Shown here: positions 1-56,315 of the stretch, piece by piece
How the letters are laid out: each line of letters begins with the position of its first letter
Numbering within the stretch: the first letter of the stretch is position 1
NCBI RefSeq assembly: GCF_011038975.1
Contig: NZ_JAAKEC010000019.1
Span: forward strand, 1 to 56,315
Length of the DNA: 56,315 nucleotides
DNA from: Adlercreutzia sp. ZJ176
Lineage (GTDB): Bacteria; Actinomycetota; Coriobacteriia; Coriobacteriales; Eggerthellaceae
Direction of reading: 5' to 3'
Notes under the pieces: generated by a model
Seen by the model: the letters and a program-made list of their open reading frames with translations, nothing else
Told to the model about the DNA's origin: nothing
Databases searched by the model: none
Position numbers and translations under genes: made by a program

Positions 1-50
1 CCGTTCTTCATCATCTTGGCGCCGCAGACGCCGCATTTTGGGCTAGACAC
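1..50 (-). mobile_element. 5' end of a transposase gene running off the left edge
   Basis: Reading from a GTG at 50 leftwards gives 16 codons without a stop. The peptide starts V-S-S-P-K and carries a C-G-V-C zinc-ribbon half followed by G-A-K-M-M-K-N. A short N-terminal zinc ribbon of this kind opens the IS256-group (IS1249-like) transposases of actinobacteria. Only the first residues lie in the window, so catalytic residues cannot be checked and intactness is unknown. The family assignment is recognition from a very short peptide. Confidence 0.5.
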
Positions 51-80
51 CGCTCACCCCCGACCCGGACTGACTTTTTT

Positions 81-110
81 CTCGAAAAAGTGTCCCCGAA
101 CAGGGGTGTC
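81..110. repeat. Candidate terminal inverted repeat of the left-edge IS
   Basis: Just upstream of the transposase start lies a GTGTCCCCGAACAGGGGTGTC segment with an internal CCCC-GAACA-GGGG palindrome, preceded by an A-rich run. This is a plausible IS terminus, but the other end is outside the window and no target duplication can be seen. From 111 to 243 no gene was found; the motif TGCCTATA occurs near 137 and near 226. Confidence 0.25.
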
Positions 111-243
111 AAGTGCTTTTGTTACACGCTTTCTTGCCTATAGGGAAGTTGGTCGGCAACAACTCCGGAGGCATGTATGTCTAGCTTGAACTGGGAAGAT
201 AGGGTAATTCTTTACACACTTTTCTGCCTATATCCCGCCAACT

Positions 244-404
244 GGCGAGAAATGCGCGATCTGATACCCCCAAAAGCCTGCCAGCAGAAAGCTCCTTTCG
301 ACAAGGCCCGCAAAACCCCTGTTCAGAAGAAATCGCTCTTGCTCAGTCGGGTACTCGAGCGATCTGATACCCCCAAATGGGTATCAGATCGCGCATTTCT
401 CGCC
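244..404. repeat. Palindromic element, family A, copy 1 (161 bp)
   Basis: A 24-bp sequence beginning GGCGAGAAATGCGCGATC at 244-267 is repeated as an exact reverse complement at 381-404, enclosing about 110 bp. A partial third arm (CGATCTGATAC) sits at 360-370. The same arms flank a 159-bp insert inside iorA at 51690-51848, so this is a dispersed element. A 78-codon open frame across it (177-413) has no recognisable protein features and is taken as accidental. Confidence 0.8.
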
Positions 405-676
405 CTTCCCTAAGCAAAAGCGCGCATTCCCTTGTCCGCGCGGAATTGCCCGCGAGACTCCCGCACGCCGTCCTCCGCGCATTCCCGCGCGCCCGCGAAC
501 CCTCTGCGCTCCCGCGCGCCCATGTTCTCTCGCGTGGGCGACGTAAAGTGCACCGTCAACCACATCATCCTCCGCGTCCCCGCCCGCGCGCCCGCAACCC
601 TTCCCGCAGCCCGCCGCCTCCCCGCGCCCCGCCCTTCCCACCCTTCGCACTCACGCCGAAACCGCCTCCTTCCCCA
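405..676. other. GC-rich intergenic stretch, nothing recognised
   Basis: This stretch consists of CGCG/CCGC-rich runs with many overlapping short frames in all phases and no consistent codon bias. It holds no tRNA, no clear hairpin with a T-run and no convincing ribosome binding site. Confidence 0.5.
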
Positions 677-704
677 TTGACAATCGCGATTCCCGCTATA
701 GAAT
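677..704 (+). promoter_or_regulatory. Sigma-70-type promoter of the glycine riboswitch transcript
   Basis: TTGACA at 677-682 and TAGAAT at 699-704 are separated by 16 bp. The site lies just upstream of the riboswitch, so transcription would begin near 711 and include the whole aptamer. Confidence 0.75.
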
Positions 705-735
705 ATGAGCACTTACATAGCGTTTCCCCGCTGAA

Positions 736-922
736 GCGCTCTGGATCCCCTGGCTGACGGCACGTGCCGTCAGCCGAAGGGAAACAGGGCGTGGATGGGG
801 TCTCTGGAGAATCCCGGCAACGGGTGCCGAAGGGGCAAGGCGCTTGGGGAGGCTGCCGCGCATCGCACGCCGCAGCCGCACCGCAAGCGTTGAAACTCTC
901 AGGCCAAAGGACAGAGTGAAGC
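736..922 (+). promoter_or_regulatory. Glycine riboswitch
   Basis: The conserved glycine-aptamer core is readable: TCTGGAGA at about 802, GCCGAAGGGGCAA at about 826-838, and the 3' signature AACTCTCAGG...AAAGGACAGAG at about 893-916. A second GCCGAAGGG motif at about 772, after a perfect TGACGGCACGTGCCGTCA hairpin, suggests a degenerate first aptamer, so the RNA may be tandem or a singlet with an extra stem. It precedes a sodium:alanine/glycine symporter, which is a known target class of this riboswitch. Exact boundaries and ON/OFF behaviour are not determined. Confidence 0.9.
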
Positions 923-1035
923 AATGAGCTTAATCGCGCATTTCTTTTCCCTTCTTCGGGTGTCCTCTGGAGGCTTCGCCGCACTCAACGCGGAGGACTC
1001 GCAGGTAACGAGGAACCGAAGGAAGGACAGTTCAA

Positions 1036-2634
1036 TTGGAAAGCTTCTTTGAGTCGTTCAACGAGATCTTGGGCGTTATCGACGACTTCATCTGGGGCGT
1101 GCCGCTCATGGTGCTCATCCTGTTCGGCGGCCTGCTGCTCACCTGCCGCCTGAAGGGCCTGCAGTTCAGCCAGCTGCCGCGCGCGCTCCGCTACATGATC
1201 AAGAACGAGGAGGGCGGCAAGGGCGAGGTGTCGAGCTTCGCCGCGCTGTGCACCGCGCTGTCGGCCACCATCGGCACCGGCAACATCGTGGGCGTCGCCA
1301 CCGCCATCGTGGCGGGCGGCCCGGGCGCGCTGTTCTGGATGTGGCTCGCCGCGCTGTTCGGCATGGCCACCAAGTACTCCGAGGGCCTGCTCGCCGTGAA
1401 GTACCGCTCCGTGAGCGCAAACGGCCACGTGCTCGGCGGCCCGTTCTACTACATCGAGCGCGGCATGGGCATGAACTGGCGCTGGCTCGCCAAGCTGTTC
1501 GCGTTCTTCGGCATGTGCGTGGGCCTGTTCGGCATCGGCACGTTCACGCAGGTCAACTCCATCTCCGGCGCCATCACGGGCTTCTTCGACCCCGAGGGCG
1601 CCCACACCGTGAGCCTGCTCGGCATGGACTATTCCATCGCCACCATCGCCGGCTCGCTGCTTCTGGCGCTGCTGGTGGGCCTCGTGCTCATCGGCGGCCT
1701 GCGCCGCATCGCCAGCGTGTCCGAGAAGGTCATCCCCGCCATGGTGGTCATCTACGTGGGCTTCTCGCTGGTCCTGATCGTCGCGAACATCACCGCGCTG
1801 CCCGCCGCGCTCGCGACCATCTTCCAGAGCGCGTTCGGCCTGCAGGCCGCTGCCGGCGGCGCGCTGGGGGCCATCATCATCGCCATGCAGAAGGGCATCG
1901 CGCGCGGCATCTTCTCGAACGAGGCCGGCCTGGGCTCGGCGCCCATCGCCGCCGCTGCCGCGCAGACCAAGGAGCCGGTGCGCCAGGGCCTCGTGTCCAT
2001 GACCGGCACGTTTTTGGACACCATCATCGTGTGCTCCATGACGGGCCTGGCCATCGTGATGACCGGCGCCTACCAGCTGCCCGGCCTCGAGGGGTCGGCC
2101 GTGACCACCGCCGCGTTCCAGGCGGGCCTGCCGTTCATCCCTGGCGAGGCGGTGGCGTTCATCATGATGCTGTGCCTGGTCCTGTTCGGCTTCACCACCA
2201 TCCTGGGCTGGGACTACTACGGCGAACGCTGCCTCGAGTACTTCTCCAACGGCTCCATGAAGGCCGTGAAGGCGTACCGCTGGCTCTACATCCTCGCCGT
2301 GTTCATCGGCCCCTACATGACAGTCTCCGCCGTGTGGACCATCGCCGACATCTTCAACGGCCTGATGGCGCTGCCCAACATGATCGCCCTGATCGCGCTC
2401 TCGGGCGTGGTGGCGAAGGAGACGCGCGGCTACTTCGCGCGCCTGAAGGCCGCGAACGGCGTGGAGGCCGCCATGGCGCCGCGTCCCGACGACTCCGAGG
2501 ACTGGAAGGTGCCGAAGGACCGCTCCGGCGCGGGCGCGGGCGCGGGCACCGCGGGCGCGGGCGCGGGCACCGCGGACACCGCGGGCGCGGGCGCGGGCAC
2601 CGCGGACTCGGAGCTGGAGCCTGCTACAGCCTAG
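1036..2634 (+). CDS. Sodium:alanine/glycine symporter (AGCS family)
   Basis: The product (532 aa) is an integral membrane carrier that imports alanine or glycine with sodium. It has about ten hydrophobic segments and AGCS hallmarks such as the T-I-G-T-G-N-I-V-G-V stretch near residue 76 and the F-S-N-E-A-G-L-G-S-A-P motif near residue 294. The start is TTG at 1036, supported by a GGAAGG ribosome binding site ending about 8 bp upstream; no better ATG is nearby. The last roughly 35 residues are a low-complexity Gly-Ala-Thr tail encoded by tandem GCGGGCGCGGGC units, which is unusual for the family and probably dispensable. The upstream glycine riboswitch argues that glycine is the main substrate. 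A 9-bp-stem hairpin (2614-2622/2636-2644) overlaps the stop codon. Confidence 0.93.
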   Translation: MESFFESFNEILGVIDDFIWGVPLMVLILFGGLLLTCRLKGLQFSQLPRALRYMIKNEEGGKGEVSSFAALCTALSATIGTGNIVGVATAIVAGGPGALFWMWLAALFGMATKYSEGLLAVKYRSVSANGHVLGGPFYYIERGMGMNWRWLAKLFAFFGMCVGLFGIGTFTQVNSISGAITGFFDPEGAHTVSLLGMDYSIATIAGSLLLALLVGLVLIGGLRRIASVSEKVIPAMVVIYVGFSLVLIVANITALPAALATIFQSAFGLQAAAGGALGAIIIAMQKGIARGIFSNEAGLGSAPIAAAAAQTKEPVRQGLVSMTGTFLDTIIVCSMTGLAIVMTGAYQLPGLEGSAVTTAAFQAGLPFIPGEAVAFIMMLCLVLFGFTTILGWDYYGERCLEYFSNGSMKAVKAYRWLYILAVFIGPYMTVSAVWTIADIFNGLMALPNMIALIALSGVVAKETRGYFARLKAANGVEAAMAPRPDDSEDWKVPKDRSGAGAGAGTAGAGAGTADTAGAGAGTADSELEPATA

Positions 2635-2644
2635 TAGGCTCCAG
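2614..2644 (+). terminator. Hairpin over the symporter stop codon
   Basis: CTGGAGCCT at 2614-2622 pairs perfectly with AGGCTCCAG at 2636-2644. No T-run follows, so this may be a factor-dependent terminator or an mRNA-stabilising 3' hairpin. Confidence 0.4.
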
Positions 2645-2704
2645 CCTAACGCGTCGAAGGACCGCAGGTAGCGCAGCAGCACGGTCTTGAGCTTGAGCTA
2701 ACTT

Positions 2705-2767
2705 CGATCTTCGTCGCTGCTTCGTGCGATTTGGCGCGTTCTAACGGCGAAAACTCGACGAAGATCG
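2705..2767. repeat. 12-bp inverted repeat with 39-bp spacer
   Basis: CGATCTTCGTCG at 2705-2716 is the exact reverse complement of CGACGAAGATCG at 2756-2767. It lies between two convergent genes. Function unknown. Confidence 0.5.
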
Positions 2768-2814
2768 CCAGAGCGACGCCAACGCGCATGAAAGAGGGCC
2801 TGTCCCCAGAAAAA

Positions 2815-2853
2815 GGGCCTGCTCCCCATTGTGAATAGCAACGGGGAGCAGGC
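2815..2853 (-). terminator. Intrinsic terminator of the shikimate-kinase-like gene
   Basis: GCCTGCTCCCC (2817-2827) and GGGGAGCAGGC (2843-2853) form a perfect 11-bp stem. On the minus strand the stem is followed by CCTTTTTCT. It lies 17 bp beyond the stop codon of the minus-strand gene. Confidence 0.85.
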
Positions 2854-2869
2854 TCTTCGGCATCCTTTG

Positions 2870-3397
2870 CTACCTGAGCGCGTCGGCCACCTTGCGGGCC
2901 GCGGCGGTGATGGTGAGGTCGTTCACGTCCACCACGATGTCGGCGTAGCGCTCGTACAGCGGCTTGCGCTCGTCGTACAGGTCGCGCAGGCTCATGCCGA
3001 TGCCGCCCTTCATCACCACGCCGCGCTCCGAGAAGTCGGTCAGGCGCGCGCGGAGCTCGTCGTAGCTGATCTGCAGGTACACAACGCGCCCGATCTCGCC
3101 GAGGTGCCTCATGGCCTCCTCCGAGTACACCGCCGAGCCGCCCGTGGAGATGATGGTGTGCTTGAAGCTCATCTTGGAGAGCACCTGGTTCTCCACGTCG
3201 ATGAAGCCCTCGGGGCCGCACGCGTCGATGAGGCGCTGCAGCGTGTTGTCGCACTGCTGCTGGATGAGCAGGTCAGCGTCGACGAAATCGTAGTTCATGA
3301 TCTTCGCCAGAACGACGCCGAGCGTGGACTTCCCTGCGCCGGGCATGCCGATGAGCACGATGTTGTCGCGTCCCGGCTCGTCAATCTTCTCCTTCAT
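2870..3397 (-). CDS. aroK: Shikimate kinase-like P-loop kinase
   Basis: This 175-aa protein has the usual length of AroK, which phosphorylates shikimate at the 3-hydroxyl in chorismate synthesis. Visible features are the Walker A loop G-M-P-G-A-G-K-S (residues 17-24), the D-A-D motif near residue 40 that binds magnesium and shikimate, and an E-R-K-P-L-Y-E-R-Y-A-D lid-like region near residue 143. Two family features differ: the usual G-F-R segment that supplies a shikimate-binding arginine reads G-F-I, and the G-G-G triad reads T-G-G-S. It may therefore be a divergent shikimate kinase or a kinase for a related substrate. It lies 9 bp after the DMT transporter gene, so the two probably share a transcript, and it ends at a strong terminator. 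Confidence 0.7.
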   Translation of the reverse strand: MKEKIDEPGRDNIVLIGMPGAGKSTLGVVLAKIMNYDFVDADLLIQQQCDNTLQRLIDACGPEGFIDVENQVLSKMSFKHTIISTGGSAVYSEEAMRHLGEIGRVVYLQISYDELRARLTDFSERGVVMKGGIGMSLRDLYDERKPLYERYADIVVDVNDLTITAAARKVADALR

Positions 3398-3406
3398 GGC
3401 CCTTCC

Positions 3407-4345
3407 TCACTCCTTCGCCGGCTCGGCGCCCTCGGGCGCCGCCGGCTCGTCTTTCCGCTTCCCGAACCTCTCGGGCAGAACCTCGCTTACCACAATAGCA
3501 CCAAAGATGAGCGCGAAGCCCGCGATCAGGCGCGGCGTCATCTGCTCGCCGTAGAGCAGCACCGAGAACAACACGCCGAACACCGACTCCAGCGACAGGA
3601 GCAGCGAGCCCTGCGCGGGGGGCACGTGGGCCAGCGCCACGTTCTGGAACACGAGCGCCACGCATGACGCGAATACCACCAAGTAGAACAAGTTGAACAG
3701 GAACTCCGGCGTGAGCGCGGCCACGTTCGGCGGCGTCTCCGTGAGCGCGCCGATCGCGATGCCGCAGATGCCCCCGACCCAGAACTGGTACACCGTGAGG
3801 GCCAGCACGTCGCGGCCCTGCGCGAACTTCGACACGCACGCGATGTGCACCGCGAAGAACACCGCGCACAGCAGCGTCATGAAGTCGCCGAACTCCACCG
3901 TGAGCGCCCCCGATGAGAGCGACACCATCCCGACGCCCGCCACGCACATCACAGCCGCCACCAGGTTGAACGCGGTCGGCCGCCTCTTCGCGATCAGCCA
4001 GAACACGAACGGCACGATCACGCAGTACGTGGCCGTGAGGAACGCGTTCTTGCCGGGCGTGGTGTGGGCGAGCCCGATGGTCTGAACCCAGAAGGCGAGG
4101 AAGTTCAGCACGCCCAAGATGCCGCCCGCCACCAGGTACTCCCTGGTCAGCGCAACGCGCATATGGCGGAAAAACACCGCGGTGAGCACCACGGCCGTGA
4201 GCGCGAAACGCACGCCGATGAGCCAGGCGGGCTCGAGCACGCTCACGGCGTCCTTCATCACCACGAAGCTGAAGCCCCAGATGACGGTGGCCACGACGAT
4301 CATGAGCTTGTACACGATGGCGGGGATGTTCCTCTTTGCGTTCAT
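3407..4345 (-). CDS. EamA/DMT-superfamily membrane transporter
   Basis: The product (312 aa) has ten predicted membrane segments in two EamA halves (about residues 10-145 and 155-295), the classical drug/metabolite transporter layout. N-terminal features include V-I-W-G-F-S-F-V-V-M-K-D and the P-A-W-L-I-G-V-R-F segment typical of EamA domains. The C-terminus is a charged, Ala/Glu/Pro-rich cytoplasmic tail (about 25 residues). Substrate cannot be inferred; members export amino acids, nucleotides or other small metabolites. It is the first gene of a two-gene unit with the shikimate-kinase-like gene, which could hint at an aromatic metabolite, but adjacency is the only support. Confidence 0.85.
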   Translation of the reverse strand: MNAKRNIPAIVYKLMIVVATVIWGFSFVVMKDAVSVLEPAWLIGVRFALTAVVLTAVFFRHMRVALTREYLVAGGILGVLNFLAFWVQTIGLAHTTPGKNAFLTATYCVIVPFVFWLIAKRRPTAFNLVAAVMCVAGVGMVSLSSGALTVEFGDFMTLLCAVFFAVHIACVSKFAQGRDVLALTVYQFWVGGICGIAIGALTETPPNVAALTPEFLFNLFYLVVFASCVALVFQNVALAHVPPAQGSLLLSLESVFGVLFSVLLYGEQMTPRLIAGFALIFGAIVVSEVLPERFGKRKDEPAAPEGAEPAKE

Positions 4346-4694
4346 AGGCCGCCTATTATAGCGGACTTGCCGGCGAAGCCGCGCAGAGCATGAACGAATG
4401 TTTCACGTGAAACACTCGGGCAGCGCGCTTGGGATGGGCATGGGGAGGGCGGGCGCGGGAAGGGAGATACGCGGGGCAGGGCGCGACGGGGCGCGGTAGG
4501 CGAGACGGGCGGGCGGACGCGGAGCGGAAGATACGTGCGGCAGGCGAAGCGGCGCCCGTTAGGGCATGCGCGGGGCGGGACAGACGAAGCGACGTGCTCG
4601 AACGTGCGCGAAGCGAGTGCGAAAGGCCGCGTCCCGCCGCACGTCTCGCCACGCCCGCCGCACGTCTCGCCACGCCCGCCGCACGACCCACGCC
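4346..4694. other. GC-rich intergenic region with parS and a 21-bp tandem repeat
   Basis: This region lies upstream of the DMT gene and beyond the 3' end of the DUF2207 gene. It holds parS (4399-4414) and 2.5 copies of a 21-bp unit containing CGCACGTCTCGCCACG at 4633-4685. No gene with plausible codon use was found on either strand. Confidence 0.6.
4399..4414. promoter_or_regulatory. parS: parS centromere-like site, copy 1
   Basis: TGTTTCACGTGAAACA is a perfect 16-bp palindrome identical to the consensus ParB/Spo0J binding site. ParB loads here and spreads, recruiting SMC and directing origin segregation. A second identical site lies 3.2 kb away at 7616-7631. Both are intergenic. Confidence 0.93.
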
Positions 4695-6686
4695 CTAACG
4701 GGCGCCGCCGCCTGCGCCGAAGCCGCCGCCCCCACCGGCGGAGAAGCCGCCGCCGCACGCGCCGGCGCTGCTGCCCGTGGCGTTGAGGTTGACCGCCGCC
4801 GCACGCGCGCCCTCGTACGTCTCGTCGACCGAGGCGTTGATCGTCTCGCTCGCGCTGCGCGCCGCCACGCTGCTTGCGACGTACCACATGTACCACGGCA
4901 TGAGGAATATGCCGCCGAAGTCGGGCGCGGAACGGAGGTCGGCGTGCGCAACGGCCGCCTCCCAGTCCTTCATCGCCGGCCCCGTCACGCCGAACAAGAA
5001 GGCGTACACCATGAGCTCGCTCATCTTCTCCTCGCTCTCAGGCGGGAAGTCCGCGCAGCTCGACGCGTCGCGCATCCAATTGCGCAGCGCCTTCGCGCGC
5101 GCCGCGATGTTGTTGCCGCGCTCAGTGCGGCGCGGCATGTAGTTGGCCAGCAGCCCGAGCACCACGAATGTGGGAACCGCGAGCGCCGCCGCGAGCAGCT
5201 CGTCTGTCACCGCGGTCATGAGCAGGCCGATCACCAGCACCACGACCGCCGCGGCCGCCAACGCCTTGCGCAGCGTGTAGCCCGCAGGCTCGAAGAACTC
5301 CTGCTTCGCGACCTCCTCGGACAGCGCCGCCTGCCACCCCTTCATGCTCTCCACGTAGGCTTCGGGGTTCCGGTCGGCGTGCTCGCGCAGGGACACGAGC
5401 CAGAGGGAGGGCTCGCCCGCGGCGACGTCCTCGAACAGCAGCTTCAACGTGGCGCGCTCGACGGGGTCGGTGACCTTGCGCGCCTGGTCGTCGACGCGCA
5501 CGATGCGGTAGCCCTCGACCTCTTTGCCGAAGCTGTCAGGGTGGGTGCCCGCCTCGATGCGCAGCACGTCGCGGCGCGCGAGGTCGAGCAGCGTGGCGGT
5601 GAAGTCATCGGCGCTCTCGTGGTTCCAGCGCCACAGGCGGCCCACCACCGCCGGCCGCATGCCGTGCTCCGGCACGTCGCGCCAGTACTTCTCGGTGAAG
5701 TCGGGCGTGTGCTCGCGTCCGAAGCGCAAGAACAGGATCGCGCCGACCGCGAGGATCAGCGCGCACGCGACCACCAGGCCGATGCGGATCCGCAGGTCGT
5801 TGACGCGCTGGTTGTTGGCCTGGTCGGTCCACGCCTTCTCCTCGGCCAGCACGGTGTCGAGGCGCGTGGTTCCCTGGTTCGCCAGGCGCGCCTCGGCGTC
5901 GAGGTTCGTGAGCCACGACACGGGGAACACCACGCGCGCCTCGGCGTACTGCCCCGCGACCACGCGGGAGACGTCGTAGGTGACGGTGCCGTCCTCGTTG
6001 ACGGATACCACGCCGTCGAGCGGCCCATGCCCCCACGCGCGCACGTTGCCGCCGGGCTCGACGGTCACGCCAGGGGGGACGGGCAGCACGATGGTAGCCG
6101 ACACGTTCTCGGAGTCCACCTCACGGCCCTCGCCCACGTACTTCCAGTAGACCTCGGCGATGTCGTCATACGCCTGCACGCCGTTGGCCACGACGTAGTC
6201 GATCTCGAAGATCATCTGCGTGTCTTCCCGGTCGAAGAACGCGTAGAGCGTGTTCTGCGCCCGGTCGAACGACCAGGAGTCAGTGCCGGGGCCGCCCTCC
6301 TCGCGCCAGCCCACCTTGAACGGCACGGGGTCGAGCGCCAGCCACTCGCCCTCCACGCTGCCTGCGGCGTCGACGTGCGCCATGCGCACCGCGTTGACTG
6401 TGACCTCGGCGTTTTGCGGCAGGCCCTGGAACTCCCACCAGACCGCGGTGAACGCGCCGTCGAAGTCGAACGCGCGCTGCTCCACCACGTGGAGCGAGCC
6501 GTCGGTCTGGGCCTGAGCCGTGAGGTTCACGCTCGGGCAGCTGTAGGACTTCGCCAAGGCGGACGCGGGCGCCGCCAAGCAGGCCAAACACGCGAGAAAC
6601 ATACATGCGGCGAGCGCGAGGGCGATGCGCACCGCATGGGCGCGAGGTGCGGGCGCCGTCTGGGAGGCGCGAAGCGCAGCTTTCAC
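4695..6686 (-). CDS. DUF2207 domain membrane protein
   Basis: The product (663 aa) has an N-terminal signal/anchor segment (about residues 19-45, ending A-S-A-L-A-K). A large extracytoplasmic beta-rich DUF2207 domain follows (about 46-260), then a membrane segment near residue 300, a cytoplasmic mixed region, two further hydrophobic segments around residue 465-500, and a C-terminal Gly/Ser-rich tail ending G-G-G-F-G-A-G-G-G-A-R. This architecture, including the glycine tail, is the standard form of the family, which is widespread in actinobacteria and firmicutes and has no established function. The gene stands alone, with tRNA-Ser divergent upstream and a parS site beyond its 3' end. Confidence 0.88.
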   Translation of the reverse strand: MKAALRASQTAPAPRAHAVRIALALAACMFLACLACLAAPASALAKSYSCPSVNLTAQAQTDGSLHVVEQRAFDFDGAFTAVWWEFQGLPQNAEVTVNAVRMAHVDAAGSVEGEWLALDPVPFKVGWREEGGPGTDSWSFDRAQNTLYAFFDREDTQMIFEIDYVVANGVQAYDDIAEVYWKYVGEGREVDSENVSATIVLPVPPGVTVEPGGNVRAWGHGPLDGVVSVNEDGTVTYDVSRVVAGQYAEARVVFPVSWLTNLDAEARLANQGTTRLDTVLAEEKAWTDQANNQRVNDLRIRIGLVVACALILAVGAILFLRFGREHTPDFTEKYWRDVPEHGMRPAVVGRLWRWNHESADDFTATLLDLARRDVLRIEAGTHPDSFGKEVEGYRIVRVDDQARKVTDPVERATLKLLFEDVAAGEPSLWLVSLREHADRNPEAYVESMKGWQAALSEEVAKQEFFEPAGYTLRKALAAAAVVVLVIGLLMTAVTDELLAAALAVPTFVVLGLLANYMPRRTERGNNIAARAKALRNWMRDASSCADFPPESEEKMSELMVYAFLFGVTGPAMKDWEAAVAHADLRSAPDFGGIFLMPWYMWYVASSVAARSASETINASVDETYEGARAAAVNLNATGSSAGACGGGFSAGGGGGFGAGGGAR

Positions 6687-6772
6687 CTCAGAACCTCCTT
6701 GGTCTTTCGTTCGAAAACCACCGTTTGGGGAAATTAGCCCCCATTATACGCCCCGCGGAGATGTGTTTTTCG

Positions 6773-6801
6773 TTGCATTGGCCGCAGAAGTCGGGTATGA
6801 T
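6773..6801 (+). promoter_or_regulatory. Promoter of tRNA-Ser(GCU)
   Basis: TTGCAT (6773-6778) and TATGAT (6796-6801) are spaced by 17 bp and end 14 bp before the tRNA 5' end. Confidence 0.75.
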
Positions 6802-6815
6802 TCTTTATTGCTTGC

Positions 6816-6906
6816 GGAGAAGTGACCGAGAGGCCGAAGGTGCTCGCCTGCTAAGTGAGTATGCCCCAAAAGGGCATCTAGGGTTCGAATCCCTACTTCT
6901 CCGCCA
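6816..6906 (+). tRNA. tRNA-Ser (anticodon GCU)
   Basis: Acceptor GGAGAAG pairs with CTTCTCC, the anticodon loop is CTGCTAA, and a long variable arm, GGTTCGAATCC T-loop and encoded CCA are present. The long variable arm and GCU anticodon identify a serine tRNA reading AGC/AGU. Confidence 0.95.
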
Positions 6907-6916
6907 TGTTTTTTCT

Positions 6917-6938
6917 ACGCCCCACCTGGGGCGTTTTT
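6917..6938 (+). terminator. Intrinsic terminator of tRNA-Ser(GCU)
   Basis: CGCCCC and GGGGCG form a short stem with an ACCT loop, followed directly by TTTTT. From 6939 to 7151 no further gene is seen; a run of eight C residues lies at 7137-7144. Confidence 0.85.
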
Positions 6939-7151
6939 CATATCTGGAAGACGGTCAGGGACTCACCCCGTGTGCCCAGAAAATCGTCTGGTCCCTGGTC
7001 GCAAGAAAAACCCTCGGGTGGATGAGCCCGGCGGAATATCGCTTATCGTTAGGGTATGCTGCCTAGGGTGTCCAGGAAATCGTCCAGCTCCTCAACCCTC
7101 GATTGTTCGCTGACGGTATTCAACCACTGCGTGGAACCCCCCCCTTGCTCG

Positions 7152-7517
7152 CTAGCGCTCCCAGGGCCAGCGGAGCTTGGTGGACGCCTTCTGCGACTTC
7201 TTCTTGTAATGCGGATTGTGCTTCAGGAACACGTGGTTGCACCAGCGCGTGACCAGAAGGCCCACGACGCCCACCATCACGCAGCTCACCGCCAGGTCAA
7301 ACACGCCGCTGTTGCTCTCGAAGAGCGCGTAGAGCGACGCCAGGCCGAAGAACACCGTGATCGCGCCGCACAGCCACGTGAACGTCGTGACGAGGATCTC
7401 CTTCGCGCGCGCCGGCGAGTGGCGGTACGTGACCACCAGGTAGATCACCGCCGCGAGCGCCGCCAGAATCAGGAGAAGCGGAACTATGCGCGTCAGCCGC
7501 GCCATCAAACCCAGCAT
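7152..7517 (-). CDS. Small membrane protein of unknown function
   Basis: The 121-aa product has three clear hydrophobic stretches (about residues 8-30, 42-66 and 73-96) and a basic C-terminal tail rich in Lys and Trp. The start at 7517 is supported by AAGGAG about 8 bp upstream. No domain is recognised. It lies between tRNA-Ser and ispE, with a parS site just upstream of its start. Confidence 0.7.
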   Translation of the reverse strand: MLGLMARLTRIVPLLLILAALAAVIYLVVTYRHSPARAKEILVTTFTWLCGAITVFFGLASLYALFESNSGVFDLAVSCVMVGVVGLLVTRWCNHVFLKHNPHYKKKSQKASTKLRWPWER

Positions 7518-7615
7518 CTCGCCTCTCCTTCCACGCCTTATGCGTCGCCCACGCCGCGCTGACCGTTACCGCTCGAACATATCACACTCTTGCCGCTCGC
7601 CGCGCCACGCCGGAA

Positions 7616-7631
7616 TGTTTCACGTGAAACA
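7616..7631. promoter_or_regulatory. parS: parS centromere-like site, copy 2
   Basis: This site is identical in all 16 bases to the site at 4399 (TGTTTCACGTGAAACA). It sits between the 3' end of ispE and the start of the small membrane protein gene. The flanks extend the palindrome (GAATG...CATTC). Confidence 0.93.
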
Positions 7632-7653
7632 TTCCCGCCGCGCGAGCCGCCCG

Positions 7654-8706
7654 TTACCGGCGGGGCAGCTTCGCGGAGCGCAGCGACGAGAACGTGGTGG
7701 CGCGCGCCCACCATCCGCGCGCCTGCGCGGCGGCGGCCACGGCGCAGGCCGCCGCGAAGTCCTTCATGACGGCAAACGTGGTGGCCCCGCTTCCGCACAG
7801 GAGCACCTCGCCCGCGCGCACACCAGGCTGCGCTTCGAGCCAGGCGCGCACCTCGGCGAGCTCGGGAGAGAGCTGCTCCGAGACGGGCGCCAGGTTGTTC
7901 ACAAGCGGGACCTCTGCCGCGCCTGCGGCGGCGAGCGCCTGCTCGGAGAGGCGCGCGGAAACGAGCTGCGGGCTTTCGTCAAACGCACGGTACGCCGCCG
8001 CCGTGGAGACGCCCGCAGGCGGCTTCACCAGGACGACCGAGTCCTTTCGCGGGGAGAGCGCGCGGCCGAACACCTCGCCCGCGCCCGTGAACAGCGCGCA
8101 TCCGCCGTAGAGGAAGAACGCCACGTCGGCGCCGAGGCTGCGCGCCACGCCCGCTACCGTATCGTCGTCAGACGCAAGCCCCCAGAAACCAGCCATCGCC
8201 ACCAGCGCGGTGGCCGCGTTCGACGAGCCTCCGCCCAACCCGCCCTCGTGGGGGATGTTCTTCTCGACGCGAACGGAGACCTGCTCGCGCTGCGTGCGGC
8301 CAAGCGCGCAGGCCAGCGCGTCGATCGCCTTGAAGATGATGTTCTCGCGCGCGGGGATGCGCAGCGGCTTTAACCCCGCGGCCGCGGCCTTGTCGGCCAG
8401 GTCGATGCTCACGAGCACGTTCTGCCCGGGTCCGCCGACGGCAAGGTGGTCCTTTCCCTCCGCGCCCTCGAACGCCTCCGCTCCCGCGGGCGCGCAGCGC
8501 ACGTACATCACGTCGTGCAGAGTCACTGCGTGCATGACGTTCGTCACGTCGTGGTAGCCGTCCGACCGGCGCGCGCCCACGCCCAAAAACAGGTTCACCT
8601 TCGCGGGCGAGACCAGCTTGATCGACCCCGCTCCCAAGAACGTGTCAGCCGACCACTGGGCGTCGCGGGCAATCGCGAGCATGTCAACTTTCGGAGCTTC
8701 GCTCAC
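7654..8706 (-). CDS. ispE: 4-diphosphocytidyl-2-C-methyl-D-erythritol kinase
   Basis: This GHMP kinase of the non-mevalonate (MEP) isoprenoid pathway phosphorylates CDP-methylerythritol in the cytosol. The product (350 aa) shows the P-A-K-V-N-L-F-L-G-V-G motif (about residue 35), the G-Y-H-D segment and the GHMP ATP loop G-G-L-G-G-G-S-S-N-A-A (about residue 142). The GTG start at 8706 was chosen because AGGAGG lies about 8 bp upstream. This start overlaps the tadA stop by 4 bp (GTGA), so the two genes are translationally coupled. The family is usually 280-320 aa; the extra length is at the N-terminus and in Ala-rich loops. Confidence 0.93.
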   Translation of the reverse strand: MSEAPKVDMLAIARDAQWSADTFLGAGSIKLVSPAKVNLFLGVGARRSDGYHDVTNVMHAVTLHDVMYVRCAPAGAEAFEGAEGKDHLAVGGPGQNVLVSIDLADKAAAAGLKPLRIPARENIIFKAIDALACALGRTQREQVSVRVEKNIPHEGGLGGGSSNAATALVAMAGFWGLASDDDTVAGVARSLGADVAFFLYGGCALFTGAGEVFGRALSPRKDSVVLVKPPAGVSTAAAYRAFDESPQLVSARLSEQALAAAGAAEVPLVNNLAPVSEQLSPELAEVRAWLEAQPGVRAGEVLLCGSGATTFAVMKDFAAACAVAAAAQARGWWARATTFSSLRSAKLPRR

Positions 8707-9230
8707 TTCTTCTTCCTCCTGCTTGCAAAGAAATCTCGCAGCATGCCGACGCACTCGTCTCGCATGACGCCCGGCGTTACCGCGAACTGGTGGTTGAGCC
8801 GCTCATCGGCGTGGACGGAGTACAGCGTGCCGAGCGCGCCGGCCTTCTGGTCAGGCGCTCCGTACACGCAGCGGCTGACGCGCGCCTGGTGCATGAGGCC
8901 CGCGCACATGATGCACGGCTCAAGCGTCACGTACACCGTGCAGTCGGTGAGCCGCCATGCGTCGAGCACGCGCGCCGCCTCGCGCAGGGCGAGGAACTCC
9001 GCGTGGCCGGCGGGGTCACGCATCGTCTCGCGCAGGTTGTGGGCGCGCGCGATGACACGCGGCTCGGCGGTGGGGCGACGTGTGCCGCGGTCGATGGGCC
9101 CGTACACCACCACTGCGCCGATGGGGACCTCGCCCGCGTCCGCCGCGGCGCGCGCCTCCTCGAGCGCGAGCCGCATGTAGGCCGCGTCCGCCGCTGCGTC
9201 GATCCTGCTTGTGTTCTCTTGGTTGTCCAT
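8703..9230 (-). CDS. tadA: tRNA-specific adenosine deaminase
   Basis: TadA converts A34 to inosine in tRNA-Arg(ACG); such a tRNA gene is encoded in this window at 13335. The zinc site is complete: H-A-E (about residue 79) and P-C-I-M-C (about residue 110), giving the cytidine/deoxycytidylate deaminase fold. The length of 175 aa fits the family. The ATG at 9230 (M-D-N-Q-E-N) starts just before the conserved A-A-Y-M-R-L-A-L-E-E-A-R helix; a longer frame to 9293 exists but lacks a convincing ribosome site. The C-terminal R-R-K-K-K tail overlaps the ispE start. Confidence 0.92.
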   Translation of the reverse strand: MDNQENTSRIDAAADAAYMRLALEEARAAADAGEVPIGAVVVYGPIDRGTRRPTAEPRVIARAHNLRETMRDPAGHAEFLALREAARVLDAWRLTDCTVYVTLEPCIMCAGLMHQARVSRCVYGAPDQKAGALGTLYSVHADERLNHQFAVTPGVMRDECVGMLRDFFASRRKKK

Positions 9231-9331
9231 GAGGTGATTATATCCGTTCGCGCGAGGCTTACAGGGCGCAACGCGAGGCGCAGCCGAAGACACCGCCGTT
9301 GCCCGAGGCGATCTGACTCAAGCGAGGCAAA

Positions 9332-9379
9332 CGCTGCCCTTCGACGACGCGGCGACGCGGGTGGACGCGAAGGGCAGCG
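9332..9379. repeat. 12-bp inverted repeat upstream of tRNA-Ser(UGA)
   Basis: CGCTGCCCTTCG (9332-9343) and CGAAGGGCAGCG (9368-9379) are exact reverse complements with a 24-bp loop. The stretch also holds two copies of CGCGAGGCGCAGC. No T-run follows. Confidence 0.5.
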
Positions 9380-9431
9380 CGAGGCGCAGCATCTAAGGCG
9401 TCGCGAGAATGTGGTATCCTGTAACGCGCAC

Positions 9432-9519
9432 GGAGGCGTGGCCGAGTGGTTGAAGGCGGCAGTCTTGAAAACTGTTGTGCCGCGAGGTACCGTGGGTTCG
9501 AATCCTACCGCCTCCGCCA
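9432..9519 (+). tRNA. tRNA-Ser (anticodon UGA)
   Basis: Acceptor GGAGGCG pairs with CGCCTCC, the anticodon loop is CTTGAAA (TGA), and a long variable arm, GGTTCGAATCC and encoded CCA are present. TGGTATCCT about 12 bp upstream looks like an extended -10 box. Confidence 0.95.
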
Positions 9520-9554
9520 TGTGAAACTTCTGGGCCAGCAAAAGCCCTGGCAAG

Positions 9555-9585
9555 AAAAGCCCACCGCGACAGGCGATGGGCTTTC
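9555..9585 (+). terminator. Terminator after tRNA-Ser(UGA), probably bidirectional
   Basis: AAAAGCCCA and TGGGCTTT form a stem around a CCGCGACAGGCGA loop, followed by CTG. On the minus strand the stem reads into TTTTCTTG, so it also serves the zeta-toxin gene that ends 6 bp away. Confidence 0.7.
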
Positions 9586-9590
9586 TGTTG

Positions 9591-10367
9591 TCAGGGGTGT
9601 TTCTTCAAACTCGCCAGCTTCTCCTCCAGGTGGGCGTAGTGCTCCTTCTCCTCCCTCGTCCAAGGGCCGAACAGCACCTCCTGCAACGCCTCGCTGGCCG
9701 TGCGCGTCTCGCCCTCCACGGGGTACAGGCGCTCGCGCGAGCGCGCATACAGGCAGATCTCGTCGAACAGACCCGTCTGCTCCAAGGCGCTGAGGTTGCC
9801 TACGATGTCTCGGACGATCTTGTCGTGGTGCTTCGGGTCGGTCGCGCGGGGAACCGTGCCCGCGATGCGCATGAGCTCGTAGCGCACCTGGCAGCTGACC
9901 AGCGATATCTCGGGCTTCACCGCCATGAGCGCCAGCGAGACGCCGTAGCCGCGTGCGCGGAGCAGCGTGGCCGTCTTGACGGGGACCTCCGCGGTGCGCA
10001 GCGTCCCCTCGATGATGAGGTTGTACCTCATGGCTGAGAGCGCGCCGATGAGCGCCTCGGTCATCCTGCCTGCCCACGGCGCGGTATGCGTCACCGCTTC
10101 GGGACCGTAGGCTTCGTTGAGCTCGTAGTAGCGCGGGTGGCTCGAGCGGTACTCGTCGCCGTTCACCACGATGGCCCCCTGGCCGAGCTTCTTCTTGTAC
10201 ACCATGTGGAGCGCAGTCTTGCCCGCGCCGCTCTGCCCCCCGAGCAGAACAGCCTGCGGATGCCGATACGGCTTGACGCACGGAGGAGCGATCAGCTTCT
10301 TCAACGTCGCGGTGAGCGCCGCCTCGAACTCCGCATCGGTGAAGCGCGCCAACTCGCCTTCCATCAT
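9591..10367 (-). CDS. Zeta (PezT-like) toxin
   Basis: Zeta toxins phosphorylate UDP-N-acetylglucosamine and so poison peptidoglycan synthesis. The 258-aa product carries the Walker A loop G-G-Q-S-G-A-G-K-T (about residues 43-51) and the family N-G-D-E-Y-R...H-P motif (about residue 69), whose Asp is the catalytic base position. The gene overlaps the upstream antitoxin by 4 bp (ATGA). A second Met one codon later is an equally possible start. It ends at the bidirectional hairpin after tRNA-Ser. It is probably active because both key motifs are intact. Confidence 0.9.
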   Translation of the reverse strand: MMEGELARFTDAEFEAALTATLKKLIAPPCVKPYRHPQAVLLGGQSGAGKTALHMVYKKKLGQGAIVVNGDEYRSSHPRYYELNEAYGPEAVTHTAPWAGRMTEALIGALSAMRYNLIIEGTLRTAEVPVKTATLLRARGYGVSLALMAVKPEISLVSCQVRYELMRIAGTVPRATDPKHHDKIVRDIVGNLSALEQTGLFDEICLYARSRERLYPVEGETRTASEALQEVLFGPWTREEKEHYAHLEEKLASLKKHP

Positions 10368-10933
10368 GCGACCTTTGCGTGGTGAAGCTGCGCGAAACGG
10401 CCTATGGCCTCGATTTGCCCGCGCAGCTCCGCGAGCTTGATCTCGCTGGCGTATTCCTCCGTCGTGATGTTGTACTTCGCAAGGCTCACCTGGGTGGCGG
10501 CGTCTTCGTAGATGAGCGCGCTCGTCTCGTCACCCGCATCGCGAGCAGCGCGGCTCATCCGCCAGAGATCCGCCATAATCTCAGCCGCCTGCTCGTTCAG
10601 GATCTCCTGCGTGAGGGTGATCTCGTAGATGTCGTTGATGTCCATGACTTCACCTTCCTCGTCAAACATGACCTCGGAGTAGATGATCCGCTCGGTTCGC
10701 TCGCGCTGGTCCTGCGAGATGCGGCTGCCGTCACGCTCAAGGCAGTCGAGCATGAACGCCGGGATGTTGGCCGCGCGGATGAGGTTGGCGTTCGCGCGCG
10801 TGGGCTTCTGCCCGTTCTCATAGCGCACGATGCTAGCCTCGCCGATGCCGAGGACGCGCGCGAACGCCTTCTGGGTCAGGCCGTACCTGCCGCGAATGCG
10901 CTTGATGTCCTGCGGAGTGAGCTCGTCTCCCAT
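10364..10933 (-). CDS. HTH antitoxin partner of the zeta toxin
   Basis: This 189-aa protein has an N-terminal Xre/MqsA-like helix-turn-helix (about residues 8-60, with G-L-T-Q-K-A-F-A-R-V-L-G-I-G-E-A-S-I-V-R) and an acidic helical C-terminal half that should bind and inhibit the toxin. It is co-transcribed with and overlaps the zeta gene. AAGGAAG precedes the ATG at 10933. Palindromic TATCA/TGATA sites directly upstream fit autorepression. It is larger than the classical epsilon antitoxin and closer in plan to PezA (DNA-binding domain fused to antitoxin domain). Confidence 0.85.
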   Translation of the reverse strand: MGDELTPQDIKRIRGRYGLTQKAFARVLGIGEASIVRYENGQKPTRANANLIRAANIPAFMLDCLERDGSRISQDQRERTERIIYSEVMFDEEGEVMDINDIYEITLTQEILNEQAAEIMADLWRMSRAARDAGDETSALIYEDAATQVSLAKYNITTEEYASEIKLAELRGQIEAIGRFAQLHHAKVA

Positions 10934-10946
10934 GGCTTCCTTCTTT

Positions 10947-10982
10947 CTATCATTTGATAGTTTATGATAGGTCTTATGATAG
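10947..10982 (-). promoter_or_regulatory. Operator repeats of the zeta module
   Basis: CTATCATTTGATAG (10947-10960) is a perfect 14-bp palindrome, followed by two direct TATGATAG half-sites (10963-10970 and 10975-10982, 12 bp apart). They lie 13 to 49 bp ahead of the antitoxin start and should be its autoregulatory operator. Confidence 0.75.
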
Positions 10983-10996
10983 CACCTTGAGGAACG

Positions 10997-11020
10997 AAAA
11001 AGGAGCCCGAAGGCTCCTCT
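10997..11020 (-). terminator. Intrinsic terminator of the 82-aa Cys-rich gene
   Basis: AGGAGCC/GGCTCCT with a CGAA loop (11001-11018); on the minus strand it runs into TTTTTCG. It is about 190 bp beyond the stop codon of the minus-strand gene. Confidence 0.7.
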
Positions 11021-11207
11021 TCAAAGTAATTTCGCGCCCACTTCACATACGGGCGGGCGCCAAAGCGGGGCGGGGCGGCGGGAGTACCGCGCCCTGCAGC
11101 TCGCCCGACGAGGCGGGACAGCAGGAACGCCGCACCGTCAGCTTGCCCAATGCCGCGCGGGCACCAGGCTTCGCCCTCGTCGCCTCCCGCGGGCCACCGG
11201 TCGCTCC

Positions 11208-11456
11208 CTACAGCTCCTCGACCAGCAGCGCGTCCGAGTACTCGACGCCGTCGCGCTCGCACTGGAGCTGCTTGCGCCGGCGCATGCACACCGACGCCAC
11301 GCCGCCGGCCGGGTTCAGAAAGTAGCTCTTGTAGCCGCAGTTTCCGTAGCCGCTGCACGAAAGGCACTTGATGTCCTTGAGCTCGAAGCCGTCGAGCACC
11401 GCGTCCGTCAGCGTCCTGATCTTGCCTCCTGCCGGAGTCTTCGGCGCATCTGCCAT
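11208..11456 (-). CDS. Small Cys-rich protein, unknown function
   Basis: The 82-aa product is not recognised. It has a C-L-S-C-S-G-Y-G-N-C cluster (about residues 31-40) and two more cysteines in C-M-R-R-R-K-Q-L-Q-C (about residues 57-66), spacing that could bind zinc or an iron-sulfur cluster. The N-terminus begins M-A-D-A-P-K-T. It is a single-gene unit with its own terminator. Codon use matches its neighbours. Confidence 0.65.
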   Translation of the reverse strand: MADAPKTPAGGKIRTLTDAVLDGFELKDIKCLSCSGYGNCGYKSYFLNPAGGVASVCMRRRKQLQCERDGVEYSDALLVEEL

Positions 11457-11657
11457 GTCAATCCCCTCACCCTCGGGTCGTTTCTCGCTGCGGGGTATTA
11501 TAGCGCGCTCGAGGAAGACGAGGGGGAACGCAGCGGCAAACGAACCCGCCGGCGCAGGTCAGGCGCCCGCGGGGAACCAGACGAGGGGCGGCGGGGAAAG
11601 CGGAACCACGGGCAGGGGCGGGAAGCCCGCCGGCGCATTCGAAGCCCCGCACGCCGC

Positions 11658-13085
11658 TTACCGCTCGGCGATGGGCTTGTACTCCCGGCGCGTCGAGTGG
11701 GTGTTCTTGTACGCGGGGCGGATGATGCGCTTGCCCGCGCTGATCTCCTCGAAACGGTGCGCCGCCCAGCCCGCCATGCGCGCGCAGGCGAACAGCGGCG
11801 TGTAGAGGTCCTCGGGAATGCCCATCATGGCGTACACGAAGCCCGAGTACATGTCCACGTTCGCGCACATCGTCTTCTTCGTGCCGCGCTCGCGCACGAG
11901 CACCTCGGGCGTCAAGCGCTCGATCGCGCACAGGAGCTCGTACTCGGCCTCGTACTCCGTGCCGCGAGCGAGCTGCTCGGCGAAGCGCTTGCAGATCACC
12001 GCGCGCGGGTCGGACAGCGTGTACACTGCGTGCCCCATGCCGTACACGAGGCCCGTCTTGTCGTACGCCTGCTTGTTCACGATGCGCGCGAGGTAGGCCG
12101 CCACCTCGTCGTCGTTGTCCCAGTGCTCGACGTTCTCCTTGATCTCGGCCTGCATGGCGCGCACCTGGTGGTTCGCGCCCCCGTGGCGGTGCCCCTTGAG
12201 CGAGCCGATGGCCGCCGCGTACGCCGAGTACGGGTCGGTGTCGGCCGAGGACAGCACGCGCGTGGTGAAGGTGGAGTTGTTGCCGCCGCCGTGCTCCGCG
12301 TGCAGGCACAGCATGATGTCGAGCATGCGCGCCTCCTCGCCGGTGAACTGTCGGTCGGGGCGCAGCATGGACAGGATGGTCTCGGCGCTCGACTGCCCCG
12401 GGATGAAGCGGTGCATGATCATGGACTCGTGCTCGTAGCGGGCGCGCTTGGAGTAGTACGTGAGCACCATGATGCGCGGCAGGCGGCTGATCAGCGACAA
12501 CGCCGTGTGGATCTCGTGGCTCGGCGTGCGGTCCTCGGCGTGCTCGTCGTAGGCGTACAGCTGCAGCACCGAGCGCGCGAGCACGTTCATGATGTCGGGC
12601 GGCGTGTCGCGCATGAGCATGGAGCCCGTGAAGCCGTCGGGCAGCTCGCGCTGCGAGTCGATCACCTCGATGAAGCTCGCGAGCTGCGCCTGCGTGGGCA
12701 GCTCGCCCATGAGCAGCAGGTAGCACAGCTCCTCGTAGCGGAAGCGCTGACCGGAGATGTGCTCGCCCAGAAGGTCGTACAGCTCGTAGCCGCGCAGGCG
12801 CAGCGAGCCCTCGTCGGGACGGCGCTCGCCGTCGCTTATCACGTAGCCGTGCACGTTGGAGATGTTCGTCATGCCCACCAGCACGCCCGTGCCGTCGGCG
12901 TTGCGCAGGCCGCGCTTGACGTCGTAGCGCTCGTAGAAGCTCGGGTCGATGCGGTTGACGTCGCGGAAGTTGTCGTACAGGCGCACGCGGCGCGCCTCTT
13001 CCTCGCTGATCTCGATGGGCTCGACCTCGTCAACGCTCGCAGGGTTCACCACGCGAATGGGCGTCTCGTCAATAAGCAGCGCCAC
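11658..13085 (-). CDS. gltA: Citrate synthase
   Basis: Citrate synthase condenses acetyl-CoA and oxaloacetate. The product (475 aa) contains the substrate and CoA-binding elements H-A-E-H-G-G-G-N-N-S-T (about residue 263), G-S-L-K-G-H-R-H-G-G-A-N (about residue 298) and G-M-G-H-A-V-Y (about residue 350), with the catalytic Asp region near residue 415. The GTG start at 13085 is preceded by AAAGGAGG. The N-terminal 70 residues are longer than in short archaeal-type enzymes and resemble the two-domain form seen in anaerobic actinobacteria. A 2-methylcitrate synthase activity cannot be excluded from sequence. It is a single-gene unit. Confidence 0.92.
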   Translation of the reverse strand: MALLIDETPIRVVNPASVDEVEPIEISEEEARRVRLYDNFRDVNRIDPSFYERYDVKRGLRNADGTGVLVGMTNISNVHGYVISDGERRPDEGSLRLRGYELYDLLGEHISGQRFRYEELCYLLLMGELPTQAQLASFIEVIDSQRELPDGFTGSMLMRDTPPDIMNVLARSVLQLYAYDEHAEDRTPSHEIHTALSLISRLPRIMVLTYYSKRARYEHESMIMHRFIPGQSSAETILSMLRPDRQFTGEEARMLDIMLCLHAEHGGGNNSTFTTRVLSSADTDPYSAYAAAIGSLKGHRHGGANHQVRAMQAEIKENVEHWDNDDEVAAYLARIVNKQAYDKTGLVYGMGHAVYTLSDPRAVICKRFAEQLARGTEYEAEYELLCAIERLTPEVLVRERGTKKTMCANVDMYSGFVYAMMGIPEDLYTPLFACARMAGWAAHRFEEISAGKRIIRPAYKNTHSTRREYKPIAER

Positions 13086-13285
13086 AGCAGCCTCCTTTCG
13101 TCTTTTCCCGCAATTCTACCGAAGCGCAGGGGAGCCTTGCGCCAACCCATAACTTGCGCAGCAAAAAACCAGCTCGGCGTAACGCGGCTGAAACGTTGCC
13201 GCAGGCAGGAGGGACGGGGCGCACCGCCCCGCATCCCTCGGCACCCAGCCGTAATGAATGCGGAGAAATCTACACAAATTAGCGG

Positions 13286-13314
13286 TTGACTTCCCTACGG
13301 GGGGATGTTTTAAT
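13286..13314 (+). promoter_or_regulatory. Promoter of tRNA-Arg(ACG)
   Basis: TTGACT (13286-13291) and TTTAAT (13309-13314), spacer 17 bp, 20 bp upstream of the tRNA. Confidence 0.8.
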
Positions 13315-13334
13315 ACTCCTTGCTGTTCGGAAGT

Positions 13335-13411
13335 GCGCCGTTACCTCAGCTGGATAGAGGGACTGACTACGAATCAGTACGTCGGGGGTTCGAATCCCTC
13401 ACGGCGCACCA
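13335..13411 (+). tRNA. tRNA-Arg (anticodon ACG)
   Basis: GCGCCGT pairs with ACGGCGC, the anticodon loop is CTACGAA, and GGTTCGAATCC and an encoded CCA are present. A34 is the target of TadA, encoded 4 kb away. Confidence 0.95.
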
Positions 13412-13430
13412 CTTTTTCAGCAAGCAGAAC

Positions 13431-13467
13431 CCGCAACGACTGGCATTCAGCACGTGCGGTTTTTTTG
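13431..13467 (+). terminator. Weak terminator after tRNA-Arg
   Basis: CCGCA (13431-13435) pairs with TGCGG (13455-13459) and is followed by a run of eight T residues. The stem is short, but the T-run is strong. Confidence 0.5.
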
Positions 13468-13532
13468 TATCCGGAACAATGTAAGGAGAACGTACTTGAA
13501 GGTTCGAAAACCGAAGCCTCACAGTATGTAAT

Positions 13533-13569
13533 CTTCCGACTTCCCTCCCTTCGCGTCGGCAGTCGGAAG
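13533..13569 (+). repeat. Inverted repeat in the leader of the MgtE-like gene
   Basis: CTTCCGACT (13533-13541) and AGTCGGAAG (13561-13569) form a 9-bp stem 73 bp ahead of the ATG. No known metal riboswitch motif was recognised around it. It could be an operator or a leader hairpin. Confidence 0.45.
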
Positions 13570-13642
13570 ACGACTGCGGCGACATGACCTGCACCACCGC
13601 GCACGCCAGGCTCATGCCATTCAACACGTAAGGGACTATCAC

Positions 13643-15010
13643 ATGCTCTATCTGTCGCAAATGGCGGGAAAGCCCGTCGTTGACCAGTCAGGCGAGAAGA
13701 TCGGCACGATCTCCGACCTGGCCATCTCAACGGGCGAGGTGTTTCCGCGCATCACGAGCCTGGCCTTCCAGGGGCCGGGCAGAGTGCCGTTCATGATCTC
13801 GTGGCGCAAGTACGTCGACAAGTTCGACGACGACGGCATCACGCTCTCCGTCGACGCGCACGACATCCGCTTCAGCTACCTGCAGCCCAACGAGGTGCTG
13901 CTCGCGCGCGACCTGCTCGACCGCCAGATCGTGGACACGCAAGGCATGAAGGTCGTGCGCGTGAACGACCTCAAGCTGTCGCAGTCGGGCACGCAGCTGC
14001 GCCTGCTCGGCGCCGAGGTGGGCGTGCGCGGCATCCTGCGCGGCCTGCACCCGCTCGTCGAGCGCGGCGTGGTGGCGGTGGCGAAGCTGTTCAAGAAGCG
14101 CATCGACGAGCAGATCATCGCGTGGAACTACATGGACCTGCTCGACCGCGACCTCTCCAAGGTGCAGCTGTCCGTCACGCACCGCCGCCTCGACGAGCTG
14201 CACCCCGCCGACGTGGCCGACATCCTCGAGCAGCTCGACCCCCAGCAGCGCGCCGCCGTGTTCGAGCACCTCGACGACGCCCGCGCCACCGAGGCCATCT
14301 CCGAGATGGAGGACGAGCTGCAGGCCGAGTTCATCGACGACCTGGACGACGCCCGCGCCGCCCGCCTCATCGGCGACATGGACCCCGACGACGCAGCCGA
14401 CATCGTGCGCGACCTCCCCTACGAGAAGGCCGAGACGCTGCTGCGCCTCATGGGCATGGAGGACGCCACCGAGATCCGCCGCCTGCTCGGCTACAAGGAC
14501 GGCACCGCCGGCGGCATGATGACCACGCAGTACGTGGCCTGCCCCGCCGACACCACCGTGCGCGGCGCCATCGAGGCGCTGCGCGAGCTGCCCGACGACC
14601 ACCCCACCGTGCACTACGTGTACGTGACCGACGACTACGACAAGCTCGTGGGCGTGCTGTCGCTGCGCACGCTCGTGCTCACCGACGACGACACGCTCCT
14701 GCGCGACGTCATGTACGACGAGATCATCTCGTGCAGCCCGAGCGAGACCGAGGAGGACGTCGCAGCCGACATCTTCAAGTACGACATCCCGGCCATGCCC
14801 GTGGTGGATGAGCGCGGCGCGCTGCTCGGCATCGTCACCACCGAGGACGCGTGGGACGCCATCGAGGACGACGTGTCGAGCGAGAAGACGCAGGCGAGCC
14901 TGCTCAAGGGAATGGGCATCGCGCTCGCGGCCCTTCTGTTCCTGACGCTCTACACGCTCACGCTCATCCAGATACTCGACGCGACCGGCTTCCGCGGCTT
15001 CGGGGCGTGA
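13643..15010 (+). CDS. PRC-barrel / MgtE_N / CBS-pair protein with one membrane anchor
   Basis: The product (455 aa) is built from two PRC-barrel-like segments (about 1-135), an MgtE intracellular N domain (about 170-280, with repeated L-H-P-A-D-V-A-D-I-L and D-P-D-D-A-A-D-I-V motifs), a CBS pair (about 290-420) and one C-terminal hydrophobic helix (about 428-450). In the MgtE channel, the N and CBS domains are the cytoplasmic magnesium sensor that gates the pore. Here the five-helix pore domain is absent. The gene is followed 4 bp later by the NRAMP-related transporter and is clearly co-transcribed with it. The inference is a membrane-tethered magnesium-sensing regulatory partner for that carrier. 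TAAGGG lies upstream of the ATG. Confidence 0.88.
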   Translation: MLYLSQMAGKPVVDQSGEKIGTISDLAISTGEVFPRITSLAFQGPGRVPFMISWRKYVDKFDDDGITLSVDAHDIRFSYLQPNEVLLARDLLDRQIVDTQGMKVVRVNDLKLSQSGTQLRLLGAEVGVRGILRGLHPLVERGVVAVAKLFKKRIDEQIIAWNYMDLLDRDLSKVQLSVTHRRLDELHPADVADILEQLDPQQRAAVFEHLDDARATEAISEMEDELQAEFIDDLDDARAARLIGDMDPDDAADIVRDLPYEKAETLLRLMGMEDATEIRRLLGYKDGTAGGMMTTQYVACPADTTVRGAIEALRELPDDHPTVHYVYVTDDYDKLVGVLSLRTLVLTDDDTLLRDVMYDEIISCSPSETEEDVAADIFKYDIPAMPVVDERGALLGIVTTEDAWDAIEDDVSSEKTQASLLKGMGIALAALLFLTLYTLTLIQILDATGFRGFGA

Positions 15011-15014
15011 TCGC

Positions 15015-16427
15015 ATGACGTTCAGCGGGAAGAAGCTCGGGCGGCTCGCCGACATCGCGCGCAAGCCGAAGGCGACGTCAGCCGAGCTCAGCAAGGCAGC
15101 CGGTGCAGGCGCAGGCGCAAGCGATGCGGGCGCGGGCAGCGCGGGCGCGGGCGGCGCCAACGCGGGCATCACCGGCGCGGAGCAGGCGCCGACCGAGAAG
15201 CCCAAGAGCAAGCTCTGGCTCATCCTGGCGGCCATGGGTCCCGGCATCATCACGGCCATGGCCGGCAACGACGCCGGCGGCATCTCCACCTACTCCACGG
15301 CCGGCGCGACCTTCGGCTTCGGCACGCTGTGGGTCATACCCATCATGTGCGTGCTGCTCATCGTGGTGGAGGTCACCGCGGGGAAGATGGGCGCCGTCAC
15401 GGGCAAGGGGTTCGCCGCGCTCATCCGCGAGCGCTTCGGCATCCGCCTGACCGCGCTCGCCATGCTGGCCCTGCTCGTGGGCAACGTGGCCACCACGTTC
15501 TCCGAGTTCGCGGGCATCGCGAGCGGCATGGAGATGTTCGGCGTGTCGAAGTACGTATCGGTGCCGGTGGCGGCGTTCGCCGTGTGGCTTTTGGTGGTGG
15601 GCGGCTCGTACAAGCGCGTGCAGAACGTGTTCCTGGCGCTGTCGCTCGTGTTCGTCACCTACATCGTGGCGGCGTTCATGGCGCAGCCGAACTGGGAGGA
15701 AGCCGCGCTGGCCACGGTCATCCCGCACCTGCAGGGCCAGACGAGCTTCATCTCGCTCGTCATCGCCATGGTCGGCACCACCATCGCGCCCTGGATGATG
15801 TTCTTCTCGCAGAGCAACGTGGTGGAGAAGGGCCTCACGCCGAAGGACCTGTTCTCGCAGCGCGTCGACGCGGTGTCGGGCACCATCGCGGCGTGCCTGG
15901 TGGCGTGGTTCATCATCGTGACCACGGGCGCGGTGCTCTTCCCCGCCGGCATCCAGATCGACAGCGCCGCCGACGCCGCCCGCGCGCTCGCGCCCTTCGC
16001 CGGCCAGTACGCCGAGGCGCTGTTCGCCATCGGGCTTGTGGCCGCGTCGTTCCTGGCGGCCTGCGTGCTGCCGCTCACCACGGCGTTCGTGATCTGCGAG
16101 GCGTTCGGCTGGGAGGCTGGCGTGTCGTTCAAGTGGAAGGAAGCGCCGCTGTTCAAGAGCATCTTCACGTTCGTGATCGCGTTCTCCGCGCTCGTGGTGC
16201 TCATCCCGAACATCAACCTGCTGTCGGTGATGCTCACCGCGCAGTTCGTCAACGGCGTGATCCTGCCGGTGTTGCTGGCGTTCATGGCGATCATCGCCGC
16301 CGACAAGCACGTCATGGGCGAGTTCCGCTCGAAGCTGGTGTCGAAGGTGCTGCTGTGGGCCACCGTCGCCGTCGTGGCCGCCCTCACCGTGGCCCTCTTC
16401 GTGATGCAGCTCCTGGGGATGGCGTAA
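15015..16427 (+). CDS. NRAMP-related magnesium transporter (NRMT type)
   Basis: The product (470 aa) has eleven or so hydrophobic segments with an NRAMP fold. The canonical helix-1 D-P-G-N motif reads D-A-G-G (residues 86-89: Asp kept, Asn replaced by Gly). The helix-6 M-P-H motif reads A-P-W (about residues 257-259: Met replaced by Ala). Loss of the metal-coordinating methionine distinguishes the NRMT branch, characterised as a Mg2+ (and Mn2+) transporter in Eggerthella lenta, from classical Mn/Fe NRAMPs. The first 65 residues are a cytoplasmic extension including a low-complexity Ala-Gly stretch. The MgtE-sensor-like gene lies 4 bp upstream. The substrate call follows from family knowledge. 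Confidence 0.85.
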   Translation: MTFSGKKLGRLADIARKPKATSAELSKAAGAGAGASDAGAGSAGAGGANAGITGAEQAPTEKPKSKLWLILAAMGPGIITAMAGNDAGGISTYSTAGATFGFGTLWVIPIMCVLLIVVEVTAGKMGAVTGKGFAALIRERFGIRLTALAMLALLVGNVATTFSEFAGIASGMEMFGVSKYVSVPVAAFAVWLLVVGGSYKRVQNVFLALSLVFVTYIVAAFMAQPNWEEAALATVIPHLQGQTSFISLVIAMVGTTIAPWMMFFSQSNVVEKGLTPKDLFSQRVDAVSGTIAACLVAWFIIVTTGAVLFPAGIQIDSAADAARALAPFAGQYAEALFAIGLVAASFLAACVLPLTTAFVICEAFGWEAGVSFKWKEAPLFKSIFTFVIAFSALVVLIPNINLLSVMLTAQFVNGVILPVLLAFMAIIAADKHVMGEFRSKLVSKVLLWATVAVVAALTVALFVMQLLGMA

Positions 16428-16507
16428 AGGGGCTCGGACGCGGGAGCGCGGAGGAGCGCGGATGCGCCGAAGGGCACCGCGAGCTCCGCGGCGCGAAAGC
16501 ACAGCGA

Positions 16508-16545
16508 GGGGCGCAGGACGGCTTGATTCCGCTCCCCTGCGCCCC
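16508..16545. terminator. GC-rich hairpin between convergent genes
   Basis: GGGGCGCAGG (16508-16517) and CCTGCGCCCC (16536-16545) form a perfect 10-bp stem between the NRMT gene and the torD-like gene, which converge. No T-run on either side; a possible bidirectional barrier. Confidence 0.45.
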
Positions 16546-16559
16546 GCGCCAGCGTCACC

Positions 16560-17213
16560 CTACAGAACCAGCAGGACCGCCTTCACCAGGTTGGCCATTC
16601 CGCTGTAGAAGCCGTTGCTGTCGTCGTGCGAAACCAGGTCGTCACACGCCTGGCCGACCCACTTGTCCAGGTGGTCCTCCTTGAGGACCTGGGCGAAGGC
16701 GAAGAGCTGCCGAGCCCCCTGCTCGTCTCCCCTCTTCGCAGCAGCGCCGGCGTCGCGGTTGAGCTTCACGTACAGGGCCAGCTCCATGGCGAGATGGTCC
16801 TCGGGCTCGGCGAAGTCCTGCGGCTTCGCGAAGCCGACCTCCTTCATCAGATCCGCGATGGCGAAGTACTGCTTGCTGTAGAGCGTCTTCTCCGTGCTGC
16901 GATACACCGACTCGAAGGGGGCGATGGGGTCAGTTGACACGCCGAGGAACAGCTCGGCGTACCCCGCGTCGAGGTAGTCCTTCCAAAGCGCCTGGTCCTC
17001 GGCTTCCTCGCGCGAGCGCAGGGCCTTCGTCAGCTGGCGCCGCGCGCGGTCAGCCAGCTTCTGCGCCTCTTCCGGCAAGCCCTCCAGGGGGCTCTCCGCA
17101 TACGTCTCGATCGAGCCGAACAGAGCCTCGTCCGCCTCGCGCTCGAACGCGCGGGCAGCGATCGACAGCGCCTCGACGAGGCGCTCCCTCTCCTGCAAAT
17201 CAAGTGACCCCAT
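16560..17213 (-). CDS. TorD/DmsD-family molybdoenzyme chaperone
   Basis: TorD-family proteins bind the apo-form of DMSO-reductase-family enzymes in the cytoplasm and aid cofactor insertion. The 217-aa all-helical product has the family E-P-E-D-H-L-A-M-E-L motif (about residues 137-146) and the C-terminal E-D-H-L-D-K-W segment. The ATG at 17213 was chosen because GGAGGAGAG lies immediately upstream; a longer frame to 17249 lacks a site. It is the last gene of the molybdoenzyme operon, 51 bp after the dehydrogenase gene. The expected client is the molybdopterin subunit at 19175-21727. Confidence 0.85.
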   Translation of the reverse strand: MGSLDLQERERLVEALSIAARAFEREADEALFGSIETYAESPLEGLPEEAQKLADRARRQLTKALRSREEAEDQALWKDYLDAGYAELFLGVSTDPIAPFESVYRSTEKTLYSKQYFAIADLMKEVGFAKPQDFAEPEDHLAMELALYVKLNRDAGAAAKRGDEQGARQLFAFAQVLKEDHLDKWVGQACDDLVSHDDSNGFYSGMANLVKAVLLVL

Positions 17214-17264
17214 GAGCCTCTCCTCCTTGTTCGTCGTTCCTTCTCGCACCTGCCGCGCCGGGCA

Positions 17265-18305
17265 TCAGTCCAGGATGCACACCGGCTTCAGGCAGTCACG
17301 CTGCTTCTTCGCCCACAGGCACTCCTCCATCTGCTCGAGGCCGTGGAAGACGTGCGTCGCCAGCGGCGTGGGGTCGAACTTGCCGAGCTCGATCATCCGC
17401 AGGTAGCGGTCGAACAGCACGCGGCCGCCCGTGCACTGCCAAGCGCGGATGTTCTGCGTCTTCATGCCCGAGTTCCACGCAGCGGGCGGGATGACCACGT
17501 CGTCGTAGTAGGCGTTGAGGCTGCACACCTCGCCGCCGCCGCGCGTGACGTCGAGGGCCTGCGCCACCACCGAGGCGGGTCCGCCGCCGATGATGCTCAC
17601 GTCGACGTTGCCGCCGTTGAGCTCCCTGATCTGCGCGACCACGTCGCCTTCCTTGTAGCTCACCACGTCAGTCGCGCCCCAGAGCCGGGCGATCTCCGCG
17701 CCCTTCGGGTTGGTCCCCACCGCAAAGATGCGCCCCGCGCCCTTGAGCGCCGCGGCGGCTATCGCGCAGAGGCCGATGGGGCCGATGCCGAACACCACCA
17801 CGGAGTCGCCGAGCATGATGGGCGTGTTCTCCACGCCGTGCCACGAGGTGGACACCATGTCAGTCACCATGACAGCCTGGATGTCTGTCACGTTGTCGGG
17901 GATCTTCGAGCAGTTCATGTCGACGTCGCGCACGCGGAAGAACTCGCCGTACACGCCGTCCCGGTCGAGGCACCAGTCGAAGGCCATGCCCCCGCGGCTG
18001 AACTGCGCCCATCCCTGCTGCGCCTCGACGGAGCGCCACGAGGGCGTCACCGGGGGCACGCACACGCGGTCCCCTGGCTTGAAGTACTCGACTTCGCTGC
18101 CCACGCGCTCCACAACGCCGACGCCCTCGTGCCCCACGAAGCGGCCGACCGCCGGGGGCATGATAAGATCCTCGATTATCTCGTAGTCCGTCTCGCACAC
18201 CGAGACGGCCGTTGTGCGAACGATCGCCTCGTAGGGGCCGGGCTCCACGTCGGGACGCTCCCCCAAGGCGACCTTCCCCTTCTCAACAAGCTTCAAGCCC
18301 TTCAT
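17265..18305 (-). CDS. Zinc-dependent MDR alcohol dehydrogenase, secondary-ADH type
   Basis: The product (346 aa) matches the plan of bacterial NADP-dependent secondary-alcohol dehydrogenases. Catalytic zinc ligands are Cys37, His59 and Glu60, plus an Asp near 149 (T-D-M-V-S-T-S-W-H-G). The Rossmann loop is G-I-G-P-I-G near residue 174. The four-Cys structural zinc loop is missing, as in that subfamily. The V-G-T-N-P-K segment at the cofactor-selective loop resembles the NADP-binding V-G-S-R-P motif but has Asn for Arg, so cofactor choice is open. It sits inside the molybdoenzyme operon and may oxidise or reduce the substrate or product. The start at 18305 follows AAGGGA. Confidence 0.87.
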   Translation of the reverse strand: MKGLKLVEKGKVALGERPDVEPGPYEAIVRTTAVSVCETDYEIIEDLIMPPAVGRFVGHEGVGVVERVGSEVEYFKPGDRVCVPPVTPSWRSVEAQQGWAQFSRGGMAFDWCLDRDGVYGEFFRVRDVDMNCSKIPDNVTDIQAVMVTDMVSTSWHGVENTPIMLGDSVVVFGIGPIGLCAIAAAALKGAGRIFAVGTNPKGAEIARLWGATDVVSYKEGDVVAQIRELNGGNVDVSIIGGGPASVVAQALDVTRGGGEVCSLNAYYDDVVIPPAAWNSGMKTQNIRAWQCTGGRVLFDRYLRMIELGKFDPTPLATHVFHGLEQMEECLWAKKQRDCLKPVCILD

Positions 18306-18339
18306 ACCGCACTCCCTTCGTTGCCAAAGTCTCCATCAG

Positions 18340-18421
18340 GGCGGGGCCGCGCCGCCGCGCCGCATCGCCGCGCCGCATCGCCGCGCCACGTCGCCGTCGC
18401 GCCGCACGACGCGGCCCCGCC
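18340..18421 (-). repeat. Long GC hairpin between ferredoxin and dehydrogenase genes
   Basis: GGCGGGGCCGCG (18340-18351) pairs perfectly with CGCGGCCCCGCC (18410-18421). The loop holds near-tandem 13-bp units of CGCCGCGCCGCAT. It lies within the operon, between stop and start codons, and has no T-run. It could tune the ratio of upstream to downstream products. Confidence 0.65.
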
Positions 18422-18434
18422 TTTCGCAAAGGGC

Positions 18435-19175
18435 CTAGCCTTCTTCGTTCTTGGAAAGGGCCAGCGCCTCCTGCACGCTCGCCGCCTTCATGACGAGCTT
18501 GCCGTAGCCGATGCGCTCCTCAGCGCTCTCGACGTCCTCGTACTCGAACTGGGGCGGCAGGTCTTCGCCGCGGTCGCGCAAAAGCTCCATGGCGCGGTCG
18601 ACGTCGTAGGGCACGATGTCCTTGCGCGGGTTGACCGGCTTGAACACCACGGCGGGCTTCACGAAGGTGCCGTCGGGCATGTCAGGCAGCGCCTTGAGCG
18701 TGCCGTACTTGGCCTCCATGTCCTCGAGCGTGCCGAAGTCGAGCGCGCGGCCCGGGCACGACATGACGCACACGGGGAGCTCGCCCTGCTCGAGGCGGTC
18801 GTAGCACATGTCGCACTTGCTCATGGGCGTGCCGGCCGCGTCGTCCTCGTACTGGGGGGCGCCGTAGGGGCAGGCCTTCCAGCAGTTGCGGTCGCCTTCG
18901 CACAGGTCCTCGTCAAGGAGCACGGCGCCGTACTTGTCCTCCTTGAACAGAGCGTGGTGCGTGCACGCGTCAACGCACACGGGGTTCTCGCAGTGGTAGC
19001 ACGTGGCGAACAGCGTGTTCATGCGCAGGGTGGGCCAAACGCCCTTCTCCCACTGAAGCAGGCGCAGCCACTTCACCGGACCCGGCTGGATGTCGTTCCA
19101 GTCACGGCAGGCGACAACGCACGCATGGCAGTTGTAGCAGCGGTTCTGGTCGAAGAAAAACGCGTACTGGGTCAT
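18435..19175 (-). CDS. DmsB-like electron-transfer subunit with four [4Fe-4S] clusters
   Basis: The 246-aa product has four cysteine clusters: C-Y-N-C-H-A-C (about residue 13), C-Y-H-C-E-N-P-V-C (about 60), C-E-G-D-R-N-C-W-K-A-C-P (about 93) and C-D-M-C-Y-D-R...C-V-M-S-C-P (about 117-138). This is the standard arrangement of the iron-sulfur subunit of DMSO-reductase-family complexes. It starts M-T-Q-Y-A-F-F-F-D without a signal peptide. The start codon shares one base with the stop of the molybdopterin subunit (TAATG), so the two are made in equal amounts. No membrane-anchor (DmsC/NrfD) gene is present in the operon; NuoEF-like subunits are. Confidence 0.93.
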   Translation of the reverse strand: MTQYAFFFDQNRCYNCHACVVACRDWNDIQPGPVKWLRLLQWEKGVWPTLRMNTLFATCYHCENPVCVDACTHHALFKEDKYGAVLLDEDLCEGDRNCWKACPYGAPQYEDDAAGTPMSKCDMCYDRLEQGELPVCVMSCPGRALDFGTLEDMEAKYGTLKALPDMPDGTFVKPAVVFKPVNPRKDIVPYDVDRAMELLRDRGEDLPPQFEYEDVESAEERIGYGKLVMKAASVQEALALSKNEEG

Positions 19176-21727
19176 TATTCCACTCCTTCGCACTCGATGC
19201 TGAAGCCCTTGCCCTCCACGTTCGTGATGTCGATCATGCCGGCGCACAGCAGGATGCCGCGGCGATGGTTGTAGTCCTCAGAGGGGATGAGGAAGTTGCA
19301 AGAGCCGGCGCGGTCGATGCCCTCGGGCATGATCTCGGTCTTGAGGTGGGACGGATCGTAGTTGCGCCCGAAGATCATGCAGGCGATGCCCGGGGTCAGG
19401 CGGCTCGTGACGTAAGCCGGCACCAGGCACTGGCCGACCTCGTTGTGGGCGAGCACCATGTCGCCGTCCTTGATGCCGCGCTTCGCCGCGTCGGCGGCGG
19501 AGATCCACACGTCCATGCGGTACTCGTCGCGGAACCAGGGGTTCTCGTCCTGGCAGAAGTGCTGGCGGTAGAACGCGTGCGGCGTGATCATGTACAGCGG
19601 GTGCTTGTTCACGAGCGCGCTCAAGGGGCTGACCTCGGTCTGCTTGTAGTGGCCGATGGGCTCCATGAAGCCCTGGCCCAGGCACTTGGTCTTGTAGGCG
19701 ACGTCGTGGTAGTCGTGCTCCTCGATGAAGCGCGAGATGATCTCGATCTTGCCCGACTCCGTCTGGAACGGCTTCTTGCCCTCGCACTCGTCGCGCAGGC
19801 ACACCCAGTAGTCACCCTCGACGGGTCTGATGAAGTAGGGCTCCTTGCGGAACTCCTCCCACGTGGGCGGGTCGAGCGGCTTGATCTCGTCCTTCTCGCG
19901 CCACGCCTCGAAGTTCTTGCGCGCCATGTCCTCCAGGACGCCGTCGAGGTCCTCCCACTTCACGCCCTTGATCTCCGGGCAGTAGTAGTCGGCCACGCAC
20001 GCGCCGTCGGGATCGCCCGGGATCTGGATGCGCTCGGCGACCTCCTTCAGGATCCACAGGCGCGAGCGGCACTCTCCCGGCGGGTCGATGACCTTGCCCA
20101 TGCCGATGAAGTAGTTGCCCGCCGCCGGGGAGAACGCGGTGTTGAACGAGTAGCCCTGCAGCACGAAGTTGTCGCCGCCGCCGCCCTCGAAGAACTGGTG
20201 GGCGAGCGGAAGCACGAGGTCGGAGTACCACGTCATGGTGGTGGCCCACGTGTAGGCCGAGTAGGCCACGAACGGGGTCATGAGGACCGCCTGCAGGCGG
20301 GCGCTCGAGTCGTAGTAGTTCGGGATCATGTTGCGCGGGTTGACCGTCTGCCAGATCATCTTGATGTTCGGGGCCGTCTCGTTCTGCGGGCAGCCGACGA
20401 TGCGCTTGTAGTCGGCGAGGCTGATCTCGCCGTCCTCGTAGCGCTTGTGCTCGAGGATGGCGCGGTGCCAGATCTCGCCCTCGATGACGCAGTGCTCCTC
20501 CACCTTGTCGAAGCGCTCGCCGTAGAAGTTCATGTCGGGGACGGGGAAGTGCTTCTGCACGCCGAAGTCCATGCCCGTGCCGATGCAGCCGTTGCGTCCG
20601 AGGTTGCCCGTGAGGATGCGCAGGTAGTTGTCGAGGCGCGCCGGGTCCTCGCCGCCGAGGATGCGGGTTGCGGCCCACACCATGCGCATGTACACCGGGC
20701 CGTCAGCGCACAGGCGCGCGATGGCCGCGATGGTCTCGGCGGGCACGCCGCAGATGGCCTCGGCCCACTCGGGCGTCTTCGCCACGCCGTCGTAGTCGCC
20801 GAGGATGATCTTCTTCCAGCGCTCGAAGCCCTCGATGTCGACGTTCTTCTCGATGAACTCCTTGTTCTCGAGCCCCTCGGTTATGATGACGTAGGCCATG
20901 GCCTCGAGCATGGCGGAGTCAGTGGACGGACGGATGGGAATCCACTGGTCGGCCAGATGCGCGGTCCAGGTGTAGCGGGGGTCGATGTAGATCAGCGGAA
21001 TGCCCTTGTCGCGCGCCAGGTTGAAGTAGTACGCGAACTCGGGGTAGTTGAGGTACACGTCGAAGCCCCACAGGACGATCGCCTTGGAGTCGAACAGGGT
21101 CATGGCCTCCGTGCCGCCGTCGAAGGTGGCCGCGTCCATGGTCAGCGGGCGGCCGAACTGGTACGTGTCGGCCAGGTCGTGCGGCTCGTAGGAGTCGACG
21201 CCCCAGATGGCCAGCGCGCCGCCGGGCATGAACTGGCCGATGTAGTCAGTGGACCCGCCCATGAGGCCGTCGCAGTACACGCTCATGGGGCCGTACTTCT
21301 CGCGGGTCTCGACGTACTTCTCGGCGATCATGCTGAGCGCCTCGTCCCAGCTGATGCGCTTGAACTTGCGCGACCCCTTCGGGCCGACGCGCAGCATGGG
21401 GTACTTGATGCGGTTGGGCGAGTACACGTCCTTCCTCCAGCCGCGGCCGCGCGTGCAGGCGCGGTGCTGGAACATGCCCTTGCGGAACTCCTCCTCGTCA
21501 AAGTAGGCGTCCTCGCGCGCCACGTTCGGGTGGACGATGTTGTCGGTCTCGATCGCCGTCAGCACCCCGTCCTTCTTGTGGCACTTGAGCAAGCACATGT
21601 CGAAGCAGCCGTTCTGGCAGCACGTGCAGTACTCGATCTCCTCGTCGACGTGCTTCTTCATCAGCTTCGCGCGCACTGCTTCAAGTTGTCCCTCGTCGGG
21701 ACCGAAGTTGTTCTTGAGCTCCGTCAT
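19175..21727 (-). CDS. Molybdopterin oxidoreductase catalytic subunit, cytoplasmic, substrate unknown
   Basis: The 850-aa product belongs to the DMSO reductase family. It has an N-terminal [4Fe-4S] site (C-x3-C-x3-C at about residues 36-44, fourth Cys in R-A-C-T-R-G near 91), the molybdopterin domain from about 95, and a C-terminal molydopterin-dinucleotide-binding domain from about 700. No Tat motif precedes the cysteine cluster, so the enzyme should act in the cytosol. The expected molybdenum-ligand region reads G-V-D-S-Y-E-P-H-D (about residue 188); Ser or Asp could be the ligand, and the selenocysteine/cysteine of formate dehydrogenase is absent. Gut Eggerthellaceae use relatives for catechol dehydroxylation and other reductions, but no specific reaction can be assigned. 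GAGGAG precedes the ATG. Confidence 0.9.
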   Translation of the reverse strand: MTELKNNFGPDEGQLEAVRAKLMKKHVDEEIEYCTCCQNGCFDMCLLKCHKKDGVLTAIETDNIVHPNVAREDAYFDEEEFRKGMFQHRACTRGRGWRKDVYSPNRIKYPMLRVGPKGSRKFKRISWDEALSMIAEKYVETREKYGPMSVYCDGLMGGSTDYIGQFMPGGALAIWGVDSYEPHDLADTYQFGRPLTMDAATFDGGTEAMTLFDSKAIVLWGFDVYLNYPEFAYYFNLARDKGIPLIYIDPRYTWTAHLADQWIPIRPSTDSAMLEAMAYVIITEGLENKEFIEKNVDIEGFERWKKIILGDYDGVAKTPEWAEAICGVPAETIAAIARLCADGPVYMRMVWAATRILGGEDPARLDNYLRILTGNLGRNGCIGTGMDFGVQKHFPVPDMNFYGERFDKVEEHCVIEGEIWHRAILEHKRYEDGEISLADYKRIVGCPQNETAPNIKMIWQTVNPRNMIPNYYDSSARLQAVLMTPFVAYSAYTWATTMTWYSDLVLPLAHQFFEGGGGDNFVLQGYSFNTAFSPAAGNYFIGMGKVIDPPGECRSRLWILKEVAERIQIPGDPDGACVADYYCPEIKGVKWEDLDGVLEDMARKNFEAWREKDEIKPLDPPTWEEFRKEPYFIRPVEGDYWVCLRDECEGKKPFQTESGKIEIISRFIEEHDYHDVAYKTKCLGQGFMEPIGHYKQTEVSPLSALVNKHPLYMITPHAFYRQHFCQDENPWFRDEYRMDVWISAADAAKRGIKDGDMVLAHNEVGQCLVPAYVTSRLTPGIACMIFGRNYDPSHLKTEIMPEGIDRAGSCNFLIPSEDYNHRRGILLCAGMIDITNVEGKGFSIECEGVE

Positions 21728-21913
21728 TGTTGCACTCCTCTCGTTTTCTCTCCTTGACTTCGCCTCGGGCCCGCAACCCCCTTCCGTCTCCCGCGGCCCG
21801 AAGCCCTTTCCTTCCCTTGCGCCAAGCCGCCAAGCGGCAGCTTTTTCTCATAGTTCCAATCGCCCGCCGGCCGCCTTCGGCCGCCGGGGCGTCCCTGCGC
21901 CTAACGAGGCTCG

Positions 21914-23962
21914 TCACCGCGCCGGCGTCACCTTGCGGACCGCGCCGTAGGGGCACGAGACCACGCACATCCCGCATCGCTGGCAGAGCCGCCCGACGAT
22001 GTTGCCGGGCTTGCCGAACCGCCCCTTTATCGCGTTGCCGGGGCAGGTGAGCAGGCAGCAGCGCTCCCCCTGGCAGCGCACCTGGTCGATCTCGTACGAG
22101 ACGAGGTCGCGGCACACCAGGCCGGGGCACGCGCCGCGCACATGCGCAGCGAACTCCTCGGGGAAGTAGCGCAGCGCCGACAGGACCACGTTGGCGGCGC
22201 TTCCGCACAGGCCGCACAGCGCGCTGCGCGCGATGGCCTGCGCGGCCGCACGCAGCTCCTCGACCTGGCTCTCGCAGGCGGATCCCTGCGTGAGGGCCTC
22301 GAGGATCTCGATGCAGCGGCCGGCGTGGGCGAGACACGAGCAGCATTGGCCGCAGGCCTCGTCGCGGGAGAACCGCATGAAGTACAGCGCCATGTCGACG
22401 ACGCATTGGTCGTGCCCGATGACGACGAACCCTCCCGAGCCCATGATGGCGCCGAGCTCGACGAGCGACTCGTAGTCGATGGGCGCGTCGGCGAGGGACG
22501 CTGGCAGAAGGCCGCCCGAGGGCCCGCCGATCTGCACGGCCTTGAACTCCCCCGCGCGCCCGATCCCGCGCGCCAGCGCGCCGACCGACGTGCCGAGCGG
22601 CACCTCCGCCAGCCCGCAGCGCTCCACGTCTCCCACGACGCTGAAGAGCTTCGTCCCCGGGCACGCCGACGTGCCCACGCTCCGGTACGCCTGCGCGCCG
22701 CGCGCGACCACGAGCGGGACGCTTGCGAGCGTCTCGACGTTGTTGACGCAGGTGGGCCTTCCCTTCAGGCCCTTCTCGGCCGGATAGGGCGGGCGCTTGC
22801 GCGGGCGGCACACGCCGTCCTCGAGGACGCGCAAAAGCGCGGTCTCCTCGCCGTTGAGGTACGCGCCGGCGCCGCGCACCACCCGGACGTCCAGGCTGAA
22901 GCCCGAACCGAGGACGCGCTCCCCCAGCACGCCCGCGGCATACAGCTGGGCAACCGCCTCTTCGAGCGTGCGGCAGGCGAGCGGGTACTCGGCGCGCACG
23001 AACAGGTAGGCGCGCCGCGCGCGGACGGCGTAGGCGGCGATGATGACCCCTTCGAGCACCCGATGGGGGTTGCTCTCGAGCAGGCTCCGGTTCATGTACG
23101 CGCCCGGGTCGCCCTCGTCCCCGTTCATGACCACGAGGGAGAACGCGTTGTCCGCGCCGTCCGCGCCGTCCGCGTTGCCTGCGCCGTCCGCGCTGTCCGC
23201 GCTGCCTGCGCCGTCCGCGTTGCCTGCGTTGTTGTCCGCGCTGCCTGCGCCGCCTGCGTCGTCCGCGCTGCCTGCGCCGCCTGCGTCGTCCGCGTTGCCC
23301 CCGGCGGCCTTGAGCGCCTCGACGGCCTGGGCGCACTGCCGCCACTTCGCGCCCGTCGGAAAGCCCGCGCCGCCGCGGCCCCGCAGGCCGGACGCCTCGA
23401 CGAGGGCGATGACCTCCTCGGGGCTCGAGGAGAGGGCCTTCTCGAGGGCCTCATAGCCCCCGAGGGCGCGATACTCCTCCAAAGAGCGCGGGTCAATGCA
23501 GCCGCTCTCGCCCATGACCAGGCGAACCTGGCTCTCGAGGGCCTCCTGCATGTCGAGTTCTCCAGCGAGGGCGCCCGGGATATCCGGGGCTCCCGGGGCG
23601 CCGTCGCTGCAGCCGCGCGCAAGCCGCGCGATCTCGACGGCTTGGCGCGCATCGACGTTGCCGAAGTAGCGCGAGCCCGCACCCGGCCTGCTCACGCCCA
23701 CCAGCGGCTCGGCGTAGCACAGGCCCATGCACCCGACGCCCACCACGTCGACGTCAGCGTCCGCCAGCTCCTGGCGCAACGCAGCGTACACGTCCTTCGC
23801 CCCGGCGGCTATCCCGCACGACCCCAGGCCGACCGTGACGCGCACCCTGCCCGCCTGGGCCGCGAGCGCGGCGGATGCGTCAGCCATGCCCCAACTGGCC
23901 TCTGCGGCGCGGCCAGCCTCCGCGACGCGGGCCGCCTCGCGGGCCACCTGCTCATTCCCCAC
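21914..23962 (-). CDS. NuoF/HydB-like NADH-binding flavoprotein with extra ferredoxin domains
   Basis: The 682-aa product has an N-terminal thioredoxin-like [2Fe-2S] domain (about 35-125), the FMN/NADH domain with G-R-G-G-A-G-F-P-T-G (about 190), N-G-D-E-G-D-P-G-A-Y (about 277), the cluster motif C-G-Q-C-C-S-C (about 557), and a C-terminal pair of [4Fe-4S] motifs (C-Q-G-E-R-C and C-Q-R-C-G-M-C-V-V-S-C-P). It should transfer electrons between NAD(P)H and the ferredoxin subunit. A low-complexity insert of about 50 residues of Gly/Ala/Asp/Asn lies between the two FMN motifs. The GTG start at 23962 follows GAGGAGG and overlaps nuoE by 11 bp. Confidence 0.9.
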   Translation of the reverse strand: MGNEQVAREAARVAEAGRAAEASWGMADASAALAAQAGRVRVTVGLGSCGIAAGAKDVYAALRQELADADVDVVGVGCMGLCYAEPLVGVSRPGAGSRYFGNVDARQAVEIARLARGCSDGAPGAPDIPGALAGELDMQEALESQVRLVMGESGCIDPRSLEEYRALGGYEALEKALSSSPEEVIALVEASGLRGRGGAGFPTGAKWRQCAQAVEALKAAGGNADDAGGAGSADDAGGAGSADNNAGNADGAGSADSADGAGNADGADGADNAFSLVVMNGDEGDPGAYMNRSLLESNPHRVLEGVIIAAYAVRARRAYLFVRAEYPLACRTLEEAVAQLYAAGVLGERVLGSGFSLDVRVVRGAGAYLNGEETALLRVLEDGVCRPRKRPPYPAEKGLKGRPTCVNNVETLASVPLVVARGAQAYRSVGTSACPGTKLFSVVGDVERCGLAEVPLGTSVGALARGIGRAGEFKAVQIGGPSGGLLPASLADAPIDYESLVELGAIMGSGGFVVIGHDQCVVDMALYFMRFSRDEACGQCCSCLAHAGRCIEILEALTQGSACESQVEELRAAAQAIARSALCGLCGSAANVVLSALRYFPEEFAAHVRGACPGLVCRDLVSYEIDQVRCQGERCCLLTCPGNAIKGRFGKPGNIVGRLCQRCGMCVVSCPYGAVRKVTPAR

Positions 23963-24527
23963 AGCGACCCGCCTCCTCGAGCGCGACGCGCGCATGCTCG
24001 ATCACGCCGTCGGCGTTCGCCGTCTTCACCCGGCCATAGGCCGTCCCGGCGACAACCGCCACGGGCGCGACGCTGCACGCGCCGACGCAATGCACGAGGC
24101 GCAGCGTGAAGAGCCCGTCGGGCGTCGTCTGGCCGACCTCGATTCCCAGCTTGTCCGCGATCGCCTGCGCGAGGCGAACGGCCCCTTGGGTGTGGCAGGC
24201 CGTCCCGTCGCACACCTCGATGACGACCTTCCCCACCGGCTCCGTCGAAAGCGTCTTGAAGAAGCGCGCCGACGCGACGAGCTCCTCGTACGGCACGTCG
24301 CAGAGGTCAGCGATGGCGCGCAGCGCCTCTTCAGGCAGGTAGCCGCACTCGTCCTGCACGTCGTTGAGCAGGCCTATGACGCGGCCGACGTCATCCGGAT
24401 AGCGCCGCGCAAGCTGCTCCACGCGCTGGGAGAGCATCTGGCCGGGCACGTCAGCAGCGGGACGAGTGCTTGCGCCGTCAGCGACAGCGGCAGCGGGGGT
24501 GGCGAACGCGTCAGGCACGGTGCCCAC
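23952..24527 (-). CDS. NuoE-like [2Fe-2S] subunit
   Basis: The 24-kDa-subunit family pairs with NuoF proteins. The ligands are complete: C-D-G-T-A-C (C-x4-C) and C-V-G-A-C (C-x3-C), preceded by the helical N-terminal domain with L-N-D-V-Q-D-E-C-G-Y-L-P-E-E. The GTG at 24527 (V-G-T-V-P-D-A-F) is the likely start, with GAGGGA upstream; a second GTG at 24518 is possible. The gene begins inside the 3' end of the PucR-type regulator gene. The length of about 191 aa is slightly above the bacterial norm because of an Ala/Pro-rich N-terminus. Confidence 0.88.
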   Translation of the reverse strand: MGTVPDAFATPAAAVADGASTRPAADVPGQMLSQRVEQLARRYPDDVGRVIGLLNDVQDECGYLPEEALRAIADLCDVPYEELVASARFFKTLSTEPVGKVVIEVCDGTACHTQGAVRLAQAIADKLGIEVGQTTPDGLFTLRLVHCVGACSVAPVAVVAGTAYGRVKTANADGVIEHARVALEEAGRCGE

Positions 24528-25797
24528 CTGTTCCCTCGCCGTTTCCCCACGGCGCGTGCGCGCGCGCCGACTTCCCCGCCTCGATGCCCGCGGCGTGGCG
24601 CTCAAGCAGGAAGTAGAGGAACAACTCCTCCTGGGCCCCGTCCCCTCCGACGGCGAGCTCGATGTGCTCCAGGCGATACAGGAGCGTGTTGCGGTGGATG
24701 TTCAGGGCGGCAGCCGTGGCCTTCTTGTTCCTCCCCGACAAGATGTAGTGCCGCAGCGTCTCAAGGTACTCGGTCCCGTTCTCCGCGTCCTCCCTTCGCA
24801 GCGCGCGCACGACCGTCGGCACGACGAGCCCCAGCCCGACGCGGCTCGTCACCTCGTCAAGCACGATGTCCAAGAGGAAGTCGTCGTAGTGGTAGACCGT
24901 CTTGTCGGGCTTTAGGGCCTCCCCGATGCGCAGCGCGCTGTCAGCCTGCCACCGATGGTCGGCGAGGTCGTCGATGCAGGAAAAAGGACGACTGCAGCCG
25001 CACACGGCCCCGAGCTTCTTCATGGCGCTCGCAGCCGCGTGGTACGCCTCGGAGTTGCGGTAGTCGGCGGGAACGCTCCCCGTCAAAAGGTAGAGCGTGC
25101 CGTCGCAGACCGCTTGGGCAACCGACCCGAAGTACTGCTCGAGCTCGCTTCCCAGATACCGCTCAAGCGCCTTCTCGTAGGGGTTGCGCATCTTGGCGCT
25201 GATGAGCAGGTACGGCCCGGGGAGCTGGCTTGTGAACTGCGCGCGCATGCTCGCGCGCTCCTCGCCTTCGCACAGCGTCCCGCCCAACATGCCGTAGAGG
25301 AACGCCGTGGAGAAGTCCAGCCGCTTCGACCGGGCGCCGACCTCCATCTCGGCGAGGAAGGAGTACGTCTCGGCGATCGCCTCAATGGCCGCGTAATGCC
25401 ACGGCTCCACTTCGCAGCCCGTGGTCAGCGCGCTCACGAAGCCGGCGACCGAGTCCTTCGTGCGGATGAGCGCGGTCAGGCGCGCCCTGCCCGCATAGTG
25501 GCCCCAGTCGGTCAGGATAGGAGCTTTGGCCTCCATGTGCCGGGCGAAGTGGTCGTCTTCGCGAAACGTCTCGAGGAAGCGCGGCTCTATCTGGAAGTTG
25601 ACGCGGTTCGCGTCCCACTGCTCGTCGCCGAGCGGCTCGTTCGGCCACTTCGCGATCACCACGAAGGCGGCGTCCGTGGCAACCACGGGCATCTTGAGGA
25701 AGCCATGCGAGACCTTCGCGATCTCCATGGCGCTTCTCTTGCTCAAAGCAGCAAAAAGGGAGCCGTACAGTTCTGCGTTGACCATAGCCACCCCCAC
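24511..25797 (-). CDS. PucR-family transcriptional regulator
   Basis: The protein is about 425-428 aa. A variable N-terminal sensory region (about 1-340) precedes the C-terminal PucR HTH_30 domain: the family signature L-S-G-R-N-K-K-A-T-A-A-A-L-N-I-H-R-N-T-L-L-Y-R is split here across residues 365-387. Members sense purines or other small ligands. The gene is first in the molybdoenzyme operon and overlaps nuoE, so it probably controls its own operon in response to the enzyme's substrate. Start options are GTG 25797, GTG 25791 (best spacing from GAGGAG) and ATG 25785. The C-terminal 20 residues are Gly/Ala/His-rich and overlap the next gene. Confidence 0.87.
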   Translation of the reverse strand: MGVAMVNAELYGSLFAALSKRSAMEIAKVSHGFLKMPVVATDAAFVVIAKWPNEPLGDEQWDANRVNFQIEPRFLETFREDDHFARHMEAKAPILTDWGHYAGRARLTALIRTKDSVAGFVSALTTGCEVEPWHYAAIEAIAETYSFLAEMEVGARSKRLDFSTAFLYGMLGGTLCEGEERASMRAQFTSQLPGPYLLISAKMRNPYEKALERYLGSELEQYFGSVAQAVCDGTLYLLTGSVPADYRNSEAYHAAASAMKKLGAVCGCSRPFSCIDDLADHRWQADSALRIGEALKPDKTVYHYDDFLLDIVLDEVTSRVGLGLVVPTVVRALRREDAENGTEYLETLRHYILSGRNKKATAAALNIHRNTLLYRLEHIELAVGGDGAQEELFLYFLLERHAAGIEAGKSARAHAPWGNGEGTGGHRA

Positions 25798-26047
25798 TCC
25801 TCTTTCACGAGCGGAGACAAGATTCCTCGTCTATCTTGCATCTGCCCGAGACCCAGCCACGCGCATTGAGGACAGCATACACGCGCGAAACGGCGCATAC
25901 CATATTCACGCGAACGAATCAACGGGCCTCGTTTGGGCAAATGCACAAGCGCGTTGTTCAGGGGCTTCGCTTCGGAATCATCGCTTGGCGCCTGAATGCT
26001 TGAGCATATTTATAGGCAGAGGGGGAGAAGGGTTTTTGGATGCGCAC

Positions 26048-26440
26048 TTATTCGAACAGCTGGTCGAGCGTCATGCCTTCGAAGTAGGCGACGTAGCTCT
26101 CGAGCACGCGCTCGTAGGCGCGGCGCACGTCGGGCGCGATTGCGGCGTGCGCGCGCTGGTCGCGCCGCTCACGTGTGGAGTCCTTCGCGTCCTCGTCGAG
26201 CGCCTCGATCACCTGCAGAAGCGTGATCTCGGAGGGGTCCTTCGCCAGGCGGTAGCCTCCGTTCTTGCCCGGGCGCGCCTCGATGATCCCCGCGTTGCGC
26301 AGAAGCTGCGCGAGCTGGATGAGATAGTCGCGCGGAATGGACATGCCCTGGGCGATGTCGCGCGACGAGCAGGTCCCTCCCTGCGCGGCAAGGTACAGAA
26401 CGGCGCGCAGCCCGTAGTCTGTCGAGGCTTTGAGTTGCAC
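26048..26440 (-). CDS. Rrf2-family transcriptional regulator
   Basis: The 130-aa product has an N-terminal winged helix with the family hallmarks S-T-D-Y-G-L-R-A-V-L-Y-L-A, I-P-R-D-Y-L-I-Q-L and K-N-G-G-Y-R-L-A (residues 6-67). The three cysteines that hold an Fe-S cluster in IscR and NsrR are absent, so it senses something else or nothing. The GTG start at 26440 follows AGGAGGG. It stands between the molybdoenzyme operon's regulator and the sodium:solute symporter gene; a role in either is possible but unproven. Confidence 0.88.
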   Translation of the reverse strand: MQLKASTDYGLRAVLYLAAQGGTCSSRDIAQGMSIPRDYLIQLAQLLRNAGIIEARPGKNGGYRLAKDPSEITLLQVIEALDEDAKDSTRERRDQRAHAAIAPDVRRAYERVLESYVAYFEGMTLDQLFE

Positions 26441-26677
26441 AGCACCCTCCTAACGTAAGCGTTTGGAAAGACTGTACCCGAGAAGAGCCCCGCAGCCGGC
26501 TGCGCGCCGCAGGTGTTTCTAAGTTGTAAGCGAGGGCGCGAGCGCAGTTCGCGAACGAGGCGCGGGCGGGCGCCTGCACGGCGCGGCGCGCGGGCGGGGC
26601 GCACTCCGTACGCGTCCACCGCCCGCGCCCGCGCGCCCGCCGCCCGCGCCGCCCGCGACCGCCCTCGTTCCCTCGCG

Positions 26678-28228
26678 TTAGCTCGCGGCCGTCTCCGCCT
26701 CGAGCTCGCGCTCGTACTCGCGGTCGGTCGCGCCCTTCACGCTCGGCGGCTTCACGTCGAACGGGACGCTCGGCGTCACCAGGCTCACGAGCGGCACCAC
26801 CGCCAGCGACAGCAGCATGCACAGCGCGCCGCAGTTGATGGGGCTCGCGATGAGCGGCGCGCCCGCGAAGCCCATGCCCATGTTGACGGCCGTGAGGCCC
26901 ACGCCGATGGCGAACGAGCACCACACCGACGCCTTCGAGATGCGCCCAGAGTACAGGCCCCACAGGAAGGGGCCGAGGAACGAGCCGGCCAGCGCTCCCC
27001 ACGAGTAGCCCATGAGCTGGGCGATGAACACGATGCTCGAGTGGTACTGCAGAAGGGCGATGGCCGCCGAGAGCACGATGAACACCACGAGCAGGCCGCG
27101 CATGCACACGAGCTGCTTCTTCTCGGACATGTCCCTCACCACGTTGTCCTTGATGAGGTCGATGGTCAGCGTCGAGGACGACGTGAGCACCAGCGACGAC
27201 AGCGTCGACATGGACGCCGACAGCACGAGCACGATCACCAGGCCGATCAGCACGTCAGGCAGCGTGGAGAGCATGGTGGGGATGATGGAGTCGTAGATGG
27301 GCGTGCCGTTGGCGGCGTACTCGATCTGGTCGGCGTACAGGCGCCCGAAGCCACCGAGGAAGTACGAGCCGCCGGCCACCACGAACGCGAACAACGTGGA
27401 GATGATGGCGCCCTGCTTCACCGCCGGGCCGCTCTTGATGGCGTAGAACTTCTGCACCATCTGCGGCAGGCCCCACGTGCCGAGCGAGGTCAGGATGACC
27501 ACGCCGATGAGGTTGAACAGGTCAGGCCCAAAGAAGCTGATGAACGCGCCCTGCATGTCGGTCCCCGGCGCCTCGATCTGCGAGAGCGAGATGACCGCCT
27601 CGGAGAAGCCGCCGTTGCTCATGATGACCGCCGTGATGACCGCCGTGATGCCCAGGAGCATGACGATGCCCTGGATGAAGTCGTTCATGACCGTGGCCAT
27701 GTAGCCGCCGACTACCACGTACACGCAGGTCACGATGGCCATGCCGATTACGCACACGTCATAGGGCAGGTTGAACGCCATGCCGAACAAACGCGACAGG
27801 CCGTTGTACACGCTCGCGGTGTAGGGGATGAGGAAGACGAAGATGATGGCCGCGGCCGCGATGCGCAAGGCCTTCGACTGGTAGCGCTTGCCGAAGAACT
27901 CCGGCATGGTCTGCGCGCCAAGGCGGTGCGTCATCTCGCGCGTGCGGGGGCCGAGCACCCACCACGCCAGAAGCGAGCCGAGGATCGCGTTGCCGATGCC
28001 CGCCCACGTGGCCGCCAGGCCGTACTTGAAGCCGAACTGCCCCGCGTAGCCGACGAACACGACGGCCGAGAAGTAGCTGGTGCCGTACGCGAACGCGCTC
28101 ATCCACGGGCCGACGTTGCGCCCGCCGAGCACGAATCCGTCCACCGTCGAGGTGGTCTTGCGGCAATACAGGCCCACGCCCACCGCGATCGCGATGAACA
28201 CGAGGACCAGGAGAATCTTGACTGCCAT
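26678..28228 (-). CDS. Sodium:solute symporter (SSS family)
   Basis: The 516-aa product has about 13 membrane helices and SSS features: G-G-R-N-V-G-P-W near residue 35, W-A-G-I-G-N near 76, and the conserved G-T-W-G-L-P-Q-M-V-Q-K-F-Y stretch near 250 with the sodium-site T-S-S-S-T-L-T region around 350. The ATG at 28228 follows GAAGGAAAG. Substrate cannot be assigned (proline, pantothenate and carboxylic acids are transported by relatives). An intrinsic-type terminator and a 60-codon open frame lie just upstream on the same strand, suggesting transcription attenuation. Confidence 0.9.
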   Translation of the reverse strand: MAVKILLVLVFIAIAVGVGLYCRKTTSTVDGFVLGGRNVGPWMSAFAYGTSYFSAVVFVGYAGQFGFKYGLAATWAGIGNAILGSLLAWWVLGPRTREMTHRLGAQTMPEFFGKRYQSKALRIAAAAIIFVFLIPYTASVYNGLSRLFGMAFNLPYDVCVIGMAIVTCVYVVVGGYMATVMNDFIQGIVMLLGITAVITAVIMSNGGFSEAVISLSQIEAPGTDMQGAFISFFGPDLFNLIGVVILTSLGTWGLPQMVQKFYAIKSGPAVKQGAIISTLFAFVVAGGSYFLGGFGRLYADQIEYAANGTPIYDSIIPTMLSTLPDVLIGLVIVLVLSASMSTLSSLVLTSSSTLTIDLIKDNVVRDMSEKKQLVCMRGLLVVFIVLSAAIALLQYHSSIVFIAQLMGYSWGALAGSFLGPFLWGLYSGRISKASVWCSFAIGVGLTAVNMGMGFAGAPLIASPINCGALCMLLSLAVVPLVSLVTPSVPFDVKPPSVKGATDREYERELEAETAAS

Positions 28229-28323
28229 TGCTTTCCTTCTTCTTGTGCGCGCCGCCAGGCGGCGCATAGTCGAACAGGTTTTTCTCGGGAAGGCGCACAC
28301 GACCTCCGCCCCGAAACGAGTGC

Positions 28324-28356
28324 AAAAAAATAGCACCGGGGCGAAACCCGTGTGCT
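28324..28356 (-). terminator. Intrinsic terminator/attenuator upstream of the symporter gene
   Basis: On the minus strand AGCACACGGG pairs with CCCGGTGCT around a TTTCGC loop, followed by ATTTTTTT. It lies 96 bp before the symporter start and immediately after the stop codon of the 60-codon frame. Confidence 0.8.
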
Positions 28357-28537
28357 ACCAATATCGATAATATCGCTGTGAGATCTGGGCGCAGGACGAC
28401 TTCTGGGCGAAGTGCTCGCTCATGATGGCCTGCTCAGCCTCGCCGGTACACTTCTGCGCGAAGTGCTGCGTCATGATGGCGCACCCGTCGATGCTCGCAA
28501 TGCCGATATGTCCTCCCAGGAAAAACATGTGAACCAC
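28355..28537 (-). CDS. Possible 60-aa small protein or leader peptide with an internal repeat
   Basis: The frame contains two near-copies of a peptide of the form I-M-(T/S)-(Q/E)-H-F-A-Q-K-(C/S), about 17 residues apart, matched at DNA level by a repeated GCGAAGTGCT(c/g)CGTCATGATGGC-like unit. It ends directly at the intrinsic terminator. A GGGAGG motif lies inside the frame rather than before the first ATG, so the start is uncertain; the ATG in I-M-T-Q-H is an alternative. No homology recognised. Confidence 0.4.
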   Translation of the reverse strand: MVHMFFLGGHIGIASIDGCAIMTQHFAQKCTGEAEQAIMSEHFAQKSSCAQISQRYYRYW

Positions 28538-28632
28538 TTTACCACATTAAAGCGCCCTGCGGGAGTTTTTTTCGAGGAGTGCGGGTGCGAGAGGATGCGC
28601 ATGCGGCATCGTAGTGAGGACGGCTCCGAGCC

Positions 28633-28722
28633 CGCGAGAGAGTGCAAAGCGCTGACGCGCTTGCTTTTGGCGCCATGGGGCTTGGGCGCTCCCGCGCATT
28701 ATGACGCGGGCACGCGCGCTTG
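28633..28722 (+). repeat. Long inverted repeat, left arm
   Basis: About 90 bp beginning CGCGAGAGAGTGCAAAGC and ending near GCACGCGCGCTTG. The right arm at 31737-31824 is its near reverse complement, with a few mismatches. The pair brackets paaK and the surrounding repeats. Confidence 0.75.
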
Positions 28723-28780
28723 AGCTCGCAAGAGTTTTGCATCCCCGCTTCGTCCCAGGCAGAGCGCCCGCGTCAGGTAT
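28713..28780 (+). repeat. 68-bp direct repeat, copy 1
   Basis: CGCGCGCTTG...CTCGCAAGAG...CCCGCTTCGTCCCA...CGCGTCAGGTAT recurs at 29378-29447 with scattered mismatches. Confidence 0.65.
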
Positions 28781-28917
28781 CCATCCCGTGCCATCCCGGG
28801 CAGCTTTGTCCCCCCTATGCCGCCAGAGCAGTAGGTCGCTTTCTCGCGTCATTCCGGGCAGAGCACCTGCGTCAGGCGCCCTCCTCGTGCCATCCCGGGC
28901 AGTGGGTTGTTCTTGTG

Positions 28918-29044
28918 TGTCATCCTGAGCGGAGCGCCCGCAGGGCGCGGAGTCGAAGGATCTGGTCGCGAGTGGATGGCGCGTGCGGGCGCGCCGTGCC
29001 CGGGGCCGGATCCTTCGACCCGCTTCGCTCGCTCAGGATGACAC
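28918..29044. repeat. Palindromic element, family C, copy 1
   Basis: Arms GTCATCCTGAGCG...GTCGAAGGATCTGG and GGATCCTTCGAC...CGCTCAGGATGAC face each other over a CG-rich centre. Translated, these elements give the frequently seen H-P-E-R-A-K-R-V-E-G-S peptide. Other copies: 29488, 31492, 31666 (half), 48559 (half) and 50727 (half, inside iorA). Confidence 0.85.
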
Positions 29045-29118
29045 GAGGGGCTGCTCGCCCAGGGATGGCATGGGAAGGGATGGCGCTGCAGGGTTCCTGG
29101 GGTCTTCACGCCGAGGGG

Positions 29119-29327
29119 CGTGCAGATTTTTCGAGCTGTTTTGGCAGAAATCTTCAGATATTGGTCGTCTTATCATTGGATTATGGGGGTCAGCCCGCGG
29201 GCGAGAATTCCTGACCTGCGGATACGCTGAGAGTCGCGAGGCGCGGGCCTCCTGGTTGGTGATGTTTCGGCCTCGGAGAGACAAATATCTGAAGATTTCT
29301 GCCAAAATGCCCTGTCAAATTTGCACG
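29119..29327. repeat. Palindromic element, family B, copy 1 (209 bp)
   Basis: A perfect 22-bp inverted repeat (29139-29160 and 29286-29307, core TTTTGGCAGAAATCTTCAGA) sits inside longer imperfect arms beginning CGTGCA. The interior contains ATTCCTGACCTGCGG. The second copy is at 53240-53469. Confidence 0.8.
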
Positions 29328-29377
29328 ATGCTCTGGCTCCGGCCTCGGCGTCGCGTGATGTGCGCGACCGTGCGGAC

Positions 29378-29447
29378 GCGCGCGCTTGCGCTCGCAAGAG
29401 CCTTGTATCCCCCGCTTCGTCCCAAGCAGAGTACCCGCGTCAGGTAT
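29378..29447 (+). repeat. 68-bp direct repeat, copy 2
   Basis: Near-copy of 28713-28780, again followed by a family C element. Confidence 0.65.
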
Positions 29448-29487
29448 CTCCCCCATGTCACCGAGCGCATACCTGCGCCATCCTCCC

Positions 29488-29636
29488 GTGTCATCCTGAG
29501 CGCCCGCAAGGCGCGGAGTCAAAGGATCTGGCCGCAGGCGGGTTGCGCAGGCGGGTTGCGCGGGCGGGTTGCACATGCGGGCGCGCCGTGCCCGGGGCCA
29601 GATCCTTCGACTCGCTTCGCTCGCTCAGGATGACAC
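29488..29636. repeat. Palindromic element, family C, copy 2
   Basis: Same arms as copy 1. The centre carries three consecutive 13-bp units (29534-29572). Confidence 0.85.
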
Positions 29637-29850
29637 GGAGAGGGACGCTCACTCGGTGACGCGAGGAGAGGACGCTCGTCCAGGATGACACGGGGAAGGC
29701 TGCTCACTCAGGACATGAAGAAAGACTGCCACCCATGATATGAGGAGGGCACTTGCCTGGAAAGACGCAGGAGGGCACGCCGGGCTGGGGTGCGCCCTCC
29801 TGTTCGTCGCTCTCCTTGCGTTCGCCGTCCTTCTCGTCGGCTTTCTCGCC

Positions 29851-31086
29851 TTAGTACCGGGAGTCGAAGATTCGCTTGGTCTTCTTTTCCGAGCGCGGGA
29901 GCTCGCCCATGGGGACCCCCTTCGCATCGGGGGTGCAGCCGAGCTTCGCCTTGAAGATCATGGCGAGCTCCTCTTCGCAGCGGGCCTTGTCCTCGCCCTC
30001 GAGCGGCGTCTCGAACAGGACCGTGAGCACGTCCTTGCCCGAGATGTTCTCGATCATCACCTGGTACTCGGAGCTGGTGCCGTTGGTGATCTGGATGACC
30101 TCCTCCACCTGGGCGGGGAACATGTTACAGCCCTTGACCTTGAACATGTCGTCGGTGCGGCCCGTCAGCGTGGCGATGCGCGGGTGGCGGCTGCCGCAGG
30201 CGCACTCACCTGGGACGATGTGCGTCAGGTCGTGCGTGCGGTAGCGGATGAGCGGCGCGCCCTCCTTCTGCAGCGTGGTGAGCACCAGCTCGCCCTCCTC
30301 GCCGTCGGGCAGGACCTCGCCCGTGTTCGGGTCGACCACCTCGATGTAGACGTAGTCGTCCCAGATGTGCATGCCCGAGTGCTCGTCGCAGCTGATGCCG
30401 ATGCCGGGGCCGTAGATCTCGGTGAGACCGTAGATATCGTAGATCTCGATGCCGAGCTCGTTCTGAATGCGGCTGCGCATCTTCTCGCCCCAGCGCTCGG
30501 AGCCGATGACGCCCTTGCGCAGCTTCAAGCGGCTGCGGATGCCGCGCTTCTGGATCTCCTCGGCCAGAAGCAGCGCGTACGAGCTGGTAGCGCCGATGAC
30601 CGTGGAGCCCAAATCCTCCATCATCTTGAGCTGCTTGTCGGTGTTGCCGGGGCCCATGGGGATGGCCATGGCGCCGAGGCGCTCGGCGCCGAGCTGGAAG
30701 CCGATGCCCGCCGTCCACAGGCCGTAGCCCGGCGTGATCTGGATGCGGTCGGTGTTGGTGACGCCCGCCATCTCGTAGCAGCGCGCGAACTGGATGGCCC
30801 AGTCGTCGACGTCCTTCTGGGTGTAGGGAATGATGACCGGCGTGCCCGTGGTGCCCGAGGAGCTGTGGATGCGCACCACCTTCTCGTCCGGCACGGCCTG
30901 CAGCCCCAGCGGGTAGGCGGCGCGCAGGTCGTCCTTCTCGGAGAAGGGCAGCTTCTCGAAGTCGGCCTGGGTCTTGATGTCGCCCATGTCGACGCCTTCG
31001 AACTTCTTGGCGTAGAAGGGGCTGCGCTCCTTCAAGTTGGCGAGCTGCTTCTTCAGCATGTCGAGCTGTGCGGAGGTCATTTCCAT
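29851..31086 (-). CDS. paaK: Phenylacetate-CoA ligase family adenylate-forming enzyme
   Basis: PaaK activates arylacetates to arylacetyl-CoA with ATP. The 411-aa product has the P-loop S-S-S-G-T-T-G-T-P (about residues 74-82), the adenylation motif Y-G-L-T-E (about 222), the Y-R-T-H-D-L hinge region near 288 and the family C-A-C-G-S-R-H-P-R segment. The length is slightly below the family norm of about 430. The ATG at 31086 follows AAAGAGA. IorAB, which oxidatively decarboxylates arylpyruvates to arylacyl-CoA, is encoded 19 kb away; PaaK could run in reverse to conserve the CoA thioester as ATP. A candidate attenuator precedes the gene. It is flanked by dispersed repeats on both sides. Confidence 0.9.
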   Translation of the reverse strand: MEMTSAQLDMLKKQLANLKERSPFYAKKFEGVDMGDIKTQADFEKLPFSEKDDLRAAYPLGLQAVPDEKVVRIHSSSGTTGTPVIIPYTQKDVDDWAIQFARCYEMAGVTNTDRIQITPGYGLWTAGIGFQLGAERLGAMAIPMGPGNTDKQLKMMEDLGSTVIGATSSYALLLAEEIQKRGIRSRLKLRKGVIGSERWGEKMRSRIQNELGIEIYDIYGLTEIYGPGIGISCDEHSGMHIWDDYVYIEVVDPNTGEVLPDGEEGELVLTTLQKEGAPLIRYRTHDLTHIVPGECACGSRHPRIATLTGRTDDMFKVKGCNMFPAQVEEVIQITNGTSSEYQVMIENISGKDVLTVLFETPLEGEDKARCEEELAMIFKAKLGCTPDAKGVPMGELPRSEKKTKRIFDSRY

Positions 31087-31202
31087 GATGGTCTCTTTCT
31101 GTGGAGGCCGCAGCGCGCGCAGGCGCGCGACGGCGGCTTGACGAACGGAACGCGGCGGCAACGCGAGACGTGCGCTGAATGAGCAGATGCGAAGCCGACC
31201 GG

Positions 31203-31240
31203 AAAAATGCGCGGCGCTTCAAACCCGGCGCACGCCGCGC
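31203..31240 (-). terminator. Intrinsic terminator in the paaK leader (candidate attenuator)
   Basis: On the minus strand GCGCGGCG (31240-31233) pairs perfectly with CGCCGCGC (31216-31209), followed by ATTTTT. The loop contains CGGGTTTGAAG, which can instead pair with CTTCAAGCCCG (31265-31255), one G-U apart. The two pairings compete, as expected of an attenuator. It lies 117 bp before the paaK start. Confidence 0.6.
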
Positions 31241-31265
31241 CTAAGCGCAGCCCGCGGGCTTGAAG

Positions 31266-31334
31266 CTAAAGCCATCGCCCAGCCAACGCGTTGCGCGCGG
31301 CGAGCAGAGAAGAGATGTCGTCCATCAGAAGCAT
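31266..31334 (-). CDS. Candidate 22-aa leader peptide of paaK
   Basis: The ATG at 31334 opens 22 codons (M-L-L-M-D-D-I-S-S-L-L-A-A-R-N-A-L-A-G-R-W-L) and ends TAG immediately before the alternative-pairing strand CTTCAAGCCCG. The predicted transcription start falls at or next to the ATG, so it would be translated as a leaderless message. It has a single Trp near its end. It is hypothetical. Confidence 0.4.
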   Translation of the reverse strand: MLLMDDISSLLAARNALAGRWL

Positions 31335-31341
31335 GTTCGCT

Positions 31342-31369
31342 ATTGTACGCTAAAGCACTCGCGGCGCAA
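31342..31369 (-). promoter_or_regulatory. Candidate promoter of the paaK transcript
   Basis: TTGCGC (31369-31364), 16-bp spacer, TACAAT (31347-31342), on the minus strand. The region overlaps a hairpin AAAGCACT/AGTGCTTTTT (31352-31389) that would end plus-strand transcription. Confidence 0.5.
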
Positions 31370-31491
31370 CCGGTCGCAAGTGCTTTTTCGGCAAGAAATT
31401 GCGGAACCGTTTCCCGACGTCGAAGTCTGGGCGTGTTCCGCCTGCAGCTGAATCTTACCACGGAAGCACTTCCTTGAGAACGCGTAGGCCC

Positions 31492-31692
31492 TGTGTCATC
31501 CTGAGCGAGCGAAGCGAGTCGAAGGATCTGGCCCCGGGCATGGCGCGCCCGCATGCTCCATCCGCTTGCGGCCGGATCCTTCGACTCCGCGCCCTGCGGG
31601 CGCTCCGCTCAGGATGACACACAAGAGCAACATGCTGCCCAGGACGACACGGGGTGAGTACCTGATGCGGGCGCTCCGCTCAGGATGACACG
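31492..31692. repeat. Palindromic elements, family C, copies 3 and 4
   Basis: A full copy at 31492-31620 with both arms and a half copy ending at 31692 (GCGCTCCGCTCAGGATGACAC). Confidence 0.85.
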
Positions 31693-31736
31693 GGGGAAAG
31701 GCAACCAGACACCCGGGAGGGCGCGAAGAGTGAGTG

Positions 31737-31824
31737 CAAGCGCGTGTCCGCGTCATGGTGTGCGGGAGCGCCCAAACATCGTGGCGTTAAAAGTAAGCGC
31801 GTCAGCGCTTTGCACTTTCTCGCG
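31737..31824 (-). repeat. Long inverted repeat, right arm
   Basis: Near reverse complement of 28633-28722; it ends GCACTTTCTCGCG. Together the arms enclose a 3.2-kb segment carrying paaK. Confidence 0.75.
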
Positions 31825-31907
31825 ACAAGCGCATGACCGTCTGCACCGCAGCGCCCGCGGGGCTGGCGGGGGCGGAGCGTGGAGGGCGCCCCGCCCCACT
31901 TTGCGCT

Positions 31908-32186
31908 TTACTGCCCGCCCAGGTGTTGCACGATACGGTAGACGTTGCCCACTTGGGCGCCGTTCTCGTCGTGGCAGGCGATGACCTCCACGAGGCCCTC
32001 CTTGCGGAAACGCGCGATGGCGCGGTCGACGGTCTTCTCGCTGCAGCCGACCGCGTGGGCGATGTCGTTCTTGGTGCAGCGCGCCACGCCGTCAAACACC
32101 GACAGCTCGACGATGCGGCCAAGGATTCGCTGCTGGGAGTACGTCAGGCGCTTGACGCAGCTTCCCTCGTTCGTTCTCGGGGTCAT
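31908..32186 (-). CDS. Small winged-helix DNA-binding protein
   Basis: The 92-aa product consists essentially of one winged helix: T-K-N-D-I-A-H-A-V-G-C-S-E-K-T-V-D-R-A as the helix-turn-helix (about residues 40-58) followed by a wing with E-G-L-V-E-V-I-A-C. It is probably a transcriptional regulator without a separate sensor domain. The start at 32186 (M-T-P-R-T-N-E-G) is the first Met before the domain. It is monocistronic, downstream of the pilus locus on the same strand, so read-through from that locus could reach it. Confidence 0.7.
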   Translation of the reverse strand: MTPRTNEGSCVKRLTYSQQRILGRIVELSVFDGVARCTKNDIAHAVGCSEKTVDRAIARFRKEGLVEVIACHDENGAQVGNVYRIVQHLGGQ

Positions 32187-32678
32187 GCTACCGCAACCCC
32201 CTCCGCCGACGACGAACGCCAAGGGAGCTCGTCCCGCAGGTCAACGCGAAGGAGTCTATCCCCTTGTTGTCAACAGCGATCGCCTGGGATGCGGGGACGA
32301 GGAAGAGGCGGTTGCACATGCGAGCACAAGGCCCCTCGTTTTTCATTTTGAAGCCCCCCCCCCCGCAATTTTTCTCCGGCTTTCCATCGGTTTCATCTCC
32401 CTACTTCCATCCTCTCTGTCTAGCTCTAACAACTCGTTTCGAGGTCAAACCTCGGGTGTATTACCGCAAGCAACCATAGGTGATTGAACACTTTTTTAGG
32501 TGATGTGTCTTCTACGATAAGTAGAGATTTCGCTTGATTTTTTGTGCATCCTGCGACTATTGCCACCCCTCCCCTATGCGCGCTCGTCACTGCGCCGCCC
32601 GGCAGCGAACCGCGGGAGAGATTCATCCCTATGCTGTTGACACCCCGAAAAGCCATGCCGCGCAGCCTCCGCCCGATC
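32187..32678. other. Intergenic region with a C11 tract; no gene recognised
   Basis: This is the 3' flank of the pilus locus. It is notably A/T-richer from 32330 to 32550, with a run of eleven C residues at 32354-32364. No convincing terminator, tRNA or gene was found; a 76-codon frame at 32426-32656 lacks a ribosome site and domain features. Confidence 0.55.
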
Positions 32679-33203
32679 TCAGGCCTGCGCCCGCAGGCGG
32701 GCGGCCAGCACGTTGAACAGAACGCCGCACACGGCGAAGGCGAGCAGGTACGCCTTGCCCACGGTCGTGGTGAGCACGGCCAGGATGTCGCCGAGGGCGG
32801 GAACGGAAAGCACCATGCTCCCTTGGAAGTTGGCGTACGGCACGCGCTCGAGGTCCACGTCGGCGTTGGCGTCGCCCTTGGTCTCGAGCGCGCCCTCCAC
32901 CACGTTGTTGGAGGTCACGCGGTGCACCACCGTGCTGTCTTCGTGCGCGAAGGCGATCACGTCGCCCGCGGCCACGTCGGCGGGGTCGCCCACCGCCACG
33001 AACACGGCGCTGCCCACTGGGATGGTCGGCTCCATGGAGCCCGACTCGATGCGCATGACCTGGACGCCGGCCGTGCGCGGCAAGACAGCGGGCAGCAGCA
33101 GCGCTATCACGCTTATCAGTATGAGGATGCCCGCGCAGTTGCACGCAGCGGCCGCGATGCGGCGGCTGCGTGCCTTCGACGCTGCAGATCTCCTGTTACC
33201 CAC
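32679..33203 (-). CDS. SipW-type (S26B) signal peptidase I
   Basis: The 174-aa product is a membrane-bound signal peptidase of the archaeal/ER-like SipW class. It has the catalytic Ser in S-G-S-M-E-P-T (about residue 52), a catalytic His in V-V-H-R-V (instead of Lys), G-D-V-I-A-F, and hydrophobic helices at both ends. SipW enzymes process TasA/CalY-like fibre proteins in Bacillus. The two TasA-like proteins three and four genes upstream, with S-A-Y-F-T and A-A-L-T-Y-F after their signal peptides, are the expected substrates. The GTG at 33203 is the likely start, 22 bp after the preceding gene. It is the last gene of the locus. Confidence 0.87.
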   Translation of the reverse strand: MGNRRSAASKARSRRIAAAACNCAGILILISVIALLLPAVLPRTAGVQVMRIESGSMEPTIPVGSAVFVAVGDPADVAAGDVIAFAHEDSTVVHRVTSNNVVEGALETKGDANADVDLERVPYANFQGSMVLSVPALGDILAVLTTTVGKAYLLAFAVCGVLFNVLAARLRAQA

Positions 33204-33225
33204 CTTCGTCTCCGCAGGTCGTGCG

Positions 33226-34251
33226 CTATCCCTTGCGATTGGCGCCGCGCGAGCGCTTGTGCATGACGAAGAAACGCCACGCGACGACGCCGACGACCGC
33301 GAGCACCAGGCAGGCAACCGCTATGCCCACCGGCGAGGCAAGCCCCCACAGCACCTGCGACTTCCCGTCGGAAGCGTTCACAGCAAGCGGGACGGCGTTG
33401 TCGTCGATGGAGGCGATCTCCTCAGGAGCGTCGGACAGGGGCACGCCATCCGAGGGGATGTCGGCAGTGGGAGCCGGGTTCTGCTCGACGGCGCCGTCCT
33501 GGCCGGCGGCGCCAGCCCCGGCGTCCGTCGCGCCCGCGGCCCCGGCCGCGCTCGCGGCCCCAGCCGCACCAGCAGCGCCGCCCGCGCCCTCGCCCGCAGC
33601 CACGGGCGTGTACACGAACTGGAACGCGTTGCGCGACTCGTCTTCCGAAAGAGTGCCGCTCAGGTTGTACGCCTGGGGCCGATAGCCCTCGATGTAGCGG
33701 TACGCCACCACCGGGCGGTCGCCCACGTTGCCCTCGTAGCGCTGCGCGGGAGCCAGCTCGCGCCCGCTCTCGTCAACGTAGGTCACCGTGTAGTACGTGA
33801 CCGAGCCCCTCATGCCGTAGGCGACCACCAGGTCGACGTCCTCGTCAACGATGAAGGACGACGTGTTCGCCACGGCGAGCGCCGTGTCGTTGTCGCGCCC
33901 AGCGAGCTTGATCCCCTTCACGTAGTACTTGCTGTTGTCGGCGACGCGCACCATCTCAGGGTGGAAGCTCCACCGCGACCCCGCGGGGATGCCCTCGTAC
34001 ACCTTGCACTCCCCGCCGTCGACCGTCCCCTGGTTGCCGGCGAACACGCGCACTGTGTACGTGTAACCCGCCTTGCCATTGGCGGCATCGACAGCGTCGG
34101 CGGCATGGGCGGCACCGGGGCACAGCGCCCCGCACAGGGCCAGCGCCGCGAAAAGGGCGCCCGCCGCAGCCAGTACGGTCATCCAGGCTCCCGCCAAGGC
34201 GCCTCCGCGCGAACGACACGAAGCCGCGACTGTTCCGTTAACGCCTCGCAT
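33226..34251 (-). CDS. Secreted, membrane-anchored MucBP-like surface protein
   Basis: The 341-aa product has a signal peptide (about 1-50, ending A-A-H-A), a region with Y-T-V-R-V-F near residue 65, a MucBP-like beta domain (about 152-215, with V-T-Y-V-D-E-S-G-R-E-L and F-Q-F-V-Y-T-P), an Ala/Gly-rich linker, and a C-terminal membrane helix followed by a basic tail. It has no LPXTG motif, so it stays membrane-anchored. MucBP domains bind mucin or other glycoproteins. It overlaps the upstream LPQTG gene by 14 bp and is co-transcribed with the fibre genes. Confidence 0.8.
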   Translation of the reverse strand: MRGVNGTVAASCRSRGGALAGAWMTVLAAAGALFAALALCGALCPGAAHAADAVDAANGKAGYTYTVRVFAGNQGTVDGGECKVYEGIPAGSRWSFHPEMVRVADNSKYYVKGIKLAGRDNDTALAVANTSSFIVDEDVDLVVAYGMRGSVTYYTVTYVDESGRELAPAQRYEGNVGDRPVVAYRYIEGYRPQAYNLSGTLSEDESRNAFQFVYTPVAAGEGAGGAAGAAGAASAAGAAGATDAGAGAAGQDGAVEQNPAPTADIPSDGVPLSDAPEEIASIDDNAVPLAVNASDGKSQVLWGLASPVGIAVACLVLAVVGVVAWRFFVMHKRSRGANRKG

Positions 34252-35131
34252 GCTCGCCTTCCTTTCCCGCCGTCTCCTGCTCGCGCCTCCAACGTCGCCC
34301 GAACAGCGCCAGCACGAGCAGCACCACGCCGCTTGCGCCCGCGAGGGTCAGAAGCAAGATCGTGTTCGTACGATCGCCCGTCTGCGGGAGCATCGAGCCC
34401 GAAGGACCGCCCGACCCCGACGAGCCGGGCGACACCGACGGCGAGCCAGGCGTCCCCGACGTCCCCGGCTGGCCGGGCGTCGCCGCCAGCTCCACCGCGA
34501 ACCTCATCTTGATGTCGGCCAGCGTGTCCTGGTAGGCGTTGTTGTTCGTCTCGCCGTCAAGGGAGACCTGCAGCGTGACCAGGCCCTGCTCGCCCGACTT
34601 CAGCGTGTCGAGCATCAGGAAGCCCTCGAGCGAGCTGGTGGCCTCATGCAGGCCCTCGCCCGAGCTGCCCACGGACTCGCCGCCCACCTGGTCGCTGCCG
34701 AACAAGGCCTTCTCCTGGCCGGACGGTCCCTTATACGTGAGCACGTAGCCGTAGCCGCCGCCGTGCGCCACCGACACGGACGCCTCCAGCGACCTGATGA
34801 CCTCGTTGGCGAGGTACCAGTCGGTGGTGGCCGCGTGGTCGTTCTTGATGGTCACGGCCACGGTGTTGACGTCGCCCGGCTGCATGTCGGACACCGCGTC
34901 GGCGAAGTTCATGTTCTCGGGCGCGTGGACCATCTTCTCGTCGGGCGTGAAGGTCACGCTCCAGTCGGTGCGCCCGTTGTACTCGACGGCAAATGCCGCG
35001 CCCGTCGGCAGGGCGGCCGTCACGCACGCAGCGCACAGGGCGAGCGCCGCCGCCAGGAAGAACATTCCCGCGCGGGCGCCCGCTGCGGCGCGCGCGGCAC
35101 CGCAGGCGCCCTTCTCTCTCCTCATTCCCAT
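34238..35131 (-). CDS. LPXTG-anchored surface protein of the fibre locus
   Basis: The 297-aa product has a signal peptide (to about residue 49), a beta-rich domain resembling the TasA-like neighbours (with V-T-I-K-N-D-H near residue 95), a Ser/Gly/Pro linker and a complete sorting signal: L-P-Q-T-G-D, a hydrophobic helix and R-R-W-R-R. Sortase should therefore link it to the wall or to the pilus. The ATG at 35131 follows TAAGGAGG with an 8-bp spacer. It is the only protein of the SipW/TasA branch with a sortase motif, so it may anchor that fibre to the cell wall. Confidence 0.82.
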   Translation of the reverse strand: MGMRREKGACGAARAAAGARAGMFFLAAALALCAACVTAALPTGAAFAVEYNGRTDWSVTFTPDEKMVHAPENMNFADAVSDMQPGDVNTVAVTIKNDHAATTDWYLANEVIRSLEASVSVAHGGGYGYVLTYKGPSGQEKALFGSDQVGGESVGSSGEGLHEATSSLEGFLMLDTLKSGEQGLVTLQVSLDGETNNNAYQDTLADIKMRFAVELAATPGQPGTSGTPGSPSVSPGSSGSGGPSGSMLPQTGDRTNTILLLTLAGASGVVLLVLALFGRRWRREQETAGKEGEHARR

Positions 35132-35144
35132 AGTCAAAGCCTCC

Positions 35145-35978
35145 TTAGCCCAGGCTCAGCCGGTCGCCCGACACGACCACGTCCGCGCCCCAGGCGCTCT
35201 TCGCGGCGTCCTGGGCGTTGTGGTCCTGCACCGCCTCCACGCAGGCCTCCACGCAGAAGGTCAGGCCGTCGTAGTCGTACGTGGTGGTGATGACGGTGCC
35301 CTCGCCCGTCGCGCTCTCAGTCTGGGTCACGCGGCTGCTCACCGCCTTGTTGATGGTCAGCGAGTCGGCGAACAGCGGCGCCACCTCACCGGGATCAAGC
35401 AGGTGCGCGTAGTACAGCACCGTGCGCTCGGCGGTGGCCGAGCCCTCGTCCACCAGCCACGCGTCGCCGATGTTCACCAGGTTCAGGTCGATCAGGCTGG
35501 GGGAGACGTCCGGACGCTTGGCACCGTGGGCGTCCACCCAGTACCTCGTCACGGTCACGCGCACGAACTGGCTGATCGAGCCCGTGTTCTGCACCGTCAG
35601 GCGCTCGTCGTAGGCAACGCCGGGCGCAAGGCGGTCGCCGGGCGCGATCATGTGCTCGAGCAGCCGGCCCTCGGCACCGCGGTACAGGTAGTCGCCCGCC
35701 GCGCCGGGCTCGGTGAACGGCACCTCGTCGGGCAGCTTCGTGTTGGTCTCATCCCAGTTGTTCTCGGAGAGGTAGTCGCGCCATGCCACGGGCGCGTCGT
35801 TCTCCAGCAGCGAGACGCCGATGTTCTTCATCTCGACGTGGGTCATGTAGTCCTCGGAGAAGTAGGTGAGCGCCGCCTGCGCTGAGCCCACCCCCGATAT
35901 GCCGAGCAGCAGCACCGCCGCCACGAACAGCGCCAGAGTCACCTTCTGCTTGGCGAGGACGTCCTTCAAGCGCTCCAT
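35145..35978 (-). CDS. TasA/CalY-like fibre protein 2
   Basis: The 277-aa product has an N-terminal K-V-T-L-A-L-F-V signal helix followed by S-A-Q-A-A-L-T-Y-F, typical of SipW-processed proteins. A beta-sandwich-like body carries V-Q-N-T-G-S-I-S-Q-F-V-R-V-T-V near residue 126. No anchor or LPXTG is present. It shares one base with the stop of the upstream TasA-like gene (TGATG). It probably forms or caps a secreted fibre; the family assignment rests on signal-peptide type, the N-T-G-S-I-S-Q-F-V-R-V motif and context. Confidence 0.78.
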   Translation of the reverse strand: MERLKDVLAKQKVTLALFVAAVLLLGISGVGSAQAALTYFSEDYMTHVEMKNIGVSLLENDAPVAWRDYLSENNWDETNTKLPDEVPFTEPGAAGDYLYRGAEGRLLEHMIAPGDRLAPGVAYDERLTVQNTGSISQFVRVTVTRYWVDAHGAKRPDVSPSLIDLNLVNIGDAWLVDEGSATAERTVLYYAHLLDPGEVAPLFADSLTINKAVSSRVTQTESATGEGTVITTTYDYDGLTFCVEACVEAVQDHNAQDAAKSAWGADVVVSGDRLSLG

Positions 35979-36592
35979 CAGCGCTCACCTCCCTCGGATG
36001 CGTCGCCCGCGTTCCCGGTCTCAAGCTTCACGGACCAGTCGGCGGCCTCGGGCTCCACCGTCGCGCCGTCGGGCTGATACTGCACGGGCGTGGTCTCGTA
36101 GATCACCACCACGTTGAACGCATCCCCCGGCTGCGGGGCGGGCGCAGCGTCCGCACCCGACACCGGCACGTCGTTTATCCGCAGGTCAAGCACTGGCGTG
36201 GTGGCGCCGGGATCAAGGGTTCCGCGGTAGTAGTAATACCCGTCAGCGGCGAGGCTCCAGTTGGCGGCGCCGCCGGGCTCGCTGTACGTGATGGGGTACT
36301 CGCTGGGGCCGTAGGCCCTCACGCGCACGTAGACCGCCTCGTCGGACGCGGCGTCGCTCTGTATGGTGACCGACTTCGTCCAGTTCGCGAAGTTCTCCTC
36401 CACCGTGGTGGTGTCGCCCAGCTCGAGCGTGTACCCGCCCTTCGCCTGGCAGTACGTGGTGAAGTACGCGCTCGCCGCGCCTACTCCCGCAACCGCGATG
36501 CATACGACGGCCACGGCGAACAGCGCAGCCACCCCGGCAAAGCGCGCCTTCCCGCCGGCCTGCGCGCACGTTCTCTCGCACGATAACGCCAT
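35978..36592 (-). CDS. TasA/CalY-like fibre protein 1
   Basis: The 204-aa product has a signal helix (about 20-40) ending A-A-S-A-Y-F-T-T-Y, the SipW-type processing site. The body contains V-Y-V-R-V-R-A-Y-G and a C-terminal W-S-V-K-L-E-T-G strand. GGGGGAG precedes the ATG at 36592. There is no anchor, so the product should be released into the fibre. It is probably translationally coupled with the second TasA-like gene. Confidence 0.78.
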   Translation of the reverse strand: MALSCERTCAQAGGKARFAGVAALFAVAVVCIAVAGVGAASAYFTTYCQAKGGYTLELGDTTTVEENFANWTKSVTIQSDAASDEAVYVRVRAYGPSEYPITYSEPGGAANWSLAADGYYYYRGTLDPGATTPVLDLRINDVPVSGADAAPAPQPGDAFNVVVIYETTPVQYQPDGATVEPEAADWSVKLETGNAGDASEGGER

Positions 36593-36610
36593 TGCAACTC
36601 CCCCTTCCCG

Positions 36611-37792
36611 CTAGTCCTCAGACGCCGCGGCGCCATGGCTGTAGGCGGGGGTAAGCTCCCAGCCGCCTTTGCCGTATGCAAAGCTGTTGGTCACCGACCC
36701 GCCGTGCACCTTGGTGGTGTCGTCGGTGTTGGCGAAGCTCACCTGCGCCACCTGGTCGGCCGCGATGACCGCCGTTCCCTCGGAGGCGCCCGCCACCTGG
36801 TAGGACGCGCCCGAGTACACCTCGCGCACCGTCACGGTGGCGCCTGCCGGTATCTTGTTCTCGATCAGGACGCTCTGGCGGCCCGGCTGGTCGAACACGA
36901 TCGAGACCACGTCGTCGTAGACCTTCTCGCCGTCAACGTCGACGGCCTGCACGCTGAACACGAACGTGGCCGCGCTGTCAACGCCGGTGCCATCGGTTTC
37001 GAAGCGGTCGAGCGTCTTTATGATCTCAAGCGAACCCATACGCGGGCTGACCTGCGGCTTGAGCATCGTGTGGACGCTGTAGCGCCAGTCGGCTCCGCTG
37101 GCGGTGGTGAGCACCTGCCCTGCGGCCGCCTCGCGCGTGGGCAGCGACACCAACACGGGTTCGAAGGCGCATTCCTTCAGCGCCGAGTACGCCACCGTGG
37201 CCGTCTTGCCATCCGCCAGCGTGGTGGCATAGTCATCTGCGGAAAGGTCGGCCCCGTGCGCCACCAGCAGGTACAAGCCGCTGGGAAGCCGATCGAAGTC
37301 GGCCTCGCACGGTGCGTCCACACCGCCTGCTGCGTGCATGCTGGCATGGGGCGCGTTCGCGAGCGTGGGCTCGGGCGAGCGCAGGTCAGCGAGCGCAGCG
37401 GACAGAGCCGCTTGCGCGAACTGCTGCGAAGCCTGCGTGGCCGTCGCGCCGTCCCCCGACTCCATGGCCTTGTTCAGCGCCGCCACGTCGAGGTTTGCGA
37501 AAGGCCCGCCCTCAACCGGCGCGTAGGCGTAGGTGTCGTAGCCCGGCACCTGCTCGGCGCGCGCCACCAGGTAGGCGTCCACCTGGATGCCGGCGTCGGG
37601 GCCGGTGAAGGACGCAGCGTCCTCCAGGGCGGCCGTCACCTTGAGGCTGCTCGGCTTGCTCAGGTCCAGGCTGGGCTGAGCCGCCGAGGCCAGGCCTGAT
37701 GCAGCCAACAGGCACAGCGCGGATGCGACCGCAGCCGCCAGGCAGGCAAGCCACCTGCCCTTCCACGTGGCGGCAGAAGCGTTACCTTTCAT
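36611..37792 (-). CDS. Accessory pilin-like surface protein
   Basis: The 393-aa product has a signal peptide (about 15-38, ending A-S-A-A-Q). The N-terminal half has K-V-T-A-A-L and V-D-A-Y-L-V-A-R, and a C-terminal DUF5979/Cna-B-like beta domain (about 255-360) contains L-E-I-I-K-T-L-D-R-F and V-T-V-R-E-V-Y-S-G-A-S-Y. No LPXTG or membrane helix is seen at its end (H-G-A-A-A-S-E-D). It may be secreted and held by the TasA-like fibre or be an untethered minor pilin. The ATG at 37792 follows AAGGAGGG and overlaps the sortase gene by 11 bp. Confidence 0.75.
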   Translation of the reverse strand: MKGNASAATWKGRWLACLAAAVASALCLLAASGLASAAQPSLDLSKPSSLKVTAALEDAASFTGPDAGIQVDAYLVARAEQVPGYDTYAYAPVEGGPFANLDVAALNKAMESGDGATATQASQQFAQAALSAALADLRSPEPTLANAPHASMHAAGGVDAPCEADFDRLPSGLYLLVAHGADLSADDYATTLADGKTATVAYSALKECAFEPVLVSLPTREAAAGQVLTTASGADWRYSVHTMLKPQVSPRMGSLEIIKTLDRFETDGTGVDSAATFVFSVQAVDVDGEKVYDDVVSIVFDQPGRQSVLIENKIPAGATVTVREVYSGASYQVAGASEGTAVIAADQVAQVSFANTDDTTKVHGGSVTNSFAYGKGGWELTPAYSHGAAASED

Positions 37793-39119
37793 GGTCTTCC
37801 CTCCTTGCGTCGGGGTTATCAACAGCGGGGTTGCTATCGTCTGGGTTGGAGTTGGCGTCGGCAACGCCAGGGTCGTCAGCGTTGAGTTTTTCAACGGGCT
37901 CATCCGGCGTGGATGGCTTGTCGGCCGTCTCAGACGCGCGCGTCCCACCAGTCGTCGTCAACCCGTCGGGCGCGATCGACACCGCGCGCTGGTCCTCCTC
38001 GGTCAGGCGCGCAGGCTTGCGCCGGCTTGCCACCAGGAGGCCCATGAGCGCCAGAAGCAGGATCGGCACGGCCACGGCGGGCGCCATGATGTGGATGGGC
38101 ACGCGACGCGCGTCGCTTTCGCCGGCCAGGTCATCGGGAATGCCGTCCACCCGGTGCCCGCGCACCAGCAGCCGATGCGAGTTCACGCCGTAGGGCGTGC
38201 AGGTCTGCAAGGTAGCGTACTCGACGCCATCCTCGGCCATGAGCGCGTCGATCTGCGCAGGCTCCACAATGAGCACCTGGTCAACCTGATAGGCCAGCTC
38301 GGTGTCCAAAACGGTAATGGTGAAGTAGTCGCCTTCGTGGATCTCATCCAAGTAGGTAAAAAGAATCGCCGAGGGAAGCCCGCGGTGCGCAGACACCACC
38401 GGGTGCGTGCCCACATCCCCCGTCGGGAGGTGCGAGCCCTCCAAGTGACCCGCCGCAATCTGCAGCGTGCCCTCGTCAGTGCCGTGGTAGATGGGCAGGT
38501 GAACGTCGATCTTGTCGATGGTGACGTACCCGAGAATTCCGTTGCCCGTTACGTTGAGCGCCTGCTCGTACTCGTCGTTGATGCTGGGGGCCCCGTTGAA
38601 ACGGTCGCCCAGCGTGTCGAGGTGCGCGTTGTAGTCCCGCGCCTGGGAGAAGAGCGCTACCTTCTCTTCTTCGGTCATGCCGGCCACAGCTTCCTGATAA
38701 GAGGCAATGGCGCGCGTGGCGTGCATCGAGTTCCACCAGTCGCTCACCGCCGGATAGCAGAAGATGCCGATGCCCGCGATGAGCATGAGCGCAATGATGA
38801 CGCTCGAAGACGACACGCGCCGCTTCTTCTTGGGAGGCTTGTCGGCAGGGGCGGAAGCAGATGCGTCAGAAGCCGCGCCATCATCAGCAGACGCGCCCGA
38901 AGCTGCCTCGTCGGATGAGGGCACAACAGAAACCGCATTGTCGGGAGCAGGTGAAGCGGGCACCTTGGCTTCGGGAACCGAAGCGTCGCCAAGCGCAGAT
39001 GCGCCTTTGTTGTCGAGGCCGGAAACCGAGACAGACGTCGACGTGCCCTGCGCATCAGGCGCAGAAGCGGATGTCGGCGCGTCTTTGCTGCGAGACGGTA
39101 TGTTCTTGCGCTTGAACAC
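37782..39119 (-). CDS. Class C (pilus-polymerising) sortase
   Basis: The 445-aa product cuts the LPXTG signal of pilins and joins subunits through lysine. It has an acidic, Ala/Ser-rich cytoplasmic N-terminus (about 1-95), a membrane helix, the catalytic H-R-G in V-V-S-A-H-R-G (about 232), T-L-Q-T-C-T-P-Y (Cys about 290) with R in H-R-L-L-V-R-G, a second membrane helix typical of class C, and a long acidic C-terminal tail. The GTG at 39119 was chosen because AAGGAG lies 14 bp upstream and no ATG is better; a start a little downstream is possible. It is the only sortase in the window, so it must serve all three LPXTG proteins unless a housekeeping sortase lies elsewhere. Confidence 0.87.
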   Translation of the reverse strand: MFKRKNIPSRSKDAPTSASAPDAQGTSTSVSVSGLDNKGASALGDASVPEAKVPASPAPDNAVSVVPSSDEAASGASADDGAASDASASAPADKPPKKKRRVSSSSVIIALMLIAGIGIFCYPAVSDWWNSMHATRAIASYQEAVAGMTEEEKVALFSQARDYNAHLDTLGDRFNGAPSINDEYEQALNVTGNGILGYVTIDKIDVHLPIYHGTDEGTLQIAAGHLEGSHLPTGDVGTHPVVSAHRGLPSAILFTYLDEIHEGDYFTITVLDTELAYQVDQVLIVEPAQIDALMAEDGVEYATLQTCTPYGVNSHRLLVRGHRVDGIPDDLAGESDARRVPIHIMAPAVAVPILLLALMGLLVASRRKPARLTEEDQRAVSIAPDGLTTTGGTRASETADKPSTPDEPVEKLNADDPGVADANSNPDDSNPAVDNPDARREDHER

Positions 39120-39250
39120 CGTAACGAAAGCTGCTCCTTGCGAAAACGAGGGGTGGTCAGTATGCGTTATGTCAGGTTGGTTGATTTGGCCAGGAAGAAA
39201 AACCCGTTGCTCGCCGCGCGCCAACGCGAAGGCATCAACCGGCGCGGCAA

Positions 39251-39277
39251 GACGGGAGCGGATATGCCGCTCCCGTC
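39251..39277 (-). terminator. Hairpin between pilin and sortase genes
   Basis: GACGGGAGCGG (39251-39261) and CCGCTCCCGTC (39267-39277) form a perfect 11-bp stem 36 bp after the pilin stop, followed on the minus strand by TTGCC. It could let the backbone pilin be made in excess over the sortase. Confidence 0.6.
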
Positions 39278-39312
39278 CGTAGCTTGCGGAAGAACCGCAA
39301 AAGAGGGAGGTG

Positions 39313-40890
39313 CTACGCCGTATGCTTGGCAGAACGACGCTTGATGATGAAGGCAGCCAGAGCGCCCACAATCAGAAGACCGCCACCCACATAGAAGATC
39401 GTAGTGCCGATACCACCAGTGGAGGGAAGCGTAGAGCCGGTGTTATTAGCAACTTGCGCGGTTTCGGTTAGCTTATTTTGGTTAATCGTAACAGTATCGC
39501 CCGTTTGCGTACCTGCCGCGATAGTAATCGTAACAGGATCCTTCAGCAAGTTGTATCCAGCAGGAGCAGCCGTCTCAAGCAGCTTGTAAGTGCCATCTTT
39601 CAGACCGTTAAAATCCTCAGCACCCTTGTCGTTAGTGGTTACCTCAGTTGCATGCGCCTGATCGTCTACCCACTCAACTTTTGCTTTCTCGGTATCGGTG
39701 GCAGCAGTGTACTTGTAATACTGCTTAGCGCCATCGACTTCCTTGTACAGAACAAACTTGGCACCAGAAAGCTTTGCGGTTTTATCAGTTTCGTCAGTGG
39801 GATTAGCTGCATACTTGTCAATAACGATCTTGGCGCTATAGACAGTCTCCTCGTCAGTCCGAGTCGTGGTCTTAGTGCTGTTAGTAGGATCGTTGCTGTA
39901 CTCCAGCGTCGCATGGTTTTTCTCGATCGTGGCAACGGCGCTCTCATTTACCGTTGCGGTATACTTCACTTCGATCTTGGCTCCAACAGTGAGTTCCTTA
40001 ACGAAGATGTCAAGAATAAAGTCGTAATCGCCCGCATCTGTGCCAGTCTTGAGCTCGTATTTGGCCGCATCCGTAAGCTCTACATCATCGATATAAACCT
40101 TGACATTGTTGTTAAAGGTCAGACCAGTGGACATCTTGTCAGTGATACGATACGTGTACGTAGCAAACTCAGTCGTGTCAGGCACCTTGCCTGTGATCGT
40201 ATAATTAACAACCTCACCGATCTCGACGGAGCTCTTGTCATCAACCTTGTCGAAAGTCATATCATTCTTGTCGTGAATGGTAACAGTGGGATTGGTGGTT
40301 GTCAGGTTGCACAGCGCACCGCTGGTGCTGGAAACAAAGTAATAACCCAGATCCAGGCCGGAAACAGTGGCCTCACCGCCAGCGACTGTCAGGCTGTCAC
40401 CGGTCTTGCCGGTCTTCTTTGTATTTAGATATTTGGCAAAACTCGGAGCAGAAAAATTGTTTTCCGTGATCGTCACCACATAGGTGGATGGATCACTGGC
40501 TGAAGGCGTCAGCGTAATGCCATTAGCGGTGTATACACCATTGGCGCCTGCTTGTGGTGTGCCCTCTGTAAATGTACCATCTGTATTGACCGTACAATAC
40601 ATGTACCCCAGCACATCGTTAAACCAAGCAGAATTCTTGGTGGTATCAGTATTGTTGCCCACAATCGTGTAGGCATATGCGCTCTTGTCTGTGCTATACG
40701 TTACATCGAAAATCTTATAGGCCGTATAGGTCTGGTCCTTTTGCGGATTGTCGATGGTAATGGTGCCCGTTTCGGTAGTAGGCGTAGGCTGTGATGTTTC
40801 GCCAGCGCCAAAGGCGGCGGCAGGGACCAGCAGCGCTGCCATGAGCACAGCCACTGCTACGCTCGTTAGTTTTCTTAATGCGGATTTCAT
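39313..40890 (-). CDS. Major pilus backbone subunit (SpaH/EbpB-like isopeptide pilin)
   Basis: The 525-aa product has a signal peptide (to about residue 29). The N-terminal pilin domain ends in T-V-T-I-H-D-K-N-D (about residue 208), whose Lys is the probable cross-linking lysine. A fimbrial isopeptide D2 domain (about 215-345) and a SpaA/Cna-B domain follow, with the E-box L-E-T-A-A-P-A-G-Y near residue 442 and a sorting signal L-P-S-T-G-G, helix and K-R-R-S. The gene is clearly lower in GC than its neighbours and uses many A/T-ending codons, suggesting import or diversifying evolution. The N-terminal half is Thr/Asn/Asp-rich, as in exposed pilins. Confidence 0.9.
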   Translation of the reverse strand: MKSALRKLTSVAVAVLMAALLVPAAAFGAGETSQPTPTTETGTITIDNPQKDQTYTAYKIFDVTYSTDKSAYAYTIVGNNTDTTKNSAWFNDVLGYMYCTVNTDGTFTEGTPQAGANGVYTANGITLTPSASDPSTYVVTITENNFSAPSFAKYLNTKKTGKTGDSLTVAGGEATVSGLDLGYYFVSSTSGALCNLTTTNPTVTIHDKNDMTFDKVDDKSSVEIGEVVNYTITGKVPDTTEFATYTYRITDKMSTGLTFNNNVKVYIDDVELTDAAKYELKTGTDAGDYDFILDIFVKELTVGAKIEVKYTATVNESAVATIEKNHATLEYSNDPTNSTKTTTRTDEETVYSAKIVIDKYAANPTDETDKTAKLSGAKFVLYKEVDGAKQYYKYTAATDTEKAKVEWVDDQAHATEVTTNDKGAEDFNGLKDGTYKLLETAAPAGYNLLKDPVTITIAAGTQTGDTVTINQNKLTETAQVANNTGSTLPSTGGIGTTIFYVGGGLLIVGALAAFIIKRRSAKHTA

Positions 40891-41217
40891 CTCTTTCCCT
40901 TCAATCGTAGTTTGGCGCCGAGGCGCCCTTCCTTGCCGCTTGCGCGGCTTTCCTCACCTTAGGGAGGTGCCCCCTTTCTCACGCTCTCTATAGTTCCTCC
41001 TCTCCTGTTCATTTCTCATACTGCATCTATTTCTCACCAAGGCTTTCGCCTGGTCAATTTCTCTTTCTGCGCACATCGCGCGGGTGCTTGCCACGGCCCT
41101 AGCGGTTCACACGGATCGCGTAGATCGCACCAGCCGAGCCTTCGCGACTCATGCCCGCGCAGTCTTTCGCCCGCCTGGACTTGCGCCCGCCCGAGCCTTC
41201 GCCCGCCTAGCTTTCGC
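40891..41217. other. Intergenic region upstream of the backbone pilin
   Basis: The 327 bp hold two short hairpins near the pilin start (GGCGCCGAGGCGCC and AAGCCGCTTGCGCGGCTT, 40914-40956) and a set of degenerate GCCTTCGCCCGCC-type units at 41130-41215. A separate pilin promoter or RNA-processing site is plausible; CTATAGTTCC at 40988 is a weak candidate element. No gene is seen. Confidence 0.5.
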
Positions 41218-41832
41218 CTAATTCACTGGCCCGAACCGGTTGAGCGGCCAGACGCGAAGTGCCAGCTTGCCGACCATGTCGTCGGGCGACACGCACCCGA
41301 TCTGGCTGCTGCGGCTATCCACGCTCGTTTGGCGATGGTCGCCCATCACGAAGTGTTTGCCGTCGGGCACCTGGAACGGCAGTCTGATGTCGCACGTCCC
41401 GAGCGCCTTGTCGGTTACGTAGGACTCGTCCAGCTCCTCCCCGTTCACCGACACGTTGCCGTCCTTGTCAATGTCCACCCAGTCGCCCGGGCCCGCGATC
41501 ACGCGCTTCACCAGCACGTTGTTGTTGTGGTAGAACGCCACCACGTCGCCCTGCTGCAGGTCGCTCACGCCCAGCGTCATCACCACGTCGCCGTCTTCCA
41601 GCGTGTCGGTCATGGACGAGCCGCTGATCACCAGCGTGGGCAGCATCAGCACCGCCGCGAGCACCGCCACCGCCGCAACCACCACCAGACCCAAGATTGT
41701 GCTGGTCGTGATGCGGCGCTTGGTCTGCCGGCTTCGCTCGCGCTCGAGCTCGGCTTTCACCGATTCGGTGTTCACGAACACCGCCTGGCACGTGATCTCA
41801 GCCGGGGTCACCGCCTGTCCGTCGTCGCTCAC
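41218..41832 (-). CDS. LepB-type signal peptidase I (S26A)
   Basis: The 204-aa product has a cytoplasmic N-terminus, one membrane helix (about 45-68), catalytic Ser in S-G-S-S-M (about 71-75), catalytic Lys in L-V-K-R-V-I (about 109), and the G-D-H-R-x-x-S-x-D-S-R box near 170. This Ser/Lys type is distinct from the Ser/His SipW type at the other end of the locus. Many pilus loci carry a dedicated LepB that helps pilin assembly. It overlaps the upstream coiled-coil gene by 4 bp (ATGA). Confidence 0.92.
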   Translation of the reverse strand: MSDDGQAVTPAEITCQAVFVNTESVKAELERERSRQTKRRITTSTILGLVVVAAVAVLAAVLMLPTLVISGSSMTDTLEDGDVVMTLGVSDLQQGDVVAFYHNNNVLVKRVIAGPGDWVDIDKDGNVSVNGEELDESYVTDKALGTCDIRLPFQVPDGKHFVMGDHRQTSVDSRSSQIGCVSPDDMVGKLALRVWPLNRFGPVN

Positions 41833-42833
41833 GCATCAGCCGCCTTCGAGCTGTTGCCCGCCCGGCTTTCGCCGGCGGGCGGGGCGGGAGATACGGGGGA
41901 TGGCTCATCCTGGTTCTGGCTCCCGTCGGCCGCTTGCGCGAGCGTTTCCGCTTCTTGGCTGCCACCAGCCGCAGCCCACGTTGCTGCGTCCCGCTCCCTT
42001 TCGGGAGAGGTAGTCGCTGCTGAACGGGCAGGCTGGCCGTCAAGATCCCCACACACCTCTTGCAAGCTGGCGATATACCAGTCCGCCGTGGCGTTGAACG
42101 CCTCGAGCGCGCTGCGCACGCCCTTGGCCGCGTTCGTGATAATTCGCGCGTGCCTCTGCTCTTCTTCCTTCGACACCTCCAGTTCATCAAGTCGCGCCTG
42201 CATCAGCGCGATACGCTTGTCCTTATCATCAAGGCGCCCTTTCAGGCGCTCGATTTGCTCGTCCTTGGCGTCGAGCTTCTCGCGCAGCCGCGCGTTCAGG
42301 CTGGTGCAGCGCTCGAACTCGTCCGCGACGTCGCGCAGGTAGTCCTGCAGGCGCTCGGCGTCCTTGCTCTGCGTCAGCAGCAGCTGCAGCAGGTCCTCGC
42401 GGCTGAGACGCGACAGGTCGCGCGACTTCGTGACGATGACGTTCTCCAGGGAGGGAGCCGTCATGGCTTGCTCGGTTGCCAGATCCGCCGGTTGGCCACC
42501 GTCCGACCATTTAGCCGCTGGTTGCACCAGCCGATCAGCGTCCGACCACTCGGCCGTTGGCTGCATCTTGGGTGCAGAGAGAGCGTCCACAGGCGGTACG
42601 TCGCCCGCCTGCGTCTCAGCCGTCGGCGCATCACTCGCCCACGCCTCGACCACAGGGAGGGTGGTCGATGGCTCTGCGTCAGCCTCCGGCCGCACCTCAG
42701 GTTCAGGTAAAACGGCTACGGACGGCGCATCAGCCAGCTGCGAATCGGACGCCTGGCCATCACGCTCTTGCGACCCGGCCACCCGCACATCAACCGCATC
42801 GGTCGCCTTTCTCTTCCTGTCGAACAATCCCAT
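41829..42833 (-). CDS. Coiled-coil protein of unknown function in the pilus locus
   Basis: The 334-aa product has no signal peptide or membrane helix. It starts M-G-L-F-D-R-K-R-K. An acidic disordered region (about 10-130) is followed by a long coiled coil (about 150-235, with heptads such as L-R-E-K-L-D-A-K-D-E-Q-I-E-R-L) and a Ser/Ala/Gln-rich tail. The M-G-L-F-D-R-K opening is seen in cytoplasmic actinobacterial division or scaffold proteins, which is only a weak hint. It is translationally coupled to LepB, so a cytoplasmic scaffold role in pilus assembly is possible. Confidence 0.72.
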   Translation of the reverse strand: MGLFDRKRKATDAVDVRVAGSQERDGQASDSQLADAPSVAVLPEPEVRPEADAEPSTTLPVVEAWASDAPTAETQAGDVPPVDALSAPKMQPTAEWSDADRLVQPAAKWSDGGQPADLATEQAMTAPSLENVIVTKSRDLSRLSREDLLQLLLTQSKDAERLQDYLRDVADEFERCTSLNARLREKLDAKDEQIERLKGRLDDKDKRIALMQARLDELEVSKEEEQRHARIITNAAKGVRSALEAFNATADWYIASLQEVCGDLDGQPARSAATTSPERERDAATWAAAGGSQEAETLAQAADGSQNQDEPSPVSPAPPAGESRAGNSSKAADA

Positions 42834-42947
42834 GGGCACTCTCACCTCCGTTCCCTGTTTCCTGCGCTTTTACCGAAGTTGACATGGCTATCGCCAACGC
42901 TCGAATTCTGAGCGCATACATTTGTTTGCTTTTTCACTAGATTTGCG

Positions 42948-45900
42948 CTAGACGCGCACGCCTCGTCGTCGCTTCGCCGCGATCCCCACGCCCGCGCACG
43001 TCATCAACGCCACACCCAAACCAACATAAACGCTGGTGCCCGAGCCACCCGTTTCAGGCAGCACAACGCCCGCTTTGTTTACAACCTTGACTATGGGAAC
43101 TGTCTTGGTCGTGCCGTTGGCACCTGTGATGGTGGCCGTTTCAGATTCCAGTTCCGTTCCGACTGATTGAGGCGTGCCCGTTGAGTCCGTATACGTTTCG
43201 TCGGTGCTCGCATCTATCGTTTTGGTGCCCACAATCTCACCGTTTTCGGTGCCATGTGCAAGTTCGATGGTGACAGGTTTCGTGAGCAACGCATGTCCGA
43301 GCGGAGCCTTGGTTTCGACCAAGTAGTATGTGTCACCAAGAACGTCAGTGGGAACCAGGTTTTCGAATGCTAGCTGGCCCTCGATCTTTCCCTCAGACGC
43401 AGCAGGCGTTACTCCCCCATCTGCCTCGACATACGTACCTTCCAACCCATTCACTGCTACGCCTGTCTCACCTTCCCGGGCTTTTCGATAAAGCTTAAAC
43501 TCGGCACCCGCAAGACCAGATTCGGTCACTTTATCGCTCGCTTTATCACTCGTCTTCCACAGAACGAAATCACTGCTTGCCGCCTGTACAACGGGATTAG
43601 GATATTCCTTGGTCTCGATATCTCCGCCATTCTTTTTGTACTTCAGAGTTGCAATGGCGTTCGAATGAAAGCCTGGCTTCTCAGAGCTGGTTGAATGCGC
43701 AGCGTCATAATCCGTGTTCTTATCACCCATAACAGGACTTCCACTAGAGCCACCATCCAGGTAATTGCCTTCCGCCACAGAGTAGTCCTGATAGGCTTTA
43801 GCGGTGGTCTTCACGTTAAATGAAAGGGTGACCTTAGTACCAGGTTCTGGTATGTAGTCTGGCTTGAAGATCGCTTTAACCTTTTTGTCTGCAGAGACGT
43901 AATTGACGGACTGGAGAATGCCCTGGCCTGCGGGCTTAATGCCAGCTGGGCTGGTTTCGTCTTCTGGCCCAAAGAGCACCGTCTCGGTACCCCCAGCATC
44001 CTTCACGATGACCTTAAGATCAGGTTGAGCATCATAGTAGTCAACGTAATCGCTCAAAGTGTCCTCGATGGCAAGATCAGAGTACATGCTGTCATACATC
44101 ACTCTAGTGATGGCTGCTTTTAGCGAGTTTTCATCATCCGCTGGATAATAGTTTTGCGTGCCAGCCATTTCCTCTAAGATATTATGCCCTTTATATTCTT
44201 TAATTTCTGACGCAATGCTGATGGTATAAACAGCAAGATTTTCACGACTTTTTATGTACTGGTCAAAATAGGCTAGGGATTGCTCGTACTCTTCTCTCCC
44301 ATAGTTACTGCCATCACCTAACTTGTATGTGGAGCTGTATATATCTGTAAGGTAATATGTAGGCTCACCATCGGACATAAACAATACTTTTTTCTTATGG
44401 CCATTCGCTTTGATCTGTTCGTTGTCCAATTCTTTTCCAGCTTGAATAAACCCCGCACAGTAATGGGTTCCGTTTTTATCTTGTCCAGCGACATCAACAT
44501 AACCAGCATTTTTCGTCCATTGCAGCAGCGTACCAGCGTCATAATTGGTATTTATGTCGTAGGGCTCGTAGTACTCCCATCGACCCTGGAAGTTCACTAC
44601 TGCAACATTGTTATTCGGATTCGCAGAAAGAAACTGATATATCAATCCGTCTTTCTTTTTCTCTTCGAATTCATTTTCGTTATCCGTGCCATTCAAAAGC
44701 TGTCGAACTGCTTCATCTCGTCGGATAGAGGTTCCATCTGCATTTTTCATGGATTCCTGCATGCTGCCGGACTGGTCGACGACTATCAGCAGGTCGAGGG
44801 GTTCAGTCTGAGGGCTGAGCTCGGCGGTCAAATTCAGACGGTAGAGGTCTGTCTTGTCGATGGGATTGCCTTGGGCGTCGGTCGCCTCATCGAGAGTTGT
44901 ATCGGTGTTATCCACACCGTCACGGAAGGCGTCGATGGTTTTGTTCCATGTAAGCGTTCCGTCGGTATTGGTAGTCGGGATGTCAGGAGTAACAAGCTTA
45001 TCTCCCTCTACCTGAATGACAGGATGCTCGTATTCAACTGGTGGTTGCTCTGTTCCACCTGACGTAAAGCTGACGGTAGCCTTGTCATTCGAGTGGAAAC
45101 CCGGCTTATTTGAGCTAGTAGCATTTGTGCCGTAATCGGTCTTGTCATTACCTGTGATGTCGCCGTATGTATTATCGGTCGCATAGTCATCATATGCTTT
45201 GTTCGTAGCCACCACGTTAAAGGAAAGAGCGTAGGTGCATCCGGATTCAACCTCATAATCCTGCTTAAACTTTGCTACTACTTTCCTTGAACTGGGGTAA
45301 TATGCCACACTTTCCAGCTTGTCCTGGCCGGCGGTCGTAATGCCAATATTGCCATTCTCGTCGCGACCATAGAGCAGCGTTTCTTGACCCCCAGCATTTT
45401 TCATGACAACCTGAAGGTCAGGTTGGCCGTTGTAGTAGTCAACATACTCGCTCAGGGTGTCTTCTATCTTCAGATTGGTGGCATATGCGCCCATGACGGA
45501 CTCTAGCAAGTCTTTTTCCAGCTCATCCTTATTGCTGGCGGGAAGATATCGCCCGCCGCTCGCATTCGCCATTTCCTTCAGCGTTGCGTCTTCACCAGGC
45601 AACGCTGAACCTCTACCGGTAAAAATACCGACAGTGTAGACATCAACGGTATTATTATTTGGCCAGAATGTGTTTGCAAAGTACTTCTTGGTTTCGTCTT
45701 TGCTGGGCCCTGTCACGTCGGGATTCATATATCCGTACCCGCCGCCTTCTTTTTCTCCTTTTTCAACGTCGCCGGTTGGGTAGTAAATCGTCGGAACACC
45801 GTCAGAAATGAAGATCAACGCTTTTTTATTATTCGCCGTCGATTGCTTGAATAAATCCTCTGCTTTCTTCAATCCGGCTATATAGTTGGTGTAATGATCC

Positions 45901-48185
45901 CCTGTTGGCACCAGTATCGGTAGTCCATTTACCTCTTCCCATTTCGTTCGTAATTCTTTTGCTTGCACGTTTACTGGATCACATGTGCCAGATACCCAAC
46001 CTCCATCGGCGTTATCTTTATTCTTGCTTAACGGTTCTACATCTGTTAGATATCCCGTTGTATCCGCATCTCCAAAAAAGCCCACAACTGCAACTCGGTT
46101 CATTTCATTCATACTCAAAAAGCCGTTGATGATTCCTTTATCAGCGCCTGTATCGTTCAGGATCTCCTCAACCGCGACGTCCCTTCTTTTCCGATCCCCC
46201 ATGTCGTTGCCGCTCATGCTGCTCGACTCGTCCACAACGATCACGAGGTCAATGCCTTGCGTTTCAGTCTTCAGAGTGGCGTCCAGATAGAGACGGTAGA
46301 GGTCCTTTTTTTGTTCGGTAGGAGTTTTGTTGTCCAAATCCGTGTCGGGATTGTCCGCACCTGTATCATCGCGGAGAGCGTCGATGGTCTTTTTATGCGA
46401 AGTCAGCTTTGCAACGTTTTTGTTAGCAGAAGCAGCTCGGCCGCTCGCGCCAACTCCACCGCCCGCATTCAGCACTTGCGGCTTCATGAACATATCGGAG
46501 AAGCTGTTTAGAGTAAAGCTGATGTCTTGGCCATCGTTGTTGTTGGTGGTTTCTGCCTGCACCGTTTCCAGCTCGTCGCCAAAATGGACGATTTCATAGG
46601 TTATATCTTGCTGCTGACCAGCGCAGCTAATGGTCACCGCAACCGGCGCAGCGGGCTCCACTTCCTGGACCCCCACATAAAAGCCCACATCAAACAGGCG
46701 GATACCATCAGCGGGATCAGCTTCCCAACCGTATTGCGCGGCAGCCTCGGCGTAGCGCTGCTGGTAGTGTCCTGAATCCTTCGCGTATTCGGTAGCCCGC
46801 AGCTCAGCACCCTCGGGCAGCTGAGCCTCAGGCTCATAAACCGCCTTCACGGTGTATCCCTCGCCCTGGAAGGTTTGGGTGATTTGGTTATCGCTTTGCG
46901 CCTGGGGCTCGCCAGCGGCCTGGCGGGCATCCATCATTTTTTGCAGCACTTCTGCGTTTTCGGGGACCTCTGCGTAGCCCAGGATGCGCGCGTCAGCGCG
47001 AGCGTAGTCGGTGCGCTGCACTTTGCCGGCGTGGCTTTCTTTGTCTTCCACATCGCCCAGAATTACGCGAATGCGGTCGGGGTTGCTTTGGTCGGCGGGC
47101 AGCAGCGCTTCCACGATGCCAACATGGTCGGCCAAGGCAGTAACTTCCGTATAGGCGGCCGTCACCTGATCTTGTGCTGCTATTTCTGCACTCTGCGCGT
47201 CCTGTGCGGCAGCTTCTTCGGCTTGCGCGGCTTCCGCACCCTGCGCCTCGGCAGCTTCAGCCTGTGCCTGTGCCAGAGCCTGTGCGGCCTGCGTGCGGGC
47301 AGTTGCCACCTTTTGCGCATCTTCGTCCTTCGCGAAGAACACCACGTCACCCGGCTTGGGCTCATAACCACTTTCCACGGGGTGATACGACCCATATTCT
47401 GGACTCTGCAGCGCTTGCGTCCATTCGGCGCATGTCTTGCCGACCGGATAGTCGTTCGCGCCGGCGTAGTGCAGGCAGAAGGCCGCGAAGGACACGCTCC
47501 AGTCGGCATAGGGGGTACCGGCCCACGCGCCGTAGCGGGTGTAGCCCTTCTGCTCGCCTTTTTCGTTCGCAGTGAGGTTTTTCTGGCTTTCGGTGTAGTC
47601 AAGCTGCGACTGCGCAACGGCCACCACATCTTTGGGCCAGGTGCCAGTCAGATTGGCGGGCAGGGTTGCCTCCCAGTCCTTCGCCGTTTCGACGTCGGCC
47701 TTGGCGTCGCCATAGCAGCTTTCGCTGTGGGTGTGCTCGGGGGTGGTGCAGGTGAGGGTCTTCTCGTAGCACGCGTCGGTGTGGGTGTGGCCTGGGGTCT
47801 CGGGTTTTTCGCACACGAGGGTCTGCGTGGACTGAGAGCCTGTTGCCTGCGTGGATCCGGAGGCCGCCGAGGGCGTCTGCGAGGCTTCGAGTGCGGATGT
47901 CGGCGTCTGCGCCTGCGGCTGCGACACCGCGTAGCAGCCGTTCGCTATCGAGTGCGTGTGAGCTTCCAGCTCCTCCTGCCCGCACTTCAGCGTCTTCTCG
48001 TAGCAGGCGTCGCCGTGGGCGTGCTCGACGAACCCGCAGGTGGGGTCCCCCGTCATGGCAATGCCCGTGTTCTTCAGCACCCAGAACACGCCGAGAACGA
48101 CAAAAACCGCAGCGAACGCCGCCACGGTAAGCGCGATCCTTTGCAGTTTTCTGTTCTCGCGAGCAGCCTCCAGATAAGCCCGCAT
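42948..48185 (-). CDS. Giant pilus tip adhesin with twin VWA domains and LPETG anchor
   Basis: The 1745-aa product has an N-terminal membrane helix (about 13-37). Cys/His repeats of the type E-H-x-H-x-x-x-C-Y-x-K-T-L-x-C follow (four half-copies, about 45-170). Next is a CHAP/NlpC-like domain (about 200-400) whose catalytic Cys is replaced by Ser (A-D-W-S-V-S-F near residue 225), with an Ala/Gln-rich insertion. Two VWA domains carry intact MIDAS motifs, D-E-S-S-S (about 650) and D-Q-S-G-S (about 1132). A Cna-B/SpaA domain (about 1555-1650) and L-P-E-T-G-G, a helix and R-R-R-G (about 1709 onward) close it. VWA-MIDAS tip proteins bind host matrix. The ATG at 48185 is preferred (GAAGGTGG upstream); GTG 48221 is possible. 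The central VWA part is lower in GC than the ends. Confidence 0.88.
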   Translation of the reverse strand: MRAYLEAARENRKLQRIALTVAAFAAVFVVLGVFWVLKNTGIAMTGDPTCGFVEHAHGDACYEKTLKCGQEELEAHTHSIANGCYAVSQPQAQTPTSALEASQTPSAASGSTQATGSQSTQTLVCEKPETPGHTHTDACYEKTLTCTTPEHTHSESCYGDAKADVETAKDWEATLPANLTGTWPKDVVAVAQSQLDYTESQKNLTANEKGEQKGYTRYGAWAGTPYADWSVSFAAFCLHYAGANDYPVGKTCAEWTQALQSPEYGSYHPVESGYEPKPGDVVFFAKDEDAQKVATARTQAAQALAQAQAEAAEAQGAEAAQAEEAAAQDAQSAEIAAQDQVTAAYTEVTALADHVGIVEALLPADQSNPDRIRVILGDVEDKESHAGKVQRTDYARADARILGYAEVPENAEVLQKMMDARQAAGEPQAQSDNQITQTFQGEGYTVKAVYEPEAQLPEGAELRATEYAKDSGHYQQRYAEAAAQYGWEADPADGIRLFDVGFYVGVQEVEPAAPVAVTISCAGQQQDITYEIVHFGDELETVQAETTNNNDGQDISFTLNSFSDMFMKPQVLNAGGGVGASGRAASANKNVAKLTSHKKTIDALRDDTGADNPDTDLDNKTPTEQKKDLYRLYLDATLKTETQGIDLVIVVDESSSMSGNDMGDRKRRDVAVEEILNDTGADKGIINGFLSMNEMNRVAVVGFFGDADTTGYLTDVEPLSKNKDNADGGWVSGTCDPVNVQAKELRTKWEEVNGLPILVPTGDHYTNYIAGLKKAEDLFKQSTANNKKALIFISDGVPTIYYPTGDVEKGEKEGGGYGYMNPDVTGPSKDETKKYFANTFWPNNNTVDVYTVGIFTGRGSALPGEDATLKEMANASGGRYLPASNKDELEKDLLESVMGAYATNLKIEDTLSEYVDYYNGQPDLQVVMKNAGGQETLLYGRDENGNIGITTAGQDKLESVAYYPSSRKVVAKFKQDYEVESGCTYALSFNVVATNKAYDDYATDNTYGDITGNDKTDYGTNATSSNKPGFHSNDKATVSFTSGGTEQPPVEYEHPVIQVEGDKLVTPDIPTTNTDGTLTWNKTIDAFRDGVDNTDTTLDEATDAQGNPIDKTDLYRLNLTAELSPQTEPLDLLIVVDQSGSMQESMKNADGTSIRRDEAVRQLLNGTDNENEFEEKKKDGLIYQFLSANPNNNVAVVNFQGRWEYYEPYDINTNYDAGTLLQWTKNAGYVDVAGQDKNGTHYCAGFIQAGKELDNEQIKANGHKKKVLFMSDGEPTYYLTDIYSSTYKLGDGSNYGREEYEQSLAYFDQYIKSRENLAVYTISIASEIKEYKGHNILEEMAGTQNYYPADDENSLKAAITRVMYDSMYSDLAIEDTLSDYVDYYDAQPDLKVIVKDAGGTETVLFGPEDETSPAGIKPAGQGILQSVNYVSADKKVKAIFKPDYIPEPGTKVTLSFNVKTTAKAYQDYSVAEGNYLDGGSSGSPVMGDKNTDYDAAHSTSSEKPGFHSNAIATLKYKKNGGDIETKEYPNPVVQAASSDFVLWKTSDKASDKVTESGLAGAEFKLYRKAREGETGVAVNGLEGTYVEADGGVTPAASEGKIEGQLAFENLVPTDVLGDTYYLVETKAPLGHALLTKPVTIELAHGTENGEIVGTKTIDASTDETYTDSTGTPQSVGTELESETATITGANGTTKTVPIVKVVNKAGVVLPETGGSGTSVYVGLGVALMTCAGVGIAAKRRRGVRV

Positions 48186-48381
48186 GGCACCCAACCACCT
48201 TCGTACTCCACGCCAGCGCACCTGCGACCAGGGAGTACAGATGCACTTGCGCGCTGACTTGCATGCGCGGCGCGGTCTGGTTCACCGCAAGGCGCTGCTC
48301 GTCCAGCATGTCCAGCGTTATCAGTACCGATGATTGTAAGTTAGATGTTACTCTAAGTCCACAATTGGGGAGTAATTGTAC

Positions 48382-48425
48382 CCCCTCCCCCATTATGGGG
48401 ATTATTTTGTCACCCCTCCCCCATT
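48382..48425. promoter_or_regulatory. 13-bp direct repeats upstream of the pilus locus
   Basis: CCCCTCCCCCATT occurs at 48382-48394 and 48413-48425, spaced by 31 bp (about three helical turns), roughly 200-240 bp ahead of the adhesin start. This is a candidate regulator binding site. Confidence 0.5.
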
Positions 48426-48558
48426 GGGGGGCGCGGGGATGGTGGGGGCGCTGGGAGCGCGGGGTGGTGCGGGACGCCGGGGGCGCGGGGTGGTGCGGAG
48501 GTGCGAAAGCACGGGGAGTGCGGGCGATAGAGAATGTGAGCGATAGAGGGCTTGGGGT

Positions 48559-48606
48559 CAGATCCTTCGACTTCGCGCCCTTCGGGCGCTGCGCTCAGGA
48601 TGACAC
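48559..48606. repeat. Palindromic element, family C, half copy
   Basis: AGATCCTTCGAC...GCGCTCAGGATGACA arm only, with an internal GCGCCCTTCGGGCGC hairpin. Confidence 0.8.
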
Positions 48607-48806
48607 TAAGGGGGGCTTGGAATCTCGCATTGACAGACCGCACGACGAACCACTGCGGCACCGCGCGACGGGCCGTGTGATGGGCTGCCGCTGTCATCTT
48701 ATTTGTAAGGGGCCTGACTGTATTCCCACCGCGTTTTCTGCGTGCTAGAATCGCTCGCGTACCAGCAAAGTCCGCGCGGGCGGCGCTTCGAGAAAGGAGC
48801 GTTGCC

Positions 48807-48932
48807 ATGGTGACAATTCTATATGCCGCTGCTGCGGTCGCCACAATAGCAAACTTCCTTCTGGAGGTTTGGCGAGAACTTCGAACCACGCGAACGGATG
48901 ACGAAGGGAGAAAGGTGCGGGACCAGAGCTAG
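48807..48932 (+). CDS. 41-aa small membrane peptide, possibly type I toxin-like
   Basis: An ATG with a strong AAAGGAG site 8 bp upstream and an extended -10 box (TGCTAGAAT) about 55 bp upstream opens a 41-codon frame. The peptide starts M-V-T-I-L-Y-A-A-A-A-V-A-T-I-A-N-F-L-L, a single membrane helix, then turns charged (E-V-W-R-E-L-R-T-T-R) and polar. The hydrophobic helix plus charged tail resembles Fst/Ldr-type toxins in plan, not in sequence. It lies next to a type II toxin-antitoxin pair. Function unproven. Confidence 0.6.
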   Translation: MVTILYAAAAVATIANFLLEVWRELRTTRTDDEGRKVRDQS

Positions 48933-49195
48933 CTGATCCCGCCATTTCATACACACCTGCGCCGCCCGTACCCCAGTTAAGAATAGACGGGCTTTGCTGG
49001 TACACCCGCATTATAGCAGCGTCGAGCCGCCATGGGAATGCGTCACGGCCCTGTCTTTTTCGCGGATTGCTGGCCGCCGAACACGGCGAGAGCGAAGCGA
49101 GCCACACGGGCCACCATTGGGCGGCGCATCTACCTTGCCAGCATGCGGAGAGGATTGCACTGGCCCCATTTGCTTCCTTTATATACGTATCTAAA

Positions 49196-49211
49196 CCGTG
49201 TTAAAATACGG
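49196..49211 (+). promoter_or_regulatory. Probable promoter/operator of the phd-relE pair
   Basis: CCGT-GTTAAAAT-ACGG is an inverted repeat overlapping a TAAAAT -10-like box, 29 bp before the antitoxin ATG. ATATACGTAT lies just upstream. It fits autoregulation. Confidence 0.5.
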
Positions 49212-49239
49212 ATTAAAAGCAACGAGGAACGGAGCTTTC

Positions 49240-49608
49240 ATGGTAGCTGTGGTAGAAGGAAAGATCGCATTCGGCCGCGACCAGGTGGTCACCTCCACAC
49301 AGGCGAGCAAGAACTTCGGGGAGATGCGCCGCCGCGCCAAGAGCGCGCCGTTGTTCGTCTCTGATCGGAACGACGGGATTGACACCGTGATCGTCGGGTT
49401 TGACGATTTCGAGCAGATGGCGGTTGAGCTCGAGCGCCTGCGGGAGGAGCGCCTCTACGCCATCGCGGCGACGCGGCTGACGGAGGGCGACGCTGACCCC
49501 AATCGCAGGGGGATACCTGTCGAAGAAGCCATCGGGGGCGATGCGTTCGCAAAGCTTGTCGAAGACGAAGTCGCTGATCCCGTCCCCGATTCGGAGCTCT
49601 TCTCATGA
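49240..49608 (+). CDS. Phd/YefM-type antitoxin
   Basis: The 122-aa product has an N-terminal Phd/YefM DNA-binding fold (about 10-75, with T-S-T-Q-A-S-K-N-F-G-E and D-G-I-D-T-V-I-V-G-F-D-D-F) and a C-terminal acidic segment that should bind the toxin. The ATG at 49240 has GGAG upstream; an in-frame upstream ATG (49198) lies before the operator and is unlikely. It overlaps the toxin gene by 4 bp. Confidence 0.87.
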   Translation: MVAVVEGKIAFGRDQVVTSTQASKNFGEMRRRAKSAPLFVSDRNDGIDTVIVGFDDFEQMAVELERLREERLYAIAATRLTEGDADPNRRGIPVEEAIGGDAFAKLVEDEVADPVPDSELFS

Positions 49609-49934
49609 CGAGCACGCGCTTCAAGGTCGAGTTCTACAACAGGGCGGCTTACAAAGAGTATCTCGCACTTAGCGGATCGACGCGCACGATGGTCGACAAG
49701 GGAATCGCCCGCCTCGCCCTGCGCGCCGACGAGATCGGAAAGCCGCTAGCCGGCAAGCTCGCAGGCTGCAAGGAGCTGAAGTTCCGAGCAAGCGGCATCC
49801 GCATCATATTCAGGATACGCGAAGGCCGCGTCGAGGTAGTCCAGATCATCGCCATCGATCAGAGGGACAAAAGCAAGGTCTTCGCAAAAGCGTCGCAAAG
49901 GCTCAAAAGCGGTCAAGAAGACGAACGCCCTTAG
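49605..49934 (+). CDS. RelE/ParE-superfamily toxin
   Basis: The 109-aa product has the compact RelE fold order: helices with I-A-R-L-A-L-R-A-D-E-I-G-K-P-L, then strands with E-L-K-F-R-A-S-G-I-R-I-I-F-R-I and V-V-Q-I-I-A-I-D-Q-R-D-K-S-K-V-F. Conserved basic residues of mRNA-cleaving members (Lys/Arg in K-F-R and R-I-I-F-R) are present. It is coupled to the antitoxin by ATGA. It is probably a ribosome-dependent mRNA interferase; a gyrase-targeting ParE role is less likely. Confidence 0.88.
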   Translation: MTSTRFKVEFYNRAAYKEYLALSGSTRTMVDKGIARLALRADEIGKPLAGKLAGCKELKFRASGIRIIFRIREGRVEVVQIIAIDQRDKSKVFAKASQRLKSGQEDERP

Positions 49935-50010
49935 GCGGCACCGTGCCCTCGATTTGACGCTGAGAGACGCGATCGGCTAGGCAAGCCATGGGCAAGGCCT
50001 ATGCGAGGCC

Positions 50011-50610
50011 CTATCCTATGGCTTGCAAGGTCTTGTCTACTGCTTGCAGATTCATGTCCACGAAGCGCGGCTTCACGCAGGCAGCCAGTGCGCCTTTGAG
50101 CTCCTCGACCGTGACGGGGATATGATTCTGCGCGATGGCGCAGGTCAGAAGCACGGTGTTGAGCGCCTTGCGATTGCCCGCCTGCTCCGTGAGAGCCGCG
50201 TCGTCAACGGGCACGAGCGCCTGCCCTGCGCCGAGGGCGCCCTCGATGCCGCGCAGCACGTCCGCCGCACGATAGGGCTCCTTCGACAGCGCCGCCGTCA
50301 CCGGCTGCACCGGCGTGGTCGCCGTGACCAGCACGCCGTCGGGCGCGAGGAAGGGCAGCACGCGGGCCGCCTCGCCGGGCTCGAACGCGATCACGAGGTC
50401 GGCCGTGCCGCGCGTGAGCAGCGGCGCGTGCACCTGCTCGCCGTCGCTGCCCATGCGCACGTGCGAGATCACGCTGCCGCCGCGCTGCGCCATGCCGATC
50501 GTCTCGGCCGTGCGCACCTGCCAGCCCTTGCTCTGCGCCGCCTGCGCGAGCACCTTGGCGGCGAGCACCGTGCCCTGGCCGCCCACGCCCGTCAGCAACA
50601 CGTTGATCAT
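50011..50610 (-). CDS. iorB: Indolepyruvate ferredoxin oxidoreductase, beta subunit
   Basis: The 199-aa gamma-type 2-oxoacid:ferredoxin oxidoreductase subunit has the N-terminal G-V-G-G-Q-G-T-V-L-A-A-K motif (residues 8-19) and M-A-Q-R-G-G-S-V-I-S-H near 44. With IorA it converts indolepyruvate, phenylpyruvate or hydroxyphenylpyruvate to the arylacetyl-CoA, reducing ferredoxin. It overlaps iorA by 4 bp (ATGA), giving coupled translation. It is of normal length and, unlike iorA, free of repeat insertions. Confidence 0.93.
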   Translation of the reverse strand: MINVLLTGVGGQGTVLAAKVLAQAAQSKGWQVRTAETIGMAQRGGSVISHVRMGSDGEQVHAPLLTRGTADLVIAFEPGEAARVLPFLAPDGVLVTATTPVQPVTAALSKEPYRAADVLRGIEGALGAGQALVPVDDAALTEQAGNRKALNTVLLTCAIAQNHIPVTVEELKGALAACVKPRFVDMNLQAVDKTLQAIG

Positions 50611-53105
50611 CGGGCGCCTCCTTCCGTTGCCTCGCTTGGCGCGCCCTGCGAGCTTGCCGACGCCGCCGCGCCCTGCAAGCTTGCCGACGCCGCCGCGCCC
50701 TGCGAGCCTGCCTGCGCCGCCGAAGGAGATCCTTCGACACGCTTCGCTCGCTCAGGATGACATGCTGCTGCCGTTTCCGCGTTCGCCTCCGCCTCCGCCT
50801 CCGCTTCCGCGTTCGCCCCATTCGGCGCGTTCGTCACTTCCGCTTCCGCGTTCGCTTCGTTCGGCGCCGGCACCGTGATCGCCTCGAAGGGGCACACTTG
50901 CGTGCACAGCGCGCAGCCGTTGCAGAGGCTCGCGTCCACGAACGCCTGGCCGCGGCCCTTGCTGCGCGGACCCTGCGCGTCAGCGTCGAACCCGATGCCC
51001 GGGCAGCCGATCTCGGTGATGCACTTCTTGCAGCCCGTGCACGCATCGGTGCTGATGAGCACCGCGGGCTCGGGCTTCTTCAGCTGGATGCACGGCGAGC
51101 GGAAGATGATGGCCGACGGCCCCTCGAAGTCGATGGCCTCGCGCGCCGCGCCGAGCGACTCCTCCAGGTTCAGCGGGTCGGCGAACGTGATGCACTCCAC
51201 GCCCATGGCCCGCAGCATGCCCTCGATGCTCACCGGCTTGCGCCGAGGGCCCATGAGCGTGACGCCCGTGCCGGGATGCGGCTGCGAGCCAGTCATAGCC
51301 GTGGTGGCGTTGTCAAGCACCGCCACCGTGATGTCGTGGCCGTTGTACACCGCGTTCACGATGCCCGTGATCCCGCTCGCGAAGAACGTGGAGTCGCCCA
51401 CGAACGCCACCTGCTTCTTGTGCGGCTCGGCCACGGCGAAGCCCTGCGCCATGGTGATGCCCGCGCCCATGCACAGGCAGGTGTCCACGGCGTCGAGCGG
51501 CTTGGCGTTGCCGAGCGTGTAGCAGCCGATGTCGCCGCAGAGCACCGCGTCGCGCTTGCCGAGCGCGCGCTTCACCGCGTAGAAGCTGCCGCGATGCGGG
51601 CAGCCCGCGCACAGCACGGGCGGGCGCACCGGCAGCGGCCCCTCGTAGCGCGCGGACGCGGCCTCCGTGCACGCCTCCTCGACCAAAGTGGCGAGAAATG
51701 CGCGATCTGATACCGCGCGTGCGCCGCTTTCCCCTTCCGAAACGGAAGACGCTTCCTCGCCCAAATTCTGACCTGCGGTTTTGCCGAGCGTCGTGCCCGT
51801 TGAGTCGCCGCTGCGCACCTCTCCGGTATCAGATCGCGTGTTTCTCGACGCTTCGCCCGAGAAACCGTGCTCATCGAAGAAGCGTGCGATGCGCAGGGCG
51901 ACGTCCTCGGTAGTGTTCTCGCCGCGGTCGCGCGCGTCGCCCGTGAGCTTGCCGAGCACGCGCACCGGCAGCTGGCGCGCGCCCGCGAGCCTGAGCAGCT
52001 CGTCCTCGAGCACGTAGTCAAGCTCCTCGAGCACGAGCACGGCGTCAAGCCCCTCGGCGAAGCGCGCCACGGCGTCAGCCGGGAAGGGGTAGGGCGTGCC
52101 CACCTGCATGAAGCGGTACGCGGGGACAGCTGCGCCGGCAGCGCGCGCCTCGCACTCGATGATCGCGAGGGCCTCGCGCGCGTACGCCGCCGACACGCCG
52201 CCCGCGAGGATGCCGAGTCGCGGGGCGGGGGCTGCAGCGGTCGCAAGGGCTGCGGGGGCTGCAGCCGCGCCGCTGGCGGTCGCGGGAGTTGTGGGGGCCG
52301 CGAGCGAGCCGACGGCAGGGGCGGCGTCAGGCGAGCCACCGGCAGCCACGACCTCAGCTGCGGCCGCACTACTTCCCGCGCTCACGCCGCCCCCTTCGAC
52401 CACGGGGTTGAACGCCGCAAACGCGGGGTCCTCCGCAAAGTCGCGGGCAATCTCACGCAGGCGCTCGTTGATCTCGCCGTGCGCCTCGAAGCTGCGCCGC
52501 GGGAAGATGACCCACTTCGGATCCTTCGCAAAGCCGTCTGTGGGAACGGGGCGCGCCTCGGTTTCGTCGGCCACGTCGAAGAACGTGGACGCGTGGCAGA
52601 TGCGCGTGGTGGGGCGCACGATCACCGGCGTGTAGTAGCGCTCGGACAGCTCGAAGGCCGCCTTCATCATGGCGAAGCCCTCGTCAGGCGTGGAGGGGTC
52701 GAGCACCGGCACCTTCGCGAAGGCGGCGAAGCGGCGCGTGTCCTGCTCGGTCTGCGAGGAGATGGGGCCGGGATCGTCGGCCACGAACAGCACCGTGCCG
52801 CCGCGCACGCCCACGTAGTTGAGCGACATGAGCGCGTCGCTCGCCACGTTGAGGCCCACCTGCTTGCACGTGAACAGCACGCGCGCGCCGCAGTACGCCG
52901 CGCCCGCGACCACCTCGAGGGCCGCCTTCTCGTTGGTCGACCACTCCACGTGCACGCCGCGCGCCACGCCCGCCGCATGCCGCTTCGCCACCGTCTCGAT
53001 GACCTCGGACGACGGCGTGCCCGGATAGCCCGCCACCACGCGCACGCCCGCCTCGAGCGCCGCGTGGGCGAACGCCTCGTTCCCCATCAACAGCTTCTTC
53101 GTCAT
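50607..53105 (-). CDS. iorA: Indolepyruvate ferredoxin oxidoreductase, alpha subunit, with repeat-derived insertions
   Basis: The 832-aa product is larger than the usual 600-650 aa. Its order is: N-terminal domain (M-G-N-E-A-F-A, G-Y-P-G-T-P-S-S-E) to about 210; an Ala-rich insert of about 60 residues (about 250-310); domain II to about 418; a 53-residue segment encoded by a family A element (about 420-472); the TPP domain with C-A-G-C-P-H-R-G and G-D-I-G-C-Y-T-L; ferredoxin motifs C-T-G-C-K-K-C and C-N-G-C-A-L-C-T-Q-V-C-P; then about 80 low-complexity residues including a family C-derived H-P-E-R-A-K-R-V-E-G-S and three 27-bp tandem units. All catalytic motifs are intact, so it is probably functional. 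AAAGGA precedes the ATG at 53105. Confidence 0.92.
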   Translation of the reverse strand: MTKKLLMGNEAFAHAALEAGVRVVAGYPGTPSSEVIETVAKRHAAGVARGVHVEWSTNEKAALEVVAGAAYCGARVLFTCKQVGLNVASDALMSLNYVGVRGGTVLFVADDPGPISSQTEQDTRRFAAFAKVPVLDPSTPDEGFAMMKAAFELSERYYTPVIVRPTTRICHASTFFDVADETEARPVPTDGFAKDPKWVIFPRRSFEAHGEINERLREIARDFAEDPAFAAFNPVVEGGGVSAGSSAAAAEVVAAGGSPDAAPAVGSLAAPTTPATASGAAAAPAALATAAAPAPRLGILAGGVSAAYAREALAIIECEARAAGAAVPAYRFMQVGTPYPFPADAVARFAEGLDAVLVLEELDYVLEDELLRLAGARQLPVRVLGKLTGDARDRGENTTEDVALRIARFFDEHGFSGEASRNTRSDTGEVRSGDSTGTTLGKTAGQNLGEEASSVSEGESGARAVSDRAFLATLVEEACTEAASARYEGPLPVRPPVLCAGCPHRGSFYAVKRALGKRDAVLCGDIGCYTLGNAKPLDAVDTCLCMGAGITMAQGFAVAEPHKKQVAFVGDSTFFASGITGIVNAVYNGHDITVAVLDNATTAMTGSQPHPGTGVTLMGPRRKPVSIEGMLRAMGVECITFADPLNLEESLGAAREAIDFEGPSAIIFRSPCIQLKKPEPAVLISTDACTGCKKCITEIGCPGIGFDADAQGPRSKGRGQAFVDASLCNGCALCTQVCPFEAITVPAPNEANAEAEVTNAPNGANAEAEAEAEANAETAAACHPERAKRVEGSPSAAQAGSQGAAASASLQGAAASASSQGAPSEATEGGAR
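50641..50721. repeat. 27-bp tandem repeat, three units, in the iorA 3' end
   Basis: Three consecutive units beginning GCGCCCTGC(g/a)AGC and ending CGCCGCC encode the Gln-Gly-Ala-Ala-Ala-Ser-Ala-Ser-type tail. They are in frame and directly abut the family C half element. Confidence 0.8.
50727..50762. repeat. Palindromic element, family C, half copy inside iorA
   Basis: AGATCCTTCGACACGCTTCG...TCAGGATGACA, read in frame as C-H-P-E-R-A-K-R-V-E-G-S near the C-terminus of IorA. Confidence 0.85.
51690..51848. repeat. Palindromic element, family A, copy 2, in frame inside iorA (159 bp)
   Basis: The left arm at 51690-51713 is identical over 24 bp to 244-267. The right arm at 51826-51848 is the reverse complement with three changes. 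The 159-bp length equals 53 codons, and no stop is introduced. The interior contains AATTCTGACCTGCGGTTTTGC, shared with other copies. Confidence 0.88.
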
Positions 53106-53644
53106 TCCGCTTTCCTTTACGCTTCGCGCGACTCCGCGCGCCCCTTCGCACCACCTTGACGGCCCGCCGAGCTCCGAGCCGCCCCACCGGGCCTCGACAC
53201 CGGCTACTCGCCGAACCTTGACAGCTCCATCAACGACTCCGTGCAAAATAATCTCGGCAAATTGGCAGAAATCTTCAGATCTTTGTCGATTTCTGGTGGC
53301 CAAACAAGGTTCCTTCTGTTTGTTCACACATCAGTCGCATATGCCTATAGTTCTGACCTGCCCTTTTACATTTTCACATAATCAAGGGCTCGCGCAGAGG
53401 CTCCCAACAGGCCTCGATGTTGACAAAGATCTGACGATTTCTGCCAAAATCGCCTCGGAAAGCTGCACGGCCCGCCTCCGCGATCGAAAACGCCTTTTAG
53501 GAGCCCTTCCGATCTTGCCCGTCGCCCTCCGGCGGGCGCCAGGCGTGCTCGGGGCGTCCGCGCCCGACACCACCGCCCGGGGTGTCCCACCGCCCCGCTG
53601 GAACCCACCGCTGGGACCCGCCGCCGGGACCCGCCGGCGCGCCC
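53106..53644. other. Intergenic region between purE and iorA, filled by a family B element
   Basis: Besides the element at 53240-53469 only GC-rich sequence is seen, including CCGGG-type near-repeats at 53600-53640. No gene. Confidence 0.6.
53240..53469. repeat. Palindromic element, family B, copy 2 (230 bp)
   Basis: Arms CGTGCAAAATAATCTCGGCA...TTGGCAGAAATCTTCAGATC (53240-53281) and GATCTGACGATTTCTGCCAAAA...GCTGCACG (53429-53469) are imperfect reverse complements and match both arms of 29119-29327. The interior has TAGTTCTGACCTGCC. Confidence 0.82.
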
Positions 53645-54115
53645 TTACGCCTCGGCCATCGCGCGCTTGAAGTCGATGATCTTCTGCTGCATGGCCGCAT
53701 CGCCCGTGCCCATCATCTGCACGGCCAGGATGGCGGCGTTCTTCGCGCCGTTGATGGCCACGGTGGCCACCGGCACGCCCGAGGGCATCTGCACCATGGA
53801 GAGCAGCGAGTCGAGTCCGCCCAGGTCAGAGGTCTTCATGGGCACGGCGATCACCGGCAGAGGCGTGAACGCGGCCACCACGCCGCCAAGGTGCGCGGCC
53901 TTGCCCGCAGCCGCCACGATCACCTTCATGCCGCGCTCGTGCGCGCCGGACGCCCACGCGTGCACGACCTCGGGCTTGCGGTGAGCGCTCGCCACCTTCA
54001 CCTCGTACGGCACGCCGAACGCCTTGAGCTGCTCCATGCAGGGCTCCATCGCGGCCATGTCCGACTGCGACCCCATGATGATGCCGACCAGCGGCGTCTC
54101 CTGAACCTCCGCCAT
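53645..54115 (-). CDS. purE: N5-carboxyaminoimidazole ribonucleotide mutase
   Basis: PurE rearranges N5-CAIR to CAIR in purine synthesis. The 156-aa product shows the G-S-Q-S-D-M motif (about residues 17-22), S-A-H-R-K-P (about 45-50) and the [12 protein letters not shown] motif near 74, all at class I PurE positions. The ATG at 54115 follows GGAGGA. Its first 290 bp overlap an open frame continuing from the upstream membrane-protein gene. No other purine genes are nearby. Confidence 0.93.
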
Positions 54116-55997
54116 CGTTCCTCCTTCGCGCGTCTGCCGGCGAACCCGCCGGCGCATTTGCCAACGGAGACCATGGTAGCGCATTTGCGGGCCCAGACGC
54201 GGCGGGGCGGCGCCTGCGCGCCACGTCAGCCCGCAAAAGCACCGCCACCATGCACACGAGGAGCGGCGCGCCGTTGAAGAGGGGCACGCAGTAGCGCGCG
54301 TCGAACACGGGCGCGATCACGCAGAACCCCAGCAGCACGATCGCCGGGACGAAGAGCACGCCGCAGCGCAGGCGTCGGCGCCACATGACGAACAGCAGCG
54401 CCGCCGGCAGCCAGAGCGCGTACACCACCACCAGAAGCGGCAGGTCGAGCACGGGAACGTGGGCGATGGCGTCGTAGGCGTCGGCCATGCCGTTGCGCAA
54501 CCAGTCAAGCTCGTCGGGGTTCCACAGCATGTAACGGTTGTCGGGGCCCATGTGCGTGTCCACCGTGACCATGCGGATGTTGGCCGGCGCGACCGGCGCG
54601 GTGTAGAACCCCGCGAGCGACATGAGCGCGCCCAGATACGCATCGGGGTGGCGCAGCCCCTGGGCCGCCCACGTCTGCAGGTAGCGCACGATGTCGGCCG
54701 TCGATGCGTCCAGGTTGTAGCGGTACTTCACCTCGTCTTGGAAGTCGAACGTGAACTGGCTGGGGAGGTTGTCGTACTCGAGCAGCGCGTCGATGGCCTC
54801 GCGCTCCTCGTCGGTCACGTCGCAGCCGTAGTAGGTCACGTAGTACGCCGTCTGCTGGAAGAGCGGCCCGAGCACCTCCTGCTTGCCGCCCGGCGCCACG
54901 TTGAGCAGCGGAAACACCAGCATCGGCAGCAGCGCGAACATGATGGTCACGCAGAGGAGCGCCTGCGCGACGAGCGGCTGCCAATGCGCGCGGTACACCC
55001 ACGCCGCCGCGAGCGCCGTGGGCACCACCACGTACAGGCCCGTCTTCTTCGTGAGGCACAGCAAAAGCGCCACGAGCGCGAACAGCACCACGGTCCGCGT
55101 GCGTGCAAGCGAGGCGCCGCGCGTGCGCACCACCTCGAACAGCATGATGAGGTACGGGATGTAGAAGAGCCCGAACAGGCTGTCCTTCACCATGCACAGC
55201 GCCCACGTGGACACGAACGGCATCAGGCAGAAGAACGCGTACGCCGCGAAGCACAGCACAAGCGGGCAGCGCCGCACGCGCAGGTAGGCCACCGCCGCGG
55301 TGAACGCCACCACGTGCGCCGCGCCCTGCAGGCACACGAACGTGAACACGCCTGCCATCCAGTTGCCCGTGAGCACGTCGGAGGCCATGCCGAACGCGCC
55401 GTAGATCAGCGTGTCGAAGATGGGGTGGTGATCGCAGAAGTAGGCGTCGGTGAGCGTTTTGTCGTAGCACTCCGCGTACGGGATGATGGCGATGGGGTGG
55501 TTCTCGGGGTAGCACTGGAAGATCTGGTAGTAGGTGTCCCAATAGGTGCCGCCCGGGTAGTTCGCGATGAGCCAGGGGAGCCAGAACAGCGCCATGACCA
55601 GCGCGAACAGCGCGATGCTGCGCGGGCGCCACGCGGGGGTGAGCCGCGCGAGGAGCGGCTCACCATCCCCACCCTCATCCGCACGGCAGCGGATGGCCAC
55701 GCGGATGAGCCCCTGGTCAACCGCCAGCAAACACACGCCCGCGATGATCGTGGAGGCGACGCAGAGCAAGACGGTGGTCGGGCCGTCGAACAGCGGCCAG
55801 CCCTGCCCCACCACGTACGAGACACCGAGCACGCCGAGCACGGCCACCACTGCGGATATCCCCAGAAGCGCAGCCCAGTCACGCGCCGCCATGCCCAAGC
55901 GCGCGAAGAGATCCTGGCTGTGACGCTCCTCAAGCGAGATGGAACCTGCCTCCTCAGACTCGGCAACTCGGCATGACTCGGTGTGACGCGGTAGCAA
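53826..55997 (-). CDS. Large polytopic membrane protein (DUF6020/glycosyltransferase-like)
   Basis: The product is up to 723 aa with about 13 membrane helices. A long extracytoplasmic loop after helix 3 contains [10 protein letters not shown] and C-D-H-H-P-I-F-D-T, features of DUF6020-type proteins related to GT-C/Dpm-lipid-dependent transferases. The real C-terminus is probably near R-A-D-V-A-R-R-R-R (about 54220). The frame then continues another 130 codons, the last 97 being purE read out of frame, with no stop until 53826. The start is uncertain: TTG 55997 lies inside the tRNA-Phe terminator; an ATC after GAGGAGG near 55940 or ATG 55892 are alternatives. It possibly modifies surface polysaccharides. 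Confidence 0.75.
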
Positions 55998-56021
55998 AAG
56001 AGCCCCTCAGCGAGGGGCTCT
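55995..56021 (-). terminator. Intrinsic terminator of tRNA-Phe
   Basis: GAGCCCCTC (56000-56008) and GAGGGGCTC (56012-56020) with an AGC loop; on the minus strand followed by TTTTGC. Confidence 0.85.
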
Positions 56022-56030
56022 TGCAATTGA

Positions 56031-56106
56031 TGGTGGTCGGAGGGGGACTTGAACCCTCGGCACGCGGATTTTCAGTCCGCTGCTCTACCAACTGAGCTAC
56101 CCGACC
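56031..56106 (-). tRNA. tRNA-Phe (anticodon GAA)
   Basis: Read on the minus strand: GGTCGGG acceptor, TAGCTCAGTTGGTAGAGC D-arm, anticodon loop CTGAAAA, GGTTCAAGTCC T-arm and encoded CCA. 76 nt. Confidence 0.96.
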
Positions 56107-56142
56107 AAAGGCGAGAAACTTCCGTTTCTGACGCGGTGATAT

Positions 56143-56171
56143 ATTTTAGCGCCTCGCGCGCCGGTTGGCAA
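56143..56171 (-). promoter_or_regulatory. Promoter of tRNA-Phe
   Basis: On the minus strand TTGCCA (56171-56166), 17-bp spacer, TAAAAT (56148-56143). The remaining 56172-56315 is very GC-rich with no recognised gene. Confidence 0.8.
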
Positions 56172-56315
56172 GGACTTTTTTCGGCATACCGAGAATCACC
56201 TGGCCGGGGGCCCGGGGGGCGGGAGCTCGGGGACCCGCGCCGACCGCCGCCGCACGCGCCGCCAGGTCCCGCGCCGCCTGCCGCCGGGCCCCGCGCCATC
56301 GCGCGCGCCGCCGCG

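Follow-up and report, generated by a model that had tools for sequence, protein, structure and literature searches.

The stretch of DNA analysed here (hereafter, the window) comprises 56,315 nucleotides and carries on its minus strand a paaK gene for a PaaK-like aryl-CoA ligase (29851-31086, start at 31086; TIGR02155, 394.9 bits, below the cut-off of 646.3; Pfam AMP-binding). Downstream on the same strand lies a sodium:solute symporter gene (26678-28336; PF00474, 189.8 bits). Upstream of paaK, we read from the sequence a minus-strand promoter (31342-31369) composed of TTGCGC (31369-31364), a 16-nt spacer and TACAAT (31347-31342). An ATG at 31334, 7 nt behind TACAAT, opens a predicted leaderless ORF of 22 codons plus UAG (31266-31334, minus strand) that encodes the peptide MLLMDDISSLLAARNALAGRWL, ending in AGRWL. 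The stop codon (31268-31266) is followed by CTTCAAGCCCG on the same strand.

The peptide end, the stop codon and the start of a hairpin fall within a conserved block, GGCTGGGCGATGGCTTTAGCTTCAAG (31259-31284, minus strand), which includes an invariant arginine codon, CGA, and the TGG codon that we propose as sensor (together 31272-31277, minus strand). A first hairpin, H1, is predicted within the leader coding sequence (31276-31306, minus strand), both in the window and in most single folds of homologous loci. A second, H2 (31216-31266, minus strand; -37.1 kcal/mol), begins with the G of UAG: its 5’ arm spans 31266-31255 and its 3’ arm 31227-31216. GCTTCAAGCCCG opens with the final base of the stop codon, and its complement, CGGGTTTGAAGC (31227-31216), sits within the loop of another stem, GCGCGGCG/CGCCGCGC (31240-31233/31216-31209). 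The latter is the GC hairpin of a preliminary description, with an ATTTTT that ends at 31203 (31203-31240, minus strand; -17.4 kcal/mol); it and H2 are mutually exclusive. Promoter, ATG, 22-codon ORF, stop, stem and T-run all lie on the minus strand where that description had put them.

Further features of the window include an interspersed repeat with GTCATCCTGAGC or its complement in nine places (28919-31690, also 48593 and 50750), two copies of which—on each strand’s reading—lie just upstream of the leader promoter. An ORF of 104 amino acids upstream of the leader (31908-32222, minus strand) has winged-helix matches (HTH_29, HTH_Crp_2), and a glycine riboswitch aptamer maps to 794-924 of the plus strand (51 bits versus a gathering score of 32).

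The leader recurs across Eggerthellaceae

When 138 genomes of the same family were searched at the DNA level, 39 gave matches, and in many cases these spanned GGCTGGGCGATGGCTTTAGCTTCAAG or lay wholly within it. Searching with a pattern (at most two mismatches) gave exactly one match in each of 49 genomes, compared to one match overall for the reversed control pattern. Four of these 49 matches (G002, G003, G006 and G018) had neither an open frame nor paaK and were dropped, and two variant leaders, L117 and L118, were added from paaK upstream regions, yielding 47 leader homologues in 18 of the 48 listed genera of Eggerthellaceae. At the level of the class, a related pattern (at most one mismatch) matched 39 of 396 genomes, all Eggerthellaceae, and two of these (G002 and G006) are chance matches.

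Among 84,980 species genomes, the exact pattern GGKCGATGGYNYTAGCTTCARG had 36 matches. Thirty-four come from genomes labelled as Eggerthellaceae, as Coriobacteria or as one of their genera (among others Adlercreutzia, Slackia, Gordonibacter, Eggerthella, Paraeggerthella, Senegalimassilia, Ellagibacter, Enteroscipio, Rubneribacter and Curtanaerobium) and correspond to the loci studied here, with none new. L204, from a metagenome-assembled genome labelled Lachnospiraceae, carries a real leader followed by paaK at 68% identity; the L190 match lies within a gene and was rejected as a chance match. Another pattern, GCNGGNCGNTGGNNNTRR, was discarded as far too loose.

The 70 paaK upstream regions that the first pattern did not match were scanned by script. 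This yielded the variant leaders L117 and L118 as well as short leaderless ORFs without a Trp codon in L139 and L159. L122 and L216 contain T-box words; those in L138 and L157 are weak, and L157 gave no T-box match at E up to 0.1. The one in L159 (G040) is a possible leaderless leader of eight codons, MFTVNRKP, upstream of paaK and 6 nt behind TACAAT. No Rfam family matches the window leader, and RF00230 has no match within 31060-31400 at E up to 1. Literature searches on paaK leader peptides or attenuation, on Eggerthella and on upstream ORFs in these genera found no paper on the element.

As judged from these comparisons, the leader element is conserved far beyond the window, and by more than chance, because 47 genomes share the promoter, the open frame, the end of the peptide and the CTTCAAG stem.

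The start, the frame and the peptide end are conserved

Each of the 47 leaders has an ATG behind its -10 box, at a distance of 6 nt in 18, 7 nt in 27 and 8 nt in one. In the remaining locus, L070, the ATG lies 3 nt behind TATAGT or 6 nt behind an overlapping TACTAT, and the spacing of 6-8 nt holds for all 47 if TACTAT is taken; the ATGs of L087, L096 and L100 were picked by hand among alternatives. With the -10 box and the ATG only some 6-8 nt apart, the leader is probably leaderless in all 47 homologues, in agreement with the earlier prediction of a leaderless leader peptide. The frame is open to its stop in 47/47, with lengths of 19, 20, 21, 22, 23, 26 or 39 codons. Across the leaders, the three frames contain 0, 45 and 7 stops; the absence of stops is a weak argument by itself, because one wrong frame is nearly open too. 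In our reading of the alignments, the argument for translation is instead carried by the fixed start and the lengths. The N-terminal part varies freely (320 nonsynonymous versus 65 synonymous codon differences, counted over related, overlapping pairs), as expected if only the peptide end matters.

The peptide ends in AGRWx in 46 of the 47 leaders and in AVRWx in one. Alanine is present throughout (GCT 26, GCA 10, GCG 9, GCC 2), followed by glycine in 46 and valine in one; arginine is always encoded by CGA, and tryptophan, two codons before the stop, by UGG (47/47 each). The last residue is L in 38, R in 6, and H, F or P in one each. The stop is TAG in 46/47 and TTG in one (G089); at this locus (L092), the frame continues into the hairpin. 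All leaders except one contain a single Trp codon—the exception has two—and there is no run of regulatory codons. In 44 downstream paaK genes, CGA makes up 2.2% of arginine codons, while GGC and CTG, which account for 78% of glycine and 50% of leucine codons in paaK genes, are never used at the leader glycine and last codons. The codon choice at these three positions implies a constraint at the nucleotide level as well.

Two further observations concern the coding region. A motif anchored to the 5’ end occupies leader positions +17 to +19 (window 31318-31316): A in 46/47, C or T in 45/47 and A in 46/47. Its position is independent of ORF length, and from it a stretch poor in G and rich in pyrimidines extends to about +33; residue 6 is D, N, H or Y, whose codons have in common only the middle A and a C or T. 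Pyrimidine-rich stretches, of possible relevance to Rho, are present. Besides, the ATG in CGATGG opens an overlapping frame (window 31276-31262) reading MALAS in 44 leaders, MALAA in two and MVLAS in one, which makes reinitiation next to the leader stop possible. Changes before the leader stop look synonymous in this frame, but the length and end of its ORF vary widely.

A hairpin begins at the leader stop codon

The arms of H2 are GCUUCAAG-like and CUUGAAGC-like in 45 loci and GCUGC/GCAGC in two, and a 3’ arm that pairs with the 5’ arm is present in 45/47. We aligned 41 of the 47 sequences, omitting L067, L096, L101, L109 and the window (long loops) as well as L077 (identical to L076). In this alignment, 94.6% of 503 cells are paired, as compared to 22-45% with the partner slid. 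Cells changed on both sides number 14 versus 2.3 in shuffles; pairs with a double-sided change number 3 versus 1.5, a value reached in 55 of 500 shuffles. L117 and L118, whose arms are both altered (GCTGC/GCAGC), are misaligned here. The support that covariation lends to H2 thus appears moderate. The stem that the preliminary description placed next to the stop codon is borne out as a hairpin starting at the leader stop. CTTCAAG:CTTGAAG as a mere antiterminator, however, is not supported; this pairing is itself the conserved hairpin, with -37.1 versus -17.4 kcal/mol for the terminator in the window.

A second CTTGAAG-type copy follows downstream in 18 loci and overlaps the paaK ribosome-binding site in L091 and L092. 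A T-tract stands behind the hairpin arm in 16/45 loci, versus 7.4% of random 14-mers at the same gaps, and we rejected a universal intrinsic terminator behind H2 given that the tract is found in only these 16. In one clade (L104-L108 and L204), GCTTCG and a downstream GCTTGAAGC are invariant and, by eye, permit a 1:2, 2:3, 3:4 scheme. Mutually exclusive hairpins are possible in the window and, again by eye, in this one clade, and are not general.

The 8-bp GC terminator with its ATTTTT is present as described, but is not conserved, and we rejected it as a working part: of the two stems first noted, only H2 is conserved. G028, the nearest relative, has ATTTCT in place of the T run, and neither the GC stem nor the T run was seen in G029, a third member of the genus. 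A terminator scan did not list this hairpin, whose 16-nt loop exceeds the tool’s limit of 8. The T-tract hairpin of the window excludes H2 and, taken alone, would give the opposite polarity; we regard it as incidental on the grounds that relatives are without it.

Leader and Trp T-boxes exchange places on paaK and trpB

The next gene downstream is paaK in 46 of the 47 loci, at a distance of 73-208 nt, and trpB in one. The sodium:solute symporter gene lies downstream on the same strand in 28/47 loci and iorB upstream on the same strand in 31/47 (counted within flanks of about 2 kb for most loci and shorter ones for a few). In the first 60 paaK upstream regions (58 of them without a leader), iorB ends within 150 nt of paaK in 27, and for this reason such paaK genes probably share the ior promoter. 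PDT, a gene of the Phe route, was found in 108 of the 138 genomes.

The exceptional leader belongs to G082, a single metagenome-assembled genome (78% complete), where the same leader stands 203 nt before a solo trpB (TIGR00263, 526.7 bits; cut-off 392.45). It is the sole leader-trpB case; no trpA match was found in this 78% complete assembly, where only one PaaK match reaches E 1e-60 and, at 2e-93, is weak. The solo trpB of G099, likewise without a trpA match in that genome, has an upstream T-box (80.3 bits, E 2.5e-17, below the gathering score of 93), and upstream of the G110 trpB no leader was seen. Conversely, paaK of G021 (85% identical) has no leader and is directly preceded by a T-box with a T6 terminator (L122 745-390, minus strand; 52.6 bits, E 3.9e-9, below the gathering score of 93). 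In G022 (L216), of the same genus, in which the leader is absent, the sequence before paaK contains that T-box motif as well, along with AATGG and a T7 terminator.

The specifier regions align as TCAAATGGCCC (G021 and G022), TCGAATGGGCC (G099) and TCAAATGGACC (G050, before trpE and trpD); the T-boxes of G021 paaK and G099 trpB read AATGG at the same place as that of G050 trpE. Together with T-box anatomy, which presumably places the specifier at the aligned AATGG region, this alignment suggests UGG as the specifier of these T-boxes. Against this speaks a T-box in G135, before a gene that we take from its sequence to be trpE (L215 5890-5644, minus strand): it has TTTTTTAGG where the others read UGG.

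Since leader and T-box each occur on both paaK and trpB, both genes come under both devices. T-boxes switch on with uncharged tRNA. The leader should therefore act likewise, with the invariant UGG as its likely sensor, and the gene swaps suggest that it turns paaK on at tryptophan shortage. Where the preliminary description had left a choice between sensing of aromatic amino acid supply and of general translation, the link to tryptophan gains from UGG in 47/47 leaders, the leader before trpB and the T-box before paaK, and the gene swaps make a general sensor less likely than a tryptophan sensor. The distribution of trpA (6/47 leader genomes versus 24/91 others, p 0.08) does not differ significantly, and we rejected its absence as proof of a tryptophan role. 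In anaerobes, tryptophan can be made from indoleacetate by a CoA ligase followed by an indolepyruvate oxidoreductase that runs in reverse; a literature search for this route found no paper. PaaK perhaps helps to supply tryptophan in this manner, together with IorAB.

A model for control of paaK by a single Trp codon

Computation shows how far the ATG lies from the promoter, that the frame and the end of the peptide are conserved, that H2 is present, and that leader and Trp T-boxes replace each other on two genes; we infer a start site, ribosome stalling, a polarity, a mode of output and a role of PaaK in tryptophan supply. The reading that we consider likely is that paaK is controlled by ribosome-mediated attenuation, through a leaderless ORF with a single Trp codon. 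Transcription would begin at the AUG or right next to it, and about 20 codons would then be translated. With tRNA-Trp charged, the ribosome would pass UGG, reach UAG and leave, whereupon H2 would close at the stop codon and downstream expression would be cut. Where there is a U-tract behind H2, this would happen by termination, and elsewhere by some other block. With tRNA-Trp uncharged, the ribosome would stall while UGG occupies its A site and CGA its P site. The base of the 5’ arm of H2 would then lie under the ribosome’s front edge, H2 would stay open and paaK (trpB in G082) would be made. Assuming a front edge 16 nt from the P-site codon, a ribosome with UGG in the A site ends within GCUUC, so that a stall there would block the base of H2, the part that has to close next to a U-tract; once UAG occupies the A site, the edge extends to GCUUCAAGCCC.

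Against charging alone speak the single Trp codon and the fact that Ala, Gly and CGA are conserved as strongly. We tentatively propose, as a bolder version that we hold with much less confidence than the attenuator itself, that A-G-R(CGA)-W forms an arrest-prone chain, so that one Trp codon would suffice where the message is leaderless and the first pair of the switch comes from the stop codon, and that this switch would control the rebuilding of tryptophan from indoleacetate via PaaK and IorAB in bacteria mostly without trpA.

The same sensor might instead have a translational output, a reading to which we give somewhat less credence than to the arrest-prone chain. A long-range stem, GGNCGAUGG:CCAUCG, would here enclose H2 and hold the ribosome-binding region of paaK until a stalled ribosome sets that region free. 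This stem forms in single folds of several loci, and in five loci of related lineages (L074, L078, L081, L083 and L090) a strong complement stops 15-18 nt short of the paaK ATG, a pattern reached in 0 of 200 shuffles. Over 46 loci, however, the mean best pairing is 5.77 versus 5.25 in shuffles, and the stem is absent in the window; the motif itself is invariant. We rejected CGAUGG:CCAUCG pairing, weak over the 46 loci, as a general part and retain it as an alternative. It is unlikely that the leader is a TnaC-like arrest peptide in which an abundance of some free aromatic compound makes AGRWx stall at UAG, thereby inducing a catabolic paaK. The invariance of AGRW at the peptide level just before the stop and the UAG followed by C in 46/47 would suit arrest, as would the upstream iorB in 31/47 loci, which also fits aromatic amino acid breakdown. 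Yet the Trp T-boxes on paaK of G021 and G022 and the leader on trpB point to a gene that is wanted with uncharged Trp-tRNA. Moreover, the leader has no counterpart to Trp12, Asp16, Ile19 and Pro24 of TnaC (PMC8429421), and its last residue varies (L, R, H, F or P).

Still less probable is a general sensor of slow translation, with the rare CGA, UGG and UAG-C pausing ribosomes at any impairment of translation: the contrast between CGA in every leader and its rarity in the genes downstream would be accounted for, but not the exchange of the leader with tryptophan-specific T-boxes on paaK and trpB. An RNA element that acts by its sequence without translation, as a target of a protein or small RNA, we deem very improbable. 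A 22-nt block is indeed conserved almost regardless of codon position, with GGK, CGA and CTY constrained at third positions; ATG and frame, however, are kept in 47/47 across seven ORF lengths, and the single match per genome at up to two mismatches implies that there is no near-perfect antisense locus.

Comparison with known systems

If the attenuator reading is true, the leader would represent a family-wide, compact attenuator in Coriobacteriia that is leaderless, has one regulatory codon and places the switch over the stop codon. The gene swaps would tie paaK, named for a phenylacetate ligase, to tryptophan supply and predict how gut bacteria without trpA get tryptophan and use indoleacetate.

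With the Trp T-box (RF00230), the leader shares its target genes—paaK and solo trpB in relatives—whereas the T-box binds tRNA directly and has no leader ORF. Work by Canestrari from 2020 is said to deal with mycobacterial attenuators that consist of small, cysteine-rich ORFs without a 5’ leader. Such ORFs (PMC4633059, PMC13236596) resemble the paaK leader in being actinobacterial and small, in preceding metabolic genes and, if the prediction for the paaK leader holds, in being leaderless. They differ by a run of Cys codons and by their signal and genes, and the excerpt of PMC4633059 describes no block of AGRW, stop and hairpin.

For TnaC, PMC8429421 reports a UGA stop, Pro24 in the P site, a need for Trp12, Asp16 and Ile19, free L-Trp as inducer, catabolic genes and a Rho site. 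TnaC resembles the proposed working of the paaK leader in that the peptide is short and Trp-linked and a ribosome held at the ORF end permits downstream transcription; the paaK leader differs in having its sole Trp two codons before UAG (46/47) and a variable last residue.

The trp, his and ilv attenuators share with the leader a putative regulatory codon in a translated frame, a hairpin that the ribosome is proposed to switch, and a gene probably tied to supply of that amino acid (trpB, and paaK by T-box exchange); one clade would also permit a 1:2, 2:3, 3:4 scheme. Unlike these attenuators, the paaK leader is predicted to be leaderless and has a single Trp codon rather than a run, a T-tract in only 16 of 45 loci, and its Trp codon two codons before a stop whose last base forms the first pair of the hairpin.
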